Under the pieces are notes generated by a model. That model was given only the letters and a program-made list of their open reading frames with translations. It had not been told where the DNA came from and did no database searches. From an uncultured Bryobacteraceae bacterium (GTDB taxonomy: Bacteria; Acidobacteriota; Terriglobia; Bryobacterales; Bryobacteraceae): DNA of 64,000 nt. Every line of letters starts with the position of its first letter. The stretch's first letter is position 1. Below are positions 1 through 64,000 of the stretch, piece after piece. A program made the translations under genes and the position numbers. The stretch covers positions 1 to 64,000 of the forward strand of contig CAKZUE010000001.1 of NCBI GenBank assembly GCA_937920635.1. The letters are read 5' to 3'.

Positions 1-45
1 GCTCGGTGCGGCTCGGTGGTGGTGGTTGTTGGGGTGGGGGTGGGA

Positions 46-105
46 ACCGCTTGGTCGCGCCTGCGGCGCTCCCGCGCGGCTCGGTGCGGCTCGGTGCGGC
101 TCGGT
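46..105. repeat. Dispersed GC-rich repeat module (cgcttggtcgcgcctgcggcgctcccgcgcggctcg) followed by a gctcggtgcg tandem run
   Basis: Same module seen at 1305-1400 and as reverse complement at about 2621-2660. Confidence 0.7.
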
Positions 106-296
106 GGTGCGCGACAGTGGCGGGATAAAGAAGGGGAAAACAGACTATAGTCTCTGAAATACAGGGCTTGACAACGCCCGTATCTTCGGTTAAGGTTAGA
201 GTTTCGGTCAGTTGATCTCTGGTTTATCAACTGGCCAGCCAGCCAGGTAGTCGCCCTGGCCGTTGCGCAGATCTCCTCCACTGCGCGAGAGCCGCG

Positions 297-1193
297 ATGA
301 ATCAGTCTTACTTTATCGTAGTCCTGGCTCATTCCCTTCACGGCCGTTTGCGGCGTTTCCAGATCGACCAGAAGGTCGTCTTCGCCGTGCTGGCGCTGGC
401 TCTGCTGGGCTGCTTCACGCTGTTCGGGATGGTGTCGAGCTACGTCCGCATGGCGTGGAAGGTTTCTAATTACAACAGCTTGCGTCAGGAAGCTGAAGTA
501 TTGCGGGCGCGGTATCAGCGGCTGTTGACGGAGGCGCAGGAAGCCAACGAAGAGGTGGCCAAGCTGTCGCTTTTCGCGGCGGAAGTCTCCATGGCATACG
601 GTTTGCACCGCCAGCCCACCTATCCGTCTGAGGTGGAGCCGGCGCTGGCCAGCGTGAAGCTGACGCCGTCGCTGTCTGAAACGCTGGATACTTACAATAA
701 ACTGCGCACTGCATCTTTGACAGCCAGCACGCGGTTATCGTCGCGCCGTTGGCTGGTGAACACAACCCCGAGCCTGTGGCCTGTCACCGGGCGCCTGCTG
801 AGCAATTTTGGCACGCGCGAAGATCCGTTCCACGGGCACATGGCGTTTCACACGGGAGTGGACATCAGCGCCGCGGTGGGCACGCCGGTGAAGGCGGCTG
901 CCGACGGGATCGTGATCGAGGCCGACTGGATGGGCAATTACGGCAAGCTGGTCGTGCTGGATCACGGCCGCGGGTTACAGACGTGGTACGCGCATCTGTC
1001 GCGGATCGACGTCATTCCAGGGCAAGAGGTACGGCTCGGACAGATCATCGGCGGCACGGGACAGACCGGGCGGGCGACGTCGCCGCATCTGCACTATGAA
1101 GTGCGCCGCGGGGGCGTTGCGGTGAACCCATACGGGTATCTGGCGCGGTCGGCGATGTCAACGCCGGATCCGGCGCGCGACTTTCCATTCTGA
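297..1193 (+). CDS. M23 family metallopeptidase with N-terminal TM and coiled-coil region
   Basis: ORF 298 aa; HMAFHTGVDISAAVGTPVKAAADGIV...GNYGKLVVLDHGRGLQTWYAHLS...HLHYEVRRGG is typical of peptidase M23. Confidence 0.93.
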   Translation: MNQSYFIVVLAHSLHGRLRRFQIDQKVVFAVLALALLGCFTLFGMVSSYVRMAWKVSNYNSLRQEAEVLRARYQRLLTEAQEANEEVAKLSLFAAEVSMAYGLHRQPTYPSEVEPALASVKLTPSLSETLDTYNKLRTASLTASTRLSSRRWLVNTTPSLWPVTGRLLSNFGTREDPFHGHMAFHTGVDISAAVGTPVKAAADGIVIEADWMGNYGKLVVLDHGRGLQTWYAHLSRIDVIPGQEVRLGQIIGGTGQTGRATSPHLHYEVRRGGVAVNPYGYLARSAMSTPDPARDFPF

Positions 1194-1313
1194 AGTCGAA
1201 ATCCAGGCGGTTTTGTGATCCGGGGTGCGGGCGCAGCGGCCGATCCACGCAGGGCCTTGTGTGGACGGTGGCGGGGGGATTGGCGGTTGCAGCGGTGTTG
1301 GACCGCTTGGTCG

Positions 1314-1400
1314 CGCCTGCGGCGCTCCCGCGCGGCTCGATTCGCCTGCGGCGCTCCCGCGCGGCTCGATTCGCCTGCGGCGCTCCCGCGCGGCTCGGTG
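1314..1400. repeat. Three tandem 29-bp repeats (cgcctgcggcgctcccgcgcggctcgatt)
   Basis: Copies start at 1314, 1343 and 1372 with exact 29-bp period. Confidence 0.9.
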
Positions 1401-1467
1401 GCGGGCCGGCGGCGGGTCCTTGCGTGTTTCGTGCAACCTGTCTGGTTGGGAAAGGCATCCATCGAGT

Positions 1468-2583
1468 GTGAGGTCTTTGCTCCGAAGCCCGAGCTGCGCC
1501 GTGATCTCGGGCGCATGGAGCCGGAGGGCTTTTCTGGCGGGGCTCGGCGCTTCCCTGGCGGCACAGAATTCCGCACCCGCCCCTGAGTGGCGCAAGTATC
1601 TCGATCCGGCGACGGAGTTCGAGGTGCTGCTGCTCACCGACCCTCAGTTCGAGAGCCGCTTTCCTGCCCCGCCCGCCCTCGCCGTCGACCGGCGCAACCG
1701 GATGGTGGTTTATGCGAGCGACCGCAGCGGGCAATGGCAGCCGTGGGTGATGGATCTCACCAGCGGGCAGAGCCGGCAGCTTGGTTCGCACGCCTCGTTC
1801 GTTCCGGAGACATTGACGTTTTCCGCCAACGGGCGGGACGCCATTTTCGCCGTGGGCGGGCGGCTGGTGGCGATGACGGTGGCGAATCTGAAGACGCGAC
1901 CGTTGACGGTGCTGGAGGGGGGAGCGGAATGGGCCAGCCCCGTCGCGCCATCGCCGGACGGGACCGCTTTGTTCTATACCGAAAAGCGGGACGGCGTGTG
2001 GCGGATTCAGCGGCTGCCGGCGCGAGGCCCGGTTGTGGAAGTGGCTTCGGCAGAGGAGCCGATGCTCGCGCCTGCGCCGAATCCGCGCCGAGCGATGGTG
2101 CTGTGGCGGACGGCGGGAGGCGGGCTGGAGGTGGCGGCGTTTGACGGCTCGCTGAGGAGGAGGCTGGAGGTTCCCGCGGGGCGTGTGCTGGAGGCGCATT
2201 GGTCGCCGGACGGCCAGTCGATCCTGTACCTGCATGAGGCGGGCGGAGAGCGGCCGGGCACCGCGATTCGCGAACAGAGGCTGGATACGCGTGAGGACCG
2301 GCTGGTGGCGGCGACGAGCCAGTTCGGGCGGTTTTCGAGCAACGCCAACGGAAGCGTGTTCGCGGGCGCGAGCCGGAGCGCGGCATCGCCCTTCGTGCTG
2401 ATTCTGCTGCGCGTCAACCGGAGGGAACTGGCGCTGTGCGAACACAGGGCGTCGGATGTGTCCATGGCGGCGCCGGTATTCACGCCCGACAGCCAGAAGG
2501 TCCTGTTCGTCAGCGACCGGCTGGGCAAGCCGGCGATTTTCCTGATGAACGTGGAGAAGCTGATCGAGAAGACGGATTCGTGA
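1468..2583 (+). CDS. TolB/PD40 beta-propeller-like exported protein
   Basis: In-frame part of ORF 1225-2583 from GTG 1468; N-terminus RRAFLAGLGASLA; repeated SPDG/SANG/TPDSQKVLFVSDR motifs. Start uncertain. Confidence 0.7.
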   Translation: MRSLLRSPSCAVISGAWSRRAFLAGLGASLAAQNSAPAPEWRKYLDPATEFEVLLLTDPQFESRFPAPPALAVDRRNRMVVYASDRSGQWQPWVMDLTSGQSRQLGSHASFVPETLTFSANGRDAIFAVGGRLVAMTVANLKTRPLTVLEGGAEWASPVAPSPDGTALFYTEKRDGVWRIQRLPARGPVVEVASAEEPMLAPAPNPRRAMVLWRTAGGGLEVAAFDGSLRRRLEVPAGRVLEAHWSPDGQSILYLHEAGGERPGTAIREQRLDTREDRLVAATSQFGRFSSNANGSVFAGASRSAASPFVLILLRVNRRELALCEHRASDVSMAAPVFTPDSQKVLFVSDRLGKPAIFLMNVEKLIEKTDS

Positions 2584-2589
2584 GGGGCA

Positions 2590-2611
2590 GCCCCCGGCCA
2601 AGGCCGGGGGC
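2590..2611. repeat. Palindromic element gcccccggccaaggccgggggc
   Basis: Near-perfect inverted repeat just after a CDS stop; related copies at 2797-2819 and 15457-15475; may also act as a terminator. Confidence 0.75.
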
Positions 2612-2675
2612 AAACCGCGCAAGGAGCCGCGCGGGAGCGGCGCAGGCGCGACCAAGCGTAACTGGCGCGGAGCAC

Positions 2676-2765
2676 AGGGCGGAAAATTGGTGCCAGGCGG
2701 GCCTGTCCCCACTTTTTTCCCCACTTTTTGCAGGGCGGAAAATTGGTGCCAGGCGGGCCTGTCCC
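2676..2765. repeat. Two direct copies of a 34-bp element (agggcggaaaattggtgccaggcgggcctgtccc), 56-bp period
   Basis: Copies at 2676-2709 and 2732-2765; degenerate relatives near 10447 and 36607. Confidence 0.85.
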
Positions 2766-2796
2766 TGGTTTTTTCCCCACTTTATTTATCGCAGGC

Positions 2797-2819
2797 GGCC
2801 CCCGGCCAAGGCCGGAGGG
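2797..2819. repeat. Second copy of the cccccggccaaggccgg(g/a)gg palindrome
   Basis: Sequence match to 2590-2611. Confidence 0.7.
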
Positions 2820-2912
2820 ATCGGTGGGGATGTTCGGCGCTTTCGCTTTCGCGCCGTGCGGACGGCCTTGTGATAGATTTGAAGGGTTAGGCTCTCGCTT
2901 GAGGTAGTCCGC

Positions 2913-4316
2913 GTGCAAGTTTTTTTGCAGGGCAAGTTGCTGGGGATCGAACCGTTCATCCACAGCACACGTGGCGGTTTTGCCGCGCTGGGCGGGCGGT
3001 GCCTGTACGTTTCGCTGTTGATGGAAGCGCTGCCGCGGATGCTGCTGGACCGGCTCGGGCTGGCGCGGGAGCTGCTGGGCTCGTGCGGCGGCGGGCAGTT
3101 TCTCACGGTGTTGCCGCGGGAGAGCCTGGAGGAAGCCAACGCATTTCTGGTGGATGCCACGCGGCGGCTGGCGGCCTTTTCGGGTCACCAATTGCGGCTG
3201 GCGTGGTCGAGCACGGAGAATCTGGGCGCGTGGAGCGACATCCGCAAGCGGCTGGACGCGGGCTTCCGCCGATGGCGCGGGTTGAACGCGGTGGAGCCGG
3301 CGGGCGTGTTCGAGCCGTACGACGAAGCCGGCGACGATTCCTTCTTTGAACGCCTGTTCCTGGGGCTGCCGGGCACGGCGGCTGCGGTGTGGGACGGCGA
3401 AAGCGAAGGCATGCTGCGGGCAGAGGGCGAGCCGCACTGGCTGGCCACGCACTGCGCGCAGATGCCGGGCGGCTGGCCGGCGGGCGTGGAGGAGCTGGCG
3501 GCGAGGGCGCGGGGCCGGAAGACGTGGGGGGTGCTGCGCGGCGACGCCGACCAGTTCCAGGCGCGGCTCCAGAAGGCCGAAACGGTGGAAGAGTTCATTC
3601 AGCTTTCGGTCTTTTACAAGCAGTTCTTTTTGGGCGAAGTGCAGACGCTGTGCGGGCAGCCGGAGTTTCGGGACAAGACGACGGTGCTCTACACAGGTGG
3701 CGACGAGTTCGCCATCGCCGGCAGTTGGGACGCGCTGCCGCCGTTTGCGCAGGCGATCGAGCGGGTGTTCCGGCGTTCGAGCGAAGAGCTGCTGAAGGAT
3801 TTTCCGGGCGTCGAGGGCAAGACGCTGTCGATGGGGATCGCGCTGGCGCCCGAGCCGGAGATCGAGCCGCTGGCGGTGTACCGGGAGGCGGGGCGGCAGC
3901 TTGAGGCGGCCAAGTCCCTCGGGCGCGACTCGGTGGCGGTGTTCGGAAAGGTTCTGGACTGGAAGCAGCTCTCCGAGGCGGCCGAGCTGAAGGAATTGAT
4001 GGTGCGGATGGTGGACCGGTATCATTGCTCGCCGCAGTTTCTGGGCGAGCTCGGCGCATTTTACCGCGAGACCGACCGGGTGCTGCCGGCCAGGAGCTCG
4101 CGGCGGCTGCTGGAGACGCAGCAGCGGCCGTGGCGGCTGCACCGGCGGCTGAACCGGGTGCTGGACGGGCCCGAGCGCAACCGGGAATTCGAGAAGGCCC
4201 GGCAGGCGGTGCTGGCGGCGTTTCTGACGCGCGGCCAGGCGCAGTTGAAACTGAAGCCCTCCGGGCGGGTGGCGCTGGAGTGGGCCCGGATGACGGAAGA
4301 GGCCGAACGAGCATGA
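2913..4316 (+). CDS. csm1: Type III-A CRISPR Cas10/Csm1, HD-less
   Basis: 467 aa; palm1-like SCGGGQFLTVLP; palm2-like WGVLRGDADQFQ...; TTVLYTGGDEFAIAG; ATGA overlap with csm2-like gene and followed by csm3-5. Confidence 0.9.
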   Translation: MQVFLQGKLLGIEPFIHSTRGGFAALGGRCLYVSLLMEALPRMLLDRLGLARELLGSCGGGQFLTVLPRESLEEANAFLVDATRRLAAFSGHQLRLAWSSTENLGAWSDIRKRLDAGFRRWRGLNAVEPAGVFEPYDEAGDDSFFERLFLGLPGTAAAVWDGESEGMLRAEGEPHWLATHCAQMPGGWPAGVEELAARARGRKTWGVLRGDADQFQARLQKAETVEEFIQLSVFYKQFFLGEVQTLCGQPEFRDKTTVLYTGGDEFAIAGSWDALPPFAQAIERVFRRSSEELLKDFPGVEGKTLSMGIALAPEPEIEPLAVYREAGRQLEAAKSLGRDSVAVFGKVLDWKQLSEAAELKELMVRMVDRYHCSPQFLGELGAFYRETDRVLPARSSRRLLETQQRPWRLHRRLNRVLDGPERNREFEKARQAVLAAFLTRGQAQLKLKPSGRVALEWARMTEEAERA

Positions 4317-5035
4317 ACGAACAGGAAGCAAGACAGACCCCGCAGGAAGCCGCGGAAGGCGCCGCGGCTGCTCCCGAGACCGCGACGGCTCCGCAGGCGG
4401 CGGAAGCGGCGGCGGCAGAGCCAACCGTGTCCGAGGCGACACCGCAGGCAGAAGCAGAGGCAGCCGGACAGGCGCCTGCCGAAGAGGCCAGGCCCGCGCA
4501 GGAAGCGGCGCCAGCCGCCGCCAGGCCGCCCCGGGAAGGCCGCCCTCCACGCGGTCCCAGACAGGCGCCGCCGGAGAAGGGCCAGCGCAAGGGGCCGCCG
4601 GAGCGCAATGAGCGCAACGAGCGCAGTGACCGCGGCGAGCGGAGAGGGCCGCGCGAGGCGGGACGCCCGGAGCGCCGCGGGGGGCCTGAAGGACCGGTCG
4701 AGATCGACATCGAAAAGCTGATCGGCGACAGCCTGTATCTGGACAATCAGGCGCATGCGATTGTGGCGCGGATGCGCGACATGGATTCGGGCACGCGGAG
4801 CCAGTTGCGTCGGCTGTTCAGCGCCGTGCGCCGGGCGTGCCGGACGGAAGAGGCCGAACGGCAGCACGCGTTTGTGATGCTGCGGGCGCGGCTGGCCTAC
4901 ACGATTGCGCGCCACCAGTTGCGGAGCCTGGATCCGCTGGAAAAGCTGCTGTTGCAGGTGACGCGGAAGAACGACGCCCGTGGATACGAGCGCTTCCGCG
5001 ACCTGTTTGAAGCCATTGTCGCCTACAACGAATAA
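4313..5035 (+). CDS. csm2: Csm2 (Cas11 small subunit) with long disordered N-terminal extension
   Basis: ATG at 4313 overlaps csm1 stop; C-terminal about 112 aa helical Csm2-like (RSQLRRLFSAVRRA...YTIARHQLRSLDPLEKLL); position in operon. Confidence 0.85.
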   Translation: MNEQEARQTPQEAAEGAAAAPETATAPQAAEAAAAEPTVSEATPQAEAEAAGQAPAEEARPAQEAAPAAARPPREGRPPRGPRQAPPEKGQRKGPPERNERNERSDRGERRGPREAGRPERRGGPEGPVEIDIEKLIGDSLYLDNQAHAIVARMRDMDSGTRSQLRRLFSAVRRACRTEEAERQHAFVMLRARLAYTIARHQLRSLDPLEKLLLQVTRKNDARGYERFRDLFEAIVAYNE

Positions 5036-5059
5036 GGACTGGAGATCGCGGAGAGAGCC

Positions 5060-5890
5060 ATGAGTTCACACACCGCTACCACCAAGCTGGGCCTGATCGG
5101 CAAGCTGCTGCTCGACGGGGAGATGATCTGCGAGACGGGGCTCCATATCGGCGCAGGCAAGGGTTCGCTGGACCTGGGAGGCGCGGACAATCCGGTGGTG
5201 AAAGACGCCTTCGGGAGGCCTTATGTGCCGGGCAGCTCGCTGCGCGGGCGCATCCGGAGCCTGCTGGAGCAGGCGGCGGGGGTGGTGGGCGCCGAGGATC
5301 TGGTCTACCTGTCGCGGCGGCGGGGCCAGGAGGTGCGGATCCATCAGAGCGACGATCCGGGCGACGAAATCTGCCTGCTGTTCGGGCGCAATCCGGGGCG
5401 GATGGAGCGCGTGTCGGGAGAAGCGCTGGAGCCGTCGGCGGCGACGCCGGCGCGGCTGACCGTGTACGATGCGCCGCTCGAGCTGGACTCGATCACGCCG
5501 CAGATGCGCGAGAACCTGGATGACGAGCTGACGGAGGTGAAGAGCGAGAACGCGATCGACCGGGTGACGGCGCAGTCGAACGCGCGCACGCTGGAGCGGG
5601 TGCCGGCGGGGGCGCGGTTCCGCGTGCGGATGGTGCTCGACATTCTCTGCCCCGAGGACCGCGAACTGGTGGAGAAGCTGCTGGAAGGGCTGCGGCTGCT
5701 GGAAGACGACGCGCTGGGCGGAGGCGGCTCGCGCGGCAGCGGGCGGGTGCGGTTCGCCAACTGGAAGGCGAGCTGGCGCAGCCGCGGCTACTACACGGGC
5801 GCGGCGGGCGAAGAGGTGCTGGTGGAGAATGCGGCCACGACCGCAGACCTCCAGGCGGCGAGCCGCGCGTTTGCGGAGAAACTGAGCTGA
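5060..5890 (+). CDS. csm3: Csm3 (Cas7 backbone subunit)
   Basis: ETGLHIGAGKGSLDLGGADNPVVKDAFGRPYVPGSSLRGRIRSLLE...; LFGRNP; glycine-rich loop GGGGSRGSGRVRF. Confidence 0.95.
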   Translation: MSSHTATTKLGLIGKLLLDGEMICETGLHIGAGKGSLDLGGADNPVVKDAFGRPYVPGSSLRGRIRSLLEQAAGVVGAEDLVYLSRRRGQEVRIHQSDDPGDEICLLFGRNPGRMERVSGEALEPSAATPARLTVYDAPLELDSITPQMRENLDDELTEVKSENAIDRVTAQSNARTLERVPAGARFRVRMVLDILCPEDRELVEKLLEGLRLLEDDALGGGGSRGSGRVRFANWKASWRSRGYYTGAAGEEVLVENAATTADLQAASRAFAEKLS

Positions 5891-5903
5891 CCGGGGCTGC
5901 CGC

Positions 5904-6923
5904 ATGAACCCTGCGCTGCTAGTCCGCATCCGGCCATCCACGCCGTGGCGCCTGGGCCCGGAGACCGGGCTGCTGTCCGAGGCTGCTGCCGTGTGGCACA
6001 GCGACGCGGTGTATTCCGCCGTGACGCTGGCGCTCGAGCAGCTCGGCTGGATGGAAGAGTGGCTGGAGGCGACGTCAGACCCGTTCCGCGAGCCGGTGGC
6101 GCGGTTCACGTCCGCGTTTCCGTGGCAGCGGAACCTGCTGTATGCGCCGCCGCCGCGCGGGCTGTGGCCGCCGGAAACAGGGGCGGCGCGGGCGCGGTGG
6201 AAGGGCGCGGAGCTGATCCCGACGCAACTGGCGGGGGCGCTGCTGCGCGGCGAGCGGTTCGATGAGCAGGCGTGGGAACTGGATGGATGGTGCGGGTGCC
6301 TGATCCCGGCCGGAAGCCGCTCGGCGACGGGGCCGTTCCGGTTTCTGCGGCGCTCGTGCGCGGCGGTGGACCGGGTGACGGGCGGCCATGCGCTGCCGTA
6401 TGTGACCGGGTGCGTGCAGTTCGCGCCGGCTTCGGGATTGTGGTGCGCAGCGCAGTTCGCCACGCAGACGGCGTATGCGGTGTGGGGGCCGCGGATCCAG
6501 GCGGCATTCCGGCTGCTGGGCGACTCCGGCGTGGGAGGGCTGCGGTCACGGGGATTCGGGCGGGCCAGAAGCGTGGAGTTTCAGGCCGGGCTGCTGGAGG
6601 ATCTGCTGTTCGGGCCGGCGGGCGCGCCGCGTCCCGGGCGGGGCTGGTGGCTGCTGTCGCTGGCGGCGCCCGCGCCCGGGGATCCGATCCGTTGGGACGA
6701 AGGCGATTATCAGATCATCCAGCGCGGCGGGCGGGTGGGAAGTCTGGCCGGGGGCGGCGCGCGCAAGCTTGTCAGCCGGATGCTGGCGGAGGGTTCGGTG
6801 GTAGTCAGTCCCCGCGCCCCGCGCGGGACCGTCACCGACGTCACGCCGGAAGGGTGCCCGCATCCGGTGGTCCGCGCCGGTTACGCCGTGGCGATTTCGA
6901 TTCCATGGCCGGGGAACGCATGA
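5904..6923 (+). CDS. csm4: Csm4 (Cas5-like RAMP)
   Basis: Order in operon; RAMP glycine-rich motif GDSGVGGLRSRGFGRARSVEF. Confidence 0.88.
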   Translation: MNPALLVRIRPSTPWRLGPETGLLSEAAAVWHSDAVYSAVTLALEQLGWMEEWLEATSDPFREPVARFTSAFPWQRNLLYAPPPRGLWPPETGAARARWKGAELIPTQLAGALLRGERFDEQAWELDGWCGCLIPAGSRSATGPFRFLRRSCAAVDRVTGGHALPYVTGCVQFAPASGLWCAAQFATQTAYAVWGPRIQAAFRLLGDSGVGGLRSRGFGRARSVEFQAGLLEDLLFGPAGAPRPGRGWWLLSLAAPAPGDPIRWDEGDYQIIQRGGRVGSLAGGGARKLVSRMLAEGSVVVSPRAPRGTVTDVTPEGCPHPVVRAGYAVAISIPWPGNA

Positions 6924-8086
6924 CTCGCTACCGCCTCACCGTACTGACCCCGCTGCTGGCCGGCGATGGCCAGAAGCTGGCGCCGATCGACTACATGGTC
7001 TGGAAGGACCAGGTGAACGTGCTCGACCAAAGGCGCATTTTCCGGCTGCTGGCGCGCGGGCCGCGGCTGGAGGCGTATCTGGCTCAGTTGCGGCGGGCGG
7101 AGAAACTGGATTTCGCCTCCTGGGGCGGCTACGCGCAGAATTACGCCAGCCGGCGGATCCCGTTCGAGCACCCGTCTTCGGCTGCTTACTACGCACGCAC
7201 GTCGGCCGAGCATCTGTTCATCCCCACGTTTGCTTCGACGAGTTCGGGCGAGATCTACGTGCCGGGCAGCGCCATCAAGGGTGCGTTGCGGCGGGCCGTG
7301 GTGCTGGGGCTGGCCGGCGAAGCGGCGTGGAGGACTCTGGGAGAGGCGCTGGCAAAGAACGACCGCGCGCCGCGGCGGCCGGGCGCGCTGCTGGAGCAGA
7401 TGCTGCTGGGCGGCCCTGGTTCGGATTGGCTGCGAGGCCTGATGGTGGCCGATTCGGAGCCGCTGGCGCCGGGCGGTTGCACGCGCGTGTATCTGCTGCG
7501 CACGGCCACTCTGGTGCAGCGCACGGGACGCACCGAGGTGGGATGGAAGATGAGTCCGCGCGGGGCGGTGGAGTTCCGGCGGCCGGGCGATTCGACACCG
7601 CATTTTGCCGAGATGGCGGCGCCGGGCACGGTTTTCGAGGGCGGCGCGGGCGCGGCGTTGATCGCGAGTCAGGAAAAGGCGCGGCGGGCGCTGCGGTGGA
7701 ACGGCGACGGCTTCGATTGGGGCAAGCTGCTGGCGGCGGCCAACCAGGCGGCCGCTCAGTTGCTGGCGCTGCACCGGCGCTATGCCGAGGCCACGGGGCT
7801 GCGGGGCGTGGCGGAGTCGATGGCGCGGCTCGAGCAGAGGCTGGACCGGATCCAGGAGGAAGGCAACCGCTGCCTGCTGTGTCTGGGCTGGGGCACGGGG
7901 TTGCTGGCGAAATCAGCGAGCCTGGAGACGGGCCGGGGCCCATATCAGGAATTGCTCCGGCTGCTGCCGGTGTACCGGGAGCCGTTGCGCACGGGACTGC
8001 CCTTCCCCAAGACGCGGCAGGTGGTTTTCCTTCAGGACCAGCCGGCCACGCTGGCGGGGTGGGCCGAACTGGAGCTGGGCGGCTGA
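6920..8086 (+). CDS. csm5: Csm5 (Cas7-like RAMP)
   Basis: ATG 6920 overlaps csm4 stop; TVLTPLLAGDGQKLAPIDYMVWKDQVNVLDQ...YVPGSAIKGALRRAVVLGL. Confidence 0.9.
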   Translation: MTRYRLTVLTPLLAGDGQKLAPIDYMVWKDQVNVLDQRRIFRLLARGPRLEAYLAQLRRAEKLDFASWGGYAQNYASRRIPFEHPSSAAYYARTSAEHLFIPTFASTSSGEIYVPGSAIKGALRRAVVLGLAGEAAWRTLGEALAKNDRAPRRPGALLEQMLLGGPGSDWLRGLMVADSEPLAPGGCTRVYLLRTATLVQRTGRTEVGWKMSPRGAVEFRRPGDSTPHFAEMAAPGTVFEGGAGAALIASQEKARRALRWNGDGFDWGKLLAAANQAAAQLLALHRRYAEATGLRGVAESMARLEQRLDRIQEEGNRCLLCLGWGTGLLAKSASLETGRGPYQELLRLLPVYREPLRTGLPFPKTRQVVFLQDQPATLAGWAELELGG

Positions 8087-8172
8087 GGCGGCCGCCCCCG
8101 CATCGGGTGCTAAAATGAAAGCATCCGGCCGGATGGAATTCTCCGGTTTGGACCCGGATCAACCGGAGGAGC

Positions 8173-9063
8173 ATGTACAACGCGTTTTTCGGATTTCGGG
8201 AAAATCCCTTCAATTTAAGTCCTGATCCCTCGTTTCTGTACCGCAGTCCGCAGCATGAAGAGGCGCTGGCGAACCTGATTTACGGCGTGCATGGCCGCAA
8301 GGGCTTCATCGTGCTCACCGGCGAGGTGGGAACCGGCAAGACGACGCTGCTCGAGTGCCTGCGCGACGAACTGGACGCCCACGGCATCGAGTTCGCCTAT
8401 CTGTTCAACTCGCGCATCAATCCGCAACAGTTTTTCGAGATGATCGCCTACGATCTCAACCTCCAGTGCGACCGCAAGTCGAAAACGGAGGTGCTGTTCG
8501 CGCTGAACCACCTGCTGATCGAGGAGGCCAATGCCGGCCGCACCACGGTGTTGATCGTGGACGAAGCGCACAATCTCGAATGGGACGTGCTGGAAGAGAT
8601 CCGGCTGCTCACCAACTTGGAGAACCCCAAGCTTGGCAAGCTTCTCCAGATCATTCTGTCCGGGCAGCCAGAGCTGGACCGCAAGCTGGAGGCGCCCGAA
8701 TTCCGGCAACTGAAGCAGCGGATCGTGTTGCGGTGCATGCTGTCGCCGCTGACGCTGGAGGAAACGACCGAATACATCCGCACGCGGCTGACCCGGGCGG
8801 GCATGGCCGAAATGAAAGTGTTTCCGCCCGAGGTGCTGCGGGAAATCCATCTGCGCAGCCAGGGAATTCCGCGCGTCATCAATTCGCTCTGCGACAACCT
8901 GCTGCTGACCGCTTTCGCGCTGGAGACCAAGGTCACCAGCGTCGAGATGCTGGACGAGGTGTGCCTGGACATGCGGCTCTCCTGGCCCGGCATGCCCCGC
9001 CATTTCCGGGCGAAAATCACTCAGCCGCCGGAAACCGCCTGGATCCCACCTTCGGAGAGCTGA
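8173..9063 (+). CDS. ExeA/GspA-like AAA ATPase
   Basis: MYNAFFGFRENPFNLSPDPSFLY...TGEVGTGKTTLL (Walker A)...TVLIVDEAHNL (Walker B). Confidence 0.93.
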   Translation: MYNAFFGFRENPFNLSPDPSFLYRSPQHEEALANLIYGVHGRKGFIVLTGEVGTGKTTLLECLRDELDAHGIEFAYLFNSRINPQQFFEMIAYDLNLQCDRKSKTEVLFALNHLLIEEANAGRTTVLIVDEAHNLEWDVLEEIRLLTNLENPKLGKLLQIILSGQPELDRKLEAPEFRQLKQRIVLRCMLSPLTLEETTEYIRTRLTRAGMAEMKVFPPEVLREIHLRSQGIPRVINSLCDNLLLTAFALETKVTSVEMLDEVCLDMRLSWPGMPRHFRAKITQPPETAWIPPSES

Positions 9064-9331
9064 CCCGTCCCGTCCACGGCTGACGGCGCACCATTACAGG
9101 AGCCCGGCTCAGCCGGCTGCGGTTGATCCGGCGCTGGCAATGGTTCTCTTGCGAGAGCAGGACAACAGCAGCCCGCAGGCTGGGAGAGGCGGCCTGAATC
9201 TGGCTAAGCTGCTGCGGGCCATTCTCAATGCAGCTTAGCCAGCGGTCAAACACGGAGCATCTTGGCCCACTCACGTATTTGCAGAAGAATCGGCCATACG
9301 ACTGAACGCCGCTCGCTGAACGGTATCGCGT

Positions 9332-10054
9332 TCAACGGCGCCGCCTCCAGGCGAGATACGCCAGCCCCGCGCCAAGGAGGAGCATCGTGCGGGGCTCCGG
9401 TACCTGGGCGTAATAGACATCGTCGATACCCCACAGGTCCCGTTTATCGCTTGTCGCGCCGGTAGTGATTGAGAAACTGGTGATCGCCGCGCCAGGGTTC
9501 GAGTAGCCCCAGAAAAGCGCTCCACCCGAATAGTCGTTCTTGGTGATGCTCAGCGACTGGCTCTCACCATCGTTGAATGCCACAAGGATCGGACCCGGGA
9601 AATTATCCTGCGTGTCGGTCAGGTAGAAACCGAAGGCATAGACCGGGACCGCGAAAGTGAATGTCACTGCCCCTCCTGCCGAATCATAGGCAGGGACAAC
9701 CCGCAGGTGTTGAGAGCCACTGGCCGTGACGTTAAAGCCAAGCGGATCCGGGGAGTGCTCATTAATCGCGCAGACGCCGCCGCAAAAGCTTGAGAGCAAA
9801 TTCGTCATCGTCACGTCAACGCCCGGAGCAGCCGTGAAGTTGGCGTTGAAGCCAACAGCCAGCCCCTCGAACGTGATGGGTCCTGTGGCGCCGGTAGCAG
9901 AAACAAACGCGCTCCTCGCTGCGTCCGATAGGGGCCTGTCGTCGCCCGGACCCGCCCCATTGTCTGCTCCGTAATAGATGGTTGCACCCTGTAACGAAAT
10001 GGCTGCCAACAGCCCGACTGCCAGGCTCCTTGAACAATCGGTTAGTTTTTTCAT
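9332..10054 (-). CDS. PEP-CTERM sorting-domain protein
   Basis: Signal peptide; C-terminus VPEPRTMLLLGAGLAYLAWRRRR. Confidence 0.88.
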   Translation of the reverse strand: MKKLTDCSRSLAVGLLAAISLQGATIYYGADNGAGPGDDRPLSDAARSAFVSATGATGPITFEGLAVGFNANFTAAPGVDVTMTNLLSSFCGGVCAINEHSPDPLGFNVTASGSQHLRVVPAYDSAGGAVTFTFAVPVYAFGFYLTDTQDNFPGPILVAFNDGESQSLSITKNDYSGGALFWGYSNPGAAITSFSITTGATSDKRDLWGIDDVYYAQVPEPRTMLLLGAGLAYLAWRRRR

Positions 10055-10149
10055 GGTCTCGCTCCTCCTGGGGCTGCCGGATTTAGGACATCCCTAGCGG
10101 ATTGTGGAGTCGCGTTCAGTATCCGTCAACCCTCGTGCGCTCCAGGACT

Positions 10150-10330
10150 GTTGGTACCGGGCCGCTCATAAGCTGACAAGGCGTCAGGCGCCTGCAGATT
10201 CTTCCGCACCGTCTTCCGATCCCAGCCCAGCATCCGGCTGACGGCCTGAATGCTCTTCGTTCTCGCGCATTTCCGCGATCTCCTGTGCGTCTCGTACCCT
10301 GAACCAGATCTCGGTGACTCTTCCTCCCCG
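10150..10330 (-). pseudogene. Fragment of IS21-type transposase (IstA N-terminal HTH), frameshifted
   Basis: Minus-strand translation contains SIQAVSRMLGWDRKTVRKNLQAPDALSAYERP, typical of the IstA HTH; no full ORF. Confidence 0.5.
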
Positions 10331-10655
10331 AACCGGTCACCAACGTTGTCCTCTGCCCAAGGGTGGGGTCTTTTCCATCGGTACTTTCGGGTACCGGCCC
10401 TGAAACGAGAATCAGCGGCGCGCGGCGCGGAACACGCCGGGATGGAGAAATGGCGCCCAGGCGGCCCTGTCCCCCCTTTTTAGAGCGAAGCTCCTGTCCC
10501 ATAGCGACCGCAGGGAAACGCCGGGTGAGGGGGATCGGATTTTTCCGAGCCCTAAGTGGAAGCACTGAGCCATAGCCTTAGATGTAGATCTTAGACCCGA
10601 CTAGGTGAAACACCTGCGTTTCATCGCAGTTGGATCTTTCGGAAGGTGCATTGAC

Positions 10656-11018
10656 ATGAGGACAACAATTTTCGTGGTTGCCCTTGCATGTGCTGTTTCG
10701 ATGCTTACGGCTTCTGCTGCCGTTTTGCCATCGGACAGCACGGTGGCGATCCGCCCTGGTCCGCCGCCGGATCCGCTGGGTTGCGAGCCTTGGGAGAAGT
10801 GCAGCGGAAACGGGATCCGTCCCGGTCCGCCGCCGCATCCGCTGGGTTGCGACGATCACACGGTGACAGTGTGTGTGAGCGCGATCCGTCCCGGTCCGCC
10901 GCCGGATCCGTTGGGCTTCGACCCGGCGATCCGTCCCGGTCCGCCGCCGGATCCGTTGGGCTTCGACCCCGCGATCCGTCCTGGTCCGCCGCCGGATCCG
11001 CTGGGCTTTGACCCATAG
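10656..11018 (+). CDS. Small secreted protein with five IRPGPPPxPLG repeats
   Basis: ATG 10656 after GGAAGG; N-terminus MRTTIFVVALACAVSMLTASA; five repeats, last three an exact 15-aa/45-bp tandem AIRPGPPPDPLGFDP. Confidence 0.8.
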   Translation: MRTTIFVVALACAVSMLTASAAVLPSDSTVAIRPGPPPDPLGCEPWEKCSGNGIRPGPPPHPLGCDDHTVTVCVSAIRPGPPPDPLGFDPAIRPGPPPDPLGFDPAIRPGPPPDPLGFDP

Positions 11019-11122
11019 ATTCGTGCGGTTTGCCGGGAGGACGCAACAGACCGACCTGCCTAGCTGTGCCGGGATTTTCTGGGCAGCGAGGCGAAAGCGG
11101 TTTGAACAGTCAACCAGTTTTC

Positions 11123-11160
11123 AGGCCCGAAAACGGCAACGTTTTCGGGCCTTCGTTTTT
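11123..11160 (+). terminator. Rho-independent terminator
   Basis: aggcccgaaaacg-gcaa-cgttttcgggcct followed by tcgttttt. Confidence 0.85.
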
Positions 11161-11332
11161 CAGCAACACACGGCTGGCCGGCTTTGAGCGAGGCTAGGGT
11201 GCATGGGGTCCGTTGCCAGCGCTGGCTGGCCAGAGCGATTTTTCCTGAGGACGCCGTGTGAGCGCTTCTTGTGGGATGAGGCACCAGGACGCTTGGAAGC
11301 CGGAGGCCGCGTCTGGTATATTGAGAGCAGTT

Positions 11333-11407
11333 GGCGCTATCGTCTAAGGGTTAGGACGGAGCCCTCTCAAGGCTCAAATACGGGTTCGAATCCCGTTAGC
11401 GCTACCA
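11333..11407 (+). tRNA. tRNA-Glu (CTC)
   Basis: Cloverleaf by eye; anticodon stem gagcc-ctctcaa-ggctc; T-loop ggttcgaatcc; encoded CCA. Confidence 0.92.
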
Positions 11408-11671
11408 CGCCCAAGCTTTTCATTACGGCCCCCTGGTAGCGCTCCGGCAGTCAGTGGAGCATCTGAAGGGAAGGTTCAGCGGCGATTTCTGCCCATTCCG
11501 GGATCATCGGGAGCTTGAGCTGCTTCGGGGCGCGTGGCATGTCAGCCAGGAGCCTCAACGATTGCCGATGGGCTGCCTCCGGCATCTCCCAGAGCCTCCG
11601 ACCCGGAGATCCATGGCAGCGCGGCTGCGGGGGGACGGCATCGTGACTGGGCCGCCCGCGGGACGAAGAAT

Positions 11672-12238
11672 TCACCGGGTCTGCTGCCCGATCCCCGCCG
11701 TCTGCGGAGCTTCGAGGCTCTTCCGGATGGTCTGCTCATAGTATTGGCGCATCCGTTTTCGGATGTCGTCGCGGACGCGCCGGAACACGGCGAGTTTTTC
11801 GGCATCCGTCCCCTCCGCCTTGGCCGGATCCGGGAACCCTATGTGGACGCGCGTCCCGACCTTTCCTCGGAAATTGGGGCAGGTCTTGTCAGCGTCGCCG
11901 CAGACGGTGATTACGTAGTCGAACGACTGCCCCAGAAAGCCATCAACCTTCTTCGGCTTGTGTGTGGAGATGTCGATGCCCGCCTCTTTCATCACCTGGA
12001 TGGCGTAGGGGTTGACCTGGGGCGCTGGGTGGGTGCCGGCCGAATGCACCTCAAGGCGGGAATCGAAGGACCGCAGGAACCCCTCCCCCATCTGGCTTCT
12101 CGCCGAATTCCCCGTGCAGAGAACCAGGATGCGCACTTTTGCCTTCGCCGTTTTTGCCGGATCCGCAGTTCGAGCCTGCGCGGCTGCCGCGAAAAACGCG
12201 ACGAAAAGCAAATAATGTTTCAATTTTGTGACAATCAT
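11672..12238 (-). CDS. arsC: ArsC-type (LMW-PTPase fold) arsenate reductase with signal-peptide-like N-terminus
   Basis: VRILVLCTGNSARSQMGEGFLR (CX5R) and downstream ArsC motifs; preceded by KHYLLFVAFFAAAAQA. Confidence 0.85.
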   Translation of the reverse strand: MIVTKLKHYLLFVAFFAAAAQARTADPAKTAKAKVRILVLCTGNSARSQMGEGFLRSFDSRLEVHSAGTHPAPQVNPYAIQVMKEAGIDISTHKPKKVDGFLGQSFDYVITVCGDADKTCPNFRGKVGTRVHIGFPDPAKAEGTDAEKLAVFRRVRDDIRKRMRQYYEQTIRKSLEAPQTAGIGQQTR

Positions 12239-12799
12239 GGCCGATGTCCGCCCCTATAGATGATCAGGATGGAGTCGCGGATGCAACCGGATGAAGCCAC
12301 GGAGCAGCCCCGGAAAGCTCGCCCGCGTTTCCGATTTGCGGGCGGCCTGCCATGCTGGTCTGGCGCGTCCACGGCTTGCACGCGGTTCGGCAACTCTCCT
12401 TCTTTGCGGCCGCGCGCCTGGCTCTTGCGTTGTCGCCTTAGGCGCTCAGAAATACGCGGTGATCTGAGACGGCGCGCCGGGGCCGGCCGGAGCCGGAAAT
12501 CCTGCGCGGAATTCACGGCTTCGACCGTGACTGTGCCGGCATCGGATCCGCTTCAGGGCAGGAAACGGCCCGCTGGTTTCCTCCTCTAAATTGCGATAAT
12601 GGGCCATCCGGACACACATCCTGAATCGGGCTTTTCTCGGGAATTTTCCCAATCCGCATGCCGCGCTGCCTGCTTTTTGCGCCCATGGGGGATGGTCCGC
12701 CGCCGAGGTCTTTCCCGCTGCCCCATTCAGTCGCCCTGCTCCGCACCATGCCGAGATGGCGGCCTGTTGCTGCGGCGCCATCCGTCCGATACTGCTGAT

Positions 12800-13835
12800 A
12801 TGGGCCTCGCTACGGCAAGTCTCCATGCGTATGCGCCCGGTCTGGCGGCCGAATCCGCCGCCGGGCGGCTGCGGGCGCTAGTGTGCGGCAGCGGCGGCTG
12901 GGTGGAGGACGCCGCGGCGGAAGACCGGGTGATCGCCGTGCTGGAGTCCGGCGCCTGTCCGTGGCTCTCCGTCTATGACACGGGACTGCTGGAGCCGGAC
13001 TCCTCTGCCGCGGAGCTCTCCCGCGCGCTGGATCGTCCCGTCGTGGCAGTCGTGGTCGAGGACAGCGACCGCTATTCCATCACGCTGTTCGCCTCCGGCA
13101 AACGCGTGGATCGCATCACTGCGGGCGTCTCGCGGCTCAAAGGCTCAGGGCATCCGGAGAAGTGGGTCTCCGTGCTGCCCCATGTTTCGGACGTTCGCCG
13201 AGGAAGCGCTGCGGCGCGCCGCTGCGGCGCTGGGCCTGCCCTTTGCGCGGACGGCCGCCGTTGCCGAGGAAGCCGTCCGGGCGCCATCGGCGGCGGCGCG
13301 GCTTTGCTTCCGCCGCGCGGCGGCGGTTCATGAGCCCGCCGGAGCGCCCGTTCTCGTCTGCGGCTCGATTCAGGCGCTTCCGGCAGCGGCGGGGCGGCCG
13401 CTCAACTGCCTGATTGTCCCGGTTGCCAACCGCGGAGCGGAAACGCGCGGCGTGCGCCTCCACCTCAGCGGGCCGGCCCTGGAACAGGGGCTGATCGCGC
13501 CGGAAGCCATCCAAGCCTTCCGGATTGTCCGGAATCCCGACGGCACGGCCGGCGGTCCGGCATCCAGCTCTGCTCTCGTTGAGGGCGCGCACGGTTTCCT
13601 GGCCGAGATGCCGGATGTCGAGCTGCCGTACCAGCCTGACCCGCGCACGCTGGGCAACCAGTTGAGGGCAAGGAAAACCATGGATGACTTCCTGAGCCGC
13701 ACCGCACACTTCTCGATCCAGGGGCGGGCTGTCCAGCCTGGAGAGGCGCCTTTGCACATACGGATTGAGTGCCTGAAAGCGGCCTGTGATCCGTTGACCG
13801 TGGAATTGCCCGTTCGCATCGCCCCAGCGGGTTGA
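12800..13835 (+). pseudogene. Hypothetical protein interrupted by an apparent frameshift near 13175-13200
   Basis: Coding-like sequence moves from the 12599-13333 frame to the 12975-13835 frame. Confidence 0.55.
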
Positions 13836-14035
13836 CGGCTCCGGCAATTCCGCGGCGCCGGGCGGGCTTGTGCGTCCGTCGGCCGTACGGGCCGTGTTCC
13901 CATCCATGGCGTGGTTCCCGGACGGGAACCGGCCGGGACGCCTGGAATTGGAGAGGCATTTTGCCACGACAATTGCATCTAGCTGGACGGAGAAATAGCA
14001 TTGTATTTCTACTCATAGAATTGTAGAATTCTGTC

Positions 14036-15412
14036 ATGAGATTCCGGCTGTCCGTCGTGCTATTTGCCATGCTGGGCGGCGTTTGGCTGCTGTGGGTCAG
14101 CCGCGAGCCGCCGAAGCCGCGGACGGCCATCCGGGAAACATCTCAGACACAGGCCGGGAGTGTGCCCCGCTCATTCCGGGACGCGCTGCTCGAAGAAGCC
14201 AGGACGCTGGCGCCCGATGTGGCGGAGCGGATCCGGCAGGAGGTGAAGGCCGGCGGACGGGACCCGCAACGGCGGGCGCTGCTGATGGCGTGGCTGTGGC
14301 ATCAGGGCGGTCCAGGGTCTGTCTTGCAGCGGGCGGAGCACCTGGTGTGGCTCATCGCGCACGAGCCTGCGTCGGAGTTTCTGGATTGGCCTCCGGCGTG
14401 GTTCTCGCCCGGAGAGTTGGGCCCTGTCCGCATGGAGGAGATTCTGGCGGCGTGGCGGAGCGCGGTTCGGGAGCATCCCGATGATCCGCGCCCCGCGTGG
14501 CTGGCGGCGAAATGGTTTGAGCGCCATGAGGAGCGGTATTTCGTCGAGTTTCTAAAGGCTTCGCTGGAAGCGGATCCCGGTTTCGGCCCGGCGGTGGGAG
14601 CGCTGGCCGAATGGTGCGTGCGTCAGCTCGCCTTGCAAAGCCCCGCCGCCAGCGAGGCGCGGAAACTGCTGGAGACGTCGTTGAATCCGGAAATCCAGAT
14701 TCAGGCGGCGCAGCGGTTCCACCAGCTCGCCGAGGAGGCCGAGGACAGTCATCCCCAGCGGAACGTGTGGCGCCAAGAGGCCCGGCGATGCTATGCGCGC
14801 GCCCGCAGGATCGAGCCGAATCTGCGGGAAGAAGATGTCTTCTCGAGAGCCGGCCGGGGCGCAAACGCATCATTGGCGGGCGCGCCATATGCTTCCCCGG
14901 AAGTCCAGGTCATGCTCAACAGGGGCCGCCGGCAGATGATCCGCCTGCCTGTGGAGGCGTTTCCCGATTTGCCTCAAGCCGTTGCCGCGGCGCTGAAACG
15001 GATGGGGTGCGCGATTCCGCAGGCTTTCGAGAGTCCCATGCGGCGGCGCGCCCATAACGTCATTCGGGGGCGATTTTTCAGGGCGGAACGCGATAGCTGG
15101 GCGGTGCTGTGCTCGGTGAGGGATACGGTTCGGCTGCTGGTGTTCCGCGACGAATCGGATGAAAATCCCGAGACTTTGCAAGGCGGCCTGGAGAGTGCGT
15201 GTATGCAGACGACCGGCGCGGATTCCGCGGGATTTTCCTGGGCGATCACGGTGGCGGACGAGGCCCTGATCCGGCGCTACAACAGCGCCTTGAAAGGGCC
15301 GCCGTTGCCGCCGCTGGAGCATGAAGGGATCGAATCGCACTTCCTGGGAAAAGCCTCGGTCATTCTGTACTGGCACAACGGGCGGTGGTTGAGGCTGCAA
15401 GGGGCGGATTGA
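14036..15412 (+). CDS. Hypothetical protein with N-terminal TM
   Basis: 458-aa ORF, N-terminal signal anchor, AT-rich upstream region. Confidence 0.75.
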   Translation: MRFRLSVVLFAMLGGVWLLWVSREPPKPRTAIRETSQTQAGSVPRSFRDALLEEARTLAPDVAERIRQEVKAGGRDPQRRALLMAWLWHQGGPGSVLQRAEHLVWLIAHEPASEFLDWPPAWFSPGELGPVRMEEILAAWRSAVREHPDDPRPAWLAAKWFERHEERYFVEFLKASLEADPGFGPAVGALAEWCVRQLALQSPAASEARKLLETSLNPEIQIQAAQRFHQLAEEAEDSHPQRNVWRQEARRCYARARRIEPNLREEDVFSRAGRGANASLAGAPYASPEVQVMLNRGRRQMIRLPVEAFPDLPQAVAAALKRMGCAIPQAFESPMRRRAHNVIRGRFFRAERDSWAVLCSVRDTVRLLVFRDESDENPETLQGGLESACMQTTGADSAGFSWAITVADEALIRRYNSALKGPPLPPLEHEGIESHFLGKASVILYWHNGRWLRLQGAD

Positions 15413-15456
15413 GCGAGAAGTCGCAGGAAAGCGGCTGAAGCTCGCGGGACAGGACA

Positions 15457-15475
15457 GCCCCCGGCCAAGGCCGGG
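15457..15475. repeat. Third copy of the gcccccggccaaggccgggg palindrome
   Basis: Sequence match to 2590-2611; lies 3' of a CDS. Confidence 0.65.
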
Positions 15476-15603
15476 GACAACACGGGCGGGTTGCAGGGCA
15501 GCCCCGAATCACGAGAGCTCGCGCGGCAACAGCGTGCGCGACGGCGCGGGCGGTATAGTAGAAGCAGGCCGGCCCGCTGCCGGCTCTTTCTTTCCACTGA
15601 CCC

Positions 15604-16440
15604 ATGCACGATTTCAGCCTGCTCTGGCTGCGCGCCGCCGCCCTGCTCTACACGGCAGCGTTTTTCCATCCCGTGCTGATGCTGCTGCGCCGCATGGACC
15701 GGCCTGCCGGACTGTCGGCCGCCTCGTTCCGCGCCGCCGCGGTTCTGCATTTCGTGGCGGTGGTCGAACACAGCGCCGCGCTCGGGCAGCTTGCGGCCAA
15801 CAATTTCTTCGAGACCGCCTCGCTGTGCGCGCTGATTCTGGCCTGGGCCTACCTGTTCATCGACTGGCGCTATCGCTTCGACGGGCTGTGCGTCTTCTTT
15901 TACCCGCTGGTGGCGGTGCTGGCGTGGATCGCCGCGGCGGGGGTTCCCTCGCCATCGTGGGAACAGCAGAACTTGCGCGGGGCGCTGCTGGCGGGCCACA
16001 TTTTTCTGGTTCTGCTCGGGATCAGCGGGCTGCTGGTCTCGGCCACCGGCGCCGCGTTTTATCTGATGCAGGAGAGACGGCTGAAGCGGCGGCATGAACA
16101 GTCGAGCTGGCTGGCGCGGTTGACGCCGGCGAAGCTGCCGCCGCTGGAGACGCTGGACGGGCTGATCACGCGGGCGATGAACTTCGGTTTCATCGCGCTG
16201 ACGCTATCGGTGGCGGTGGCCACGGTGTGGGCTTCCATCACCTTTGGCACGCGGTGGATCGGCCAGCCGGCCATTCTGATTTCGCTGGCGACGTGGGGCT
16301 TCTATCTGCTGATGGTGGTTCTGCGCACGTGGGCCGGCTGGCGGGGCCGCCGGGCGGCGCTGTTGTCGCTGGCGGTGCTGGGTTTCGCCGCCCTGACCTG
16401 GGCCGCGCACATCGGCCTGCGGCCGCTGCTGGAACACTGA
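15604..16440 (+). CDS. CcsA/HemX-type cytochrome c assembly membrane protein
   Basis: Multi-TM ORF directly upstream of hemA; AAFYLMQERRLKRRH, SITFGTRW. Confidence 0.8.
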   Translation: MHDFSLLWLRAAALLYTAAFFHPVLMLLRRMDRPAGLSAASFRAAAVLHFVAVVEHSAALGQLAANNFFETASLCALILAWAYLFIDWRYRFDGLCVFFYPLVAVLAWIAAAGVPSPSWEQQNLRGALLAGHIFLVLLGISGLLVSATGAAFYLMQERRLKRRHEQSSWLARLTPAKLPPLETLDGLITRAMNFGFIALTLSVAVATVWASITFGTRWIGQPAILISLATWGFYLLMVVLRTWAGWRGRRAALLSLAVLGFAALTWAAHIGLRPLLEH

Positions 16441-16449
16441 GCCGGGGCC

Positions 16450-17721
16450 ATGCTGAATCTGCTGCTCACCGGACTGAACCACAAGACGGCGCCGGTGGAA
16501 GTGCGCGAGCGGCTGGCGGTGAGCGCCGGTCAGCTACCCGCAGCGCTCGACGCGCTGCGCGCCTGCCCGGGCGTGGACGAGGTGATGCTGCTGTCGACGT
16601 GCAACCGCGTGGAGGTGCTGGCGCACAGCGGCTCGGACAGGCCGCTGGAGGAGCGGCCATTGGTGGAAGCGCTGTCGCGCCTGCGCGGCCTCGACGCGGC
16701 CGAGTTGCTGCCGCACTTTTACACTCATCGCGGCGAAGAGGCGCTGCGGCATCTGTTCCGGGTGGCGTCGAGCCTCGACTCGATGGTGCTCGGAGAGCCG
16801 CAGATCCTGGGCCAGCTCAAGGACGCCTACGCCGCTGCCAGGCAGCACGGCGCCTTGCAGGCTGCGCTGGAACCGGTGCTGGCGCGCGCCTTCGCCGTGG
16901 CCAAGCGCGTGCGCAATGAGACGGCGATCGGGCGCAACGCCGTCAGCGTTTCGTACGCCGCCGTGGACCTGGCGAGGCAGATCTTCGGGGATCTGCGCCC
17001 GCGCCAGGCGCTGCTGATCGGCGCGGGCAAGATGGCCGAGCTGGCGGCGAAGCACCTGCGGCGCGCGGGCTGCGGCCGCATCCACGTCACCAACCGCACG
17101 CGCGCGCGGGCCGAGCAGATGGCGGCGCTGGTGGAGGGCGCGGTGATCGATTACGAGACGTTCCGCGCGCGGCTCCACGAGATGGACATCGTGCTGGCTT
17201 CCTCGGGCGCGCCGGAGCACATCCTGCGCAAGGACGATCTGCGGGAGGTGCTGAAGAAACGGCAGAACCGGCCCGTGTTCCTGATCGACATCGCCGTGCC
17301 GCGCAACATCGACCCGGCGGTGGACGAGCTGGAAAACGCCTATCTCTACGATATCGACGACCTGGGCCGCGAGGTGGAAGCCAACCGGCAGGCGAGGCAG
17401 CGCGAGGCGGAGGAAGCCGGGCAGATCATCGAGGAAGAGGTGCAACGGCTGATGGAGCGCTTCCGCACGCGCGAGGTGGCGCCGGTGATCGTGAGCCTGC
17501 AACAGCGGCTGGATGAGCTGGCGCACGAGGAGATGGAGCGCTGGCGCGGCAAGCTGGGCGTGGACGGCGAGCGCGCCGAGGCGCTGGAGGCGTACACGCG
17601 ATCGCTGCTGAACAAGCTGGCGCATGGGCCGATCGTCGAGATCCGCCGTTCGGCCGCGCTGCCCGAAGGCGACCGCATTCTGGCCGTGATCCGGCGCATG
17701 TTCCGGCTGGAGGAATCATGA
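16450..17721 (+). CDS. hemA: Glutamyl-tRNA reductase
   Basis: LTGLNHKTAPVEVRERLA...LLSTCNRVEV...SLDSMVLGEPQILGQ. Confidence 0.98.
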   Translation: MLNLLLTGLNHKTAPVEVRERLAVSAGQLPAALDALRACPGVDEVMLLSTCNRVEVLAHSGSDRPLEERPLVEALSRLRGLDAAELLPHFYTHRGEEALRHLFRVASSLDSMVLGEPQILGQLKDAYAAARQHGALQAALEPVLARAFAVAKRVRNETAIGRNAVSVSYAAVDLARQIFGDLRPRQALLIGAGKMAELAAKHLRRAGCGRIHVTNRTRARAEQMAALVEGAVIDYETFRARLHEMDIVLASSGAPEHILRKDDLREVLKKRQNRPVFLIDIAVPRNIDPAVDELENAYLYDIDDLGREVEANRQARQREAEEAGQIIEEEVQRLMERFRTREVAPVIVSLQQRLDELAHEEMERWRGKLGVDGERAEALEAYTRSLLNKLAHGPIVEIRRSAALPEGDRILAVIRRMFRLEES

Positions 17722-19373
17722 AGCTGCGCATCGGCAGCCGCGGCTCGCAACTGGCGCTGTGGCAGGCGCGGCGCATCGCGGCGCGGCTGACGGAACTGGG
17801 CGTCGAGACGGAGATCGAGATCATCCGCACCACGGGCGACAGGATCACCGGCGTGCCGCTGGCGCGGGTGGGATCGAAGGGGCTTTTCACGAAGGAGATC
17901 GAAGAGGCGCTGCTTGCCCGGCGCATCGATCTGGCCGTGCATTCGCTCAAGGACCTTCCCGTGGAGCTGCCCGCGGGGCTGGCGCTGGCAGCCGTGCCGG
18001 AGCGCGAGTCGCCGTTTGACGCCGTCGTCGGAAAAAGGCTGGACGAGCTCGCGCCGGGCGCACGGGTGGGCACTTCGAGCCTGCGGCGCGCGGCGCAATT
18101 GCGGCGGCTCCGGCCGGACGTGCGGATCGAAGACATCCGCGGCAATCTCGACACGCGGCTGCGCAAGCTCGACGAGGGCGGCTATGACGCGATTCTGCTG
18201 GCCTCGGCGGGATTGCGGCGGCTGGGCTGGGCGGCGCGCATCGCCGAGATTCTCGAGCCGGAGCGGATGTGCCCGGCGGTAGGACAGGGCGCGCTGGCGG
18301 TGGAGACGCGTCCGGCGCCGGATCCCGCTTTTGAGATCTGCGCACGGCTTGATGATCCGGCCGCGCGCACGGCCGTGGAAGCCGAGCGGGCGCTGCTGGC
18401 CGCTCTTGGGGGCGGCTGCCAGGTGCCGCTGGGCGCGTATGCGGAACTACTGGAAGACCGCCTGGTGCTGCGAGCGGTAGCGGCCGATCCGGACAGCGGC
18501 GAGACGTTTTCGTGCGTGGAATCCGGCCCGCCAGAGCAGCCGCAGGAGCTCGGCCGCCGCGCCGCGCGGAAGCTGCTGGAAAGCGGCGCGCGAAGAATCG
18601 TCGCCGCCGTGAATTCGCAGGCGCTGCCGCTGGCAGGCCAGACGGTGGTGGTGACGCGGGCGCGGAAGCAGGCCGGGGCCTTGTCGTCAAGGCTCCGGGC
18701 GCTGGGCGCGGAGGTGATCGAGCTGCCGCTGATCGAGTTCCAGCCACTGGAGTTCAAGGCGCCCGACTGGACCGCTTACGACTGGGCGGTGTTCACCTCG
18801 GCCAACGGCGTGGAGTTCTTTTTCGAGCGTGTCGAGCCGCGCCCGGGGCCGCGGATTTGCGCCATCGGCCCGGCCACGGCTGCGGCGCTGCGGGAACGCG
18901 GGCTGGCGCCGGATCTGATCCCGCAGGAGTACGTGGCGGAAAGCGTCGTGGACGCGTTGCGCGCGGCGGGCGCCGCGGGCAAGCGCATTCTGCTGGCGCG
19001 GGCCGAGGAAGCGCGCGACGTGATCCCGGAGGAACTGGCGAAGATGGGCGCGGCGGTGGACGTACTGGCTGTCTACCGGACCGCGGCGCCGGAGGGGATC
19101 GAACAAAAGGCGCAAGAAGTGTTTAAAACAATCCGGCTGGATTGGGTGACGTTGACCAGTTCCTCCACCGTGCGCCATCTCCTGCGCGCCGTTCCGAAAG
19201 AGCTGCTCGCCGGCGTGCGGCTGGCCTCCATCGGCCCGGTGACGTCGCAGACGGCCCGGGCGGCAGGGCTCGAGATCGCCGTGGAAGCCGCCGAATACAC
19301 GGTGGAAGGGCTGGCGCGGGCGATCGCTGACCTGGTACGGAACAGCCGGCAAGACGGCATCGGCTCTGAGTAA
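17718..19373 (+). CDS. hemC-hemD: Porphobilinogen deaminase / uroporphyrinogen-III synthase fusion
   Basis: HemC motifs (RIGSRGSQLALWQA, HSLKDLP, GGGCQVPLGAYAE) then HemD (VVVTRARKQAGALSSRLRALGAEVIELPLIEF...FTSANGVEFFFE). Confidence 0.96.
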   Translation: MKLRIGSRGSQLALWQARRIAARLTELGVETEIEIIRTTGDRITGVPLARVGSKGLFTKEIEEALLARRIDLAVHSLKDLPVELPAGLALAAVPERESPFDAVVGKRLDELAPGARVGTSSLRRAAQLRRLRPDVRIEDIRGNLDTRLRKLDEGGYDAILLASAGLRRLGWAARIAEILEPERMCPAVGQGALAVETRPAPDPAFEICARLDDPAARTAVEAERALLAALGGGCQVPLGAYAELLEDRLVLRAVAADPDSGETFSCVESGPPEQPQELGRRAARKLLESGARRIVAAVNSQALPLAGQTVVVTRARKQAGALSSRLRALGAEVIELPLIEFQPLEFKAPDWTAYDWAVFTSANGVEFFFERVEPRPGPRICAIGPATAAALRERGLAPDLIPQEYVAESVVDALRAAGAAGKRILLARAEEARDVIPEELAKMGAAVDVLAVYRTAAPEGIEQKAQEVFKTIRLDWVTLTSSSTVRHLLRAVPKELLAGVRLASIGPVTSQTARAAGLEIAVEAAEYTVEGLARAIADLVRNSRQDGIGSE

Positions 19374-19804
19374 CCGCCCGTCCGCCACAGGTTCGCCCTT
19401 CGAGGACCTCCCGTCATCCCCTTGTCCGCCCCCGGTTCCAGAAACGCTCCCTGCCCGTGGGTGGAATCTGTGTTCAGCGGGCGACCCGAAATACGGACCA
19501 GCTCCTGAATCGCGCCCGCCGGGCGCGCCGCCCGTAGCGCCCGTAATGCGGCCGAACGAATATCCCGGCACGGTGGCAGGCGATGCCGGGGCATTTCATT
19601 ACGAAACTCCATACGCCGTTTTGCACGAGGCGTGTTGAATGCATGCCGGGCCCGGCAAAAACTGGAGTCCGGACACCTGGCCACATTCCGGGCGCTCGCT
19701 TCTCCGAACCTGTCTGTGGCAGGCACCTTTTTTTCTCTGCGTGTTCTTTCCTCCGATATATTGGGAAGATTGATCTCACCGCTTTTGATTGATACTATGC
19801 TCCT

Positions 19805-21118
19805 ATGTTGTCTCGATTTGTTCTGTTGCCATTTGTTTGTAGTTTATTTGTCATTCCAATCGGGGCCCAAAGTCTGAATGAAGTGCGCGCTCAAGGCAAA
19901 GATATGCTGCGTGCGGTCAGAAAACGGGTGGAAAAGAATTATTGGGACATGTCGTACGGCGGCATTGATCTCCATGCGGCCTTTGCGAAGGCCGAAGCGG
20001 CGATGGATCAGGCGCAATCCGCAGGGCACACCTTCGGGATCATTGCCCAGGCGCTTGCGGCGCTGAACGATTCCCATACGTTTTTCATCCCGCCGCCGCG
20101 GGTCGCCCGCGTGCAATACGGCTGGCGCATGGAGATGATCGGCGAGCGCTGCTTCATCACGGGGGTCAAGCCGGGCAGCGACGCGGAATCCAAGGGGGTG
20201 CGTCCGGGCGACGAGGTCCTGGCCATTGAGGGATACCGGCCCACCCGAGACAATTTCTGGCGGATGAAGCTGATGTATTACGCATTGCAGCCCCGCGAAA
20301 CGCTCCGGCTGGCCCTGCGCAAGCCGGAGGGTCTGGAAGGAGTGGTCGAGCTGGCCTCTGAGATACGCACGGGGAAAAAGGTGATCGACCTAGCCGGCGA
20401 GCACGCGGTGGAAGAGTATTACGAGATGCTCCGCGAGGAAATGAACGAAGCGGCGTTGGACCCGCATGCAGTAGTCGAAGCGGGCAAGGATCACGAATTG
20501 TTGATTTACCGGATGCCCGCCTTCGATCTTTCCGCCGAGGAAGTCGATGCGCACTTCGGGAAGTTGCGGCGGTACAAGGCTGTCATTCTCGATCTGCGCG
20601 GCAATTCTGGCGGCGGCGTTTCCGTGCTGGAGCGCACCGCCGCTTATCTGCTCGGCAAAGGGGTTGTGCTGGCGGAACGGCAAGGCCGGAAAAAAGAAAA
20701 ACCAATCCAGTCGGCTGGTCCTGTTGACACACCCATCCATGCCCGGCTGGCCATCCTGGTCGACAGTGCAACGGCGTCGGCGGGCGAGATTCTGGCGCGC
20801 GCGATCCAAATCGAGAAGCGCGGCATCATCGTTGGAGACCGGACGTCAGGCTCGGTCCGCCAAAGCCGTCAGTTTAGCGAACAAATCGGCTTTGACAGAG
20901 TCATTTATTTCGGCGTAAGCGTCACCAACGCCGATCTCGTGATGAAGGATGGGCTCTCGATCGAGGGCCGGGGAGTGAGCCCTGATGTGTTGGTGCTGCC
21001 GACGGCGGCGGACCTGGCTGCGGGGAGAGATCCCGCGCTGGCCAAGGCCGCCGGGATCCTCGGCGTCGCCCTCGATCCCGAGAAGGCCGGGGGATTATTT
21101 CCCAGGAAGTGGCGCTGA
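19805..21118 (+). CDS. S41 family peptidase with PDZ domain
   Basis: Signal peptide; ILDLRGNSGGGVSVLERTAAYLL; DSATASAGEILARAIQ. Confidence 0.93.
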   Translation: MLSRFVLLPFVCSLFVIPIGAQSLNEVRAQGKDMLRAVRKRVEKNYWDMSYGGIDLHAAFAKAEAAMDQAQSAGHTFGIIAQALAALNDSHTFFIPPPRVARVQYGWRMEMIGERCFITGVKPGSDAESKGVRPGDEVLAIEGYRPTRDNFWRMKLMYYALQPRETLRLALRKPEGLEGVVELASEIRTGKKVIDLAGEHAVEEYYEMLREEMNEAALDPHAVVEAGKDHELLIYRMPAFDLSAEEVDAHFGKLRRYKAVILDLRGNSGGGVSVLERTAAYLLGKGVVLAERQGRKKEKPIQSAGPVDTPIHARLAILVDSATASAGEILARAIQIEKRGIIVGDRTSGSVRQSRQFSEQIGFDRVIYFGVSVTNADLVMKDGLSIEGRGVSPDVLVLPTAADLAAGRDPALAKAAGILGVALDPEKAGGLFPRKWR

Positions 21119-21299
21119 TCCTGCCGGGCCATTCACTTCGCGGGCGGGAGCAAGCACGGCGCGGCAGGAGTCTGAGACTCGCCCCCGTCAGCCGCTTCTG
21201 GAAGCTGGGGCTCGAGCATCGGTTGCCTCCGGCGCGCTCCCGCCTGATGCGTGGAGACAGGCGCGCCTCTGCTGCCGTTGCCCGTGGTAGTCTCGCGGC

Positions 21300-22547
21300 A
21301 TGAGAACCGCAATCGTATTTCTCGCAGCGCTGGCTGCGCTGTTTGCCCAGAATTTCGCTGACATCCGGCCAAGCCCGCAGCAGATTGGATGGCAGGAGCT
21401 CGAGATCGGCGTGTTGGTGCATTTCGGCCCCAATACGTTCATGGACCGCGAATGGGGCGACGGGACGGCTGACCCGGCGGTGTTCGATCCAAACCAGCTT
21501 GACGCGGAGCAATGGGTGCGCGCGGCGAAGGCGGCAGGCGCAAGGTATCTCATCCTGGTGGCCAAGCACCATGACGGCTTCTGCCTCTGGCCGTCGCGGC
21601 ACACCGATTACAGCGTGAAGCGCAGCCCGTGGAAGCAGGGCAAGGGTGACGTGGTGGGCGAAGTGGAGCAGGCGTGCCGCAGGCACGGGCTGGCATTTGG
21701 CATTTATCTCTCGCCGTGGGACCGGCACGATCCGCGGTATGCGGACAACCGGAAATACGACGACTACTATGCAGCCCAGATGACGGAGCTGGCCACGCGG
21801 TACGGACCGCTGGTGGAGTTCTGGCTGGACGGCGCGGGCAGCGAGGGCCACGTCTATGACTTCGTGCGCTATGTGCGCACCATGCGAACGTATCAGCCCA
21901 ACGCGCTATTGTTTGCGAGCCTCGATTTCATGCCCTATGGCGACATCCGCTGGGTGGGCAACGAGAGCGGCTCCGCGCCGGAAGAAAACTGGAACGTGGT
22001 GGACAACTACGGCATCCTGCGCTGGCGTCCGGCGGAGGCGGACACGCCGCTGCGGCGCGGCCACTGGTTCTGGCACCCCAATTCGGAAAAGCGCCTGAAA
22101 TCGCTGGAGGAGTTGATGGAGATCTACCACAAGACGGTCGGGCGCGGGGCGCAGCTCGTGCTCGGCATTGCGCCCGACAACCGCGGGCTGCTGCCGGAGG
22201 CGGACGTGAAGCGGCTGGAAGAGTTCGGCGCGGAAGTGAGGCGCCTCTACGGAACCCCGCTGCCTCCCAGCGGACGGAGCGGGGATGTTGTCCATTTTTC
22301 CACGCCCCGCCGTCTGGACCGCGTGGTGTTGCAGGAGGATCTGGCCCATGGCCAGATGGTGCGGCGGTTCCGGGTCGAGGCGAGAGTGGCGGACCAATGG
22401 GTGGAAGTCTCGCGCGGAACCACCATCGGGCACAAGCGCATTCTGGTGTTCGAGCCAGTGACCGCCACCGGGGTGCGCGTGGCGGTGGAAGCGGCCATGG
22501 GAGCGGTGCATCTGAAACCGCTGGCTGTTTACCACGGAGGGCGGTGA
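21300..22547 (+). CDS. Alpha-L-fucosidase (GH29)
   Basis: LEIGVLVHFGPNTF...ARYLILVAKHHDGFCLWPS..DYSVKRSPWKQGKGDVVGE. Confidence 0.94.
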   Translation: MRTAIVFLAALAALFAQNFADIRPSPQQIGWQELEIGVLVHFGPNTFMDREWGDGTADPAVFDPNQLDAEQWVRAAKAAGARYLILVAKHHDGFCLWPSRHTDYSVKRSPWKQGKGDVVGEVEQACRRHGLAFGIYLSPWDRHDPRYADNRKYDDYYAAQMTELATRYGPLVEFWLDGAGSEGHVYDFVRYVRTMRTYQPNALLFASLDFMPYGDIRWVGNESGSAPEENWNVVDNYGILRWRPAEADTPLRRGHWFWHPNSEKRLKSLEELMEIYHKTVGRGAQLVLGIAPDNRGLLPEADVKRLEEFGAEVRRLYGTPLPPSGRSGDVVHFSTPRRLDRVVLQEDLAHGQMVRRFRVEARVADQWVEVSRGTTIGHKRILVFEPVTATGVRVAVEAAMGAVHLKPLAVYHGGR

Positions 22548-22581
22548 TCGGCAGTCCTGCTGCTGCGTGGGAAGCCCCGGT

Positions 22582-22812
22582 TCAACGCAGCGCCCGAAGG
22601 CGCTCGGCTGCCGCGCGGGTGATCCGAACGACAGCACCGCGGCGGCGCCCTGGCGGGAAAGACAGTTTCGCGGTGACGTCCTCAAACTGTTTCCAGTCTC
22701 TCGTGCGGCAGGCGCCGTCGTGCAGCGGCTTGCCGTAGTGGCCGAAACAGACCAGCCAGCCGCGCCCGATGCGCATGGCCGGAGGAGAACGATTGCGAGA
22801 CGGAGCGCGCAT
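22582..22812 (-). pseudogene. C-terminal fragment of a glycoside hydrolase (GH43-like)
   Basis: GWLVCFGHYGKPLHDGACRTRDWKQFEDVTAKLSFPPGRRRGAVVRITRA resembles the end of GH43-like enzymes; no N-terminal part in any frame. Confidence 0.45.
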
Positions 22813-22817
22813 TGTAG

Positions 22818-24452
22818 ATGATATCCAAGATGACCTTTCTGGATTGCACGTGGGAAGACTTCACGGCGCGTTTCGCGGCACGGCAGACGCTGCATGGCGT
22901 GATCGACCACTGGGCGGCGCGGACGCCGGGCGCCCTGGCGGTGATCAACGCGGCGAGGGACACTTCGATGACCTACGCCGAGCTGCGCGGCCGGTCGCTG
23001 GCGGTGGCGCGGGCGCTGGTGCGGCTGGGATTCCGCAAGGGCGATTTTCTGGCCACTTCCCTGCCCCTGAGCGACGATCACATCGTGCTGGAGTACGGCT
23101 GTTTCCGCGCGGGCGTCATCCACGTGCCGCTGGATTTGAGGCTGTCGCGCGAGGAGCTGCTCAGAAGCCTGCGGATGGTGCGCCCGCGCGGCTATGCCAC
23201 GGCTGTGCCGCACGACGCCGCCGGGGACGTGGAAGGGCTCGATCACATCTGGGATGCTGCCTCGCTGCACGAATTCATCGCCAATGCGCCTGAGCGGACC
23301 GGCGGCGCGGAGCTGCCCGATGTCGGCCCGCAAGACGGCGCGCAGGTGATCTTCACCACCGGCTCGACGGGGCGGCCGAAAGCCGCTCTGCTCACGCATC
23401 TGGGCATCACCGTGCAGAACTACTGCCTGGGGACGGCCTTCGAGTTTCCGGAATCGCGGATTCTGGTGAACCTTCCGCCTTCACATGTGGGTTGCCAGAG
23501 CGAGCTGCTCATGACGACATTTTTCTGGGGCAGCACGGCGGTGACGCTGGAGATCTTCGATCCGGGCAAAAGCCTGGAGGCGATTGAGAGGCACCGGATC
23601 CAGCTTGTGGGGCAGATTCCGGCGATGTTCCACATGATGTGGCGCCGTTCAGACTATGAGAACCGGGACCTGAAGTCGATCCAGGCTGCGGTGTACGGCG
23701 GCCAGAGCGTGCCACGTCCGTTTCTGGAAAAGCTCCGTACCATGGCGCCGCGCATCGGGACGGGGCTCGGACTGACGGAGACGTCCGGCTTCTGCACCTA
23801 CACGCCGCTGTCAGCGGAAGTGGATCCGGTGGCGGCCAGCCTGGGCCATGCAGCGCCGATTTATCCGATGTCGATCCGCGAGCCGATGCGTCCGGACGGA
23901 AGCGCGGGCGGCGAGTTGCCCGCGGGCGAGATTGGCCATGTCTGTTTCCGCGGACCGCAGACGTTTGCCGGCTACGTCTACGACGAAGAGGCGACGCGGC
24001 GGACGATCTCTTCCGACGGCTGGCTGTACACGGGCGACATGGGCAACGTGGACGCCGCAGGGCTGCACTTCAACGGGCGCGCCAAGTGGGTGATCAAGCC
24101 GGCGGGTTTCCTGGTGTTCCCGGGCGATGTGGAAGAGCACATCTGCGCGCTGTCGGAGAAGGTGGCCACCTGCGGCGTGGTAGGCGTGCCGCATCCGATC
24201 TGGGTGGAGGCGATCGTGGCCTTTGTGGAGAAGCGCCCGGGAGTGGAGCTGACCGAGGCGGAGTTGCGGAAGCATGCGCGGTCGCTCACTTCATACAAGC
24301 GCCCGCTGCATTATGTGATCGTCGAGCCGGGGCAGATGCCGCTGAACCGCGTGGCCAAGGTGGACACGCTGCGGCTGCGGGAGCTGGCGGAGATCGAAGT
24401 CGAGCAGTTGCAAAGCCGCGGGCGGTGGCTGTCGGAGACGCTGGAAGACTGA
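22818..24452 (+). CDS. Class I adenylate-forming enzyme (acyl-CoA synthetase-like)
   Basis: VIFTTGSTGRPKAALLTH; GLGLTETSGFCTYTPLS; DGWLYTGDMGNVDAAG. Confidence 0.94.
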   Translation: MISKMTFLDCTWEDFTARFAARQTLHGVIDHWAARTPGALAVINAARDTSMTYAELRGRSLAVARALVRLGFRKGDFLATSLPLSDDHIVLEYGCFRAGVIHVPLDLRLSREELLRSLRMVRPRGYATAVPHDAAGDVEGLDHIWDAASLHEFIANAPERTGGAELPDVGPQDGAQVIFTTGSTGRPKAALLTHLGITVQNYCLGTAFEFPESRILVNLPPSHVGCQSELLMTTFFWGSTAVTLEIFDPGKSLEAIERHRIQLVGQIPAMFHMMWRRSDYENRDLKSIQAAVYGGQSVPRPFLEKLRTMAPRIGTGLGLTETSGFCTYTPLSAEVDPVAASLGHAAPIYPMSIREPMRPDGSAGGELPAGEIGHVCFRGPQTFAGYVYDEEATRRTISSDGWLYTGDMGNVDAAGLHFNGRAKWVIKPAGFLVFPGDVEEHICALSEKVATCGVVGVPHPIWVEAIVAFVEKRPGVELTEAELRKHARSLTSYKRPLHYVIVEPGQMPLNRVAKVDTLRLRELAEIEVEQLQSRGRWLSETLED

Positions 24453-24508
24453 AAGAAGGCGCCCCGCCCGGCGTTGCCGCCAGCAGGGCGCCACAGGGTT
24501 TCTGGGGG

Positions 24509-27500
24509 TCAGTAGTACAGCTTGAGCGCGAACTGGATCTGGCGCGCAGGAAAGGCCGAGGTCACGGTTCCGAAGGCGGTGGAGCTGACGTTGCTGTTGG
24601 GCGAGCCGAGATTGGTCACGTTCAGCAGGTTGAAGAACTCGCTGCGGAACTCCACACGGGCGCCCTCGCGCGGCAGAGCGAACGATTTGTACAGGCCGAA
24701 ATCGCTCTGGTAGTAAGGCTCCATGCGGCCGATGTTGCGGCCCGCGTTGCCGAAGGGGCGGGTGACTTCGACAGGGATGATCACATTGGAGCGGAGGAAC
24801 CAGTTGTTGGGGTTGTAGGTTGCATCCTGCACCGGTCCGATCACGTCCGGCCTGTAGCTGCAACTGGAACACACCTGCTGTGCGGCGACAGGATTGTAGA
24901 CGAGGTTGACCGGGAATCCGCTGCGGGCGGTGTTGATGAGCGTGGCGCGCCATCCGCCGAGCAGCCCCTGGGCGAGGGCGTTCCAGGAGGCGCCCCAGCG
25001 GCGGCCCCGGCCGAAGGGCAGCTCGTAGATCAGCGAAGTGACGTTGTTGTGGGTGACGTCGTAGCTGGAAAGGCCCCGTTCAGCCCGGAGTCCGTAGAAA
25101 TTGACGCGCGAATTATCGCCGTTATAGGTCTCCAGGTGGCCCGGCGCGTTGTCAATTGTTTTGGACCACGTATAGGAGTTCAGCAGGTAAAATCCGCCGG
25201 CGAATTTCTTTTCGAGTTTCGCCTGCAAGCCGTGATAAAACGTGTTGCCTCCGGCGAAGGCGATCTGAATGAAGCTGAAGTCGCGATACGGGCGGCGCAG
25301 GTCGAGCGACAGGTTCTGTCCGGGCTGGTTGGGCTGGGCCTGGTTGAAATCAGCCAAAATGAGCTGTTTTGCGCCGCGGTTGCCGACATAGCCGACATCC
25401 AGCAGGAGATCCCGGGCAAGCTCGCGCTGAATGGTGAGATGCCAGGTCTGCACGTAGGGCACAGGAGTGTCGGCGGGGATGTAATTCACGCGCGTGGTGC
25501 GGGTGTTGTAGAGGCGCGGATCGATGAAGCCTTCGGGGAAGCCGTCTTGCGTGCGCTGGAAGCAGGTGAGGAAGTCCCTGCCGGGCGAGCACAGAGGGAG
25601 AGGGCTGCTGCCGCCAGCCGCAGGGGCGACCTGGTTGCGCTGCACGGCGAAAACGAACGGCCCGGTGAAGCCGAGGATGTTCTCGCCGCCCATGCGGTTG
25701 AAGTGGACGAAGCTGACGCCATAAGCCGAGCGCACGACGGTCTTCGCATTCAGCGTGTAAGCCAGCCCGATGCGGGGGCCCCAGTTGTTGCGGTCGGGGC
25801 GGATGGTGGAGCGGTCGCGGAGCGAGCCGTCCCTGGCGAAGACCAGGCTGGCGTTGACGGGATCGAAGTTGCCCAGCCTGTTGTTGGCTTCCCACTGGGG
25901 GGTGGAGAATTCGTACCGCACGCCGAGGTTGAGCGTCAGCCGGCGCGAGGCTTTCCAATCGTCCTGAATGTAGAGAAAGTGCATGCGCTGGCGGTAGTCG
26001 AGAACCGCAAAATTGCTCATGCCGTACTGGCTCTGCGCGCCGAGCAGGAAGTCCGCCAGATTGGCGACCGGGTTGAATGTCGAGGAGAGGCCCGGCGCGG
26101 CGCTGAAGCGGCCGTTGTAGGCGGACTGGCCGTAGACAGGGGCGAGGTCGTTGATTTCGGTGTCGATCCGCTGGTATTCATAGCCCGCCTTGATGGTATG
26201 GGCGCCCGACAGCCGCGAGTAGTTCACGCGGGGATTCCACACCGTGGGCCACTGGAACTGCGGGTTGCTGGACTGGCGTCCGAAGCCGGTGAAGCCCGTG
26301 ACGCCCTGGCTGTTCAGCCCGCCGCCCACGCGAGGATCCTTGCTGATGCCCCGGATGCCGTACGTGTCCTCGATGTGGGGCTCGCGGTAATTGACGGGGT
26401 TCTTGCCGGCTTCGGTCTTCGTCCAGCCGAGGCGGATCTCCAGCAACGAGGCGGCATCGAGCGTGAGCGTGCCGCCGGCGGCCAGAGAGTAGTTCCTCAC
26501 ATAGACATGACCGTTCGAATTGCCGCCGGAGGGTCCGGGGATCGAAGGCGGCTCAAAAGCGTTCAGTTCGCGCCAACTGTAGCGGGCGAACGAGGTGAAG
26601 CGGGAGCTCCAGAACTGATCCAGCTTCAGGTTCCATTTGTTGTCCGGAGTGTCGAACACGCCGAGCGTCTCGAAGTTGTTGCCCACGCCCAAAGGGCCGC
26701 TGCCCGCCCGGTTGGGCGCGGGCAGGTCCGAGAGCACCTTGCGGGCGAACGGGGTCTGAAGCGCGGCGGGCACGCGTCCGTCCGGGTAGGGAACGCCATC
26801 GTAGGGATTGCGCAGCGCGACGCCCGGAAATTCGCCGCGGCGCATGGCCGGGTCGGGGATGCTGGCGTAAAACAGCTCGCTTTGCTTGCGGCGGAGCCCC
26901 TCGTAATCGGCGTAATAGAACAACCGGTTTTTCAGAACCGGCCCTCCGCCGGCGACGCCGAACTGGTTCTGTTTCATGTCCGGCTTTTCGCCAGTGACGG
27001 GCTTGAAGAATCCAGTCGCGTTGAGCGCTTTGTTTCGCAGAAAATTCCATGCCGTCACATGGATATCGTTGGTTCCGCTGCGGTAGGCGGCGATGATGGC
27101 GGCGCCGCCCGCGCGGCCGTATTCGGCCGAAAAATTGTTGGTGACCACGCGGAATTCACCCACCGCATCCGGCGAAAGCTGCACAACCTGATTGGAAAAG
27201 CCCTGGTTCGAGGTGCCGTAGGCGTTGTTGTCCACGCCGTCGAGCATGAAGTTGTTGTAGGAGCTCCGCAGCCCGTTCACATGATAGCTGGCGTCGCGCG
27301 CGCCCCCGATGCTGGTGCCACGCAGCGCCTGCACGGTGCCGGGAGTCAGCAGCGTCAGATCGGCGTATGCGCGCCCGTTCAGCGGCAAATCGACAGCCTG
27401 CCGGCTGCCGATCACGGTGCCCCGCGCGGACGTGTCCGTTTCAACGACGGAGACCGTGTCACTGACGGTTACGACCTCTTCGACGTTGCCAAGGTCAAGC

Positions 27501-27823
27501 CGCAGGTCCGCTCTTTGCCGCGTGCCGACGGTGACGGTGAAGGGTTCGGAAACCGCCTTCTTGAAGCCCGGCGCTGTGGCTGAGATCGTGTATCGGCCGG
27601 GCCGGACGTTAAAAAACTCGAAAGCGCCGCTTGAGTTGGCCGCGGTTGTGGCGGTGACGTTCGTCTGCTCCGACCGCAGCTCCACACGCGCGCCGGACAC
27701 GACCGCGCCGGAAGGATCGGTGATCGTTCCCAACACGGTGGACGTCTCAAATTGCGCCGGCAGCGGCGACCACGCCGCGCTGCTGAGCAGCAGGAACAGA
27801 ACAGGCATCGCTCTGCGAACCAT
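24509..27823 (-). CDS. TonB-dependent receptor, Oar-like, with carboxypeptidase regulatory-like N-domain
   Basis: VLGTITDPSGAVVSGARVELRSEQTN...; plug motif; beta-barrel signatures; 1104 aa intact. Confidence 0.93.
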   Translation of the reverse strand: MVRRAMPVLFLLLSSAAWSPLPAQFETSTVLGTITDPSGAVVSGARVELRSEQTNVTATTAANSSGAFEFFNVRPGRYTISATAPGFKKAVSEPFTVTVGTRQRADLRLDLGNVEEVVTVSDTVSVVETDTSARGTVIGSRQAVDLPLNGRAYADLTLLTPGTVQALRGTSIGGARDASYHVNGLRSSYNNFMLDGVDNNAYGTSNQGFSNQVVQLSPDAVGEFRVVTNNFSAEYGRAGGAAIIAAYRSGTNDIHVTAWNFLRNKALNATGFFKPVTGEKPDMKQNQFGVAGGGPVLKNRLFYYADYEGLRRKQSELFYASIPDPAMRRGEFPGVALRNPYDGVPYPDGRVPAALQTPFARKVLSDLPAPNRAGSGPLGVGNNFETLGVFDTPDNKWNLKLDQFWSSRFTSFARYSWRELNAFEPPSIPGPSGGNSNGHVYVRNYSLAAGGTLTLDAASLLEIRLGWTKTEAGKNPVNYREPHIEDTYGIRGISKDPRVGGGLNSQGVTGFTGFGRQSSNPQFQWPTVWNPRVNYSRLSGAHTIKAGYEYQRIDTEINDLAPVYGQSAYNGRFSAAPGLSSTFNPVANLADFLLGAQSQYGMSNFAVLDYRQRMHFLYIQDDWKASRRLTLNLGVRYEFSTPQWEANNRLGNFDPVNASLVFARDGSLRDRSTIRPDRNNWGPRIGLAYTLNAKTVVRSAYGVSFVHFNRMGGENILGFTGPFVFAVQRNQVAPAAGGSSPLPLCSPGRDFLTCFQRTQDGFPEGFIDPRLYNTRTTRVNYIPADTPVPYVQTWHLTIQRELARDLLLDVGYVGNRGAKQLILADFNQAQPNQPGQNLSLDLRRPYRDFSFIQIAFAGGNTFYHGLQAKLEKKFAGGFYLLNSYTWSKTIDNAPGHLETYNGDNSRVNFYGLRAERGLSSYDVTHNNVTSLIYELPFGRGRRWGASWNALAQGLLGGWRATLINTARSGFPVNLVYNPVAAQQVCSSCSYRPDVIGPVQDATYNPNNWFLRSNVIIPVEVTRPFGNAGRNIGRMEPYYQSDFGLYKSFALPREGARVEFRSEFFNLLNVTNLGSPNSNVSSTAFGTVTSAFPARQIQFALKLYY

Positions 27824-27981
27824 GGATCAGGTACCTCCCACTGGAATTGAGATGCAGAATGGCAGGGCTACCCAGTGATGCTATGCGGGCCATACCAACA
27901 TCCGGTTTCAGTGCGGTAAATATCGCGTGAAGGCAGAAGACTGCCTGGAGAAGGGAGCATACGGCGGGCCGCGCATAAACG

Positions 27982-30651
27982 ATGCGCGTGTCTGATATCG
28001 TGATGGCAGAGATGTGGACGCACCGGCCGTTTCACTACCATTCGCCCGAAGAGCTCGCGCAGGACATTGAGCGGCTCGGGCTGGACATTCCCATCACCAC
28101 GGATCTCTCGCCGCTCTGCGAGCCGCTGGATTGCGGCCGTTTCCGGCTTCCGAACCGGTTTGTGGTGCTTCCGATGGAGGGATGCGACGGCACGGGCGAC
28201 GGCGCGCCGGATGAGCTGACATACAGGCGTTACCGGCGGTTTGCCGCGGGCGGCGCGGGACTGCTGTGGGTGGAGGCCTGCGCGGTGGTGCAGGAAGGGC
28301 GCGCGAATCCACGGCAGTTGTGGATCCACGCTGGCAACATGGCCGCGTTTGCGCGAATGCTGGATGAGGCGCGGCGGGCGGCGGCCGAGACGATGGGCGC
28401 GTCCCACCGCCCGGTGTTCGTGCTTCAGTTGACGCATTCAGGACGGTATTCGAAGCCCGGAAAGAAGCCGGCGCCGATCATCGCCCATCACTCCAAATTC
28501 CTCGATCCAGTGATGGGGTTGCCGCCCGATTATCCGCTGATCACGGATGAGGAACTGGAGCGGCTCGAAGATGTGTATGTGGAGGCGGCGCGGTGCGCGC
28601 TGGAAGCGGGCTTTGACGCCGTCGACGTGAAGGCGTGCCACCGCTATCTGGTGAGCGAGCTGCATGCTTCGTTCACGCGCGAGAACTCGCGGTATGGCGG
28701 AGCGGAGTTCGACAACCGCACGCGGTTCTTCCGCAACGTGGTTTTGAAGATCCGCGACCGGGTGCCGGGCATCGCCGTGACGACGCGCATGAACGCCTAC
28801 GACGCCATGCCGCACCCGTACGGCTGGGGCATGGCGGCCGACGGCAGCGACCGCCCGGATCTGACAGAGCCGCTGCGGCTGGTGGGATGGCTCGCCGGGC
28901 AGGGGGCGCCTCTGGTCAACATCACCATCGGCAATCCGTATTTCAACCCGTATGTGAACCGTCCGTTCGACCTGCCGATCGCAGGCGCGCCGCTGCCGCC
29001 GGAGCATCCGCTGGAGGGCGTGGCGCGGTTCCTGCACATCGTGCGCGAGGTGCAGCAGGCGCATCCGCAACTGCCCGTGGTGGGCGGCGGGTATTCCTGG
29101 CTGCGGCAGTTTCTGCCTCATGTGGCGGCGGCGGCGGTGAGGCGGGGTTGGGTGTCTCTGGCGGGCGGCGGGCGGATGGCGTTTGCATATCCGGATTTTC
29201 CGCGCGAGGTGCTCGCCGGGCGCCCGCTGGATCCCGAAAAGGTGTGCGTGGCGTGCTCGGCGTGCACGCAGATCATGCGCGACGGAGGGCGGTCGGGCTG
29301 CGTGCCGCGCGATGCGGCGATCTACGAGCCGATTTACAAGGCGGGGCGCGCCGAGGCGCTGGATACGATCCGGAAAGAGGCGGGATTCTGCCGGCAGTGC
29401 AACGATCCGACGTGCGTGCCGAAGTGCCCGGCGGGCGTGAACGTGCCGAAGTTCATTCAGGCGATCGTGGACGGCCGCTACCGAGACGCCTATGAAACAA
29501 TTCGCGAGGCGAATGTTCTGGCCGCGGTGTGCGGTTATGTCTGCCCGTCGGAGACGCTGTGCGAGTCCGGCTGCATCAACGAGCGCTATTCCGAGCCGGT
29601 GCCGATCCGGCATCTGCAACGGTGGGTGTCGCGCATGGCGCTGGAAGAGGGATGGAGCCGCGAGGCGCGTCCGCGCCCTGAGCCGACGGGGTTCCGCGTG
29701 GCCGTGGTGGGCGCGGGCGCGGCAGGCGTGGCGGCGGCGGTGACCCTGGCTGCCCAGGGCCACGCGGTCACGCTGCTCGACAGGAAACCCGCGCCGGGAG
29801 GCGTGGCCCGCGAGACGATCCCGCTGGACCGCCTGCCGGATGACATTTTGCGGCGCGAGCTGGAGGACGCGCTGGTGGCTTCCGGCGCGGTGGAGCGGCG
29901 GCAGTTCGAACTGGGAACGTCAGGGACGCTGGATGATCTGTTTGCGGAGAGGTTCGACGCGGTGCTGGTGGCGGCGGGGCTGACGAAGTCGATTCCGCTG
30001 CCGGGCGCGGCGCGGCCTCAGGCTGGCGTCTCAGGGGCGCTTGAGTTTCTGCGGCGCGTCAAGCACGAGGGCGCGCGCGTGGCGGGGGCGGTGGCGGTGC
30101 TCGGAGGAGGCAATACGGCGATCGATGCGGCGCTGTCGGCGCTGCGCGCCGGGGCGCAGGACGTGTATCTCGTGTACCGCCGGTCGTTCGCGGAGATGCC
30201 GGCGTGGCCGGAGGAGCGCGACGCGGCGGTGCGCGCCGGGGTGCATTTCCTGGTTCTGACACAACCGCTCGATTATGTTTCAGACGAGGCGGGGCGGCTG
30301 GCCGGATTGAAAGTGGCGCGGACACGGCTGGGCGCGCCGGACGGGAGCGGGCGGCGCCGGCCGGAGGTGATCGCGGGCACCGAACATGTGCTGCCGTGCG
30401 AGACGGCGGTGGAGGCGATCGGGCAATCGGTGGACGAAGCGATCCTGGCGGCGCTGCCGGGCGTGGAGTTCACGAAGCGCGGAACGGTGGCCACGCGCCC
30501 CGGGTCGCTGGAGACGAGCCGCGCCCGCGTCTGGGCGGCAGGCGATCTGGTCAACGGCGGCGCCACGGTGGTGCAGGCGGTGGCGGAGGGCATGCGCGCG
30601 GCGCGGGAGATCGACGCGGCGCTGACAGCAGCGGCGGCCGCCCGCGCCTGA
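27982..30651 (+). CDS. OYE-family NADH:flavin oxidoreductase fused to GltD-like Fe-S/FAD/NAD oxidoreductase
   Basis: TIM-barrel LPNRFVVLPMEGCDG...; CVACSACTQIMRDGGRSGC; CRQCNDPTCVPKCPAG; VAVVGAGAAGVAAAVTLAAQGHAVTLLD; AVLGGGNTAID. Confidence 0.92.
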   Translation: MRVSDIVMAEMWTHRPFHYHSPEELAQDIERLGLDIPITTDLSPLCEPLDCGRFRLPNRFVVLPMEGCDGTGDGAPDELTYRRYRRFAAGGAGLLWVEACAVVQEGRANPRQLWIHAGNMAAFARMLDEARRAAAETMGASHRPVFVLQLTHSGRYSKPGKKPAPIIAHHSKFLDPVMGLPPDYPLITDEELERLEDVYVEAARCALEAGFDAVDVKACHRYLVSELHASFTRENSRYGGAEFDNRTRFFRNVVLKIRDRVPGIAVTTRMNAYDAMPHPYGWGMAADGSDRPDLTEPLRLVGWLAGQGAPLVNITIGNPYFNPYVNRPFDLPIAGAPLPPEHPLEGVARFLHIVREVQQAHPQLPVVGGGYSWLRQFLPHVAAAAVRRGWVSLAGGGRMAFAYPDFPREVLAGRPLDPEKVCVACSACTQIMRDGGRSGCVPRDAAIYEPIYKAGRAEALDTIRKEAGFCRQCNDPTCVPKCPAGVNVPKFIQAIVDGRYRDAYETIREANVLAAVCGYVCPSETLCESGCINERYSEPVPIRHLQRWVSRMALEEGWSREARPRPEPTGFRVAVVGAGAAGVAAAVTLAAQGHAVTLLDRKPAPGGVARETIPLDRLPDDILRRELEDALVASGAVERRQFELGTSGTLDDLFAERFDAVLVAAGLTKSIPLPGAARPQAGVSGALEFLRRVKHEGARVAGAVAVLGGGNTAIDAALSALRAGAQDVYLVYRRSFAEMPAWPEERDAAVRAGVHFLVLTQPLDYVSDEAGRLAGLKVARTRLGAPDGSGRRRPEVIAGTEHVLPCETAVEAIGQSVDEAILAALPGVEFTKRGTVATRPGSLETSRARVWAAGDLVNGGATVVQAVAEGMRAAREIDAALTAAAAARA

Positions 30652-30732
30652 GCAGGTGGCGGCGGGCACAGGCCTGCCGCCATGCTTCTGCCGCGGAAGA
30701 GATTCCGAGCCGGACGGGGGCGGATCCAGACA

Positions 30733-31563
30733 TCAGGACCGGGTCTCGTGGAGGAACGGGCGCAGATGATGCGCCGCCTGCCGCACCGCCGATTCCTCAT
30801 CGGGGTGCTGGAGGCACTCCACCGACACGAAGCCCGAATAGCCGAGCGCGTGGAGCACGCGGATGAATTCTCCGAAGTTCTGGTTGCCGAGGCCGGGGGC
30901 CATGCGGTTGTTGTCGGAGAGCTGAACCCATCCGACGGCTGGATGAGCGCGGATCAAGGCCGCCAGCACCGACCGCTCTTCCAGCAGAGCGTGGTAGGCG
31001 TCGAAGACCAGCAGCGGTTTCCATCCTTCGAACCTCTTGCGCAGGGCGAGCCCATCGGCTACGGTGTGGAGCCAGTTGCAGACGAAGCGGGACTGCGGCT
31101 CGATCGCGATGGCCACTCCGGCTTCCGAAGCATGCGCCAACGCTTCCTGAAGGCTCTCCACGGCAGCCGCGGCGGCTCTCTCGCGGCTTTCGTCCGCGGG
31201 CAGGCTGCCGCGCAACGTGCCAATGTTGACGACCCGCGCGCCGACGGCGGCGGCAAAATCAATGACGCGATTCAGGGCTGCAACCGCGCGGGCGCGCGCC
31301 GATGCGGCCAGCGCGCAAAGCTGATGACCCTCCTCTTTGCGGAGCTGCCCGGTGCTGACGGCAGGAAGGTCAAGGCCAGCGTCTTTGGCCAGGCGCAGGA
31401 TCTGGCATGGATCGAGATGGCTGGGGTCGCGCACCATCAACTCCGCGGCCTCGTAGCCGCTGGACGCGAGCAGAGCAAAGGCCTGCCCGAGAGGGCGGCG
31501 CAGCGCCAGCATGGCGCGGTCCTCGCATTCGGGAGTAGCCACGGTGTAGCAGAGCCGGATCAT
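30733..31563 (-). CDS. Sugar phosphate isomerase/epimerase (AP-endonuclease 2 TIM barrel)
   Basis: GARVVNIGTLRGSLP...IAIEPQSRFVCNWLHT...VGWVQLSDNNRMAPGLGNQNFGEFIRVL. Confidence 0.85.
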   Translation of the reverse strand: MIRLCYTVATPECEDRAMLALRRPLGQAFALLASSGYEAAELMVRDPSHLDPCQILRLAKDAGLDLPAVSTGQLRKEEGHQLCALAASARARAVAALNRVIDFAAAVGARVVNIGTLRGSLPADESRERAAAAAVESLQEALAHASEAGVAIAIEPQSRFVCNWLHTVADGLALRKRFEGWKPLLVFDAYHALLEERSVLAALIRAHPAVGWVQLSDNNRMAPGLGNQNFGEFIRVLHALGYSGFVSVECLQHPDEESAVRQAAHHLRPFLHETRS

Positions 31564-32225
31564 GGTTCGAGAATACCCCGGAGGGCGCGGTGGCTGGTTT
31601 CGAGGCTGGAGAAGACGGGCACGCCGAGGCGGCTTTGCAGCGTTTCGCGCAGATGGGCCATGGAGACCTGCGCCAGCACGAGGACTTCGGCGCCGGCTGA
31701 CAGCAGCGCCTGCGCCCGGGCGGCGAGCGCTTCATCGTGGGCTGCGGAATCGCCAGCGAGCAGGGCCTCGAGGGCTTGCTCGCACAGCTCCGTGCGGAGA
31801 TGGATGACGCGTTCCGCCTGCCGGGCGGCTTCCCGCAGAACCGCGCGCGTGGGTTGGAGGGTTGGAGGAAAGGTGGCCAACACGCCGATTTCAGTCCCTG
31901 CGCGGACGGCAGCCTCGGCCATGGGCGCGTCGATTTTCACCAGCGGGAGGCCCGAGGCGGCGGAAAGCCTGCGGATGAGATCGACGCTGGCGGCAGAACA
32001 TGTGACGAGGGCGGCCTCGGCGCAGTAGCGGCTGCGGGCGCGCAGGATGAGAGAGAGCAGCCCGCTTTCCGCGGCCTGTGCATCGCCCTGCCGGAAGGAG
32101 CGCATGACGCCGTCGTCGAGCAGGTTGGTGACCTCCCATTCCGGCTCGGCTTGCCCGCAGTAGCGCATGAGGGGCGCGATGGCGGCGGGCGAGGCGTGGA
32201 TGAAGGAGACCCGATGCAGCGCCAC
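31560..32225 (-). CDS. Asp/Glu racemase-family protein
   Basis: LVTCSAASVDLIRRL, IDAPMAEAAVRAGTEIGVLATFPPTLQPT, LVLAQVSMAHL. Confidence 0.8.
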   Translation of the reverse strand: MALHRVSFIHASPAAIAPLMRYCGQAEPEWEVTNLLDDGVMRSFRQGDAQAAESGLLSLILRARSRYCAEAALVTCSAASVDLIRRLSAASGLPLVKIDAPMAEAAVRAGTEIGVLATFPPTLQPTRAVLREAARQAERVIHLRTELCEQALEALLAGDSAAHDEALAARAQALLSAGAEVLVLAQVSMAHLRETLQSRLGVPVFSSLETSHRALRGILEP

Positions 32226-32228
32226 CGC

Positions 32229-33923
32229 TCACTCCAGCCCCAGCACGACGGCCGGGTTGGCCGCCGTCATCCGTTCCAGCTCGGAAGCGGAAAAGCCCTG
32301 ATGCATCATCTGTTCGAGGAAATACGCGAATCCCTCGACGGGGTGCAGGTTTTCAGGCTGGCCGAGGTCGGTGGCCAGCACGGAGGACCCGACGCCGACG
32401 GCGCGGATGTCAGCGGCCAGGCCCGCCCAGTCGCGGTGAAAGCCCGCGCGGCAAAAACAGCGTTCGAAATACAGGCCGGGGCCGGATAATTTCCGCTGCC
32501 ATTCCGGCGGCATGGCGATGAAATTGATTTCCGGGTGGGTGATGAGAATGGCGCGCACGCCTTCCAGGCGCGCTGCTGCAACAACGGCGGCGGTCTCTTC
32601 AGCGGAAAGATGCCCGGTGCCGAGCACGGCGCCGGAGCGGGCGATGCGCCGGATGATTTCGATGACCGCGGGCAGGAGCGCGCCGTCCTGGTCCAGCGCG
32701 CGCATCCCTGTGCCGGGATGGCCGGCGATCATCCAGAAGGGGCCGGCGAATCCGTGGCTCCTGGTGATCCACCCGATCAGCCACACGAACAGCGCCCCCA
32801 TGAACGACCCGATGCAGCCCATCACACCCGCCACCAGTCCTACCCGCCCCGGGGCGATGTCCTGATTGAATGCCAGAAACAGCGCGCCCCAGCAGGCCCG
32901 GCCCAGATTCAGAAGGAAGATGCTGGCGATGGCGAATCCGACGCCCGGCGCGAATGGCACCAGGGCGATCGACAGCATCACCAGGGCCGAAACCCACATC
33001 ATCCGCACCCGCGCCCGCGCCACGCTCCAGCCACGAGAGATCAGCCACGACACGGCCGCCCCGCCGCCAATGAAGCCAATGTCGAGGCCGGCGTAGACGA
33101 GAAACAGATACCCGCTCAAAGTGCCGCTCACCTTCAATCCCCACTCCTGCACGAAGTAGGTGGGCATCCAGGCGGAACTGATGTGAATGATGGGAATCGT
33201 GAAGGCCGCGCCCGCCGTGCAGGCCCAGAACTTCCGGTTGCGCAGGAGCACGCCGAGGCGGTCGGCTTCGACAGGGGCGGCCGCCGGAGGGGCGCCGCGC
33301 AGGATCGCCGGACCGGGCCGGAACCAGGCGAGCCACGCTGCGGTCCAGACCAGGCCCAGAAGGCCGAGCACGACGAATCCGAAGCGCCAGCCGAAGCGGT
33401 TGGCGAGGAAGATCATCAGCACGGGCGCCAGAATCGCGCCGATGCTGGCTCCGATCATCATGAGCCCGTTGGCGAAAGTCCGCTCCCGCGGCGGCATCGC
33501 GCGGGCGATGATGCGCGCCGCGCCGGTCTGGCCGGCCGTCTCGAAGGCGCCCAACAGCAGGCGGCAGGCGAACAACTGGCCGAATCCTCGCGCCGCTCCC
33601 GCCAGAATCTGCGGGCAGGACCAGAGCGCGACAAACAGGCCGTACGTGATGCGGATGTTGTAGCGGTCCAGAATCCATCCGATGGGAATGTGCATGGGCG
33701 CGTATGCGTAGAAGAACGCGGACAGCAGCCGCCCCAGGCGCTCGTTGTCCAGGCGCAGCTCGCCGGCCACGATCGGGGCCACCACGCTGAGGGCCTGACG
33801 GTCGAGGTAGCTGAGCGCGGTGGCCAGCAGCAGGAATCCGCACAGCTTCCATTGCCAGGCGGTCAGGCGGATGGCTCCCCCCGCCGGGGAGGAGTGCGCC
33901 GCGCTGGAAACGGGGGTGTGCAA
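32229..33923 (-). CDS. Chimeric ORF: MFS transporter N-terminal part fused to C-terminal part of a DUF6282-like metal-dependent hydrolase
   Basis: MFS sequence to GFAGPFWMIAG, then HPGTGMRALDQDGALLPAVIEII...AVLGTGHLSAEE...ILITHPE. Confidence 0.8.
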   Translation of the reverse strand: MHTPVSSAAHSSPAGGAIRLTAWQWKLCGFLLLATALSYLDRQALSVVAPIVAGELRLDNERLGRLLSAFFYAYAPMHIPIGWILDRYNIRITYGLFVALWSCPQILAGAARGFGQLFACRLLLGAFETAGQTGAARIIARAMPPRERTFANGLMMIGASIGAILAPVLMIFLANRFGWRFGFVVLGLLGLVWTAAWLAWFRPGPAILRGAPPAAAPVEADRLGVLLRNRKFWACTAGAAFTIPIIHISSAWMPTYFVQEWGLKVSGTLSGYLFLVYAGLDIGFIGGGAAVSWLISRGWSVARARVRMMWVSALVMLSIALVPFAPGVGFAIASIFLLNLGRACWGALFLAFNQDIAPGRVGLVAGVMGCIGSFMGALFVWLIGWITRSHGFAGPFWMIAGHPGTGMRALDQDGALLPAVIEIIRRIARSGAVLGTGHLSAEETAAVVAAARLEGVRAILITHPEINFIAMPPEWQRKLSGPGLYFERCFCRAGFHRDWAGLAADIRAVGVGSSVLATDLGQPENLHPVEGFAYFLEQMMHQGFSASELERMTAANPAVVLGLE

Positions 33924-34030
33924 GGATCGCTTCCGCCTTGTGCCTTATTGTGGATATCAAATATATCAGTAGAATGTCAAGTGTGGAATGGCGGTTTTCT
34001 CGGGCGCCGGCCTGTACTATAATGCCGGGC

Positions 34031-34774
34031 ATGAGACGCAAAACCGCCCGCCGGGCGGCGCACGCCCCGTCCGGCCGGACCGAGCCCGCCTCCGGCAGCC
34101 GGAAGCTTTCGGCCATGGACCGCGCCTACCGCGCCATCAAGGCCGACATCCTGGCCAACGTGCTCCGCCCGGGCGACGCCGTCCCCGTCGAGAGATACGT
34201 TCGCGATTTGCGGCTGAGCCGCACGCCGGTGCGCGAGGCGACCCTGCGTCTTCAGCGGGAGGGGCTCATCGACATCCGCCCCCGGCTGGGCACCTTCGTC
34301 TCCTACCTCGACCTGCGGCAGATCCGCGACATGTACCGGGTGCGCCGGCTGCTGGAAGGCGAAGCCGCGCGGGAAGCGGCTGCACGGGCGCCGGAGGAGG
34401 CGCTGCGGACCTTGCGGGACCAGCTTGCCGCGTTCCGCGAAACGGGGGAAATCGATACGCGCGGCATGTCGGAGACCGGAAAGCGGGTGCATCTGCTGAT
34501 ATGGGAGCACTGTGGAAACGAGGTCCTGCGCTCCATGATTCTCTCCATGCAGGATCATTTCACGCGCTTCCGCAGCCTGTCGATCCAGCTTCCGGAGAAG
34601 ATCCTCTCCTCGCACCACGAGCATCTGGCGATCCTCGACAGCCTCCTCGCCAGGGACGGCGAGCGGGCTGCCGCGCTGATCCACCAGCACTTCGATCACG
34701 CCTCGCAATTCCTGCTCGACAGCCTCCTGCATGGCTCGCCGGCTGAGGGGCCGCGCGTGACCGTGACGTTCTGA
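34031..34774 (+). CDS. GntR family (FCD-type) transcriptional regulator
   Basis: Within ORF 33938-34774; LSAMDRAYRAIKADILANVLRPGDAVPVERYVRDLRLSRTPVREATLRLQREGLIDIRPRLGTFV. Start approximate. Confidence 0.92.
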   Translation: MRRKTARRAAHAPSGRTEPASGSRKLSAMDRAYRAIKADILANVLRPGDAVPVERYVRDLRLSRTPVREATLRLQREGLIDIRPRLGTFVSYLDLRQIRDMYRVRRLLEGEAAREAAARAPEEALRTLRDQLAAFRETGEIDTRGMSETGKRVHLLIWEHCGNEVLRSMILSMQDHFTRFRSLSIQLPEKILSSHHEHLAILDSLLARDGERAAALIHQHFDHASQFLLDSLLHGSPAEGPRVTVTF

Positions 34775-34823
34775 GTCGAACGCTGTTGACCAGCGTCAGG
34801 TATATCTGTAGCATATAATCACC

Positions 34824-36105
34824 ATGCTAAAGATGATCCTCCTGCTGTCGGCGGGCGCTGCGCCGGCGCCGGCCCAGCCCGCCTCCGCCCCGCCCGACCA
34901 GATCCACCTGGCCTGGACGCGCGACGCGTCGACCACGATGACGGTTGTGTGGCGGACGCTGGATGAGTCGGTTCCCTCCGCCGTTGAATTCCGCAGGCGG
35001 GGCGGGACCCGGTGGCGCCGCGCCACGGGCGGCCTCCGTCCCAGCGGAACGGAGGGGCGGCTGCACGAAGTCCTGTTGTCGGGGCTTGAACCAGCCACGA
35101 GATACGAATACCGGGTGGCTGGCCCCGGCGGTTCCTGGAGCGACGTCCACGCTTTTCTGACGGCGCCCCGCCTCGGTCAGCCATTTGAGGCGGTTTTCGT
35201 GGCCGATACGGGGCTCGACGGCAGGCTGGATGGCCTCTCCACCGGGACCCGGGAGGTGGTGGAGGAGGTGGCGAAACTCGATCCGACCGTGATTCTGTGG
35301 GGCGGCGACGGGGCCTACTACAACACAGACAAGCGGTTCGGCACGCTGGATCGAACCATTGACTTCTGGTTCAACATGGTGATGCCGTTTGCCGCCAAAG
35401 CGGCGCTGATGCCCACCTATGGCAACCACGAGATCTTTCTCAACGAAGGATACCTGTTCTGGGCGGACCGCTTCCCAACACCGGATGGCCTGGACAACCG
35501 CCGCTACTATTCCTTCGACGTGGGCGACGTCCACTTCGTCTCGATTCTGGCAGCGGACTCGGAAAGAGGGGAGCTTCCGGCGACTGTGATCCGCTGGATC
35601 GACGCCGACCTGGCGCGCGCGGAAAGCCGGCAGGAAGTGGCTGGTTCCTTATCTGCATGTCGCGCCGTTTTCAGACGGCTCCAATCACCCATCCAACCTG
35701 GATTACCGCAGGCAATTGGGGCCTCTTTTTGAAAAGCATGGCGTGAGGCTGGTGGTCAGCTGCCAGGACCAGTCCTACGAGAGGACGTTTCCGTTGAAAG
35801 GTGTTCCGGACAGGATGGAAATTACCAGCACGGCGAAGGAGTGCTATGGCGGCAGCGACGGCACGGTCTGTCTGAAAGTGGGACCGGGCGGCAAGCTGAG
35901 CAATATCAACAAGCGCTTCGCCGATTTCAAGACCCATCCGCCGCCGCCTCACACGGCGTTCCGCGACAACACGGCCCATCATTTCGCGAGGCTTCAGTTC
36001 ACAGCGGACAGCGTCCGCGTCCGGATCATTGCCGTGTTGCGCGGCAGGCAGACCTGGGTGCAGGACGAGTTTCGGTACACGCTGGGCGCCTGCCCCGCGC
36101 AGTGA
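34824..36105 (+). pseudogene. Purple acid phosphatase-like metallophosphoesterase, frameshifted near 35610-35645
   Basis: Frame 1: ILWGGDGAYYNTD...MPTYGNHEIF; continues in another frame: KWLVPYLHVAPFSDGSNHPSNLDYRRQLGPLFEKHGVRLVVSCQDQSYERTFPLKG. Confidence 0.8.
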
Positions 36106-36509
36106 CGCAGCGCCAAAGAGGGCGCGGGCGATCTGCAATGGCGGTGGCTGCGCCGCGCGCGAAGGCCGCGCCAGCGGCCGGAGTAAGCTACCATGAACCT
36201 CCAGGACATCAGCAGGGATGAAAATCGCCGCGCCTTGCTGCGGCTTCAGAGCCGCGCCCGGGGGCCGCGCCACCGCGATTCAGTGCCGCGAACGAAGGCG
36301 GCGTCAGCCGCCGACAGTGAGCGGTCACCCCCATGGCCTTCGCTGACCGGGCGATTTTCGAGGCAGCGGTCCGCGCACACCGCCACGCACGCCACGTCCG
36401 GTCTCGGTGGAACCGCTCGCTCCCGCGGCCTGCGACCGCTTCGCTCGCGGCACAGAACATGGCCGCAGCCAGCTGCCACCCCGCTCCTACGATGGTTGGT
36501 TGCAGGACA

Positions 36510-36664
36510 AAAAAGGGGAATTGTGTTCCTGTCCCCTTTTTCACGCGAAGGCCGCGCCGTGCGGCCGCTCCAGCCGCGGGGCCTGCCGGGGCTTTCCCCA
36601 ACCTTCGTGAAAAACCGGGGCCAGGCGGGCCTGACCCCGGTTTTAACCCCGGTTTTACCCCGGT
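36510..36664. repeat. Cluster of short inverted and G/C-run repeats related to the 34-bp element
   Basis: aaaaaaggggaattgtgttcctgtccccttttt and aaaaccggggccaggcgggcctgaccccggttttaaccccggttttaccccgg. Confidence 0.6.
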
Positions 36665-36677
36665 TCTTGATGGCAGG

Positions 36678-39600
36678 CTACCAGAGCAGCTTGGCTGCGA
36701 GCTGGATGTTGCGGGTTCCGCTGCCGCCGTTGATCACCCCCACATTGCCGCTGGCAATGCTGGTGTCGGGGCTGCCGAGGTTGAAGTGGTTGAATGCGCT
36801 GAACGCTTCCGCCCGAAGCTGGAAGTTGAAGCGCTGATCGCGGCCGAAGTAGGTGTTCTTCATCAAGGCCAGGTCCGTGATGTTGGTTCCCGGCGCCCGC
36901 ACGTCTGGCAGGGTGCGGGAAACGTTGCCGATGGTGAAGGCGGGCGGCTGAGAGAACACGGTGTGATCGAACCACCGGGCCATCTTCTGGTCGGTGGAGT
37001 GCCCGCTGTGGTCGATCCTGGCGCTGGCGCCGTTGTTGTTGGCACGCTGGCTGGTGGTGAAGATGTTGGTGTTGTTGGTGACTCCGGAAATGATGAGAGG
37101 CAGACCGGTCTGGAAGGTGGAAATGCCGCTGACCTGCCAGCCTTTCACCATCGTGTCCAGCCATCCGGGCAGGCTCCTGAGCAGCGCCCGGTTGCGTCCG
37201 AAGGGCAATTCATAGACGTAGCTGAGCACCGCCCGCTGGGAGATGTCGAACGAGGAGAGCGAGCGCTCGTTTTTCCAGTTGTAGATGTCGACGTGGGTTC
37301 CGGCGATGGGACCGAGGAAGTTCACCGCTGAAGAGGCGTCGTCGATCGCCTTGGCGCCGGTGAAAGAGAACAGCAGCGTGAGGCCGTTTCGGAAACGCTT
37401 GTCGACGCGAATGGTCATGGCGTGGTAGATGGAGTACGCGTTCGGCGTGCGGAAGGAATGCACGCTGGAGTACTGCGGGAAGGGGCGCAACAGCTGGGCG
37501 CGGGAGACCTTGGGCTGCGCCAGGCCGCCGACCGTGTAAGGGGTTTTCCGGTAGAACGGATTGTCGACCAGTTCCTGCAAGGCCGTGCCGAAGGCCATGA
37601 AGGAAGCTGGGAGCTGGTTGTACTGACGGACGGCTTCCCCATCCACCAGCCCGATGGAGTGGTTGCCCAAATAGCCGATTTCCACCACCATGTCGCCGGG
37701 GAACGAACGCTGGATGTTCAGGTTCCACTGCTGGACATAGGGGCTGCGGCAGGCATCGAAAAAGGAAGAAGCGTCCAGACCGAGATTGGTGCGCGCGCCC
37801 AGCGAGTTCCCGGTCGGAAGGTTGTAGCCATCCGGAAACGGATTCCGCAGGTACGTGTAAATCGTCCTCATGCCGTCAAAGGTGAAATAGGGATTGGAGG
37901 TGCTGCCGAACCCGTCCATGCCGGCCGAGCCGGTCGAGCCGGCGGCCTGAAGCGCCGATGGAGCGAACGCAATGCCGTAGCCCGCGCGCAGCACCATGTT
38001 GGGCGCGAAATTGTAGGCGAGGCCGAAGCGGGGGCCCCAGTTGTTCCTGTCTGTCGGGGTCTGCCTGCGGTTCTGGGGCGTGACAAATTTCATTTGCCCC
38101 CGCAAGTCTGCGCAGTTGAGGCAGGCCGAAGCCGGAATGTCGCCCTGCAACGGCGACGGCGCGTCTATGTCGAAGAACGAATATTGGTTGAAGCGCTCCG
38201 TGCGCGGCAGGTCGACATCGTAACGGAGGCCGATGTTGAGCGTCAGCCGGCGGGCGACTTTCCAGTCGTCCTGGATGTAGCCGGCCTAATACTTGCTGGT
38301 GGAGGCGGCCGACGGTTCATGCGTCATGTTTCCGCTGGCGGCCAGTCCGAGCAGGAAGGAAGCCAGTCCAACGCCCTGGACGCTGCTGATCGTATTGATT
38401 TCGCGCTGCGTCCATTCTCGCCGGAAGTTGTAGTTGCCGGACGGGCGTCCGTACTGGGAGTAATTGAGGATCAGCACGCGGAATTCGCCGCCCCACTTGA
38501 AATTGTGCCGGCTGGTGAACTTGCTGACGCTTCCCGTCAGGGAATGGTTCATGGGATGGTTGGCCATGCGGGTATAGCCGGGCTGGCCGAGGCGTGTGAT
38601 CGACAGATTGCTGCTGACATCGGCGCCGGGGAACTCCAGCCCGCGCATGGCGGCGATCTGCGCGTACTGCTGGCTGAAGCCGAGCTTGACCAGATCGATG
38701 CCGTCGGAGAAAGGCACGCGCCGGTACGCGTAGCGGCTGAAGGCGTAGCGCATGTTGGCCACCATGCTGCTGCCGAGCGTGTAGGTGTGGTCCATGGAGA
38801 CCTGGACCCGGCGGTCGCGCCAGGGTCCGTCGCCAATGGAGGAGCCCAGGGTTCCGAAACCGTTGAACGGGGCGCCGCTTCCGCCGCCCTGCGACACGCG
38901 CAACCACATGCGCCAGCGGTCGGTCCAGTTGTGGTCCCAGCGCGTGTTCTGATTCCATCCATCGGTCTTCGAGGGACCGCTGTTGATGAAGTTGTCCTGC
39001 TGCGTGTAAGGGTTCCGTGGAGTGAAGTTGGGCTTCGGCCAGTAGGCAGCGAGGTTTCTTGCCACAGGATCGATGCGGTTTCTGAGGAATGGTGTTGTTG
39101 GGGAATGGGTCGCGGATCCACTGGGCGGGGCTGCTGGGATTCTGCCTCACGGTGACTGGATCGTAGATGGTGATGAGCGAGGAGCCGGAGCTGTTCCTGA
39201 GGTTGGAAAAGTCGCCCTGGAGCCACTCCGGCAGCGGCACGGTGGCATTCACGTTGGAGATGCCGCGGTTGAGGGTGCCTTCGTAATCCGTGAAGAAGAA
39301 GGATCGGTTGCGGCCATCCATGAGCTTCCGGATGACGATGGGACCGCCGACGGTGAAGCCGAACTGGTGGATCTTGTTGCCGGCCCGCTTGCGGCCCTGG
39401 CGGTTGTTGATGAACCCGTTGGCGTTGAGGACAGGGTTGCGCAGGAACTCGTATGCAGATCCGTGGATCTCGTTGGTCCCGGACTTGGTCACCACGTTGA
39501 TGACGCCGCCTCCAAAACGGCCGTATTCGGCCGCGAGGGCGTTCACCTGAACGGAGAACTCCTGGACCGTGTCCACCTGCGGGGTGTAGATGCGGCTGTT

Positions 39601-40190
39601 GATGCCGACGTTGTTTTCCGGAGCGATGTTGGTGGCGCCGTCGATCTGAATCTCGCTGAACGAGTTCCGGCTGCCGCCCATGCCGGGCGTCGCGCCGCCT
39701 CCGGTCGGGTTGACCGCTGGGGTGAGGCCCCCAAAGCAAACACGTTCCGCCCCAGCAGCGGCAGCTCAAGGATCCGTTTGGTGTCGACGACCTGGCCAAC
39801 GGCGGATGTATTGACATCCACCACCGGCGGAGCCGCTTCGACCCGGACCTCCTGGGTGACAGCGCCCACCGAGAGCGTCAGGTCCACGGAGCGGTTTTGC
39901 CCGACGTCCAGCCGCACGTTCTCCTGGCGAAGCGTCTGGAAACCGGCCTTTTCGACGGTGATCGAATAGAGTCCAGGAAGCAGGAACGGCTGAACGCACC
40001 TGCCGCTGACGTCCGTGGTGACGACACGCGACACTCCAGTCGCCACATTTGTGACCGTTACCTTCGCCTCCGGCACGACCGCATCCCAGGGATCCCCGAT
40101 GATGCCCTGAAGCGTAGCCGTTGGCGTTTGCGCCCACAGGCAACAGAGTGCCAGTGCGAGCGCAAGCCCAAACCTCAATAACCTTTGCAT
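36678..40190 (-). pseudogene. TonB-dependent receptor (Oar-like) with two frameshifts and one in-frame TAG
   Basis: N-terminal ORF 40190-39543, middle ORF 39681-38317 in another frame, then 39065-38286 ending TSKY-TAG, same-frame continuation AGYIQDDW... to 36678. Confidence 0.88.
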
Positions 40191-40489
40191 CTGGTGAAGA
40201 CCTCCCTTCGTCGGAGCAACAGGGTTGACTTTCCTGGGCCTGACCGCGGCATGGCCGGACACGTGGACCCCTTGCGGCCGCGCGACTGGCTGATGGCGAG
40301 TGCTCATGACCCCGTTGCCTGCATCATTACGAATCCATGGCGCCGCGCGAGGCAAGGGATTACACGATGTTTCACGGTGTATTCATTTCGATTCAGCCAG
40401 TTATGCGCCGTGACAGGAGCGTGAATCACGTTCTCTTGACGGGCTGGACCAGAAGCTGGTATACTCGTGATATATTAAACAGTATATAA

Positions 40490-41800
40490 ATGAGCCAGCC
40501 AGGCCCGAACGCGCCGATCCAGATTCCGGACGCCGGCCGCCGGATTGCCTGCCCGGAGAGGGCCATTCGCGCTGAGCTCGACCGGATCCTCCACAGCCCG
40601 GCATTCTCGGGAAGCCGCCGCTCGCAGCATTTCCTGCAATACGTGGTCGAAAAGACTCTGGAGTCCCAGATGACCGCCCTGAAGGAGCGGAACCTCGCCA
40701 TTGATCTCTTCGGCCGTCCGCCTTCGGCAAATCTCTCCGAGGACACCATCGTCCGGGTCAGCGCCCGCGAGGTGCGCCGCCGTCTCCAGCAGTTTTACGC
40801 TTCGGCCGAGGGCGCGCGGGCGCAGGTGCAGATCCGTCTGCCCGCGGGGACGTATGTGCCGGAATTCCTGCCCCCGGAGACCCCGCAGGGGCATCGGCAT
40901 CGGCCGGATGCGTGCAGCACCGGACTGGCGGCGGCCAGCGCTCAGGGCAGCCGCCTTCCTGCCTGCGGTGTCTGGGCGGCCGTTTTTCTGGCGATTGCCG
41001 GCGCCCTGGCTTTGGCCTCTCGTCTCACACCGGATGGCGGAACGGAGGCAGCGCTGGCGGAGTGGTTCTGGCAACCGCTGCTGAGTCCGCACAGCAAGGT
41101 TCTGATCGGCTTGCCCCACCCGATCGTCTACCAGCCCTCGGCCCGCGCATTGAGGGAAAGCGCCAGGCGGCAGCCTCCGCAGGAGATCCCTTTGCAGCGC
41201 CCGCTGGCGCTGCGCCCGGAGGAGCTCTCAGGGGCGGATTTCTTCCCCGTGGACGATCAATACGCCGTTTTGGGCGATCTGTTCGCGGTTTCCCACCTTC
41301 ACGCCATGCTGTCGCTCCGAAATAGGGCCGTGCGCATGAGGGTCTCCAGCCGGATGGAGCCGGGCGATCTGAAAGAGTCACCTTCCATCCAGATCGGCGC
41401 CTATTCCAATCCATGGACGCTGGAACTGGGCCGGACGCTTCGATTCCGATTCGGCTACATGCCAGACGGCCGCCCGTGCATCGCGGACTCCAGCAAACCC
41501 GGGCGGCACTGGGCCCTGCCCATGCTCAGCCGTCACATGCCCGCCGACCAGGACTACATTCTTGTGTCCCGGCTCCTGTCCAGCCCCTGGGGCCAGCCCG
41601 CGGTTCTGGTGGCCGGACTGGACCAGTTTGGAACCGGCGCCGGAGGGCAGTTGCTTTCCGATCCGCGGCGGCTCGGCGTAGTGCTTCATTCAATCGGCAC
41701 CGCTGACTGGCGGCGGGCCAACCTCCAGATGGTTTTGCAGATCCGGGTGGTCGGCAGCACCGCTTCCGCGCCGCAGCTGGTCGCCTGGCACGTATGGTGA
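40490..41800 (+). CDS. Membrane protein with N-terminal domain common in Acidobacteria
   Basis: RAELDRILHSPAFSGSRRSQHFLQYVVEKTLESQMTALKERNLAIDLFGR...EDTIVRVSAREVRRRLQQFY...VQIRLPAGTYVPEF; one TM; uncharacterised C-terminal region. Confidence 0.75.
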   Translation: MSQPGPNAPIQIPDAGRRIACPERAIRAELDRILHSPAFSGSRRSQHFLQYVVEKTLESQMTALKERNLAIDLFGRPPSANLSEDTIVRVSAREVRRRLQQFYASAEGARAQVQIRLPAGTYVPEFLPPETPQGHRHRPDACSTGLAAASAQGSRLPACGVWAAVFLAIAGALALASRLTPDGGTEAALAEWFWQPLLSPHSKVLIGLPHPIVYQPSARALRESARRQPPQEIPLQRPLALRPEELSGADFFPVDDQYAVLGDLFAVSHLHAMLSLRNRAVRMRVSSRMEPGDLKESPSIQIGAYSNPWTLELGRTLRFRFGYMPDGRPCIADSSKPGRHWALPMLSRHMPADQDYILVSRLLSSPWGQPAVLVAGLDQFGTGAGGQLLSDPRRLGVVLHSIGTADWRRANLQMVLQIRVVGSTASAPQLVAWHVW

Positions 41801-42109
41801 CAAGGGGGCCGCGTTGTGCTCAGGCGCAGCGAGGCGCGGGCGCGCCGGGTGGACCTGCTGGTGCGCGATCCGGCCCATGCGCGGCGCGAGAAGCTGTGGG
41901 CGGCGCGTCTGGCTGCTCGAGGAGCGGCTGTGCGCGGCGGAAGAGGCGCTGGCTGAAGCGCTGCAACCGCCGCCGGAGGATGACCCTGAGCAGCCGCCCA
42001 TCCCGCCGGCGGAGCTGTGGCGGCTGCGGTGCGAGGTGGTCACTGCCTGGGCGGATGTCCGGCACGCGAAGGCGCAGGCCGAGGCGCTCGACCGCGAACT
42101 GGTGCGCTG

Positions 42110-42379
42110 GTGACGCGGATTCCTCTTTATGACGCGGCCGGACATCTGCTGACGCACGTGCCAGCGGAGTGGGCGGAAGCGCACGCCGGTCTTCTGCGGC
42201 TGGTGAGAACCCGCCGGACCCGCGGCGTTGTGCGCGCCTACCTGCGAAGCGACGACAGCGGGCTTGTCCAGTGGCTCGAAGCAACCGGGCGGCGCTCGGG
42301 CTTCGAATGCGCATTCGAGCAGAAGCTGCCCTGCGGGCGGCGGACCTGGGCGCTGCGCGGCGTGCGCGGTTCGGGGTAG
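42110..42379 (+). CDS. Small hypothetical protein
   Basis: GTG start; TRIPLYDAAGHLLTHVPAEWAEAHAGLLRLVRTRRTRGVVRAYLR. Confidence 0.45.
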   Translation: MTRIPLYDAAGHLLTHVPAEWAEAHAGLLRLVRTRRTRGVVRAYLRSDDSGLVQWLEATGRRSGFECAFEQKLPCGRRTWALRGVRGSG

Positions 42380-42483
42380 GGCAGTGGCTCACAGGATGAT
42401 CCCGCAGAGAGAGGGACGGCTGGCGGAAGTCACCAAAATCGTCCACGAAATCGCCTGGTAACTCGCGCTGGCTTGACTGTAAA

Positions 42484-42559
42484 TGGAGCCGGCGGCGAGA
42501 GTTGAACTCGCGACCCCCTGATTACAAGTCAGGTGCTCTGCCAACTGAGCTACACCGGC
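42484..42559 (-). tRNA. tRNA-Thr (TGT)
   Basis: Reverse complement gccggtgtagctcagttggcagagcacctgacttgtaatcagggggtcgcgagttcaactctcgccgccggctcca. Confidence 0.93.
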
Positions 42560-42666
42560 TCTTGCTTCCAATGTAGCAAAGGGCGGTGGAGATTCAAGCG
42601 GTGTGATGTGTTATTGCGGTCACCGGCGGCGGGGGTCGAGCATCTGATCGGAGTAAGGGGCCAGTT

Positions 42667-42819
42667 GTGCAAGAAATCTCTGATCTGCTGCCATGGCCGT
42701 TGATGCTGGCCGTGATGGGGCTGGGCGTGACGCTGGTGCTGGTCGCCTGCCTGCCGACGGCGTGGGTGGAGCGGCTGCTGCGCTACCTGCGGGAGCGGTT
42801 CGGCGAGCCCGCTTCGTGA
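42667..42819 (+). CDS. Small single-TM protein, about 50 aa
   Basis: MQEISDLLPWPLMLAVMGLGVTLVLVACLPTAWVERLLRYLRERFGEPAS from GTG 42667. Confidence 0.45.
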   Translation: MQEISDLLPWPLMLAVMGLGVTLVLVACLPTAWVERLLRYLRERFGEPAS

Positions 42820-42882
42820 CCGCCCGCGGAATCTGATATCGTGGCTGGCGCGGCGGGACTTGTTCCCGCGGGAGCCGGTCTT

Positions 42883-44745
42883 ATGAGTCACTCCTTCAGC
42901 CGCCGCGCTTTCGCGGCCGCGCCCTTCATTCCTCTCATCCGTGGTTCGCAACAGCTGAGGCCCAATATTCTGTGGATCACCGCCGAAGACATGGGCCCGC
43001 ATCTGGGCGCCTGCGGCGACGGCTATGCGGTAACGCCGAACCTGGACCGCCTGGCTGCGCGCGGCAGTCTCTACATGAACGCCTGGTCGAATGCGCCGGT
43101 ATGCGCGCCGGCGCGCACGGCGATCATCAGCGGCATGGATCCGTGCGCGCTGGGAGCGCATCATATGCGCTCGCACGTGCCGATGCCCTCCGGAATTCAG
43201 ATGTTCCCCGCCTACCTGCGCGAGGCGGGCTACTATTGCACGAACAACGTGAAGGAGGACTACAACCTCTTCAAGCCGGACGGCACCTGGGACGAATCCT
43301 CCAACCAGGCGCACTACCGCAAGCGCGCCAAAGGGCAGCCGTTTTTCGCCGTGTTCAACCACACGATCACGCACGAGAGCCAGATCCGGCGCCGCCCGCA
43401 CACGCTGGTGCACGACCCGGCGCGCGCGCGTGTGCCCGCCTATCATCCCGACACGCCCGAGGTGCGGCAGGACTGGGCGCAATATTACGACAACATCACC
43501 ACGATGGACACACAGGCGGGGCGTCTGCTGGCGGAGCTCGAGAAAGAGGGGCTGCTCGACGACACGGTCGTGTTCTTTTACGGCGATCACGGCTCCGGCA
43601 TGCCGCGCAGCAAGCGCTGGCCGTACAACTCGGGGCTGAATGTGTGCGTGATTGCGTCGATTCCGGAGAAGTACCGGCATCTGGCGGCGGCGGGCTACCG
43701 GCAGGGCGCCAAGAGCGGGAGGCTGATCGAATTCGTCGACCTGGCGCCGACGGTGCTGAGCCTGGCGGGCCTCGAGCCGCTGAAACATTTTCATGGAGAG
43801 GCGTTTCTGGGGCCGTTCGCCCGCCCGCCGAAGCGCTATCTGCACGGATTCCGCGGGCGGATGGACGAGCGGCTGGACAGCGTGCGGTCGGTTCGCGACG
43901 ACCGCTACGTCTACGTGCGCAACTACATGCCGCACAAGATTTACGGCCAGTATCTGGCGTATATGTGGGAGACGCCAACGACTCGAGTGTGGGAACGGCT
44001 CTACAAAGAGGGCAAGCTGAACGCCGCACAGCGGAAGTTCTGGGAGCCGAAGCCGCCCGAGGAGCTGTTCGATTTGCAGAGCGATCCCGATGAAGTGAAC
44101 AATCTGGCAGGCTCGCCCGCACACCGCAAGACGCTGGAACGGATGCGCGCCGAGCACCGCCGCTATGAGCTCGCCATCCGGGATGCGGGGATGCTGGCGG
44201 AGAGCGAGATGCAGGCACGCTCGCGCGGAGAGTCGCCCTATGACATGGCGAAGGATCCGCAACGCTTCGACGGAGCGCGGCTGCTGGAGGCGGCGCAACT
44301 GGCTTCAGGGCTGGATCCGCGGGCCACGGCGCGCCTGGCGAAGATGCTCGGGGACGCCGACAGCGGCGTGCGGTACTGGGGCGCGATGGGGCTGCTGATG
44401 CGCGGAGAGAAGGCGGTGGCGGCGCACATGGAACCATTGAAACAGGCGCTCCAGGACCGCTCGGCGGCGGTGCGGATCGCCGCGGGCGAGGCGCTGGGAC
44501 GGTTTGGAGGCGGGCAGGAGCTCGATGCAGCAATGGAGGCGTTGCTGCCGCTCTGCCATCCGGTGGAAAGCGGCGCTTACGCGGCAGTGGAGGCGCTGAA
44601 CGCGGTGGAGGCGATCGGCGAGAAGGCCAAGCCGTGGATCGGAAAGATCCTGGCGATGCCGGACGAAGACCCGAATGCGCCGGAACGCGCGCGTTCGGAA
44701 TACATCCGCAGGATGCGGGAACTGCTGAAGAAGCGGATGGCCTGA
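42883..44745 (+). CDS. Formylglycine-type sulfatase with C-terminal HEAT-like repeats
   Basis: NILWITAEDMGP; active site CAPARTAIISG (CxPxR); GDHGSGMPRSKR; C-terminal HEAT-like helices. Confidence 0.93.
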   Translation: MSHSFSRRAFAAAPFIPLIRGSQQLRPNILWITAEDMGPHLGACGDGYAVTPNLDRLAARGSLYMNAWSNAPVCAPARTAIISGMDPCALGAHHMRSHVPMPSGIQMFPAYLREAGYYCTNNVKEDYNLFKPDGTWDESSNQAHYRKRAKGQPFFAVFNHTITHESQIRRRPHTLVHDPARARVPAYHPDTPEVRQDWAQYYDNITTMDTQAGRLLAELEKEGLLDDTVVFFYGDHGSGMPRSKRWPYNSGLNVCVIASIPEKYRHLAAAGYRQGAKSGRLIEFVDLAPTVLSLAGLEPLKHFHGEAFLGPFARPPKRYLHGFRGRMDERLDSVRSVRDDRYVYVRNYMPHKIYGQYLAYMWETPTTRVWERLYKEGKLNAAQRKFWEPKPPEELFDLQSDPDEVNNLAGSPAHRKTLERMRAEHRRYELAIRDAGMLAESEMQARSRGESPYDMAKDPQRFDGARLLEAAQLASGLDPRATARLAKMLGDADSGVRYWGAMGLLMRGEKAVAAHMEPLKQALQDRSAAVRIAAGEALGRFGGGQELDAAMEALLPLCHPVESGAYAAVEALNAVEAIGEKAKPWIGKILAMPDEDPNAPERARSEYIRRMRELLKKRMA

Positions 44746-44753
44746 AACCCGCT

Positions 44754-44963
44754 TCAGCGCTTGCGGGTCAGCTTTCCGGAGCGGAACTCTTCGACGAAGC
44801 GCTCGGGATCGTCGATCTCATGCTCGATGCGCAGCGTGCCGTCGATCAGGTACAGCACCGCGAACGGGATTCCGATGACGGTCAGGCACATCAGCCAGAA
44901 GCGGAACCAACTGCCCATGAACTCGTAGCGGATAATCTTCGACATACTGCGGCTCCTCGTCAT
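44754..44963 (-). CDS. Small membrane protein, 69 aa
   Basis: ORF with one TM helix (WFRFWLMCLTVIGIPFAVLYLI). Confidence 0.55.
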   Translation of the reverse strand: MTRSRSMSKIIRYEFMGSWFRFWLMCLTVIGIPFAVLYLIDGTLRIEHEIDDPERFVEEFRSGKLTRKR

Positions 44964-46366
44964 TCAGGCATGCGGCGGGCAGTCCACAGGATCGCATTCC
45001 GGACGAGCGTCTGGAACCCCGGATAGCGGAGGGTTTCCGCCTCGTGCCCGAGCTGAATGTACACGCTGCGGGCTTTCGGATGCGGGCCAGTATAGACCAC
45101 TGGGCGGTCGTTGTCGGGGTGATGGGTCTCCATCAGCACCTGAATGCGCGGCGAGTGCCACATGTTACGGTAGGCCTCGTCGCGCAGGGCAAGGGGAGGC
45201 ACGCCGCGGAGCACGGGGTGGCGCTCGGCGCCTTTTGCCGCGGTCACAACCATGTCCACATGGTCCTTCCAGAGCGATTTCTTCCGTTCTCCCGTGTCCT
45301 GGGTGAAGAACTTGCCGCCGATGACTTCTTCGTACCACCAGGGCCACGACGTGTAATTCACAATGGCGTGGTGAGTGGAGACAACTCCGCCGCCATTTTC
45401 GACGAATTCTTTGAGATTCGCCTGTTCCTTTTCGCCAATCGATTCCCACATATCATGAAACACGACGACATCGTACCGGCCTGCCAGCTTCCGGCCGAAG
45501 GCCTCGGCGGGCGAGCCGGCGTGGTCCCAGGCGATGCGCGGATCGTCGAAGAGGGAAAAGAAGGCCGAAGGGAAGGAGTGCCCGCCGGTGACGACAAGAG
45601 CGCGGACGGGCGCAAGTTTCGGAGGCGCGTCCGGGGAAACATCGCCGGTGGCAGCCCATTCCAGCAGGCGCGCTAGCAGGGTGAGGAAGCCGGGCTGGGC
45701 CATGGCGGAGAGGTCGTGGCCCAGAGGAGTATGAGCGATGCGGCCTTGGCCGAAGCTTGCCGTCCACGCCATCGGCTCGTCCTTGCCGGTGCCCTGCAAG
45801 GCGGGATCGCTCCAGGCGCGGGCGATGACGGTGACGCCGGGCTCGAGATCGAGCTTGTGATACAGCTCGTCATTGGCAAGAAATGTCTCCGGCAATCCGC
45901 GGGCGGCAGGGTGCTCGCGTTCGACGTATTTCACGGGAAAAGGATGGCGGAGCGAGTGGCCGATATTCTCCACTTTCCAGGACGCGCCGACGAGTTGCCG
46001 GAAGGCGGGCCACGGCTCGGCGTTCTGCTCCCAGCGCATGTCCGGGCGGCGGGTCTGGCCGTGGGCGGCGCCGTAGGTAACGCCATGGAACGAGACGAAG
46101 CCCCTGCCGGAGGCGACGAACTCCTCCACGGCCTGTTCGGCCTCGCGCGGCAGGCGCGGGCCGTTGTAATGCCACAGGATGACGTCGTAGCCCGCGAGCG
46201 CGGCGCGGTTGAGCGCGCGCGGCTCTTCGATGGCGCGGATGTCGAAGCGGCCTGTCCTGCCGAGCTCGGCGCGGAGGAAGGGCGCCGACTCGCGCCAGTC
46301 GTGGTAGGGCAGGTCGGTCTGGCCGGTGACCAGGAGTACGCGAATCAGGACGGTTGCAAGGAGCAT
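44960..46366 (-). CDS. ThuA-like protein, two tandem ThuA domains
   Basis: YDVILWHYNGPRLPREAEQAVEEFVASGRGFVSFHG and YDVVVFHDMWESIGEKEQANLKEFVENGGGVVSTHHA. Confidence 0.88.
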   Translation of the reverse strand: MLLATVLIRVLLVTGQTDLPYHDWRESAPFLRAELGRTGRFDIRAIEEPRALNRAALAGYDVILWHYNGPRLPREAEQAVEEFVASGRGFVSFHGVTYGAAHGQTRRPDMRWEQNAEPWPAFRQLVGASWKVENIGHSLRHPFPVKYVEREHPAARGLPETFLANDELYHKLDLEPGVTVIARAWSDPALQGTGKDEPMAWTASFGQGRIAHTPLGHDLSAMAQPGFLTLLARLLEWAATGDVSPDAPPKLAPVRALVVTGGHSFPSAFFSLFDDPRIAWDHAGSPAEAFGRKLAGRYDVVVFHDMWESIGEKEQANLKEFVENGGGVVSTHHAIVNYTSWPWWYEEVIGGKFFTQDTGERKKSLWKDHVDMVVTAAKGAERHPVLRGVPPLALRDEAYRNMWHSPRIQVLMETHHPDNDRPVVYTGPHPKARSVYIQLGHEAETLRYPGFQTLVRNAILWTARRMPE

Positions 46367-47208
46367 AGGAGGTCTCTCATCCAGGCGAGGCTCTTTTCGA
46401 TCATGGGGCCGCCGGCGCCTTCGCACTCCAGGCTGAGCACGCCGTCATAGCCGGAATCCAAGAGCATTTTCACGCACTGGCGGATGTTATCGGCGTTGAC
46501 GCCTTCGCCGATGGCGCAATGGCTGACGGCGATGCCGGTGAGCTCGCCGCGGGCGGCAGCCGCCAGTGAAGGACTCACGTCCTTGATGTGGACATGGCTG
46601 ACGCGAGGAAGGAAGCGTGCCAGAAACGCCACGGGATCCTGTCCGGCGATGTAGGTGTTGCCGGTGTCCATGTTCATGCGGAGGAACGGGGAATCGCAGA
46701 AATCGAGCATTTCGGCCATGAAATCCGGCTTGGTGGTGAACCAGCCGTGAGGCTCGATGTTGATGATGATGCCGTAGGCTTCCGCCACCGGAACGATGTG
46801 GCGGTAAATGCGGCGCATGTGATCGAGCGCCTCGCGCTCGGTCATGCCCGGAGGGGCATGGCGGTCGTCGGTGGTGTCGACGCAGGGGATGCCGGCGAGC
46901 TTCGCCCAGCGGAGCGTGTGCAGGACATATTCGACGCCCAGCGTCGAGCCTTCCGGTTTTGAAAGAGGAAATGCGGCGTCGATCTGTGAAAACCGGACGC
47001 CGTATTCATCCATCTTTCTGCGCAGCAGCAGCGGATCTTCCCAGAGCGCAACGTGAGGCTGGTAGCCGAGGCCGTGGATCCAGCTCACGCCGTCGATGGC
47101 GCCGCATTCGATGCGCGAAACCTGGTTGCGCTGCGCCCAGACAAGGCAGTCTTCGAAGCTCCAGTAGCTGGAGTTGAAGGCATCGGTATGGAAGCCGATT
47201 TCGATCAT
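46345..47208 (-). CDS. Sugar phosphate isomerase/epimerase
   Basis: IIINIEPHGWFTTKPDFMAEMLDFCDSPFLRMNMDTGNTYIAGQDPVAFLARFLPRVSHVHIKD. Confidence 0.92.
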   Translation of the reverse strand: MIEIGFHTDAFNSSYWSFEDCLVWAQRNQVSRIECGAIDGVSWIHGLGYQPHVALWEDPLLLRRKMDEYGVRFSQIDAAFPLSKPEGSTLGVEYVLHTLRWAKLAGIPCVDTTDDRHAPPGMTEREALDHMRRIYRHIVPVAEAYGIIINIEPHGWFTTKPDFMAEMLDFCDSPFLRMNMDTGNTYIAGQDPVAFLARFLPRVSHVHIKDVSPSLAAAARGELTGIAVSHCAIGEGVNADNIRQCVKMLLDSGYDGVLSLECEGAGGPMIEKSLAWMRDLLCSLQPS

Positions 47209-47262
47209 GGCGAGCCGATCTTATCAAAGCCGGGCCGGAAGAAAAAACCGGCGCGCGGCGGC

Positions 47263-48177
47263 TCAGCCGAAGGCGTCGCGCAGCAGGCGGAACGACTTCT
47301 CGACCGCCGCGCGCGGCTCTTCCCTGCCCTCCATTTCGAGGCTGACCCAGCCCTGGAAGCCCGCTTCGCGCAGGATGCCGGCGATGCGCCTGTAGTCGAG
47401 GTCGAGGGTGTACCATTCGCCGCCACCGTAGTAGGTCTTGGCCTGCACGATGGTGGCGTGGGGGGCGAGCTTGCGGATCCCTTCATAGGGGTCGCCGGGG
47501 TAGTTGCCGGTATCGAGATTGACGCCGAGCCAAGGGGAGTTCACCGCCCTGTGGATGCGCAGGAGGGTGTCGACGCTGGTGGTGAGGCCCCAATGATTCT
47601 CCAGAGCCAGCATGACGCCGAGGCGCTCGCAGACCGGGATCAACTGCTCGATGGCGGACACGCACCAGCCGATGGCGTCTTCATCGGTGTAGCCGGGCAA
47701 GGGCGGCTCCTGCCCCTTGACCTTCATCAGCGCGTCAAAGGACGGAATGGTTTTCCAGCGGCCGGAATTGAGCCGGACGCAGGGGATGCCCATGCGGGCG
47801 GCGAGTTCCAGGCAGCGGCGGGTGTGTTCGATGTGGCGGCGGCGCTCGTCGGCGGCGGGGAAGACGAAGTCCTGATGGATGGAGAGCATGGGCAGGCTGA
47901 GCCCGTGGAGGAAGGCGAGGCGCTTGAGAGCGTTGACGTAGGAGGGCGACTCGTCGCGCATCTGGCGGTGGAGGATCTCGACGCCCTCGAAGCCGAGCGC
48001 GGCGGCGTGGTCGATGACGTCTTCGATGGGAAAACGGGGGCCGCGGAAGTGCCAGTAGGAATAGGTGGAGACGGCAAGGCGGATTTTTCGGGCGGGCTTC
48101 GTTTGCGCGGCAGGGTATAAGGAAGGGGCGGCGAGCAGAGGCGCGGCAACGACAAGGGAGCGTCTGGAGAGCGGCAT
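47263..48177 (-). CDS. Sugar phosphate isomerase/epimerase with N-terminal signal
   Basis: [20 protein letters not shown]...[48 protein letters not shown]. Confidence 0.9.
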
Positions 48178-48197
48178 GGCACTCCCATGATATGCGC

Positions 48198-49382
48198 TCA
48201 AACGAGGCGCAGGATGCAGCCCGCGTCGGTGGCCGCCCAAAGGGCGCCTGGGGCGGGCGAGGCCAGGAATGCCGCATGGCCCTCGGCGCGGTAGTCCACG
48301 GCCATTTCGGCCCACTTTTCGAGATCGGCCGAATACAGCACGCGCAGCTTGCCCGGCACCGGCGTGGAGCGCAGCCCGCCGGCGGTCTGAATGGCGGCGA
48401 GCATCGCGCCGCCGCCGGGCAGCAGGACCGCGTCGTGCACCCACAAATCCCGGCGGCGGAAGATGGGGCGGCTGGCGCCGGTGAGGAAATCGAGCGAAAA
48501 CACCTCGCTGGGAAAGGGAAAATTCTCCGAATAATGATAAATGGCCAGTCCTCGGTTGCCGGCCGCGCGCAAACGGGAAACGCGCCCGAAAGCCGAGGTG
48601 ACGGAGACTTTCCAGGAGGCCCCGCCGTCGCGGGTTTCGGCGGCGAGAGTGGTGATGGGAAGGAGCTTGCGGCGGGAGGCGCGCTCGGGAAGCATCCAGC
48701 CGGGGAAGCGTTCCTCTTCATGCAGCCGGGGATCGGAAAAGCCTGCAATCAGGCCGTGGCGCGAGTCGATGAAGGCCATGGACGTCCAGACGGTGTTTCC
48801 GTCCTTCAGCTGCACCGCCTGCGATTCGGGCACGGGTTTCCAGGTGGCGCCGCCGTCGGCCGTGGAGTGGAACGTGTTGCCGGAGCCGAAGGCCCAGCCG
48901 CGGGAGGGGGTCAGGAAAAACACCTGATGGGGCCTGTTGCGGCGGGGTGTCTTTGGCGGCTGGATTTTATTCCAAGAATAACCGGATTCCTTCGAAATCC
49001 AGAGAGATTTTTCGCCGACGGCCCAGATATGGTTGTCATCCAGGGCGAAAAGAGAGAGGGGTTTTTCCGCGAGCGGAACCTCTTTCCAGGAGGCGCCCGA
49101 GTCTCGTGACACCAACGCGGCGAAGCGGGCGCGGGATTCGGATTCGAGCCACAGCGCGGCGACGGCGCGCTCAGCGGAAGGGGAGCAGAATCCGGCCAGA
49201 AATGCGGACCACCTGTCGTCATCCTGCAGGTAGTGCAATTTCCAGCGGCGGCCGGCGAGCGGGCCGGAATCGCGCGAAGCGGGGGAGGGCTCTTCCGCCG
49301 GGACCGGCTGGAGGCGGGGCGGCGCCTGGAAGGCGGCGGCGGGCGCCGCCAGGCACAGCGGGAGGAAGCGGCGGCGCAGCAT
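48198..49382 (-). CDS. YCF48/BNR-repeat-like exported protein
   Basis: [51 protein letters not shown]. Confidence 0.85.
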
Positions 49383-49384
49383 GG

Positions 49385-50005
49385 TCAGGCGCCGGAGGAG
49401 TCCGAAAGAGCCTCGCCGGAACGCACGATCTGGCCGCCGGACCAGACGAGCTCGGCGTGATTGGCCTGTTCGATGAGCGCCGGCGACATGCGGGCGACGA
49501 CGAGCAGGCAGCCGACCTGTTCGCCGACGGTGGTGAGCAGCTCCATCTCCGCGCCCGAATGGCGGTGGGGCAGGCGGTGCTGGACGTTGATGACGCCGAC
49601 AACGCGGTTCCGGGCGATGACGGGGGCGGAGAGGAACGCTTCGTAAGAGTCCTCCGGCAGATCGCTGAAAGTCTTGAAGCGCGGATCCTTGTAAGCCTCG
49701 GCGCTGATGGCGAGGAGCCTGCGTTCGCGGGCGACCCAGCCGGTGAGCCCTTCGCCGATGCGCATGCGGACTTTGCCGATGTGGGCGGGATGGGGGCGGA
49801 GGCTCGAGCAGAGGACGAGGTCATCGCCATCGATGAGGTAAATGAAGCAGGCGTCGCAGCCGGTGAATTCCTGCACGAGTTTCACGATGGCGTGAAGCGT
49901 TTCGGCGAGGCTGAGCTCGCGCACCATGAGGCGGCTGATGCGCTGATAGACAGCGAGCTGGTGTTCCAGCCTGTGAAGGCGGTCTTCCAGATCTCGGGCG
50001 CGGGT
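49385..50005 (-). CDS. GAF domain protein
   Basis: GCDACFIYLIDGDDLVLCSS...GEGLTGWVARERRLLAI...VIARNRVVGVINVQH; start approximate within ORF to 50131. Confidence 0.85.
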   Translation of the reverse strand, partial: TRARDLEDRLHRLEHQLAVYQRISRLMVRELSLAETLHAIVKLVQEFTGCDACFIYLIDGDDLVLCSSLRPHPAHIGKVRMRIGEGLTGWVARERRLLAISAEAYKDPRFKTFSDLPEDSYEAFLSAPVIARNRVVGVINVQHRLPHRHSGAEMELLTTVGEQVGCLLVVARMSPALIEQANHAELVWSGGQIVRSGEALSDSSGA

Positions 50006-50156
50006 CACACTGTCATTATCCCATCCTGCGGGTGGCGGCCTGTCCAGCCGGCCGGAGATTGCATTGGGGCGGGCGCGGCCACTACCATAGAGAGCAAACC
50101 GGCTGCGCCCTGCCGCGGTCAAGGACCGCATCCGGAGTCAGGAGAGCAGAAACACA

Positions 50157-50780
50157 ATGTGGTACCGAAGCAAGCGAGAAGACGACGCTGCGGCGAAGCA
50201 GACCGGCGGCGCTCCAGAAGCAGAACCCAAAGAGGCATTTCCGATGGCTACACAGCCCACCCGCACGGCGGATTTCGGCACGGTGCGCTCCGGCGCGCTG
50301 ATTGGCAAGAGCCTGACGATCACCGGGGAGATCCGCGGCGACGAGGACCTGGTGATCGACGGCAAGCTGGAAGGCGACGTGGACCTGCCCCAGCACCGGC
50401 TGACGATCGGTCCCTCGGGCGTGCTGCAGGGCAAGATACGGGCGCGGGAGATTGTGGTGTACGGCACCGTGCAGGGCAACCTGCACGCCAGCGAGCGCGT
50501 GGAGATCAAGAAGCACGCCAAAGTGATCGGCGATTTGAAGGCGCAGCGGCCGGTGATCGAAGACGAAGCCTACTTCAAGGGCAACGTGGAAACGGTGCGC
50601 GCCGAAACGGCGAAGGCAGCTGAAGCGCCGAAGGCGGCCGCGGCGGCGGCTGCGGCGCAGTCAGCGACGGCCGCGGCGCAGTCAGCGGCGGCGGGCGCGT
50701 CCGGGCAGGCGGCCTCATCGACAACGGCGTCCGGAGGCGCGGGCGGCACAGGCGCCCGTCAGGAGAACCGGAAGGGATGA
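50157..50780 (+). CDS. Bactofilin
   Basis: GKSLTITGEIRGDEDLVIDGKLEGDVDLPQHRLTIGPSGVLQGKIRAREIVVYGTVQGNL; Ala-rich tail. Confidence 0.93.
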   Translation: MWYRSKREDDAAAKQTGGAPEAEPKEAFPMATQPTRTADFGTVRSGALIGKSLTITGEIRGDEDLVIDGKLEGDVDLPQHRLTIGPSGVLQGKIRAREIVVYGTVQGNLHASERVEIKKHAKVIGDLKAQRPVIEDEAYFKGNVETVRAETAKAAEAPKAAAAAAAAQSATAAAQSAAAGASGQAASSTTASGGAGGTGARQENRKG

Positions 50781-51388
50781 ACGCCAGACCGCTGTCCAAA
50801 GCGCCGGCCCACAAGGCGGGCGGCGGCGAGGCGGCGGCCAGGCGCTCTTACGCGCTCGAGCAGATTACGGAATATCTGCGCGGTTTCGAACTCGGCCAGG
50901 TGGTCGATCTCGGCGGGGCCTGCCAGAATAATGTCGATTACGCCACCGGCATGGGCCACCGGCTGTATGCGGAGGACGTGCTGCTGACGCTCGGCGGGTG
51001 GCAGGGGGCGACGGAGGCGCAGGAAAGCGCACCCACGCTTCCCTCCGGATGCCTGGAATTCCCGCGCGGCTCCGTTCACGCGGCGCTGTGCTGGGACCGT
51101 CTCCAGTTCCTGGCCGAACCGGCGTCGGCGGCGCTGTTGGAGAGGCTGCACCGGATCCTTGCGCCCGGCGGCCTGCTGCTCGCGCTGTTTTACAGTGAAC
51201 AGGGCGCGCGGGCGCCGCTGGCCTGCCGCGTGACGGGTCCGGCAGAACTGCAAATTCATCCTGTGGGCGGCGTGCGGCCCTGCCGGGGCTACAGCACACG
51301 AGCCATCGAGAAAATGTTTCAGCAATTCGACTCCCTGAAGTTCTATCTCACGCGGGAGAACCTGCAGGAAGTGATCGTGCGGCGTTGA
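50777..51388 (+). CDS. Methyltransferase-like protein
   Basis: VVDLGGACQNNVDYA..., ERLHRILAPGGLLLALFY; overlaps bactofilin stop. Confidence 0.6.
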   Translation: MNARPLSKAPAHKAGGGEAAARRSYALEQITEYLRGFELGQVVDLGGACQNNVDYATGMGHRLYAEDVLLTLGGWQGATEAQESAPTLPSGCLEFPRGSVHAALCWDRLQFLAEPASAALLERLHRILAPGGLLLALFYSEQGARAPLACRVTGPAELQIHPVGGVRPCRGYSTRAIEKMFQQFDSLKFYLTRENLQEVIVRR

Positions 51389-52540
51389 ATGAAGGCAAGC
51401 GCGGCAACAGACCGGCCGGCCAGGATCGCCAGCGTGCTGGCGGTGCTGCTGTTGACTACGCTGACGCTGTATGTGGGCCGCGTCTTCTTCATCACATTTC
51501 TGACTGCGGTTCTGCTGGCGTTTTTGCTGGAGCCGCTGGTGCGGGGACTGATGCGGCTGCGGGCGCCGCGGGGGCTGGCCAGTTTTCTCGCGTGTTCGCT
51601 GATGCTGGCCGTGCTTTACCTGCTGGGGCTGGGGCTCTGGCTTCAGGTGCAGGGGCTGTGGGAGGACCTGCCCAATTACAGCCGCCGCGTCTCGGAGCTG
51701 GTGGACGCCGCCGTGCAGCAGATCGAAGAGGTGGAAACCAGGGCGAGGGAGGTCATTGTGCCGAAGCGGCTGCGGGAGACCCCGCCGGCCGCCGAGGCCG
51801 CGCCGCCCAAGGTGGCGAAAACACGGAAGCGGCCGCCTGCCGAGCCGGCGCCGGCGCCGCCGGCGGTGCAGGAGGTGCGGATCAAGCAGGAGGAGGGCCA
51901 GCTGGTCAACGCCATTTACCGGCGCTTGTCCGCTTACACCGACGCGCTGCTGATGGCGTCGTTCGTGCCGTTTCTCGTCTATTTCATGCTGAGCTGGAGC
52001 GACCACATCCTGCGGACGATCCTGAGCGCACTGCCGGGCGAGGGCGAGCGCGACAGCCTGTTGCAGGCGGTGAACGGCATCGCGGCGGTGGCGCGCGCGT
52101 ATCTGGTGGGCAATTTCATCCTCGGCGTTCTGCTGTCGGTGGCCAGCGCCAGTTTCTTCTGGTTCGTCAAACTGCCGTACTGGCAGGTGGTGGGGCCGCT
52201 GAGCGGCTTTCTCAGCCTGGTCCCTTACCTGGGGCTGCCGCTGGCGCTGATCCCGCCCATCGTGGCGGCGCTGCCGGTATACACGGCGCTGCCGGCGTAT
52301 CTGATCATCGGCTCGACGACGGCCGTATTCCACTTGATCGCCTTGAACCTGCTCTATCCGAAGCTGGTGGGCGCGAGGGTGCACCTGAATCCGCTGGTGG
52401 TGACGGTGGCGCTGATGGTGTGGTACCTGCTATGGGGAGCGGCGGGGCTGTTTCTGGCGATTCCCATCACGGCGGGGCTGAAAGCGGCTTTCGACAGCGT
52501 TCCCTCCCTGCGTCCCTACGGCCGCATCCTGGGCAACTGA
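51389..52540 (+). CDS. AI-2E/PerM family transporter
   Basis: Multi-TM; FLVYFMLSWSDHI..., GPLSGFLSLVPYLGLPLALIPPI; low-complexity P/A/K insertion. Confidence 0.88.
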   Translation: MKASAATDRPARIASVLAVLLLTTLTLYVGRVFFITFLTAVLLAFLLEPLVRGLMRLRAPRGLASFLACSLMLAVLYLLGLGLWLQVQGLWEDLPNYSRRVSELVDAAVQQIEEVETRAREVIVPKRLRETPPAAEAAPPKVAKTRKRPPAEPAPAPPAVQEVRIKQEEGQLVNAIYRRLSAYTDALLMASFVPFLVYFMLSWSDHILRTILSALPGEGERDSLLQAVNGIAAVARAYLVGNFILGVLLSVASASFFWFVKLPYWQVVGPLSGFLSLVPYLGLPLALIPPIVAALPVYTALPAYLIIGSTTAVFHLIALNLLYPKLVGARVHLNPLVVTVALMVWYLLWGAAGLFLAIPITAGLKAAFDSVPSLRPYGRILGN

Positions 52541-52636
52541 GCCGCGCCGCCTGATAGGCTGGATAGAAACAGGCGAAGGCCGGACAACGGGCCGGTCTGC
52601 GACGCAGTTCTGAATCATTCCACGGCAAGTGAGACC

Positions 52637-55600
52637 ATGCGAATCGTGTCTGAAGACAACAACCCCACTCTGTCGCGGGAGGCGGCCGAGAGGGACCTGA
52701 TCCGCTACATCAACCTGAAGCTGGTGGCGCTGGGCCAACCCGCGGCCGAAGACGCCGCCGGCGAGCCGTTCATCGAACTGGCGCGGCCGCTTCTCGAGAA
52801 CTACCATGTGCGCGACCAGATGCTGGAGGGGCTGTACTGCCCGGCGGACCAGCGCATCCACGAGTTTCTGGATAGCTACCTGGCCGGCTGTTGCCCGAAA
52901 GGCGCGCCGAAGCTTCCCGCGCACACCTTTGTGCTGGACAGGGCCGGGCTGGCGCGCGTGATGAGCCTGCCACGGAAGAGCGACCACTTCTCCTCTCCGT
53001 ACCTGGACTCCTACCGCGTGGCGCAGGGCGTGCTTCACAATCCGCGGAGCGACCGGCGTACGACGCAGGGCATCTTCCATGTGACCGAGGGCGGGTTCCC
53101 CGTTCCCGGGGACAAGATCACGGCGCCAAAACAGACGTTCGCGGCGCTGCTGGAACGCGCGTTGCAGCCGCCGCGGGAGGTGTTGCGTCTGCCTTTCACG
53201 GCGGGGCAGGCGCGGGAGGCGCACGTGTGGGTGTCGCTGCTGCTGCGGCCGGCGGTCCTGCCGGAGGCGCCCGGGATCAAAAGGCAGAGCATGGAGATCC
53301 GCTTCTTTGCGCCCGGCAGCCTGGTCAGCAACCTGGATTTTGTCGAAGGGATTTTCGGCAACGCGGGAGATCCTTTCCTGCCCGAAAACGACGCCGCGTT
53401 CGACTGCGAGCACTGGACGGGGCACACGGGTTGCATTATTCTGGCCCCGCATCTGGTGGGAGTTCCCAAGAAAGAGCTGGGGCTTCCGCGATGGGAGGAT
53501 GCCACCGAAAGACAGCGCCGGGACGGCATGTGCTGGCGGGACCCGGCCGAGCCGTACAACAACGGCGGAGCGTTCAAGATCACCTGCCGCGACGCCCGCG
53601 GCGTGATGGTCACGATCATCGCCGACAGCTATTACGGCTACTGCAAGAAGGAGATCAAGACGCAGATCAGCTTTTCGGCGAATCTGACGGGGCTGGCCGA
53701 GGAAGAGCATGCGGGCGGCGCCATTGCCTTCCCCGCCTACATTCTCGGCCAGGATTTCCTGGCCGACCGGACGGTGCCGCTGAAGCGCGCCACGTTTGAG
53801 GAAGCCATGCGCCTGCTGGGAGACGGCGTGGAGGTGAAGCCGGAGCGCTACGCTGTGGACCGCGCGCACGCAGACGTGTTTTACGTGCCCGAGGACAGCG
53901 TGTTCGACGTGTCCGCCGGCGAAGTCCGCTGGCGGCATGAAGGCGCCGAGCACCGGCTGCGGCTGCGCAAGGGGGATGCCTACGTGCTGCCGTCGGGCTA
54001 CCGGCTGCGGCTGGAGAAGCAGCTCAGCGGATCGATGTGGCGGCTGGTGGGCACGCGCGCCGACGGCACCTTCATCCACAAGCCCTGCACGGTGTCGGGC
54101 GCGGGCAAGAGCGAAATCTCGAAATCGCTCGGGGGCACGCTGCTGAAAGGGCCGGTGTTTGTCCGCGATTATCACGCCGACCTGGACGAAGTGGAAAAGA
54201 TCCTGGCGATGGACTTTTCCCACATTTACCGGACGCCGCAGCCGCCCGCGCGGGCGCGCCGGCCCATTCTGAGCGTGGAGCGGAGCCTGGGCTCGGTGAT
54301 CAAACTGCTGACGCCGTCTTCGGAATACACGGATGAATACAACGCCTGGCTGCGCAGCCTGCCGCAGACGGTGAGGCAGCTTGTTTTTACGGTGAAGCGG
54401 TATTACCGGCCGGAATGGGGCGCGCGATGGCGGGAACATTTCACGGTGGACAGCGTGAACGGACAACTGGGCCACGAGCTGAAATACGACAACCAGAAGC
54501 TGGTGGCGAATTATCTGCGGGTGGGCTTCGACGAGGAGGGATCGTGGCGGATTTTCAAGCTGCGCACGGACTTTTTCCCGGCCGATAAAATTCAGACCGA
54601 GGACGATATCAGCGTTTCGGTCACGCTGCCGCGGGAGGCGTTCGGCGGACTCGATCCGCGGGAGCTGCACCCGTCGGTGAAGGTGACGGAAAACTGCGAG
54701 AGGCTGCTGTTCCAGCGGCCGGATGACGCCATCGAGCCGGGGGCCGATCCGCAGGCGGAAGCCGACATCGCCACGCCGGGCGTGTTTTTGTCGAATTTCG
54801 AGCCGCTGAACCGGCAGCAGGTGCAGCGGATCGTGGATCATGTCGTGCGGTTCGATCTTTTCACAGAGCCGATGAGGCGGCTGCTGGAAGGCTTCGTGCG
54901 CAGCGAGGGGCCGAAGTACGCGGTGTGCTCGGCCCATCCGCGGATCGTGGACGGCAAGCCGAGCAAGAACCCGCGCTACCAGCAGCCGCGGCCCGATCTA
55001 TCGAACCCGCGGGAAGCGCATCTGGCAGAAGTCTGCGCGCGGCTGGACCGGGGGCTGCCGCAGGGCGTGAAGGTGGACTTCGTCGTGAATTCGGTCCTGC
55101 CCGGACGCAGAGCGAATCCGCCCCAGCCCGAATCCGGCGTGCCGCCGCTGGCCGTGTACGGGCCGATTCATTACCAGGAACTGCCGGAGCTGTTCATGGA
55201 TTTCATCAGCAGCCTGACCGGGCGGTCGCCGTCGACGACGGGGTTCGGCAGCGAGGGCGCGCTGACGAAAGGGCCTTTCAACGCGATGCCTCCGATAGTG
55301 GATGTGAACAATGCGCTGGTATCGGCCATCCTCACCGGTTATGAGGGGTACAGCAGCGTGGCCGGATATGTCGGGCCGCGGTTCCGGGTGGATCACGACC
55401 TCAGCATGCTGGTTCCGGAGCTGTGGTGCCGGATGAAGGTGGTGGAGCGGGAGCCGCGGTATCTGATCGAAAACGGCTTCCTGGAGCGGATCGAAGATTT
55501 TGAATTCGAAGGCCGCATGGTGCTGGCCAGCCGGCTTGGATACAGAATTACGAGGGCATTTGCGGAGCGTTTTCTGGGCCGGATTTTTGAAAATCCGGAC

Positions 55601-56104
55601 GCCGTTTTTCCCGAGAGCTGGCTGCGGCCGGAGACGCAGGATCCGCGGATGTTCGCGCAGGGCGTGGAAGCGATCGTGGAGTCGCAGCGCCGGGTGGCGC
55701 TTCTGTATTTCGAGGACGGCACCGTGGATCTGGCCTGCCCTCCGGTGCGGGCGCTGCTGCACATCATGGCGCACGGGCACTACGAAGGGCGGACGGCGGC
55801 GGATCCGTCCATCCGGGCGATGTTCACACGCGAGGCGCTGACCGCCAGCGATTGGTACCAGCGGCGCCTGCGGGCCAGGCAGGCGCGCGACGCGGCGCTG
55901 TGGCGGAGGCACGTGGCCAGGCTGGAATCAGCTCTGGCTGAGGCGGACGCGGAGCGCCTGTATCAGCGCCTGCCGCTGCGGAAGAAGCTGGAGGCGGCGC
56001 GCGCCAGGCTGTCGGCGGTGGAATCGCCGGCTTATGCAGGCAGCCTGGCGGGAACCATCGGCCTGGATCCGGCGTGCCTGGGCGAGGAGCAGGCGGCGGG
56101 GTAG
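52637..56104 (+). CDS. PPi-type phosphoenolpyruvate carboxykinase
   Basis: 1155 aa; LDFVEGIFGNAGDPFLPENDAAFD, WTGHTGCIILAPHL, YYGYCKKEIKTQISFSANLTG, SVERSLGSVIKLLTPSSEYTDEYNAWL, SPSTTGFGSEGALTKGPFNAMPP match the Propionibacterium PPi-PEPCK family as recalled. Confidence 0.85.
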   Translation: MRIVSEDNNPTLSREAAERDLIRYINLKLVALGQPAAEDAAGEPFIELARPLLENYHVRDQMLEGLYCPADQRIHEFLDSYLAGCCPKGAPKLPAHTFVLDRAGLARVMSLPRKSDHFSSPYLDSYRVAQGVLHNPRSDRRTTQGIFHVTEGGFPVPGDKITAPKQTFAALLERALQPPREVLRLPFTAGQAREAHVWVSLLLRPAVLPEAPGIKRQSMEIRFFAPGSLVSNLDFVEGIFGNAGDPFLPENDAAFDCEHWTGHTGCIILAPHLVGVPKKELGLPRWEDATERQRRDGMCWRDPAEPYNNGGAFKITCRDARGVMVTIIADSYYGYCKKEIKTQISFSANLTGLAEEEHAGGAIAFPAYILGQDFLADRTVPLKRATFEEAMRLLGDGVEVKPERYAVDRAHADVFYVPEDSVFDVSAGEVRWRHEGAEHRLRLRKGDAYVLPSGYRLRLEKQLSGSMWRLVGTRADGTFIHKPCTVSGAGKSEISKSLGGTLLKGPVFVRDYHADLDEVEKILAMDFSHIYRTPQPPARARRPILSVERSLGSVIKLLTPSSEYTDEYNAWLRSLPQTVRQLVFTVKRYYRPEWGARWREHFTVDSVNGQLGHELKYDNQKLVANYLRVGFDEEGSWRIFKLRTDFFPADKIQTEDDISVSVTLPREAFGGLDPRELHPSVKVTENCERLLFQRPDDAIEPGADPQAEADIATPGVFLSNFEPLNRQQVQRIVDHVVRFDLFTEPMRRLLEGFVRSEGPKYAVCSAHPRIVDGKPSKNPRYQQPRPDLSNPREAHLAEVCARLDRGLPQGVKVDFVVNSVLPGRRANPPQPESGVPPLAVYGPIHYQELPELFMDFISSLTGRSPSTTGFGSEGALTKGPFNAMPPIVDVNNALVSAILTGYEGYSSVAGYVGPRFRVDHDLSMLVPELWCRMKVVEREPRYLIENGFLERIEDFEFEGRMVLASRLGYRITRAFAERFLGRIFENPDAVFPESWLRPETQDPRMFAQGVEAIVESQRRVALLYFEDGTVDLACPPVRALLHIMAHGHYEGRTAADPSIRAMFTREALTASDWYQRRLRARQARDAALWRRHVARLESALAEADAERLYQRLPLRKKLEAARARLSAVESPAYAGSLAGTIGLDPACLGEEQAAG

Positions 56105-56137
56105 AAGGCCGCAACCCGGCGCTGCGCGCCTGCTAGG

Positions 56138-56872
56138 ATGAACGGCATGAAGCGACGCGCGATTCTTGCCGGCGGCGGCGCCACGCTGGCCGCTGCCGTG
56201 ATGCTGCTGGCCCAACGGCCCGCCGCGGATCCTCTGATCGAAGGCTACCGGCTGGTGGAAGTGGCCTCCGTGGCCGACGCCATGGAGCAACTGTACGGAA
56301 AGCGGGCGCACATGTCGCACCGGATGCGCCCGGTGTTCCCGTGCAAGTTCGCCGGACCGGCGGTGACGGTGCTGCTGGAAAAGGCCGAGCACCAGGAGGG
56401 CAGCAAGGCTTCCCAGGGGATGCTGGATGCCATCGACGCGGCGCCCGCAGGCTCGGTTTATGTGCTCGTTTTGCCGGAGGGCGAAGACATCGCGGGCATC
56501 GGCGGACTGATGGCGACGGCGATGCGCTACCGGAGCCTGGCGGGAGCGGTGATCGACGCAGGAGTGCGGGACGTGCCGCAGATCCGGCGCATTCAGTTCC
56601 CGGTCTTCAGCACGGGCATCGTGCCGTCCACTTCGATCAACCATTACCGGTTCAAGGCGGCCAACGTGCCGGTGATGTGCGCCGGCGTGGAGGTGAGGCC
56701 GGGCGACATCGTCACCGCCGACGAGGACGGCGTGGCGGTGGTGCCGAAGGAAAAGGCCGCGGAAGTGCTCAAAAAGGCGCAGGAGCTGGATGATACGGAG
56801 CACCGGATGTACCCGTTTATCGAGAAATTCCGGAGCATCCGCGAGGCGGTGGAGAAATTCGGCCGGATCTGA
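56138..56872 (+). CDS. RraA family protein with N-terminal signal/anchor
   Basis: AGAVIDAGVRDVPQIRRIQFPVFSTGIVPSTS...GVEVRPGDIVTADEDGVAVVP. Confidence 0.9.
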   Translation: MNGMKRRAILAGGGATLAAAVMLLAQRPAADPLIEGYRLVEVASVADAMEQLYGKRAHMSHRMRPVFPCKFAGPAVTVLLEKAEHQEGSKASQGMLDAIDAAPAGSVYVLVLPEGEDIAGIGGLMATAMRYRSLAGAVIDAGVRDVPQIRRIQFPVFSTGIVPSTSINHYRFKAANVPVMCAGVEVRPGDIVTADEDGVAVVPKEKAAEVLKKAQELDDTEHRMYPFIEKFRSIREAVEKFGRI

Positions 56873-56898
56873 GGCCGGACGGCGGGCGGCCGCGACGC

Positions 56899-57762
56899 TT
56901 ACGCGGCAGCTTCTTCTTCAGCCGGGGGCTGCTGGCCGATGCGGGCGACCTGAACCTTTTTAGCCACGCCGAGCCAGGAGAGCAACTGGATCTGGAGCCA
57001 GGTCAGGTCCAGCTCTTTCCACGTGAGGCCGTGACGGGCGGAGGCGGGATGAGCATGGTGGTTGTTGTGCCAGCCTTCGCCAAAGGTCAGCAGGGCGACC
57101 CACCAGTTGTTGCGCGAATCGTCGCGCGTCTGGAAACGGCGCTTGCCCCAGAGATGCGTGGCGGAGTTCACCAGCCAGGTGGCGTGGAGTCCGGCCACGA
57201 CGCGGACGAAAACGCCCCACAGCAGCATGGAAAGACCGCCGAAGCCCAGCAGGACGAGCCCCATAATGACGAGGGGCACGTAGTGATAGGTGTTGAGCCA
57301 GCGGTAGAAGGGATCGCGGCCGAGATCGGGCGCGTACTTGCTCATCATTTCGGTGGCGTTATGTTTGGATTCGCCGAACAGGATCCAGCCCATGTGCGCC
57401 CACCAGGGCCCGTCCTTGGGGCTGTGCGGATCGCCGGGCTGGTCGGAACGCTGATGATGGAGGCGGTGGGTGGCGACCCAGAAAATCGGCCCGCCCTCCA
57501 ACGTCAGCGTGCCGCAGATGGCGAAGAAATACTCGAGTGGTTTGGGCACGCGGTAGGAGCGATGGGTGAGCAGGCGATGGTAGCCCATGCCGATGCCCCA
57601 GCCGACGCAGATCCAGTACAGGACGGCTGCGATGGCCACCGACTTCCAGTCGAAGTAGAAGAAGGCGGCGATGGCGCCGACGTGGAAAATTAGGAGGGCG
57701 ATGGTGGTGACCCAGTTGATGTTGTCCAGGCGGTAAGGGGAAGCAGTCTTGGTGTTTTGCAC
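56899..57762 (-). CDS. Acyl-CoA/acyl-lipid delta-9 desaturase
   Basis: HRLLTHRSYR, HRLHHQRSD, EGWHNNHHAHP histidine boxes; likely GTG start at 57762. Confidence 0.93.
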   Translation of the reverse strand: MQNTKTASPYRLDNINWVTTIALLIFHVGAIAAFFYFDWKSVAIAAVLYWICVGWGIGMGYHRLLTHRSYRVPKPLEYFFAICGTLTLEGGPIFWVATHRLHHQRSDQPGDPHSPKDGPWWAHMGWILFGESKHNATEMMSKYAPDLGRDPFYRWLNTYHYVPLVIMGLVLLGFGGLSMLLWGVFVRVVAGLHATWLVNSATHLWGKRRFQTRDDSRNNWWVALLTFGEGWHNNHHAHPASARHGLTWKELDLTWLQIQLLSWLGVAKKVQVARIGQQPPAEEEAAA

Positions 57763-57871
57763 GGATCTCTCTGTTGAGGGCAGTAGCCCGTCTCTGACTT
57801 GATCAGCAGACAGTATAACAGGGCTCTGTTCAGTTGGACGACCCAGGGGAGCGGCGGGATTCAATCCCGGC

Positions 57872-58708
57872 TCAAATTGTTTCGCGCCTTCCGCCGGTCC
57901 AGCGCCGCCACCAGGGCAGCCTCGGCGGCGGGCGGAATCCTTCGAGATCCAGCGGAAGCCCTTCGACGGCGCAGCGGGGGTGGTCGATCACGAGACGGCG
58001 GGCATACGCCTCGCCGTACTGCCGGACCAGCCACTGGAAGGCGAGATCCAGACGGGGAGGGCGGTGGCGGAGGTCGTGCGCATCGGAGGCGACGAAGTGC
58101 GCGAGTCCAGCCTCGAGGAGCCGGATGGAGAACCGGCGGGCGGCGCCGCCAAAATCGCCCAGAAGGCTGCCGGCGGTGACCTGCATATAGCGCCCCTCGG
58201 ACACCCACCGCTCGATCAGGTCGAAGCGCTGCCGCAAGAGGGAGTTGCGTTCCGGATGGGTGAGGATGATGCGCAGCCCGGCATCCTCCAGCCGTCGCCA
58301 CAGCGCGCCGGTGTTGGAGAAAACCGTGAGTTCGGACAACTCCATCAGGAGCCAGCAGCGGCCATTAATCGCGAAATCGGCGGGCGAACGGAGGGCCTGT
58401 TCTACGTTAGTGAAGGTGAGGTGAAAATCGCAGCCCCGAATCAGGTGCAACCCCGAGGGCGCCCGTGCGCGGAGGGCGTCCAGCAGCTGCTCGGCGCGTG
58501 CACGGTCGTAGGCGAACGCCGGGCTGGCATGCGGGCTGGCGACGAGCATGGCGGTCCCATGGCGGCGGGCGCATTCCATCATGGCCGCAGCCTGCTCCAG
58601 CGTGGCCGGGCCGTCATCCACGCCGGGGAGGATGTGGGAATGGATATCGACAAATTCCAGGCCGCGTTGCCCTGGACTGGAGACGCCGGAAACCGCCCCG
58701 TGCGACAC
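57872..58708 (-). CDS. CpsB/YwqE-type tyrosine-protein phosphatase (PHP)
   Basis: FVDIHSHILPGVDDGPATLEQAAAMMECAR...ASPHASP...LILTHPERN-like...HFVASDAHD; start uncertain. Confidence 0.88.
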   Translation of the reverse strand: MSHGAVSGVSSPGQRGLEFVDIHSHILPGVDDGPATLEQAAAMMECARRHGTAMLVASPHASPAFAYDRARAEQLLDALRARAPSGLHLIRGCDFHLTFTNVEQALRSPADFAINGRCWLLMELSELTVFSNTGALWRRLEDAGLRIILTHPERNSLLRQRFDLIERWVSEGRYMQVTAGSLLGDFGGAARRFSIRLLEAGLAHFVASDAHDLRHRPPRLDLAFQWLVRQYGEAYARRLVIDHPRCAVEGLPLDLEGFRPPPRLPWWRRWTGGRRETI

Positions 58709-58751
58709 GGACAAATTGTCCCATGTGAAGCAGGGGTGGGACAAATTGTCC
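58709..58751. promoter_or_regulatory. Two identical perfect palindromes GGACAAATTGTCC, 30 bp apart
   Basis: 58709-58721 and 58739-58751, between the divergent cpsB-like and HD-GYP/GGDEF genes. Confidence 0.75.
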
Positions 58752-58900
58752 TTCATGCGTCCGGAAACGGGCTTGCAGCCGGAATTGGAGTCCTGCGAAA
58801 ATAGGGCAACCGCGGGGCTTGGGAAAGGGAGGAGAGGTTGATCATGGGATGGACTTGTATTTGCAGGCTCCTCCGTGTAGTGAGGAGTCCGGGCGAGGCG

Positions 58901-61276
58901 ATGCATCCCAAGTCACGCATCTTTGAATGGCTGGTGGTCGGCACGGCGATCGTCTGGCTGGCGGTTCACGCGTATCTCGACGCGGACAGCGGCACGCTGC
59001 TGTATGTGACCTATCTGGTGTGCACGGCTGCGGCGGCGATCGGACGCTTCGACCTGCCGGCCGCCTCCGCAAATATTCCGATCGGGTTCATTTTTGTCCT
59101 GGCGAGCCTGCCCGAGCTGCCGCTGAAGGAGACGCTGGCGATCGGCATCACGGGCGCCGGGATTCACGCGATCCGGGAGAGAGAGCCGCGCTCGCACTGG
59201 CTGAACACGATCTTCGAGATGTCGGTTTGGGTGCTCGGAATCGCCGCCGCCGACGCCGCTTATCGAAGGATCCTGGAGGCGGCGCCTGGCGCCGCCTCGT
59301 TCGGCGCCTTGCCGCTGGCGGCCATCGTTCTGTTTCTGGTCACGGCGTTTCCTCTGGCGGCAGCCAGGGCTTTGCAGGAACGCGAGCCACTGAGGAGGGT
59401 CTGGAAGAACCGCTTCCTCTGGTCCCTGCCTTACTACATGGCGGGCGCCGCCATCGCGGGGCTGCTGACAACGCTGCCCAAGATTTCCTGGTGGTACTCG
59501 GGACTGATTCTGCTGCCGGTAGCCCTGCTGGTTTTCTACGCCTACCGGCTGCAACTGGAGTCACTGGCGAGGGAGCGGCAGCACGCCGAGGAGCTTGCCT
59601 CGATGCAGCTCAATATGGTGGAGGCTCTGGCGCTGGCCGTGGAGTCGAAGGACGTGACGCCGGTCGGCGATCTGCACCGGATGGTGTCTTTCGCGTCCGG
59701 GCTGGGCGAAGCCATGGGTTTGAGCGACGAGCAGATCCGCGCGCTGCGCGTCGCCGCGGTATTGCACGATATCGGGCAGGTGGCGGTGCCGGATCACATC
59801 ATCATGAAGCCAGGCCGGCTCACTCCGGATGAATACCAGCGCCTGAAGATCCATCCCGAGATTGGAGCGCAAATCATCCAGCAGGCGGGCTTCCCGCGGC
59901 TGGTGAGCACCATTGTGCATGCGCACCACGAGCGATGGGACGGCACGGGGTATCCAGCAGGGCTGAAGGGCGCGCAGATCCCGGTGGAGGCGCGCGTGCT
60001 GGCGGCCGTGGACATGCTGCTGGCGCTCAGCACCGACCGGCACTACCGCCGGGCAATCCCGCTGGACGAAGCCATGGAGATCGTCGCCCGGGAAGCGGGC
60101 AAGGGACTGGATCCCGTCGTGGTGAGCCGGCTGCGGCAGGTCTACCGGGAACTGGACCGGCAGGCGGGTTCGATGAGAGCGGGCCGCTCTTCTCTGGCTG
60201 TGGGCGGCGCCGAGACAGTTCCGGCCGGCATGGAGCTGCCGACGTTCCTGCGGGCCATCGCCGAGGCGCGGCGGGAAGAGCAGATGGTGCTCGAGTTCAC
60301 GCAGATCCTGGGCTCGTCGCTGGATCTGGACGAAACGCTGAACGAGCTGTCCCGCCGGCTGCACAACCGCCTGGAATTCGAGACGATGGTTCTGTTCCTC
60401 CGGCAGGGGGACCGGCTGGAGGCGGCCTTCGTGGAAGGGCAGCACTTCTCGCTGTTCCATAACCTGTCGTTGCAGATGATGTCCGGCATCACGGGCCATG
60501 TGGCGGCGACGCTGCGCCCCGTGCTCAACGCGCCGCCCACGGAAGATCCGATCTCGCACCGCAACCCGGTTGCGGCCAGCAGTCTGAAGTCGGCGATGAT
60601 CATTCCTCTGGACGGCCCCAATGGACTGGTGGGAACCCTCAACCTGTATTCCACCCGGCACCTGGCATTCAGCTCCGCGCAATTGAGCCTGCTTACGAGC
60701 ATCGCCTCGAAGCTGGCGGTCACCGTGGAGAACTCGGCGAAGTTCCAGCAGGCGGAGACGCGCGCGTCGGTGGACTTTCTCACCGGGCTGCCCAACGCGG
60801 GGGCGCTGTTCCTCCACCTGCAAAACGAGCTGGCCCGCTGCGCACGCACGGAGACCGGACTCGGGCTGCTCGTTTTCGACCTGGATGGATTCAAGGGCGT
60901 CAACGATCAATACGGCCACCTGACCGGCAACCGGCTTCTGCAACTGGTAGCGCAGGGTCTGCGGGAGAATTGCCGCGAATACGACTTTGTGGCCCGCATG
61001 GGCGGCGACGAATTTGTGATGGTGCTGCCCGGCGTCACCACCGAAGCCGTGGCCCACCGGTTGCAGCGGATGCGCGCATACGTCGAACGCGTCGGCGTGG
61101 AACTCTGCGGCGCGTTGTGCGTCTCGGTGAGCGGCGGCTCGGCGTTTTTCCCAACCGACGGGCGCACCGCCGAAGAGCTGCTGGCGAAGGCCGACAGGCA
61201 TATGTACGACGAAAAATACGTGCGGAAACAGGCCCGCAACGAGACTCCGCCAACCGCGCGGGAAGCTACGGCCTGA
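58901..61276 (+). CDS. Membrane HD-GYP / GAF / GGDEF c-di-GMP signalling protein
   Basis: N-terminal multi-TM; HDIGQ...HHERWDGTGYP; GAF region; RMGGDEFVMVLPG. Confidence 0.93.
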   Translation: MHPKSRIFEWLVVGTAIVWLAVHAYLDADSGTLLYVTYLVCTAAAAIGRFDLPAASANIPIGFIFVLASLPELPLKETLAIGITGAGIHAIREREPRSHWLNTIFEMSVWVLGIAAADAAYRRILEAAPGAASFGALPLAAIVLFLVTAFPLAAARALQEREPLRRVWKNRFLWSLPYYMAGAAIAGLLTTLPKISWWYSGLILLPVALLVFYAYRLQLESLARERQHAEELASMQLNMVEALALAVESKDVTPVGDLHRMVSFASGLGEAMGLSDEQIRALRVAAVLHDIGQVAVPDHIIMKPGRLTPDEYQRLKIHPEIGAQIIQQAGFPRLVSTIVHAHHERWDGTGYPAGLKGAQIPVEARVLAAVDMLLALSTDRHYRRAIPLDEAMEIVAREAGKGLDPVVVSRLRQVYRELDRQAGSMRAGRSSLAVGGAETVPAGMELPTFLRAIAEARREEQMVLEFTQILGSSLDLDETLNELSRRLHNRLEFETMVLFLRQGDRLEAAFVEGQHFSLFHNLSLQMMSGITGHVAATLRPVLNAPPTEDPISHRNPVAASSLKSAMIIPLDGPNGLVGTLNLYSTRHLAFSSAQLSLLTSIASKLAVTVENSAKFQQAETRASVDFLTGLPNAGALFLHLQNELARCARTETGLGLLVFDLDGFKGVNDQYGHLTGNRLLQLVAQGLRENCREYDFVARMGGDEFVMVLPGVTTEAVAHRLQRMRAYVERVGVELCGALCVSVSGGSAFFPTDGRTAEELLAKADRHMYDEKYVRKQARNETPPTAREATA

Positions 61277-61281
61277 GGCCG

Positions 61282-61791
61282 TCAGCGGGTGTGTGGCTCG
61301 GCCGAGGTGACCACGGCGCCGTCGGCGTCGTGGATGCGCAGTTCAAAGCCGCGGCGGGATTCCAACGCCTCGACGGGCACGGGAAACGAGGCTGCCACCG
61401 TGCGGTCGGCGGTCTCGCCCCCGCGGAGGCGCTCCCGGAACATCAGCACCGGAGTGTGGCGCGGACCGGCCAGGGGATAGTAGCGGAGCGCGCGGTCCAG
61501 ATCCGTCTGCGCCGTCACCAGCCCCTCCTCTCTGTTTCCACTGGCGCCGATCAGCGCAGCCTCCACCTCCTTCACCTGGAACAGCACGCGGGAAGGGTTG
61601 TGAATGCGCAGATCGAAAACCGCCAGCGAAGACTCGGGCCCGGTGGCGATGGTGCGCACTTTCAGCCAGCGCACTTCCAGGCGCGCCTGCGAGCCGAGGC
61701 TCAGCCAGTAGCCGATGCCCGCGATGGCGGCCACGATGGCCAGCCCCGCGGCGCTCCAAATCAGCAGGCCGGGAATCTGCGTCCTGCGCAT
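61282..61791 (-). CDS. Hypothetical membrane-anchored protein
   Basis: ORF with one N-terminal TM. Confidence 0.7.
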   Translation of the reverse strand: MRRTQIPGLLIWSAAGLAIVAAIAGIGYWLSLGSQARLEVRWLKVRTIATGPESSLAVFDLRIHNPSRVLFQVKEVEAALIGASGNREEGLVTAQTDLDRALRYYPLAGPRHTPVLMFRERLRGGETADRTVAASFPVPVEALESRRGFELRIHDADGAVVTSAEPHTR

Positions 61792-61794
61792 CTG

Positions 61795-62718
61795 TCAGGC
61801 TCCGGCGACCAGCTTCAGGATCTCCTTCATGCACAGGTGAGCTTTCTCGATCAGCGTACCGTCGAAGATGTGCGTCTCCAGCCCGATGCGGCCCGGGTAG
61901 CCGTCTTTGGCGAGCGCCTCGAAAATCTCTTTCCACGGCACCAGGACCGGGCCCACCACAAGGCCCCGCGCCTTCATCTGCACGTTGCCGAGCCGCTCGA
62001 GCGGAAGCTGCCGGTAGCCATCGGGCCAGGGCTGTTCCTGGAAGCCGAGCGCGTTGACCGGGTCCCAGTTGATGCCGAGTCCCGCATCGGGCACAAGTTC
62101 GCAGATGCGGCGCAGCTCGGCCGCGGTGGCCACGTTGCAGGAAGCCTCGTTTTCCACCAGCAGCTTCATGCCGCGCCGCCGCGCCTCGGCCGCCATCGGG
62201 GCCAGGATCTCCGCCACCCCCGGCAGCAGGGCGGCCGGGTCGGCCACGCGCGTGAAAGTGAAAACGCGGACCAGCGGCACCTCGAAGATTTCCGCCGCGC
62301 GCAACGCCCTGGCCAGCTCGTCATGGCGGCGGTCGAAGCGGGCCTGTTCGCGCGCCTCGCGCTGCTGCTTCTGCTCGGGAGTCTCGTTGCGGCGGCGCGC
62401 CGGTTCCGTGCCCGGCAGCGTGAACTTCAGCATTGGCGTGTTGAGAAAGGAGACGCGGAGGCCGGCGTCCTTCAGCTCCCGGGCGGCCTTGAGCAGGACG
62501 GGCTCGTCGAGCTGGGCATACGTGCCGCCTCCACCGGGCACGCCTCGCAGTTCCACCCACCGCACGCCGTACTGCTTGCAGAACGCGATGGCGTCTTCCG
62601 GCGAGCGGGCGATCTCATCGGTGAGCAGGCTGATGCGGTCCAGCGTGATGCGCGGCTCCGCCGCCGCCAGCGGCGAGACCAGCGCCGCGCCCAGCAGCGT
62701 TCTCCGGTCCAGAATCAT
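61795..62718 (-). CDS. Sugar phosphate isomerase/epimerase, exported
   Basis: MILDRRTLLGAALVSPLAAA...KLLVENEASCNVATAAELRRICELVPDAGLGINWDPVNA. Confidence 0.85.
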   Translation of the reverse strand: MILDRRTLLGAALVSPLAAAEPRITLDRISLLTDEIARSPEDAIAFCKQYGVRWVELRGVPGGGGTYAQLDEPVLLKAARELKDAGLRVSFLNTPMLKFTLPGTEPARRRNETPEQKQQREAREQARFDRRHDELARALRAAEIFEVPLVRVFTFTRVADPAALLPGVAEILAPMAAEARRRGMKLLVENEASCNVATAAELRRICELVPDAGLGINWDPVNALGFQEQPWPDGYRQLPLERLGNVQMKARGLVVGPVLVPWKEIFEALAKDGYPGRIGLETHIFDGTLIEKAHLCMKEILKLVAGA

Positions 62719-62745
62719 GCCAAGAGTGTATCAAGGCGCAGGCGG

Positions 62746-63132
62746 TCAGGAGCGGCGGGACGGTGCCGGCGCGGCGGCAAGAAAGAGCGCGCCGCTCATC
62801 AGGGGCGGCAGAGAGAGAAGGATGGCCGTGCCCAGGCTTCGGACGGAGGGTTCGTTGCCCGTGCCGGACCAGTAGGCGCAAAACACGACCATCGCCAGCA
62901 CAAGCAGCATGGCGCCGCCGGCAGCCGCGTTCCTCCAGGCGTACAGGGAAATGCCGATGAAAACCAGCCCGGGCAGCGTCTGCAACAGCACGTCGGCGAA
63001 CTCGGCGTACTCGGCCACGCCGGACGCAAATCCGAACCACGCCCAGAAGACACCCCAGGCAAGAGACAAGATCCGCGCCACCATCCGCTCCCATTCCTGC
63101 AATCCGTACCAGTTCAGGTGCAATTGCTTCAT
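62746..63132 (-). CDS. Hypothetical multi-TM protein
   Basis: 128-aa ORF, several hydrophobic segments. Confidence 0.6.
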   Translation of the reverse strand: MKQLHLNWYGLQEWERMVARILSLAWGVFWAWFGFASGVAEYAEFADVLLQTLPGLVFIGISLYAWRNAAAGGAMLLVLAMVVFCAYWSGTGNEPSVRSLGTAILLSLPPLMSGALFLAAAPAPSRRS

Positions 63133-63202
63133 TGGAGGAGCCTTCGGGCATGATACGGCTGTTCACTCCTTTTGGCAAGCAAAGAAACGGCGAAATGCGG
63201 GA

Positions 63203-64000
63203 TCAGCGGGATTCCAGGATCCGTTCCAGTATGGCGGGGAGCTCGTAGACGGCGCGGTTGTGGAACCGCCGCGCGGCGTCGCGCATCGGGCCGATGAGTC
63301 CGCCATCCAGCAACGAAGCGACGGCACGGCCCACATGGCGGTAGCTGTTCAGAGCCATGCCAGCGCCCTGTTCGACCAGCCACTCCGCGTTGTACCGCTC
63401 CTGGGGCAGCGTCCAGGCATTGCGGACGGTGATCACGGGCAGGCCGCAGTGCAGGGCTTCCGAGATGGAGCCGGGGCCGGGCTTGCCGATGAAGAAGTCC
63501 GAGATCCGCATCCAGTACGGGACCTCGCTGGTGAAGCCCAGAACATGTTTCCGAATTCGTGTTTTTTGCCGTTCGAGCTTCCGCCGCAGGCTGTCGTTCC
63601 TGCCGGCGATCAGAATGAGCTGCGCCTGGACGCCGGCGCGGCTGATGCTGTCCAGCACGGTCTCCATGGCGCCGGAGCCATAGCCGCCGAACAGCACGAG
63701 TCCGGTGGGCAGGCGGGGGTCGAGGCCGATCTTCTCCCTCTCGGCCTCGACCTGGATTTCGGCCGGCTCGTAGAAGCGCGGATGGAGAATCATGCCGGAG
63801 GCGAGAAACACGCGCTCCGGCGGATGTCCCATCTCCAGCGCCTGCTGGCGGGCTTTCTCCGTGCCGCAGATAAAGTATTGCGGCTGGCGCTCGATCCAGA
63901 AGGCGGGCGGATAATCGGCGAGATCGGTGAGAATCGTGACGTAGGGCGCTCCCGGCTTGACCGCCTGCCAGGCGTCAAACAGCGCCCGGTTGAAGTTGGG
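63203..64000 (-). CDS. MurG/GT28-like glycosyltransferase (partial, runs off window end)
   Basis: LVLFGGYGSGAMETVLDSI...FTSEVPYWMRISDFFIGKPGPGSISEALHCGLPVITV; open frame to 64000. Confidence 0.88.
   Translation of the reverse strand, partial: PNFNRALFDAWQAVKPGAPYVTILTDLADYPPAFWIERQPQYFICGTEKARQQALEMGHPPERVFLASGMILHPRFYEPAEIQVEAEREKIGLDPRLPTGLVLFGGYGSGAMETVLDSISRAGVQAQLILIAGRNDSLRRKLERQKTRIRKHVLGFTSEVPYWMRISDFFIGKPGPGSISEALHCGLPVITVRNAWTLPQERYNAEWLVEQGAGMALNSYRHVGRAVASLLDGGLIGPMRDAARRFHNRAVYELPAILERILESR

Follow-up and report, generated by a model that had tools for sequence, protein, structure and literature searches.

A short, HD-less Cas10 heads a vertically inherited Csm operon that is nearly universal in sampled Bryobacteraceae

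The operon and its surroundings

The window, i.e., the whole stretch of 64,000 nt analysed here, encodes a type III-A (Csm) effector operon on its forward strand. The first gene, cas10/csm1 (2913..4316, +), has a GTG start and encodes a protein of 467 aa consisting of palm1, palm2, and a C-terminal domain. It is followed by csm2 (4313..5035, +; 240 aa), which overlaps the cas10 end by 4 nt, csm3 (5060..5890, +), csm4 (5904..6923, +; 339 aa), and csm5 (6920..8086, +; 388 aa), which overlaps the end of csm4. The four products encoded behind cas10 all exceed their NCBIfam cut-offs (Csm2 41 bits against 30.6, Csm3 192 against 90, Csm4 109 against 55, and Csm5 51 against 38.3), and the order cas10-csm2-csm3-csm4-csm5 is constant in 33 regions of the family, as far as the contigs reach. 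In Csm3, the backbone and target-RNA cleavage subunit, the catalytic Asp43 (codon 5186-5188, +) lies in the motif GGADNPVVKD, aligned with GGIDNPVIKD of the solved Csm3; the residue is kept in 31/31 aligned relatives and is never eroded. The Pfam family Csm2_III-A matches residues 143-238 of Csm2 (2.3e-10), and the preceding low-complexity tail (4313..4699, +) is Arg/Gly-rich toward this domain. Such R/G-rich N-terminal tails, of approximately 40-160 aa, are found in Bryobacteraceae Csm2s and are absent from the control Csm2s.

An extended -10-like element, TGATAGATT (TGnTAnAnT; 2871..2879, +), precedes the cas10 start by about 42 nt. Of 32 family loci, 27 have this pattern within 90 nt 5' of cas10, against 0.4 expected from shuffling, and it sits about 40-50 nt ahead of most cas10 starts in the family. 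Just 5' of cas10, at 2675-2783, the dispersed motif GGTGCCAGGCGGGCCTGTCCC is present in two copies of 53 nt that lie 56 nt apart; the 26% of the window's genome that was scanned contains 10 copies of it. A dispersed GC-rich intergenic repeat, GAGCCGCGCGGGAGCGCCGCAGGCGCGACCAAGCGGTT, is present at 1-110, 1300-1400, and 2620-2660, and also at other contig ends (L214, L255). An Rfam scan of the first 12 kb of the window returned tRNA only.

Downstream, and linked to the operon by position, lies a gene for an AAA ATPase of the XrtA/PEP-CTERM-associated kind (8173..9063, +; TIGR03015, 293 bits, below the cut-off of 324.5). An ATPase of this type is located 3' of csm5 in 16 family loci, divergent ones included, and is the ancestral downstream neighbour of the operon. 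In the window it adjoins the gene of a secreted protein (9332-10054, -) with a PEP-CTERM-like end signal, VPEPRTMLLLGAGLAYLAWRRRR. The product of 10605-11018 (+) is small and secreted and contains IRPGPPPDPLGFDP repeated in tandem; further genomes of the genus have a related gene behind the operon.

A Cas10 without the HD nuclease domain

Both palms of a type III effector Cas10 are recognised in the window protein by Pfam: Cas10-Cmr2_palm2 matches residues 206-342 (E 3e-14, 53.7 bits) and Csm1_B residues 22-87 (1.7e-6). Because the protein lacks the N-terminal half, the NCBIfam Csm1 model falls short of its cut-off (147 bits against 170), and the best stretch of the match begins at model position 479 of 753. 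The start residue is common to relatives across Bryobacteraceae, most of which begin with M-S-V/L-Q-I-F-L. The in-frame stretch 5' of cas10 is short, the genes upstream encode an M23 peptidase and a PD40 protein, and no HD domain is present in this upstream frame or in these genes. The start is thus correct, and the original prediction, which described a short Cas10 with the motifs LRGDADQF and YTGGDEFAIAG and proposed the loss of the HD nuclease unless an upstream start should encode it, holds in these respects.

The loss extends throughout the family. The HD domain is a usual, non-obligatory part of the type III effector, and in the control Csm1 loci the HD-G-K motif was found in 11/15 and CxxC pairs in 12/15. 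None of the Bryobacteraceae Cas10 copies examined contains the HD-G-K motif, the N-terminal domain, or the CxxC zinc ribbon. In two relatives, the single TAA and the single TAG are terminal stops and do not mark pseudogenes, and an AlphaFold2 model built from three sequences was set aside (pLDDT 40). Other short Cas10 frames, in L194 (G309) and L070 (G005), have CxxC pairs, lack HD-G-K, and are unrelated to the Bryobacteraceae operon.

Distribution and inheritance

The operon was found in 190/200 sampled Bryobacteraceae genomes (about 95%), most of which are probably metagenome assemblies. A profile built from 32 copies detected Cas10 in 188 of the 200, corresponding to 72/76 genera and 135/140 good-quality genomes; among the twelve negative genomes, two have Csm3 and ten do not. 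A protein search likewise recovered the short Cas10 from every searched genome of the window's genus and from nearly all of the family. A record titled 'Arcobacter sp.' (DYJN01000052.1, L004) encodes a Cas10 that is 91% identical and belongs to the window's genus (G003), so that its title looks wrong. In a phylum sample of 396 genomes, matches outside the family were limited to 12 genomes; these gave partial hits to the palm, and their Csm1 frames are mostly of full length. Beyond Bryobacteraceae, this sample has only ordinary, mostly long Csm1s.

The operon tree and the rpoB tree of 30 genomes have 14 of 27 splits in common (tip permutation: mean 0.12, maximum 2). Nine splits with good support are congruent, against a single conflicting pair, and the distances are correlated (Mantel r 0.82; 0/2000 permutations as high). 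A csm3-csm4-csm5 tree was left out of account, since G009 is an all-gap row in it. Distant genera agree in the genes upstream of the operon or in the ATPase downstream of it. Vertical inheritance of the operon as a core component of Bryobacteraceae is therefore well supported. The original prediction had taken the window's Cas10 as a single oddity, and this family-wide, vertical, CRISPR-decoupled spread was not visible to it. A search of the available literature found no description of the Bryobacteraceae Csm operon.

Conservation and selection

Within the genus, dN/dS of the operon is 0.09-0.17, and the operon is under purifying selection. Its subunits are conserved to very different extents: among about 30 family genomes, the median identity is 84.5% for the Csm2 domain and 73% for Csm3, compared with 47-51% for Cas10 (48.5%), Csm4, and Csm5, and with 81.7% for RpoB. 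Control III-A pairs whose Cas10 proteins are likewise 47-51% identical have Csm2 identities of 37-61% and Csm3 identities of 59-69%. The pattern points to the filament as the conserved part of the complex. The rate of the operon relative to rpoB is about equal in genomes with CRISPR (3.20) and without it (3.34).

CRISPR adaptation, arrays, and Cas6

Neither cas1, cas6, csm6, nor an array is linked to the operon. No CRISPR array is present in the 64,000-nt window or near any operon copy in the family, and none was found in 1.10 Mb (26%) of the window's genome by a scan that recovers known arrays. Across 37 family genomes, cas1 was found in 20, the window's genome (G000) not being one of them, and a type-III-like array pattern (TCAATC at repeat-like spacing) was matched at least twice in 14, once in eight, and not at all in 15. 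The operon is kept without cas1 or a pattern match in eight genomes that are at least 95% complete (G000, G006, G008, G015, G026, G028, G035, and G036). An array-like signal 5' of cas10 in L047 was rejected, as it is a near-perfect 70-nt tandem repeat in which distinct spacers are absent. It is likely that the operon persists without CRISPR; the absence of arrays is defined by the TCAATC pattern, cas1, and the 26% scan, so that other repeats or losses in assembly gaps are possible. The window's genome itself has, on a 5-kb contig (L068, G000:C62), part of an ordinary type III-B locus cut by the contig ends, with a Cmr2 carrying GGDD and further RAMP genes, and a missed array is therefore possible there.

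Cas6 is distributed more widely than cas1. An early impression that it is rare, obtained with TIGR01877, was dropped, since PF10040 detects it in 34/37 family genomes, most of those without cas1 included; it was not detected in G000, G015, and G035. The family Cas6 keeps its Gly-rich loop. No conserved genes lie beside the solitary cas6 in the examined family regions, and no array occurs within about 7 kb of it in 18/20 regions, as far as the contigs reach. Solitary copies were seen in G006, G008, G028, G036, G012, G031, and others (L134-L153). RNA processing is thus retained in most carriers, which fits a non-CRISPR guide as well as crRNAs supplied in trans, and the solitary Cas6 may be a second domesticated CRISPR component.

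The palm2 active site

Alignment with Thermococcus onnurineus Csm1 places Asp211 of the window protein (codon 3543..3545, +), the first palm2 acidic residue, at the KGDVD motif, and residues 262-265 (GGDE; 3696..3707, +) at GGDD. All palm2 acidic residues (D211, D264, and E265) are intact, and the suggestion that the cyclase may be active is a reasonable one for this protein. Among 34 relatives, position 211 is D in 30, E in three, and N in one, while the second motif is GGDD in 21, GGDE in seven, GGND in three, and GGHG, GSDD, or GHDQ in one each. As GGDE alternates with GGDD in the family, it is a conservative D-to-E swap at a metal position rather than drift toward a diguanylate cyclase, for which no evidence was found. 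A published list of motif variants from loci that encode known effectors includes GGDE as well (PMC11229360). The motif hence occurs in ordinary, likely active Cas10 proteins, which removes it as an oddity by the very comparison that the original prediction had proposed; that prediction is partly supported overall, and its emphasis on GGDEF is not.

Changes beyond the D/E swap affect the palm2 acidic residues of six genomes (G009, G010, G013, G017, G025, and G026). All six lack cas1, each has at most one array-pattern match, and three of them are under 90% complete. The acidic positions are intact in all 19 genomes that have both cas1 and a Cas10 copy. Erosion is found in 6/15 genomes without cas1 and with at most one pattern match, compared with 0/19 others (Fisher p 0.0037, phylogeny ignored, single matches scored as no array); when the single matches in G013 and G017 are scored as arrays, the counts become 4/11 and 2/23 (one-sided p about 0.07, hand calculation). 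This is no more than a hint that loss of the cyclase may follow the loss of CRISPR while the RNA-binding, RNA-cleaving filament stays. The Csx1-type HEPN family was absent from all 37 Bryobacteraceae genomes searched.

Possible roles of the complex

The operon is best explained as encoding a type III-A (Csm) effector complex that has been domesticated, is decoupled from CRISPR adaptation, and belongs to the vertically inherited core of Bryobacteraceae; a probability of about one half is given to this reading. Its retention where CRISPR memory is not found suggests a job beyond ordinary adaptive immunity. Csm3 and Csm2 would assemble into the usual filament along a small RNA, which the solitary core Cas6 would process in most species, and the complex would pair with cellular or foreign RNA and cut it at Csm3. 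Where palm2 is intact (GGDD or GGDE), target binding would also yield a nucleotide messenger, presumably cyclic oligoadenylate; the cyclase would usually be active and ssDNA cleavage absent. The RG-rich tail of Csm2 would contribute to RNA binding or to recruitment. Where a species has no arrays, the small RNA would need to be a non-CRISPR transcript; no guide RNA of the complex was found in this analysis, and a non-CRISPR guide is put forward as a hypothesis. The more specific picture, in which the complex is a housekeeping ribonucleoprotein guided by a small RNA that the genome encodes outside CRISPR, with a constant RNase and an optional cyclase, is accordingly tentative. A point against domestication is the window's own genome, in which no Cas6 for RNA processing was detected.

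A serious rival is an ordinary III-A effector of immunity, anciently acquired and unusually well kept, that is supplied with crRNAs in trans by arrays located elsewhere, with the solitary Cas6 as processing enzyme and cyclic oligoadenylate as signal, the seemingly CRISPR-free genomes reflecting assembly gaps or unrecognised repeats. The near-universal Cas6 and the intact palm2 of all 19 cas1-bearing genomes with a Cas10 fit such use equally, as do the 14 genomes with repeated array-pattern matches; moreover, array-less loci predominate in several type III subtypes, and crRNA recruitment in trans has been proposed for III-G (PMC12669027). This explanation is a real, if lesser, possibility; against it stand the eight nearly complete genomes without cas1 or detected arrays, in three of which Cas6 was not detected either, and the similar operon rates with and without CRISPR. 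Near-universal vertical descent and a Csm2 conserved more strongly than RpoB are also atypical for immune loci.

A guide-free complex that either binds RNA as a scaffold or acts as a regulated nucleotide cyclase would account for G000, G015, and G035, in which cas1, Cas6, and arrays were all undetected, and would agree with the non-specific RNA binding that the RG-rich tail of Csm2 suggests. It is improbable, since the invariant Csm3 Asp and the strong conservation of the filament argue for RNA cleavage or pairing, and since six genomes have eroded the cyclase and kept the remainder of the complex. The altered product proposed originally, such as c-di-GMP, is very improbable: despite the literal GGDEF string, the GGDEF family scores below its cut-offs (Pfam 22.1 bits against 23.8, E 1.4e-4; NCBIfam 15.5 against 37.4), the Cas10 palm2 match is far stronger, and most family copies have GGDD followed by F, so that GGDE is one D-to-E change.

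Comparison with known systems

CRISPR effector modules tend to be mobile and to occur patchily. It is the distribution of the operon that is unexpected, as HD loss and GGDE are already known traits. In a survey of 1113 type III loci, a recognisable HD domain was reported in 39% overall and in 65% of III-A, leaving 61% of type III and 35% of III-A Cas10 proteins without one (PMC11229360). In the available part of that paper, the HD-less proteins are surveyed as defence loci with effectors, and a family-wide core copy is not described.

The Bryobacteraceae complex resembles the Csm complexes of T. onnurineus and Streptococcus thermophilus in its five subunits, canonical order, palm1/palm2 Cas10, and Csm3 catalytic Asp, and its Csm2 and Csm4 belong to recognised III-A families. 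It differs from them in a Cas10 without HD and zinc ribbon, in the lack of a linked array, cas1, cas6, and csm6, and in the RG-rich Csm2 tail, near-universal vertical inheritance, and conservation of Csm2 above that of RpoB. If domesticated, it would clearly exemplify how class 1 CRISPR machinery can in nature assume a standing cellular role, and type III exaptation would become directly testable through the RNA bound in array-less species.

The III-A system of Mycobacterium tuberculosis is restricted to a narrow lineage and includes Csm6 and a CRISPR locus, whereas the Bryobacteraceae operon is found in more than 70 genera. The two are alike in that the mycobacterial system is conserved, shows little spacer acquisition, and has been proposed to have roles beyond immunity (PMC13334790). 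Type III systems without an adaptation module offer another parallel (PMC12669027); in those, the palm is inactivated, HD is active, and the Cas7 Asp is lost, which is the reverse of the arrangement in Bryobacteraceae. The mCpol/OptS enzyme of Panoptes is likewise a reduced Cas10-type palm enzyme outside CRISPR, but it consists of one palm domain and has no RAMP subunits (PMC12657218), whereas Bryobacteraceae retain the whole Csm complex.
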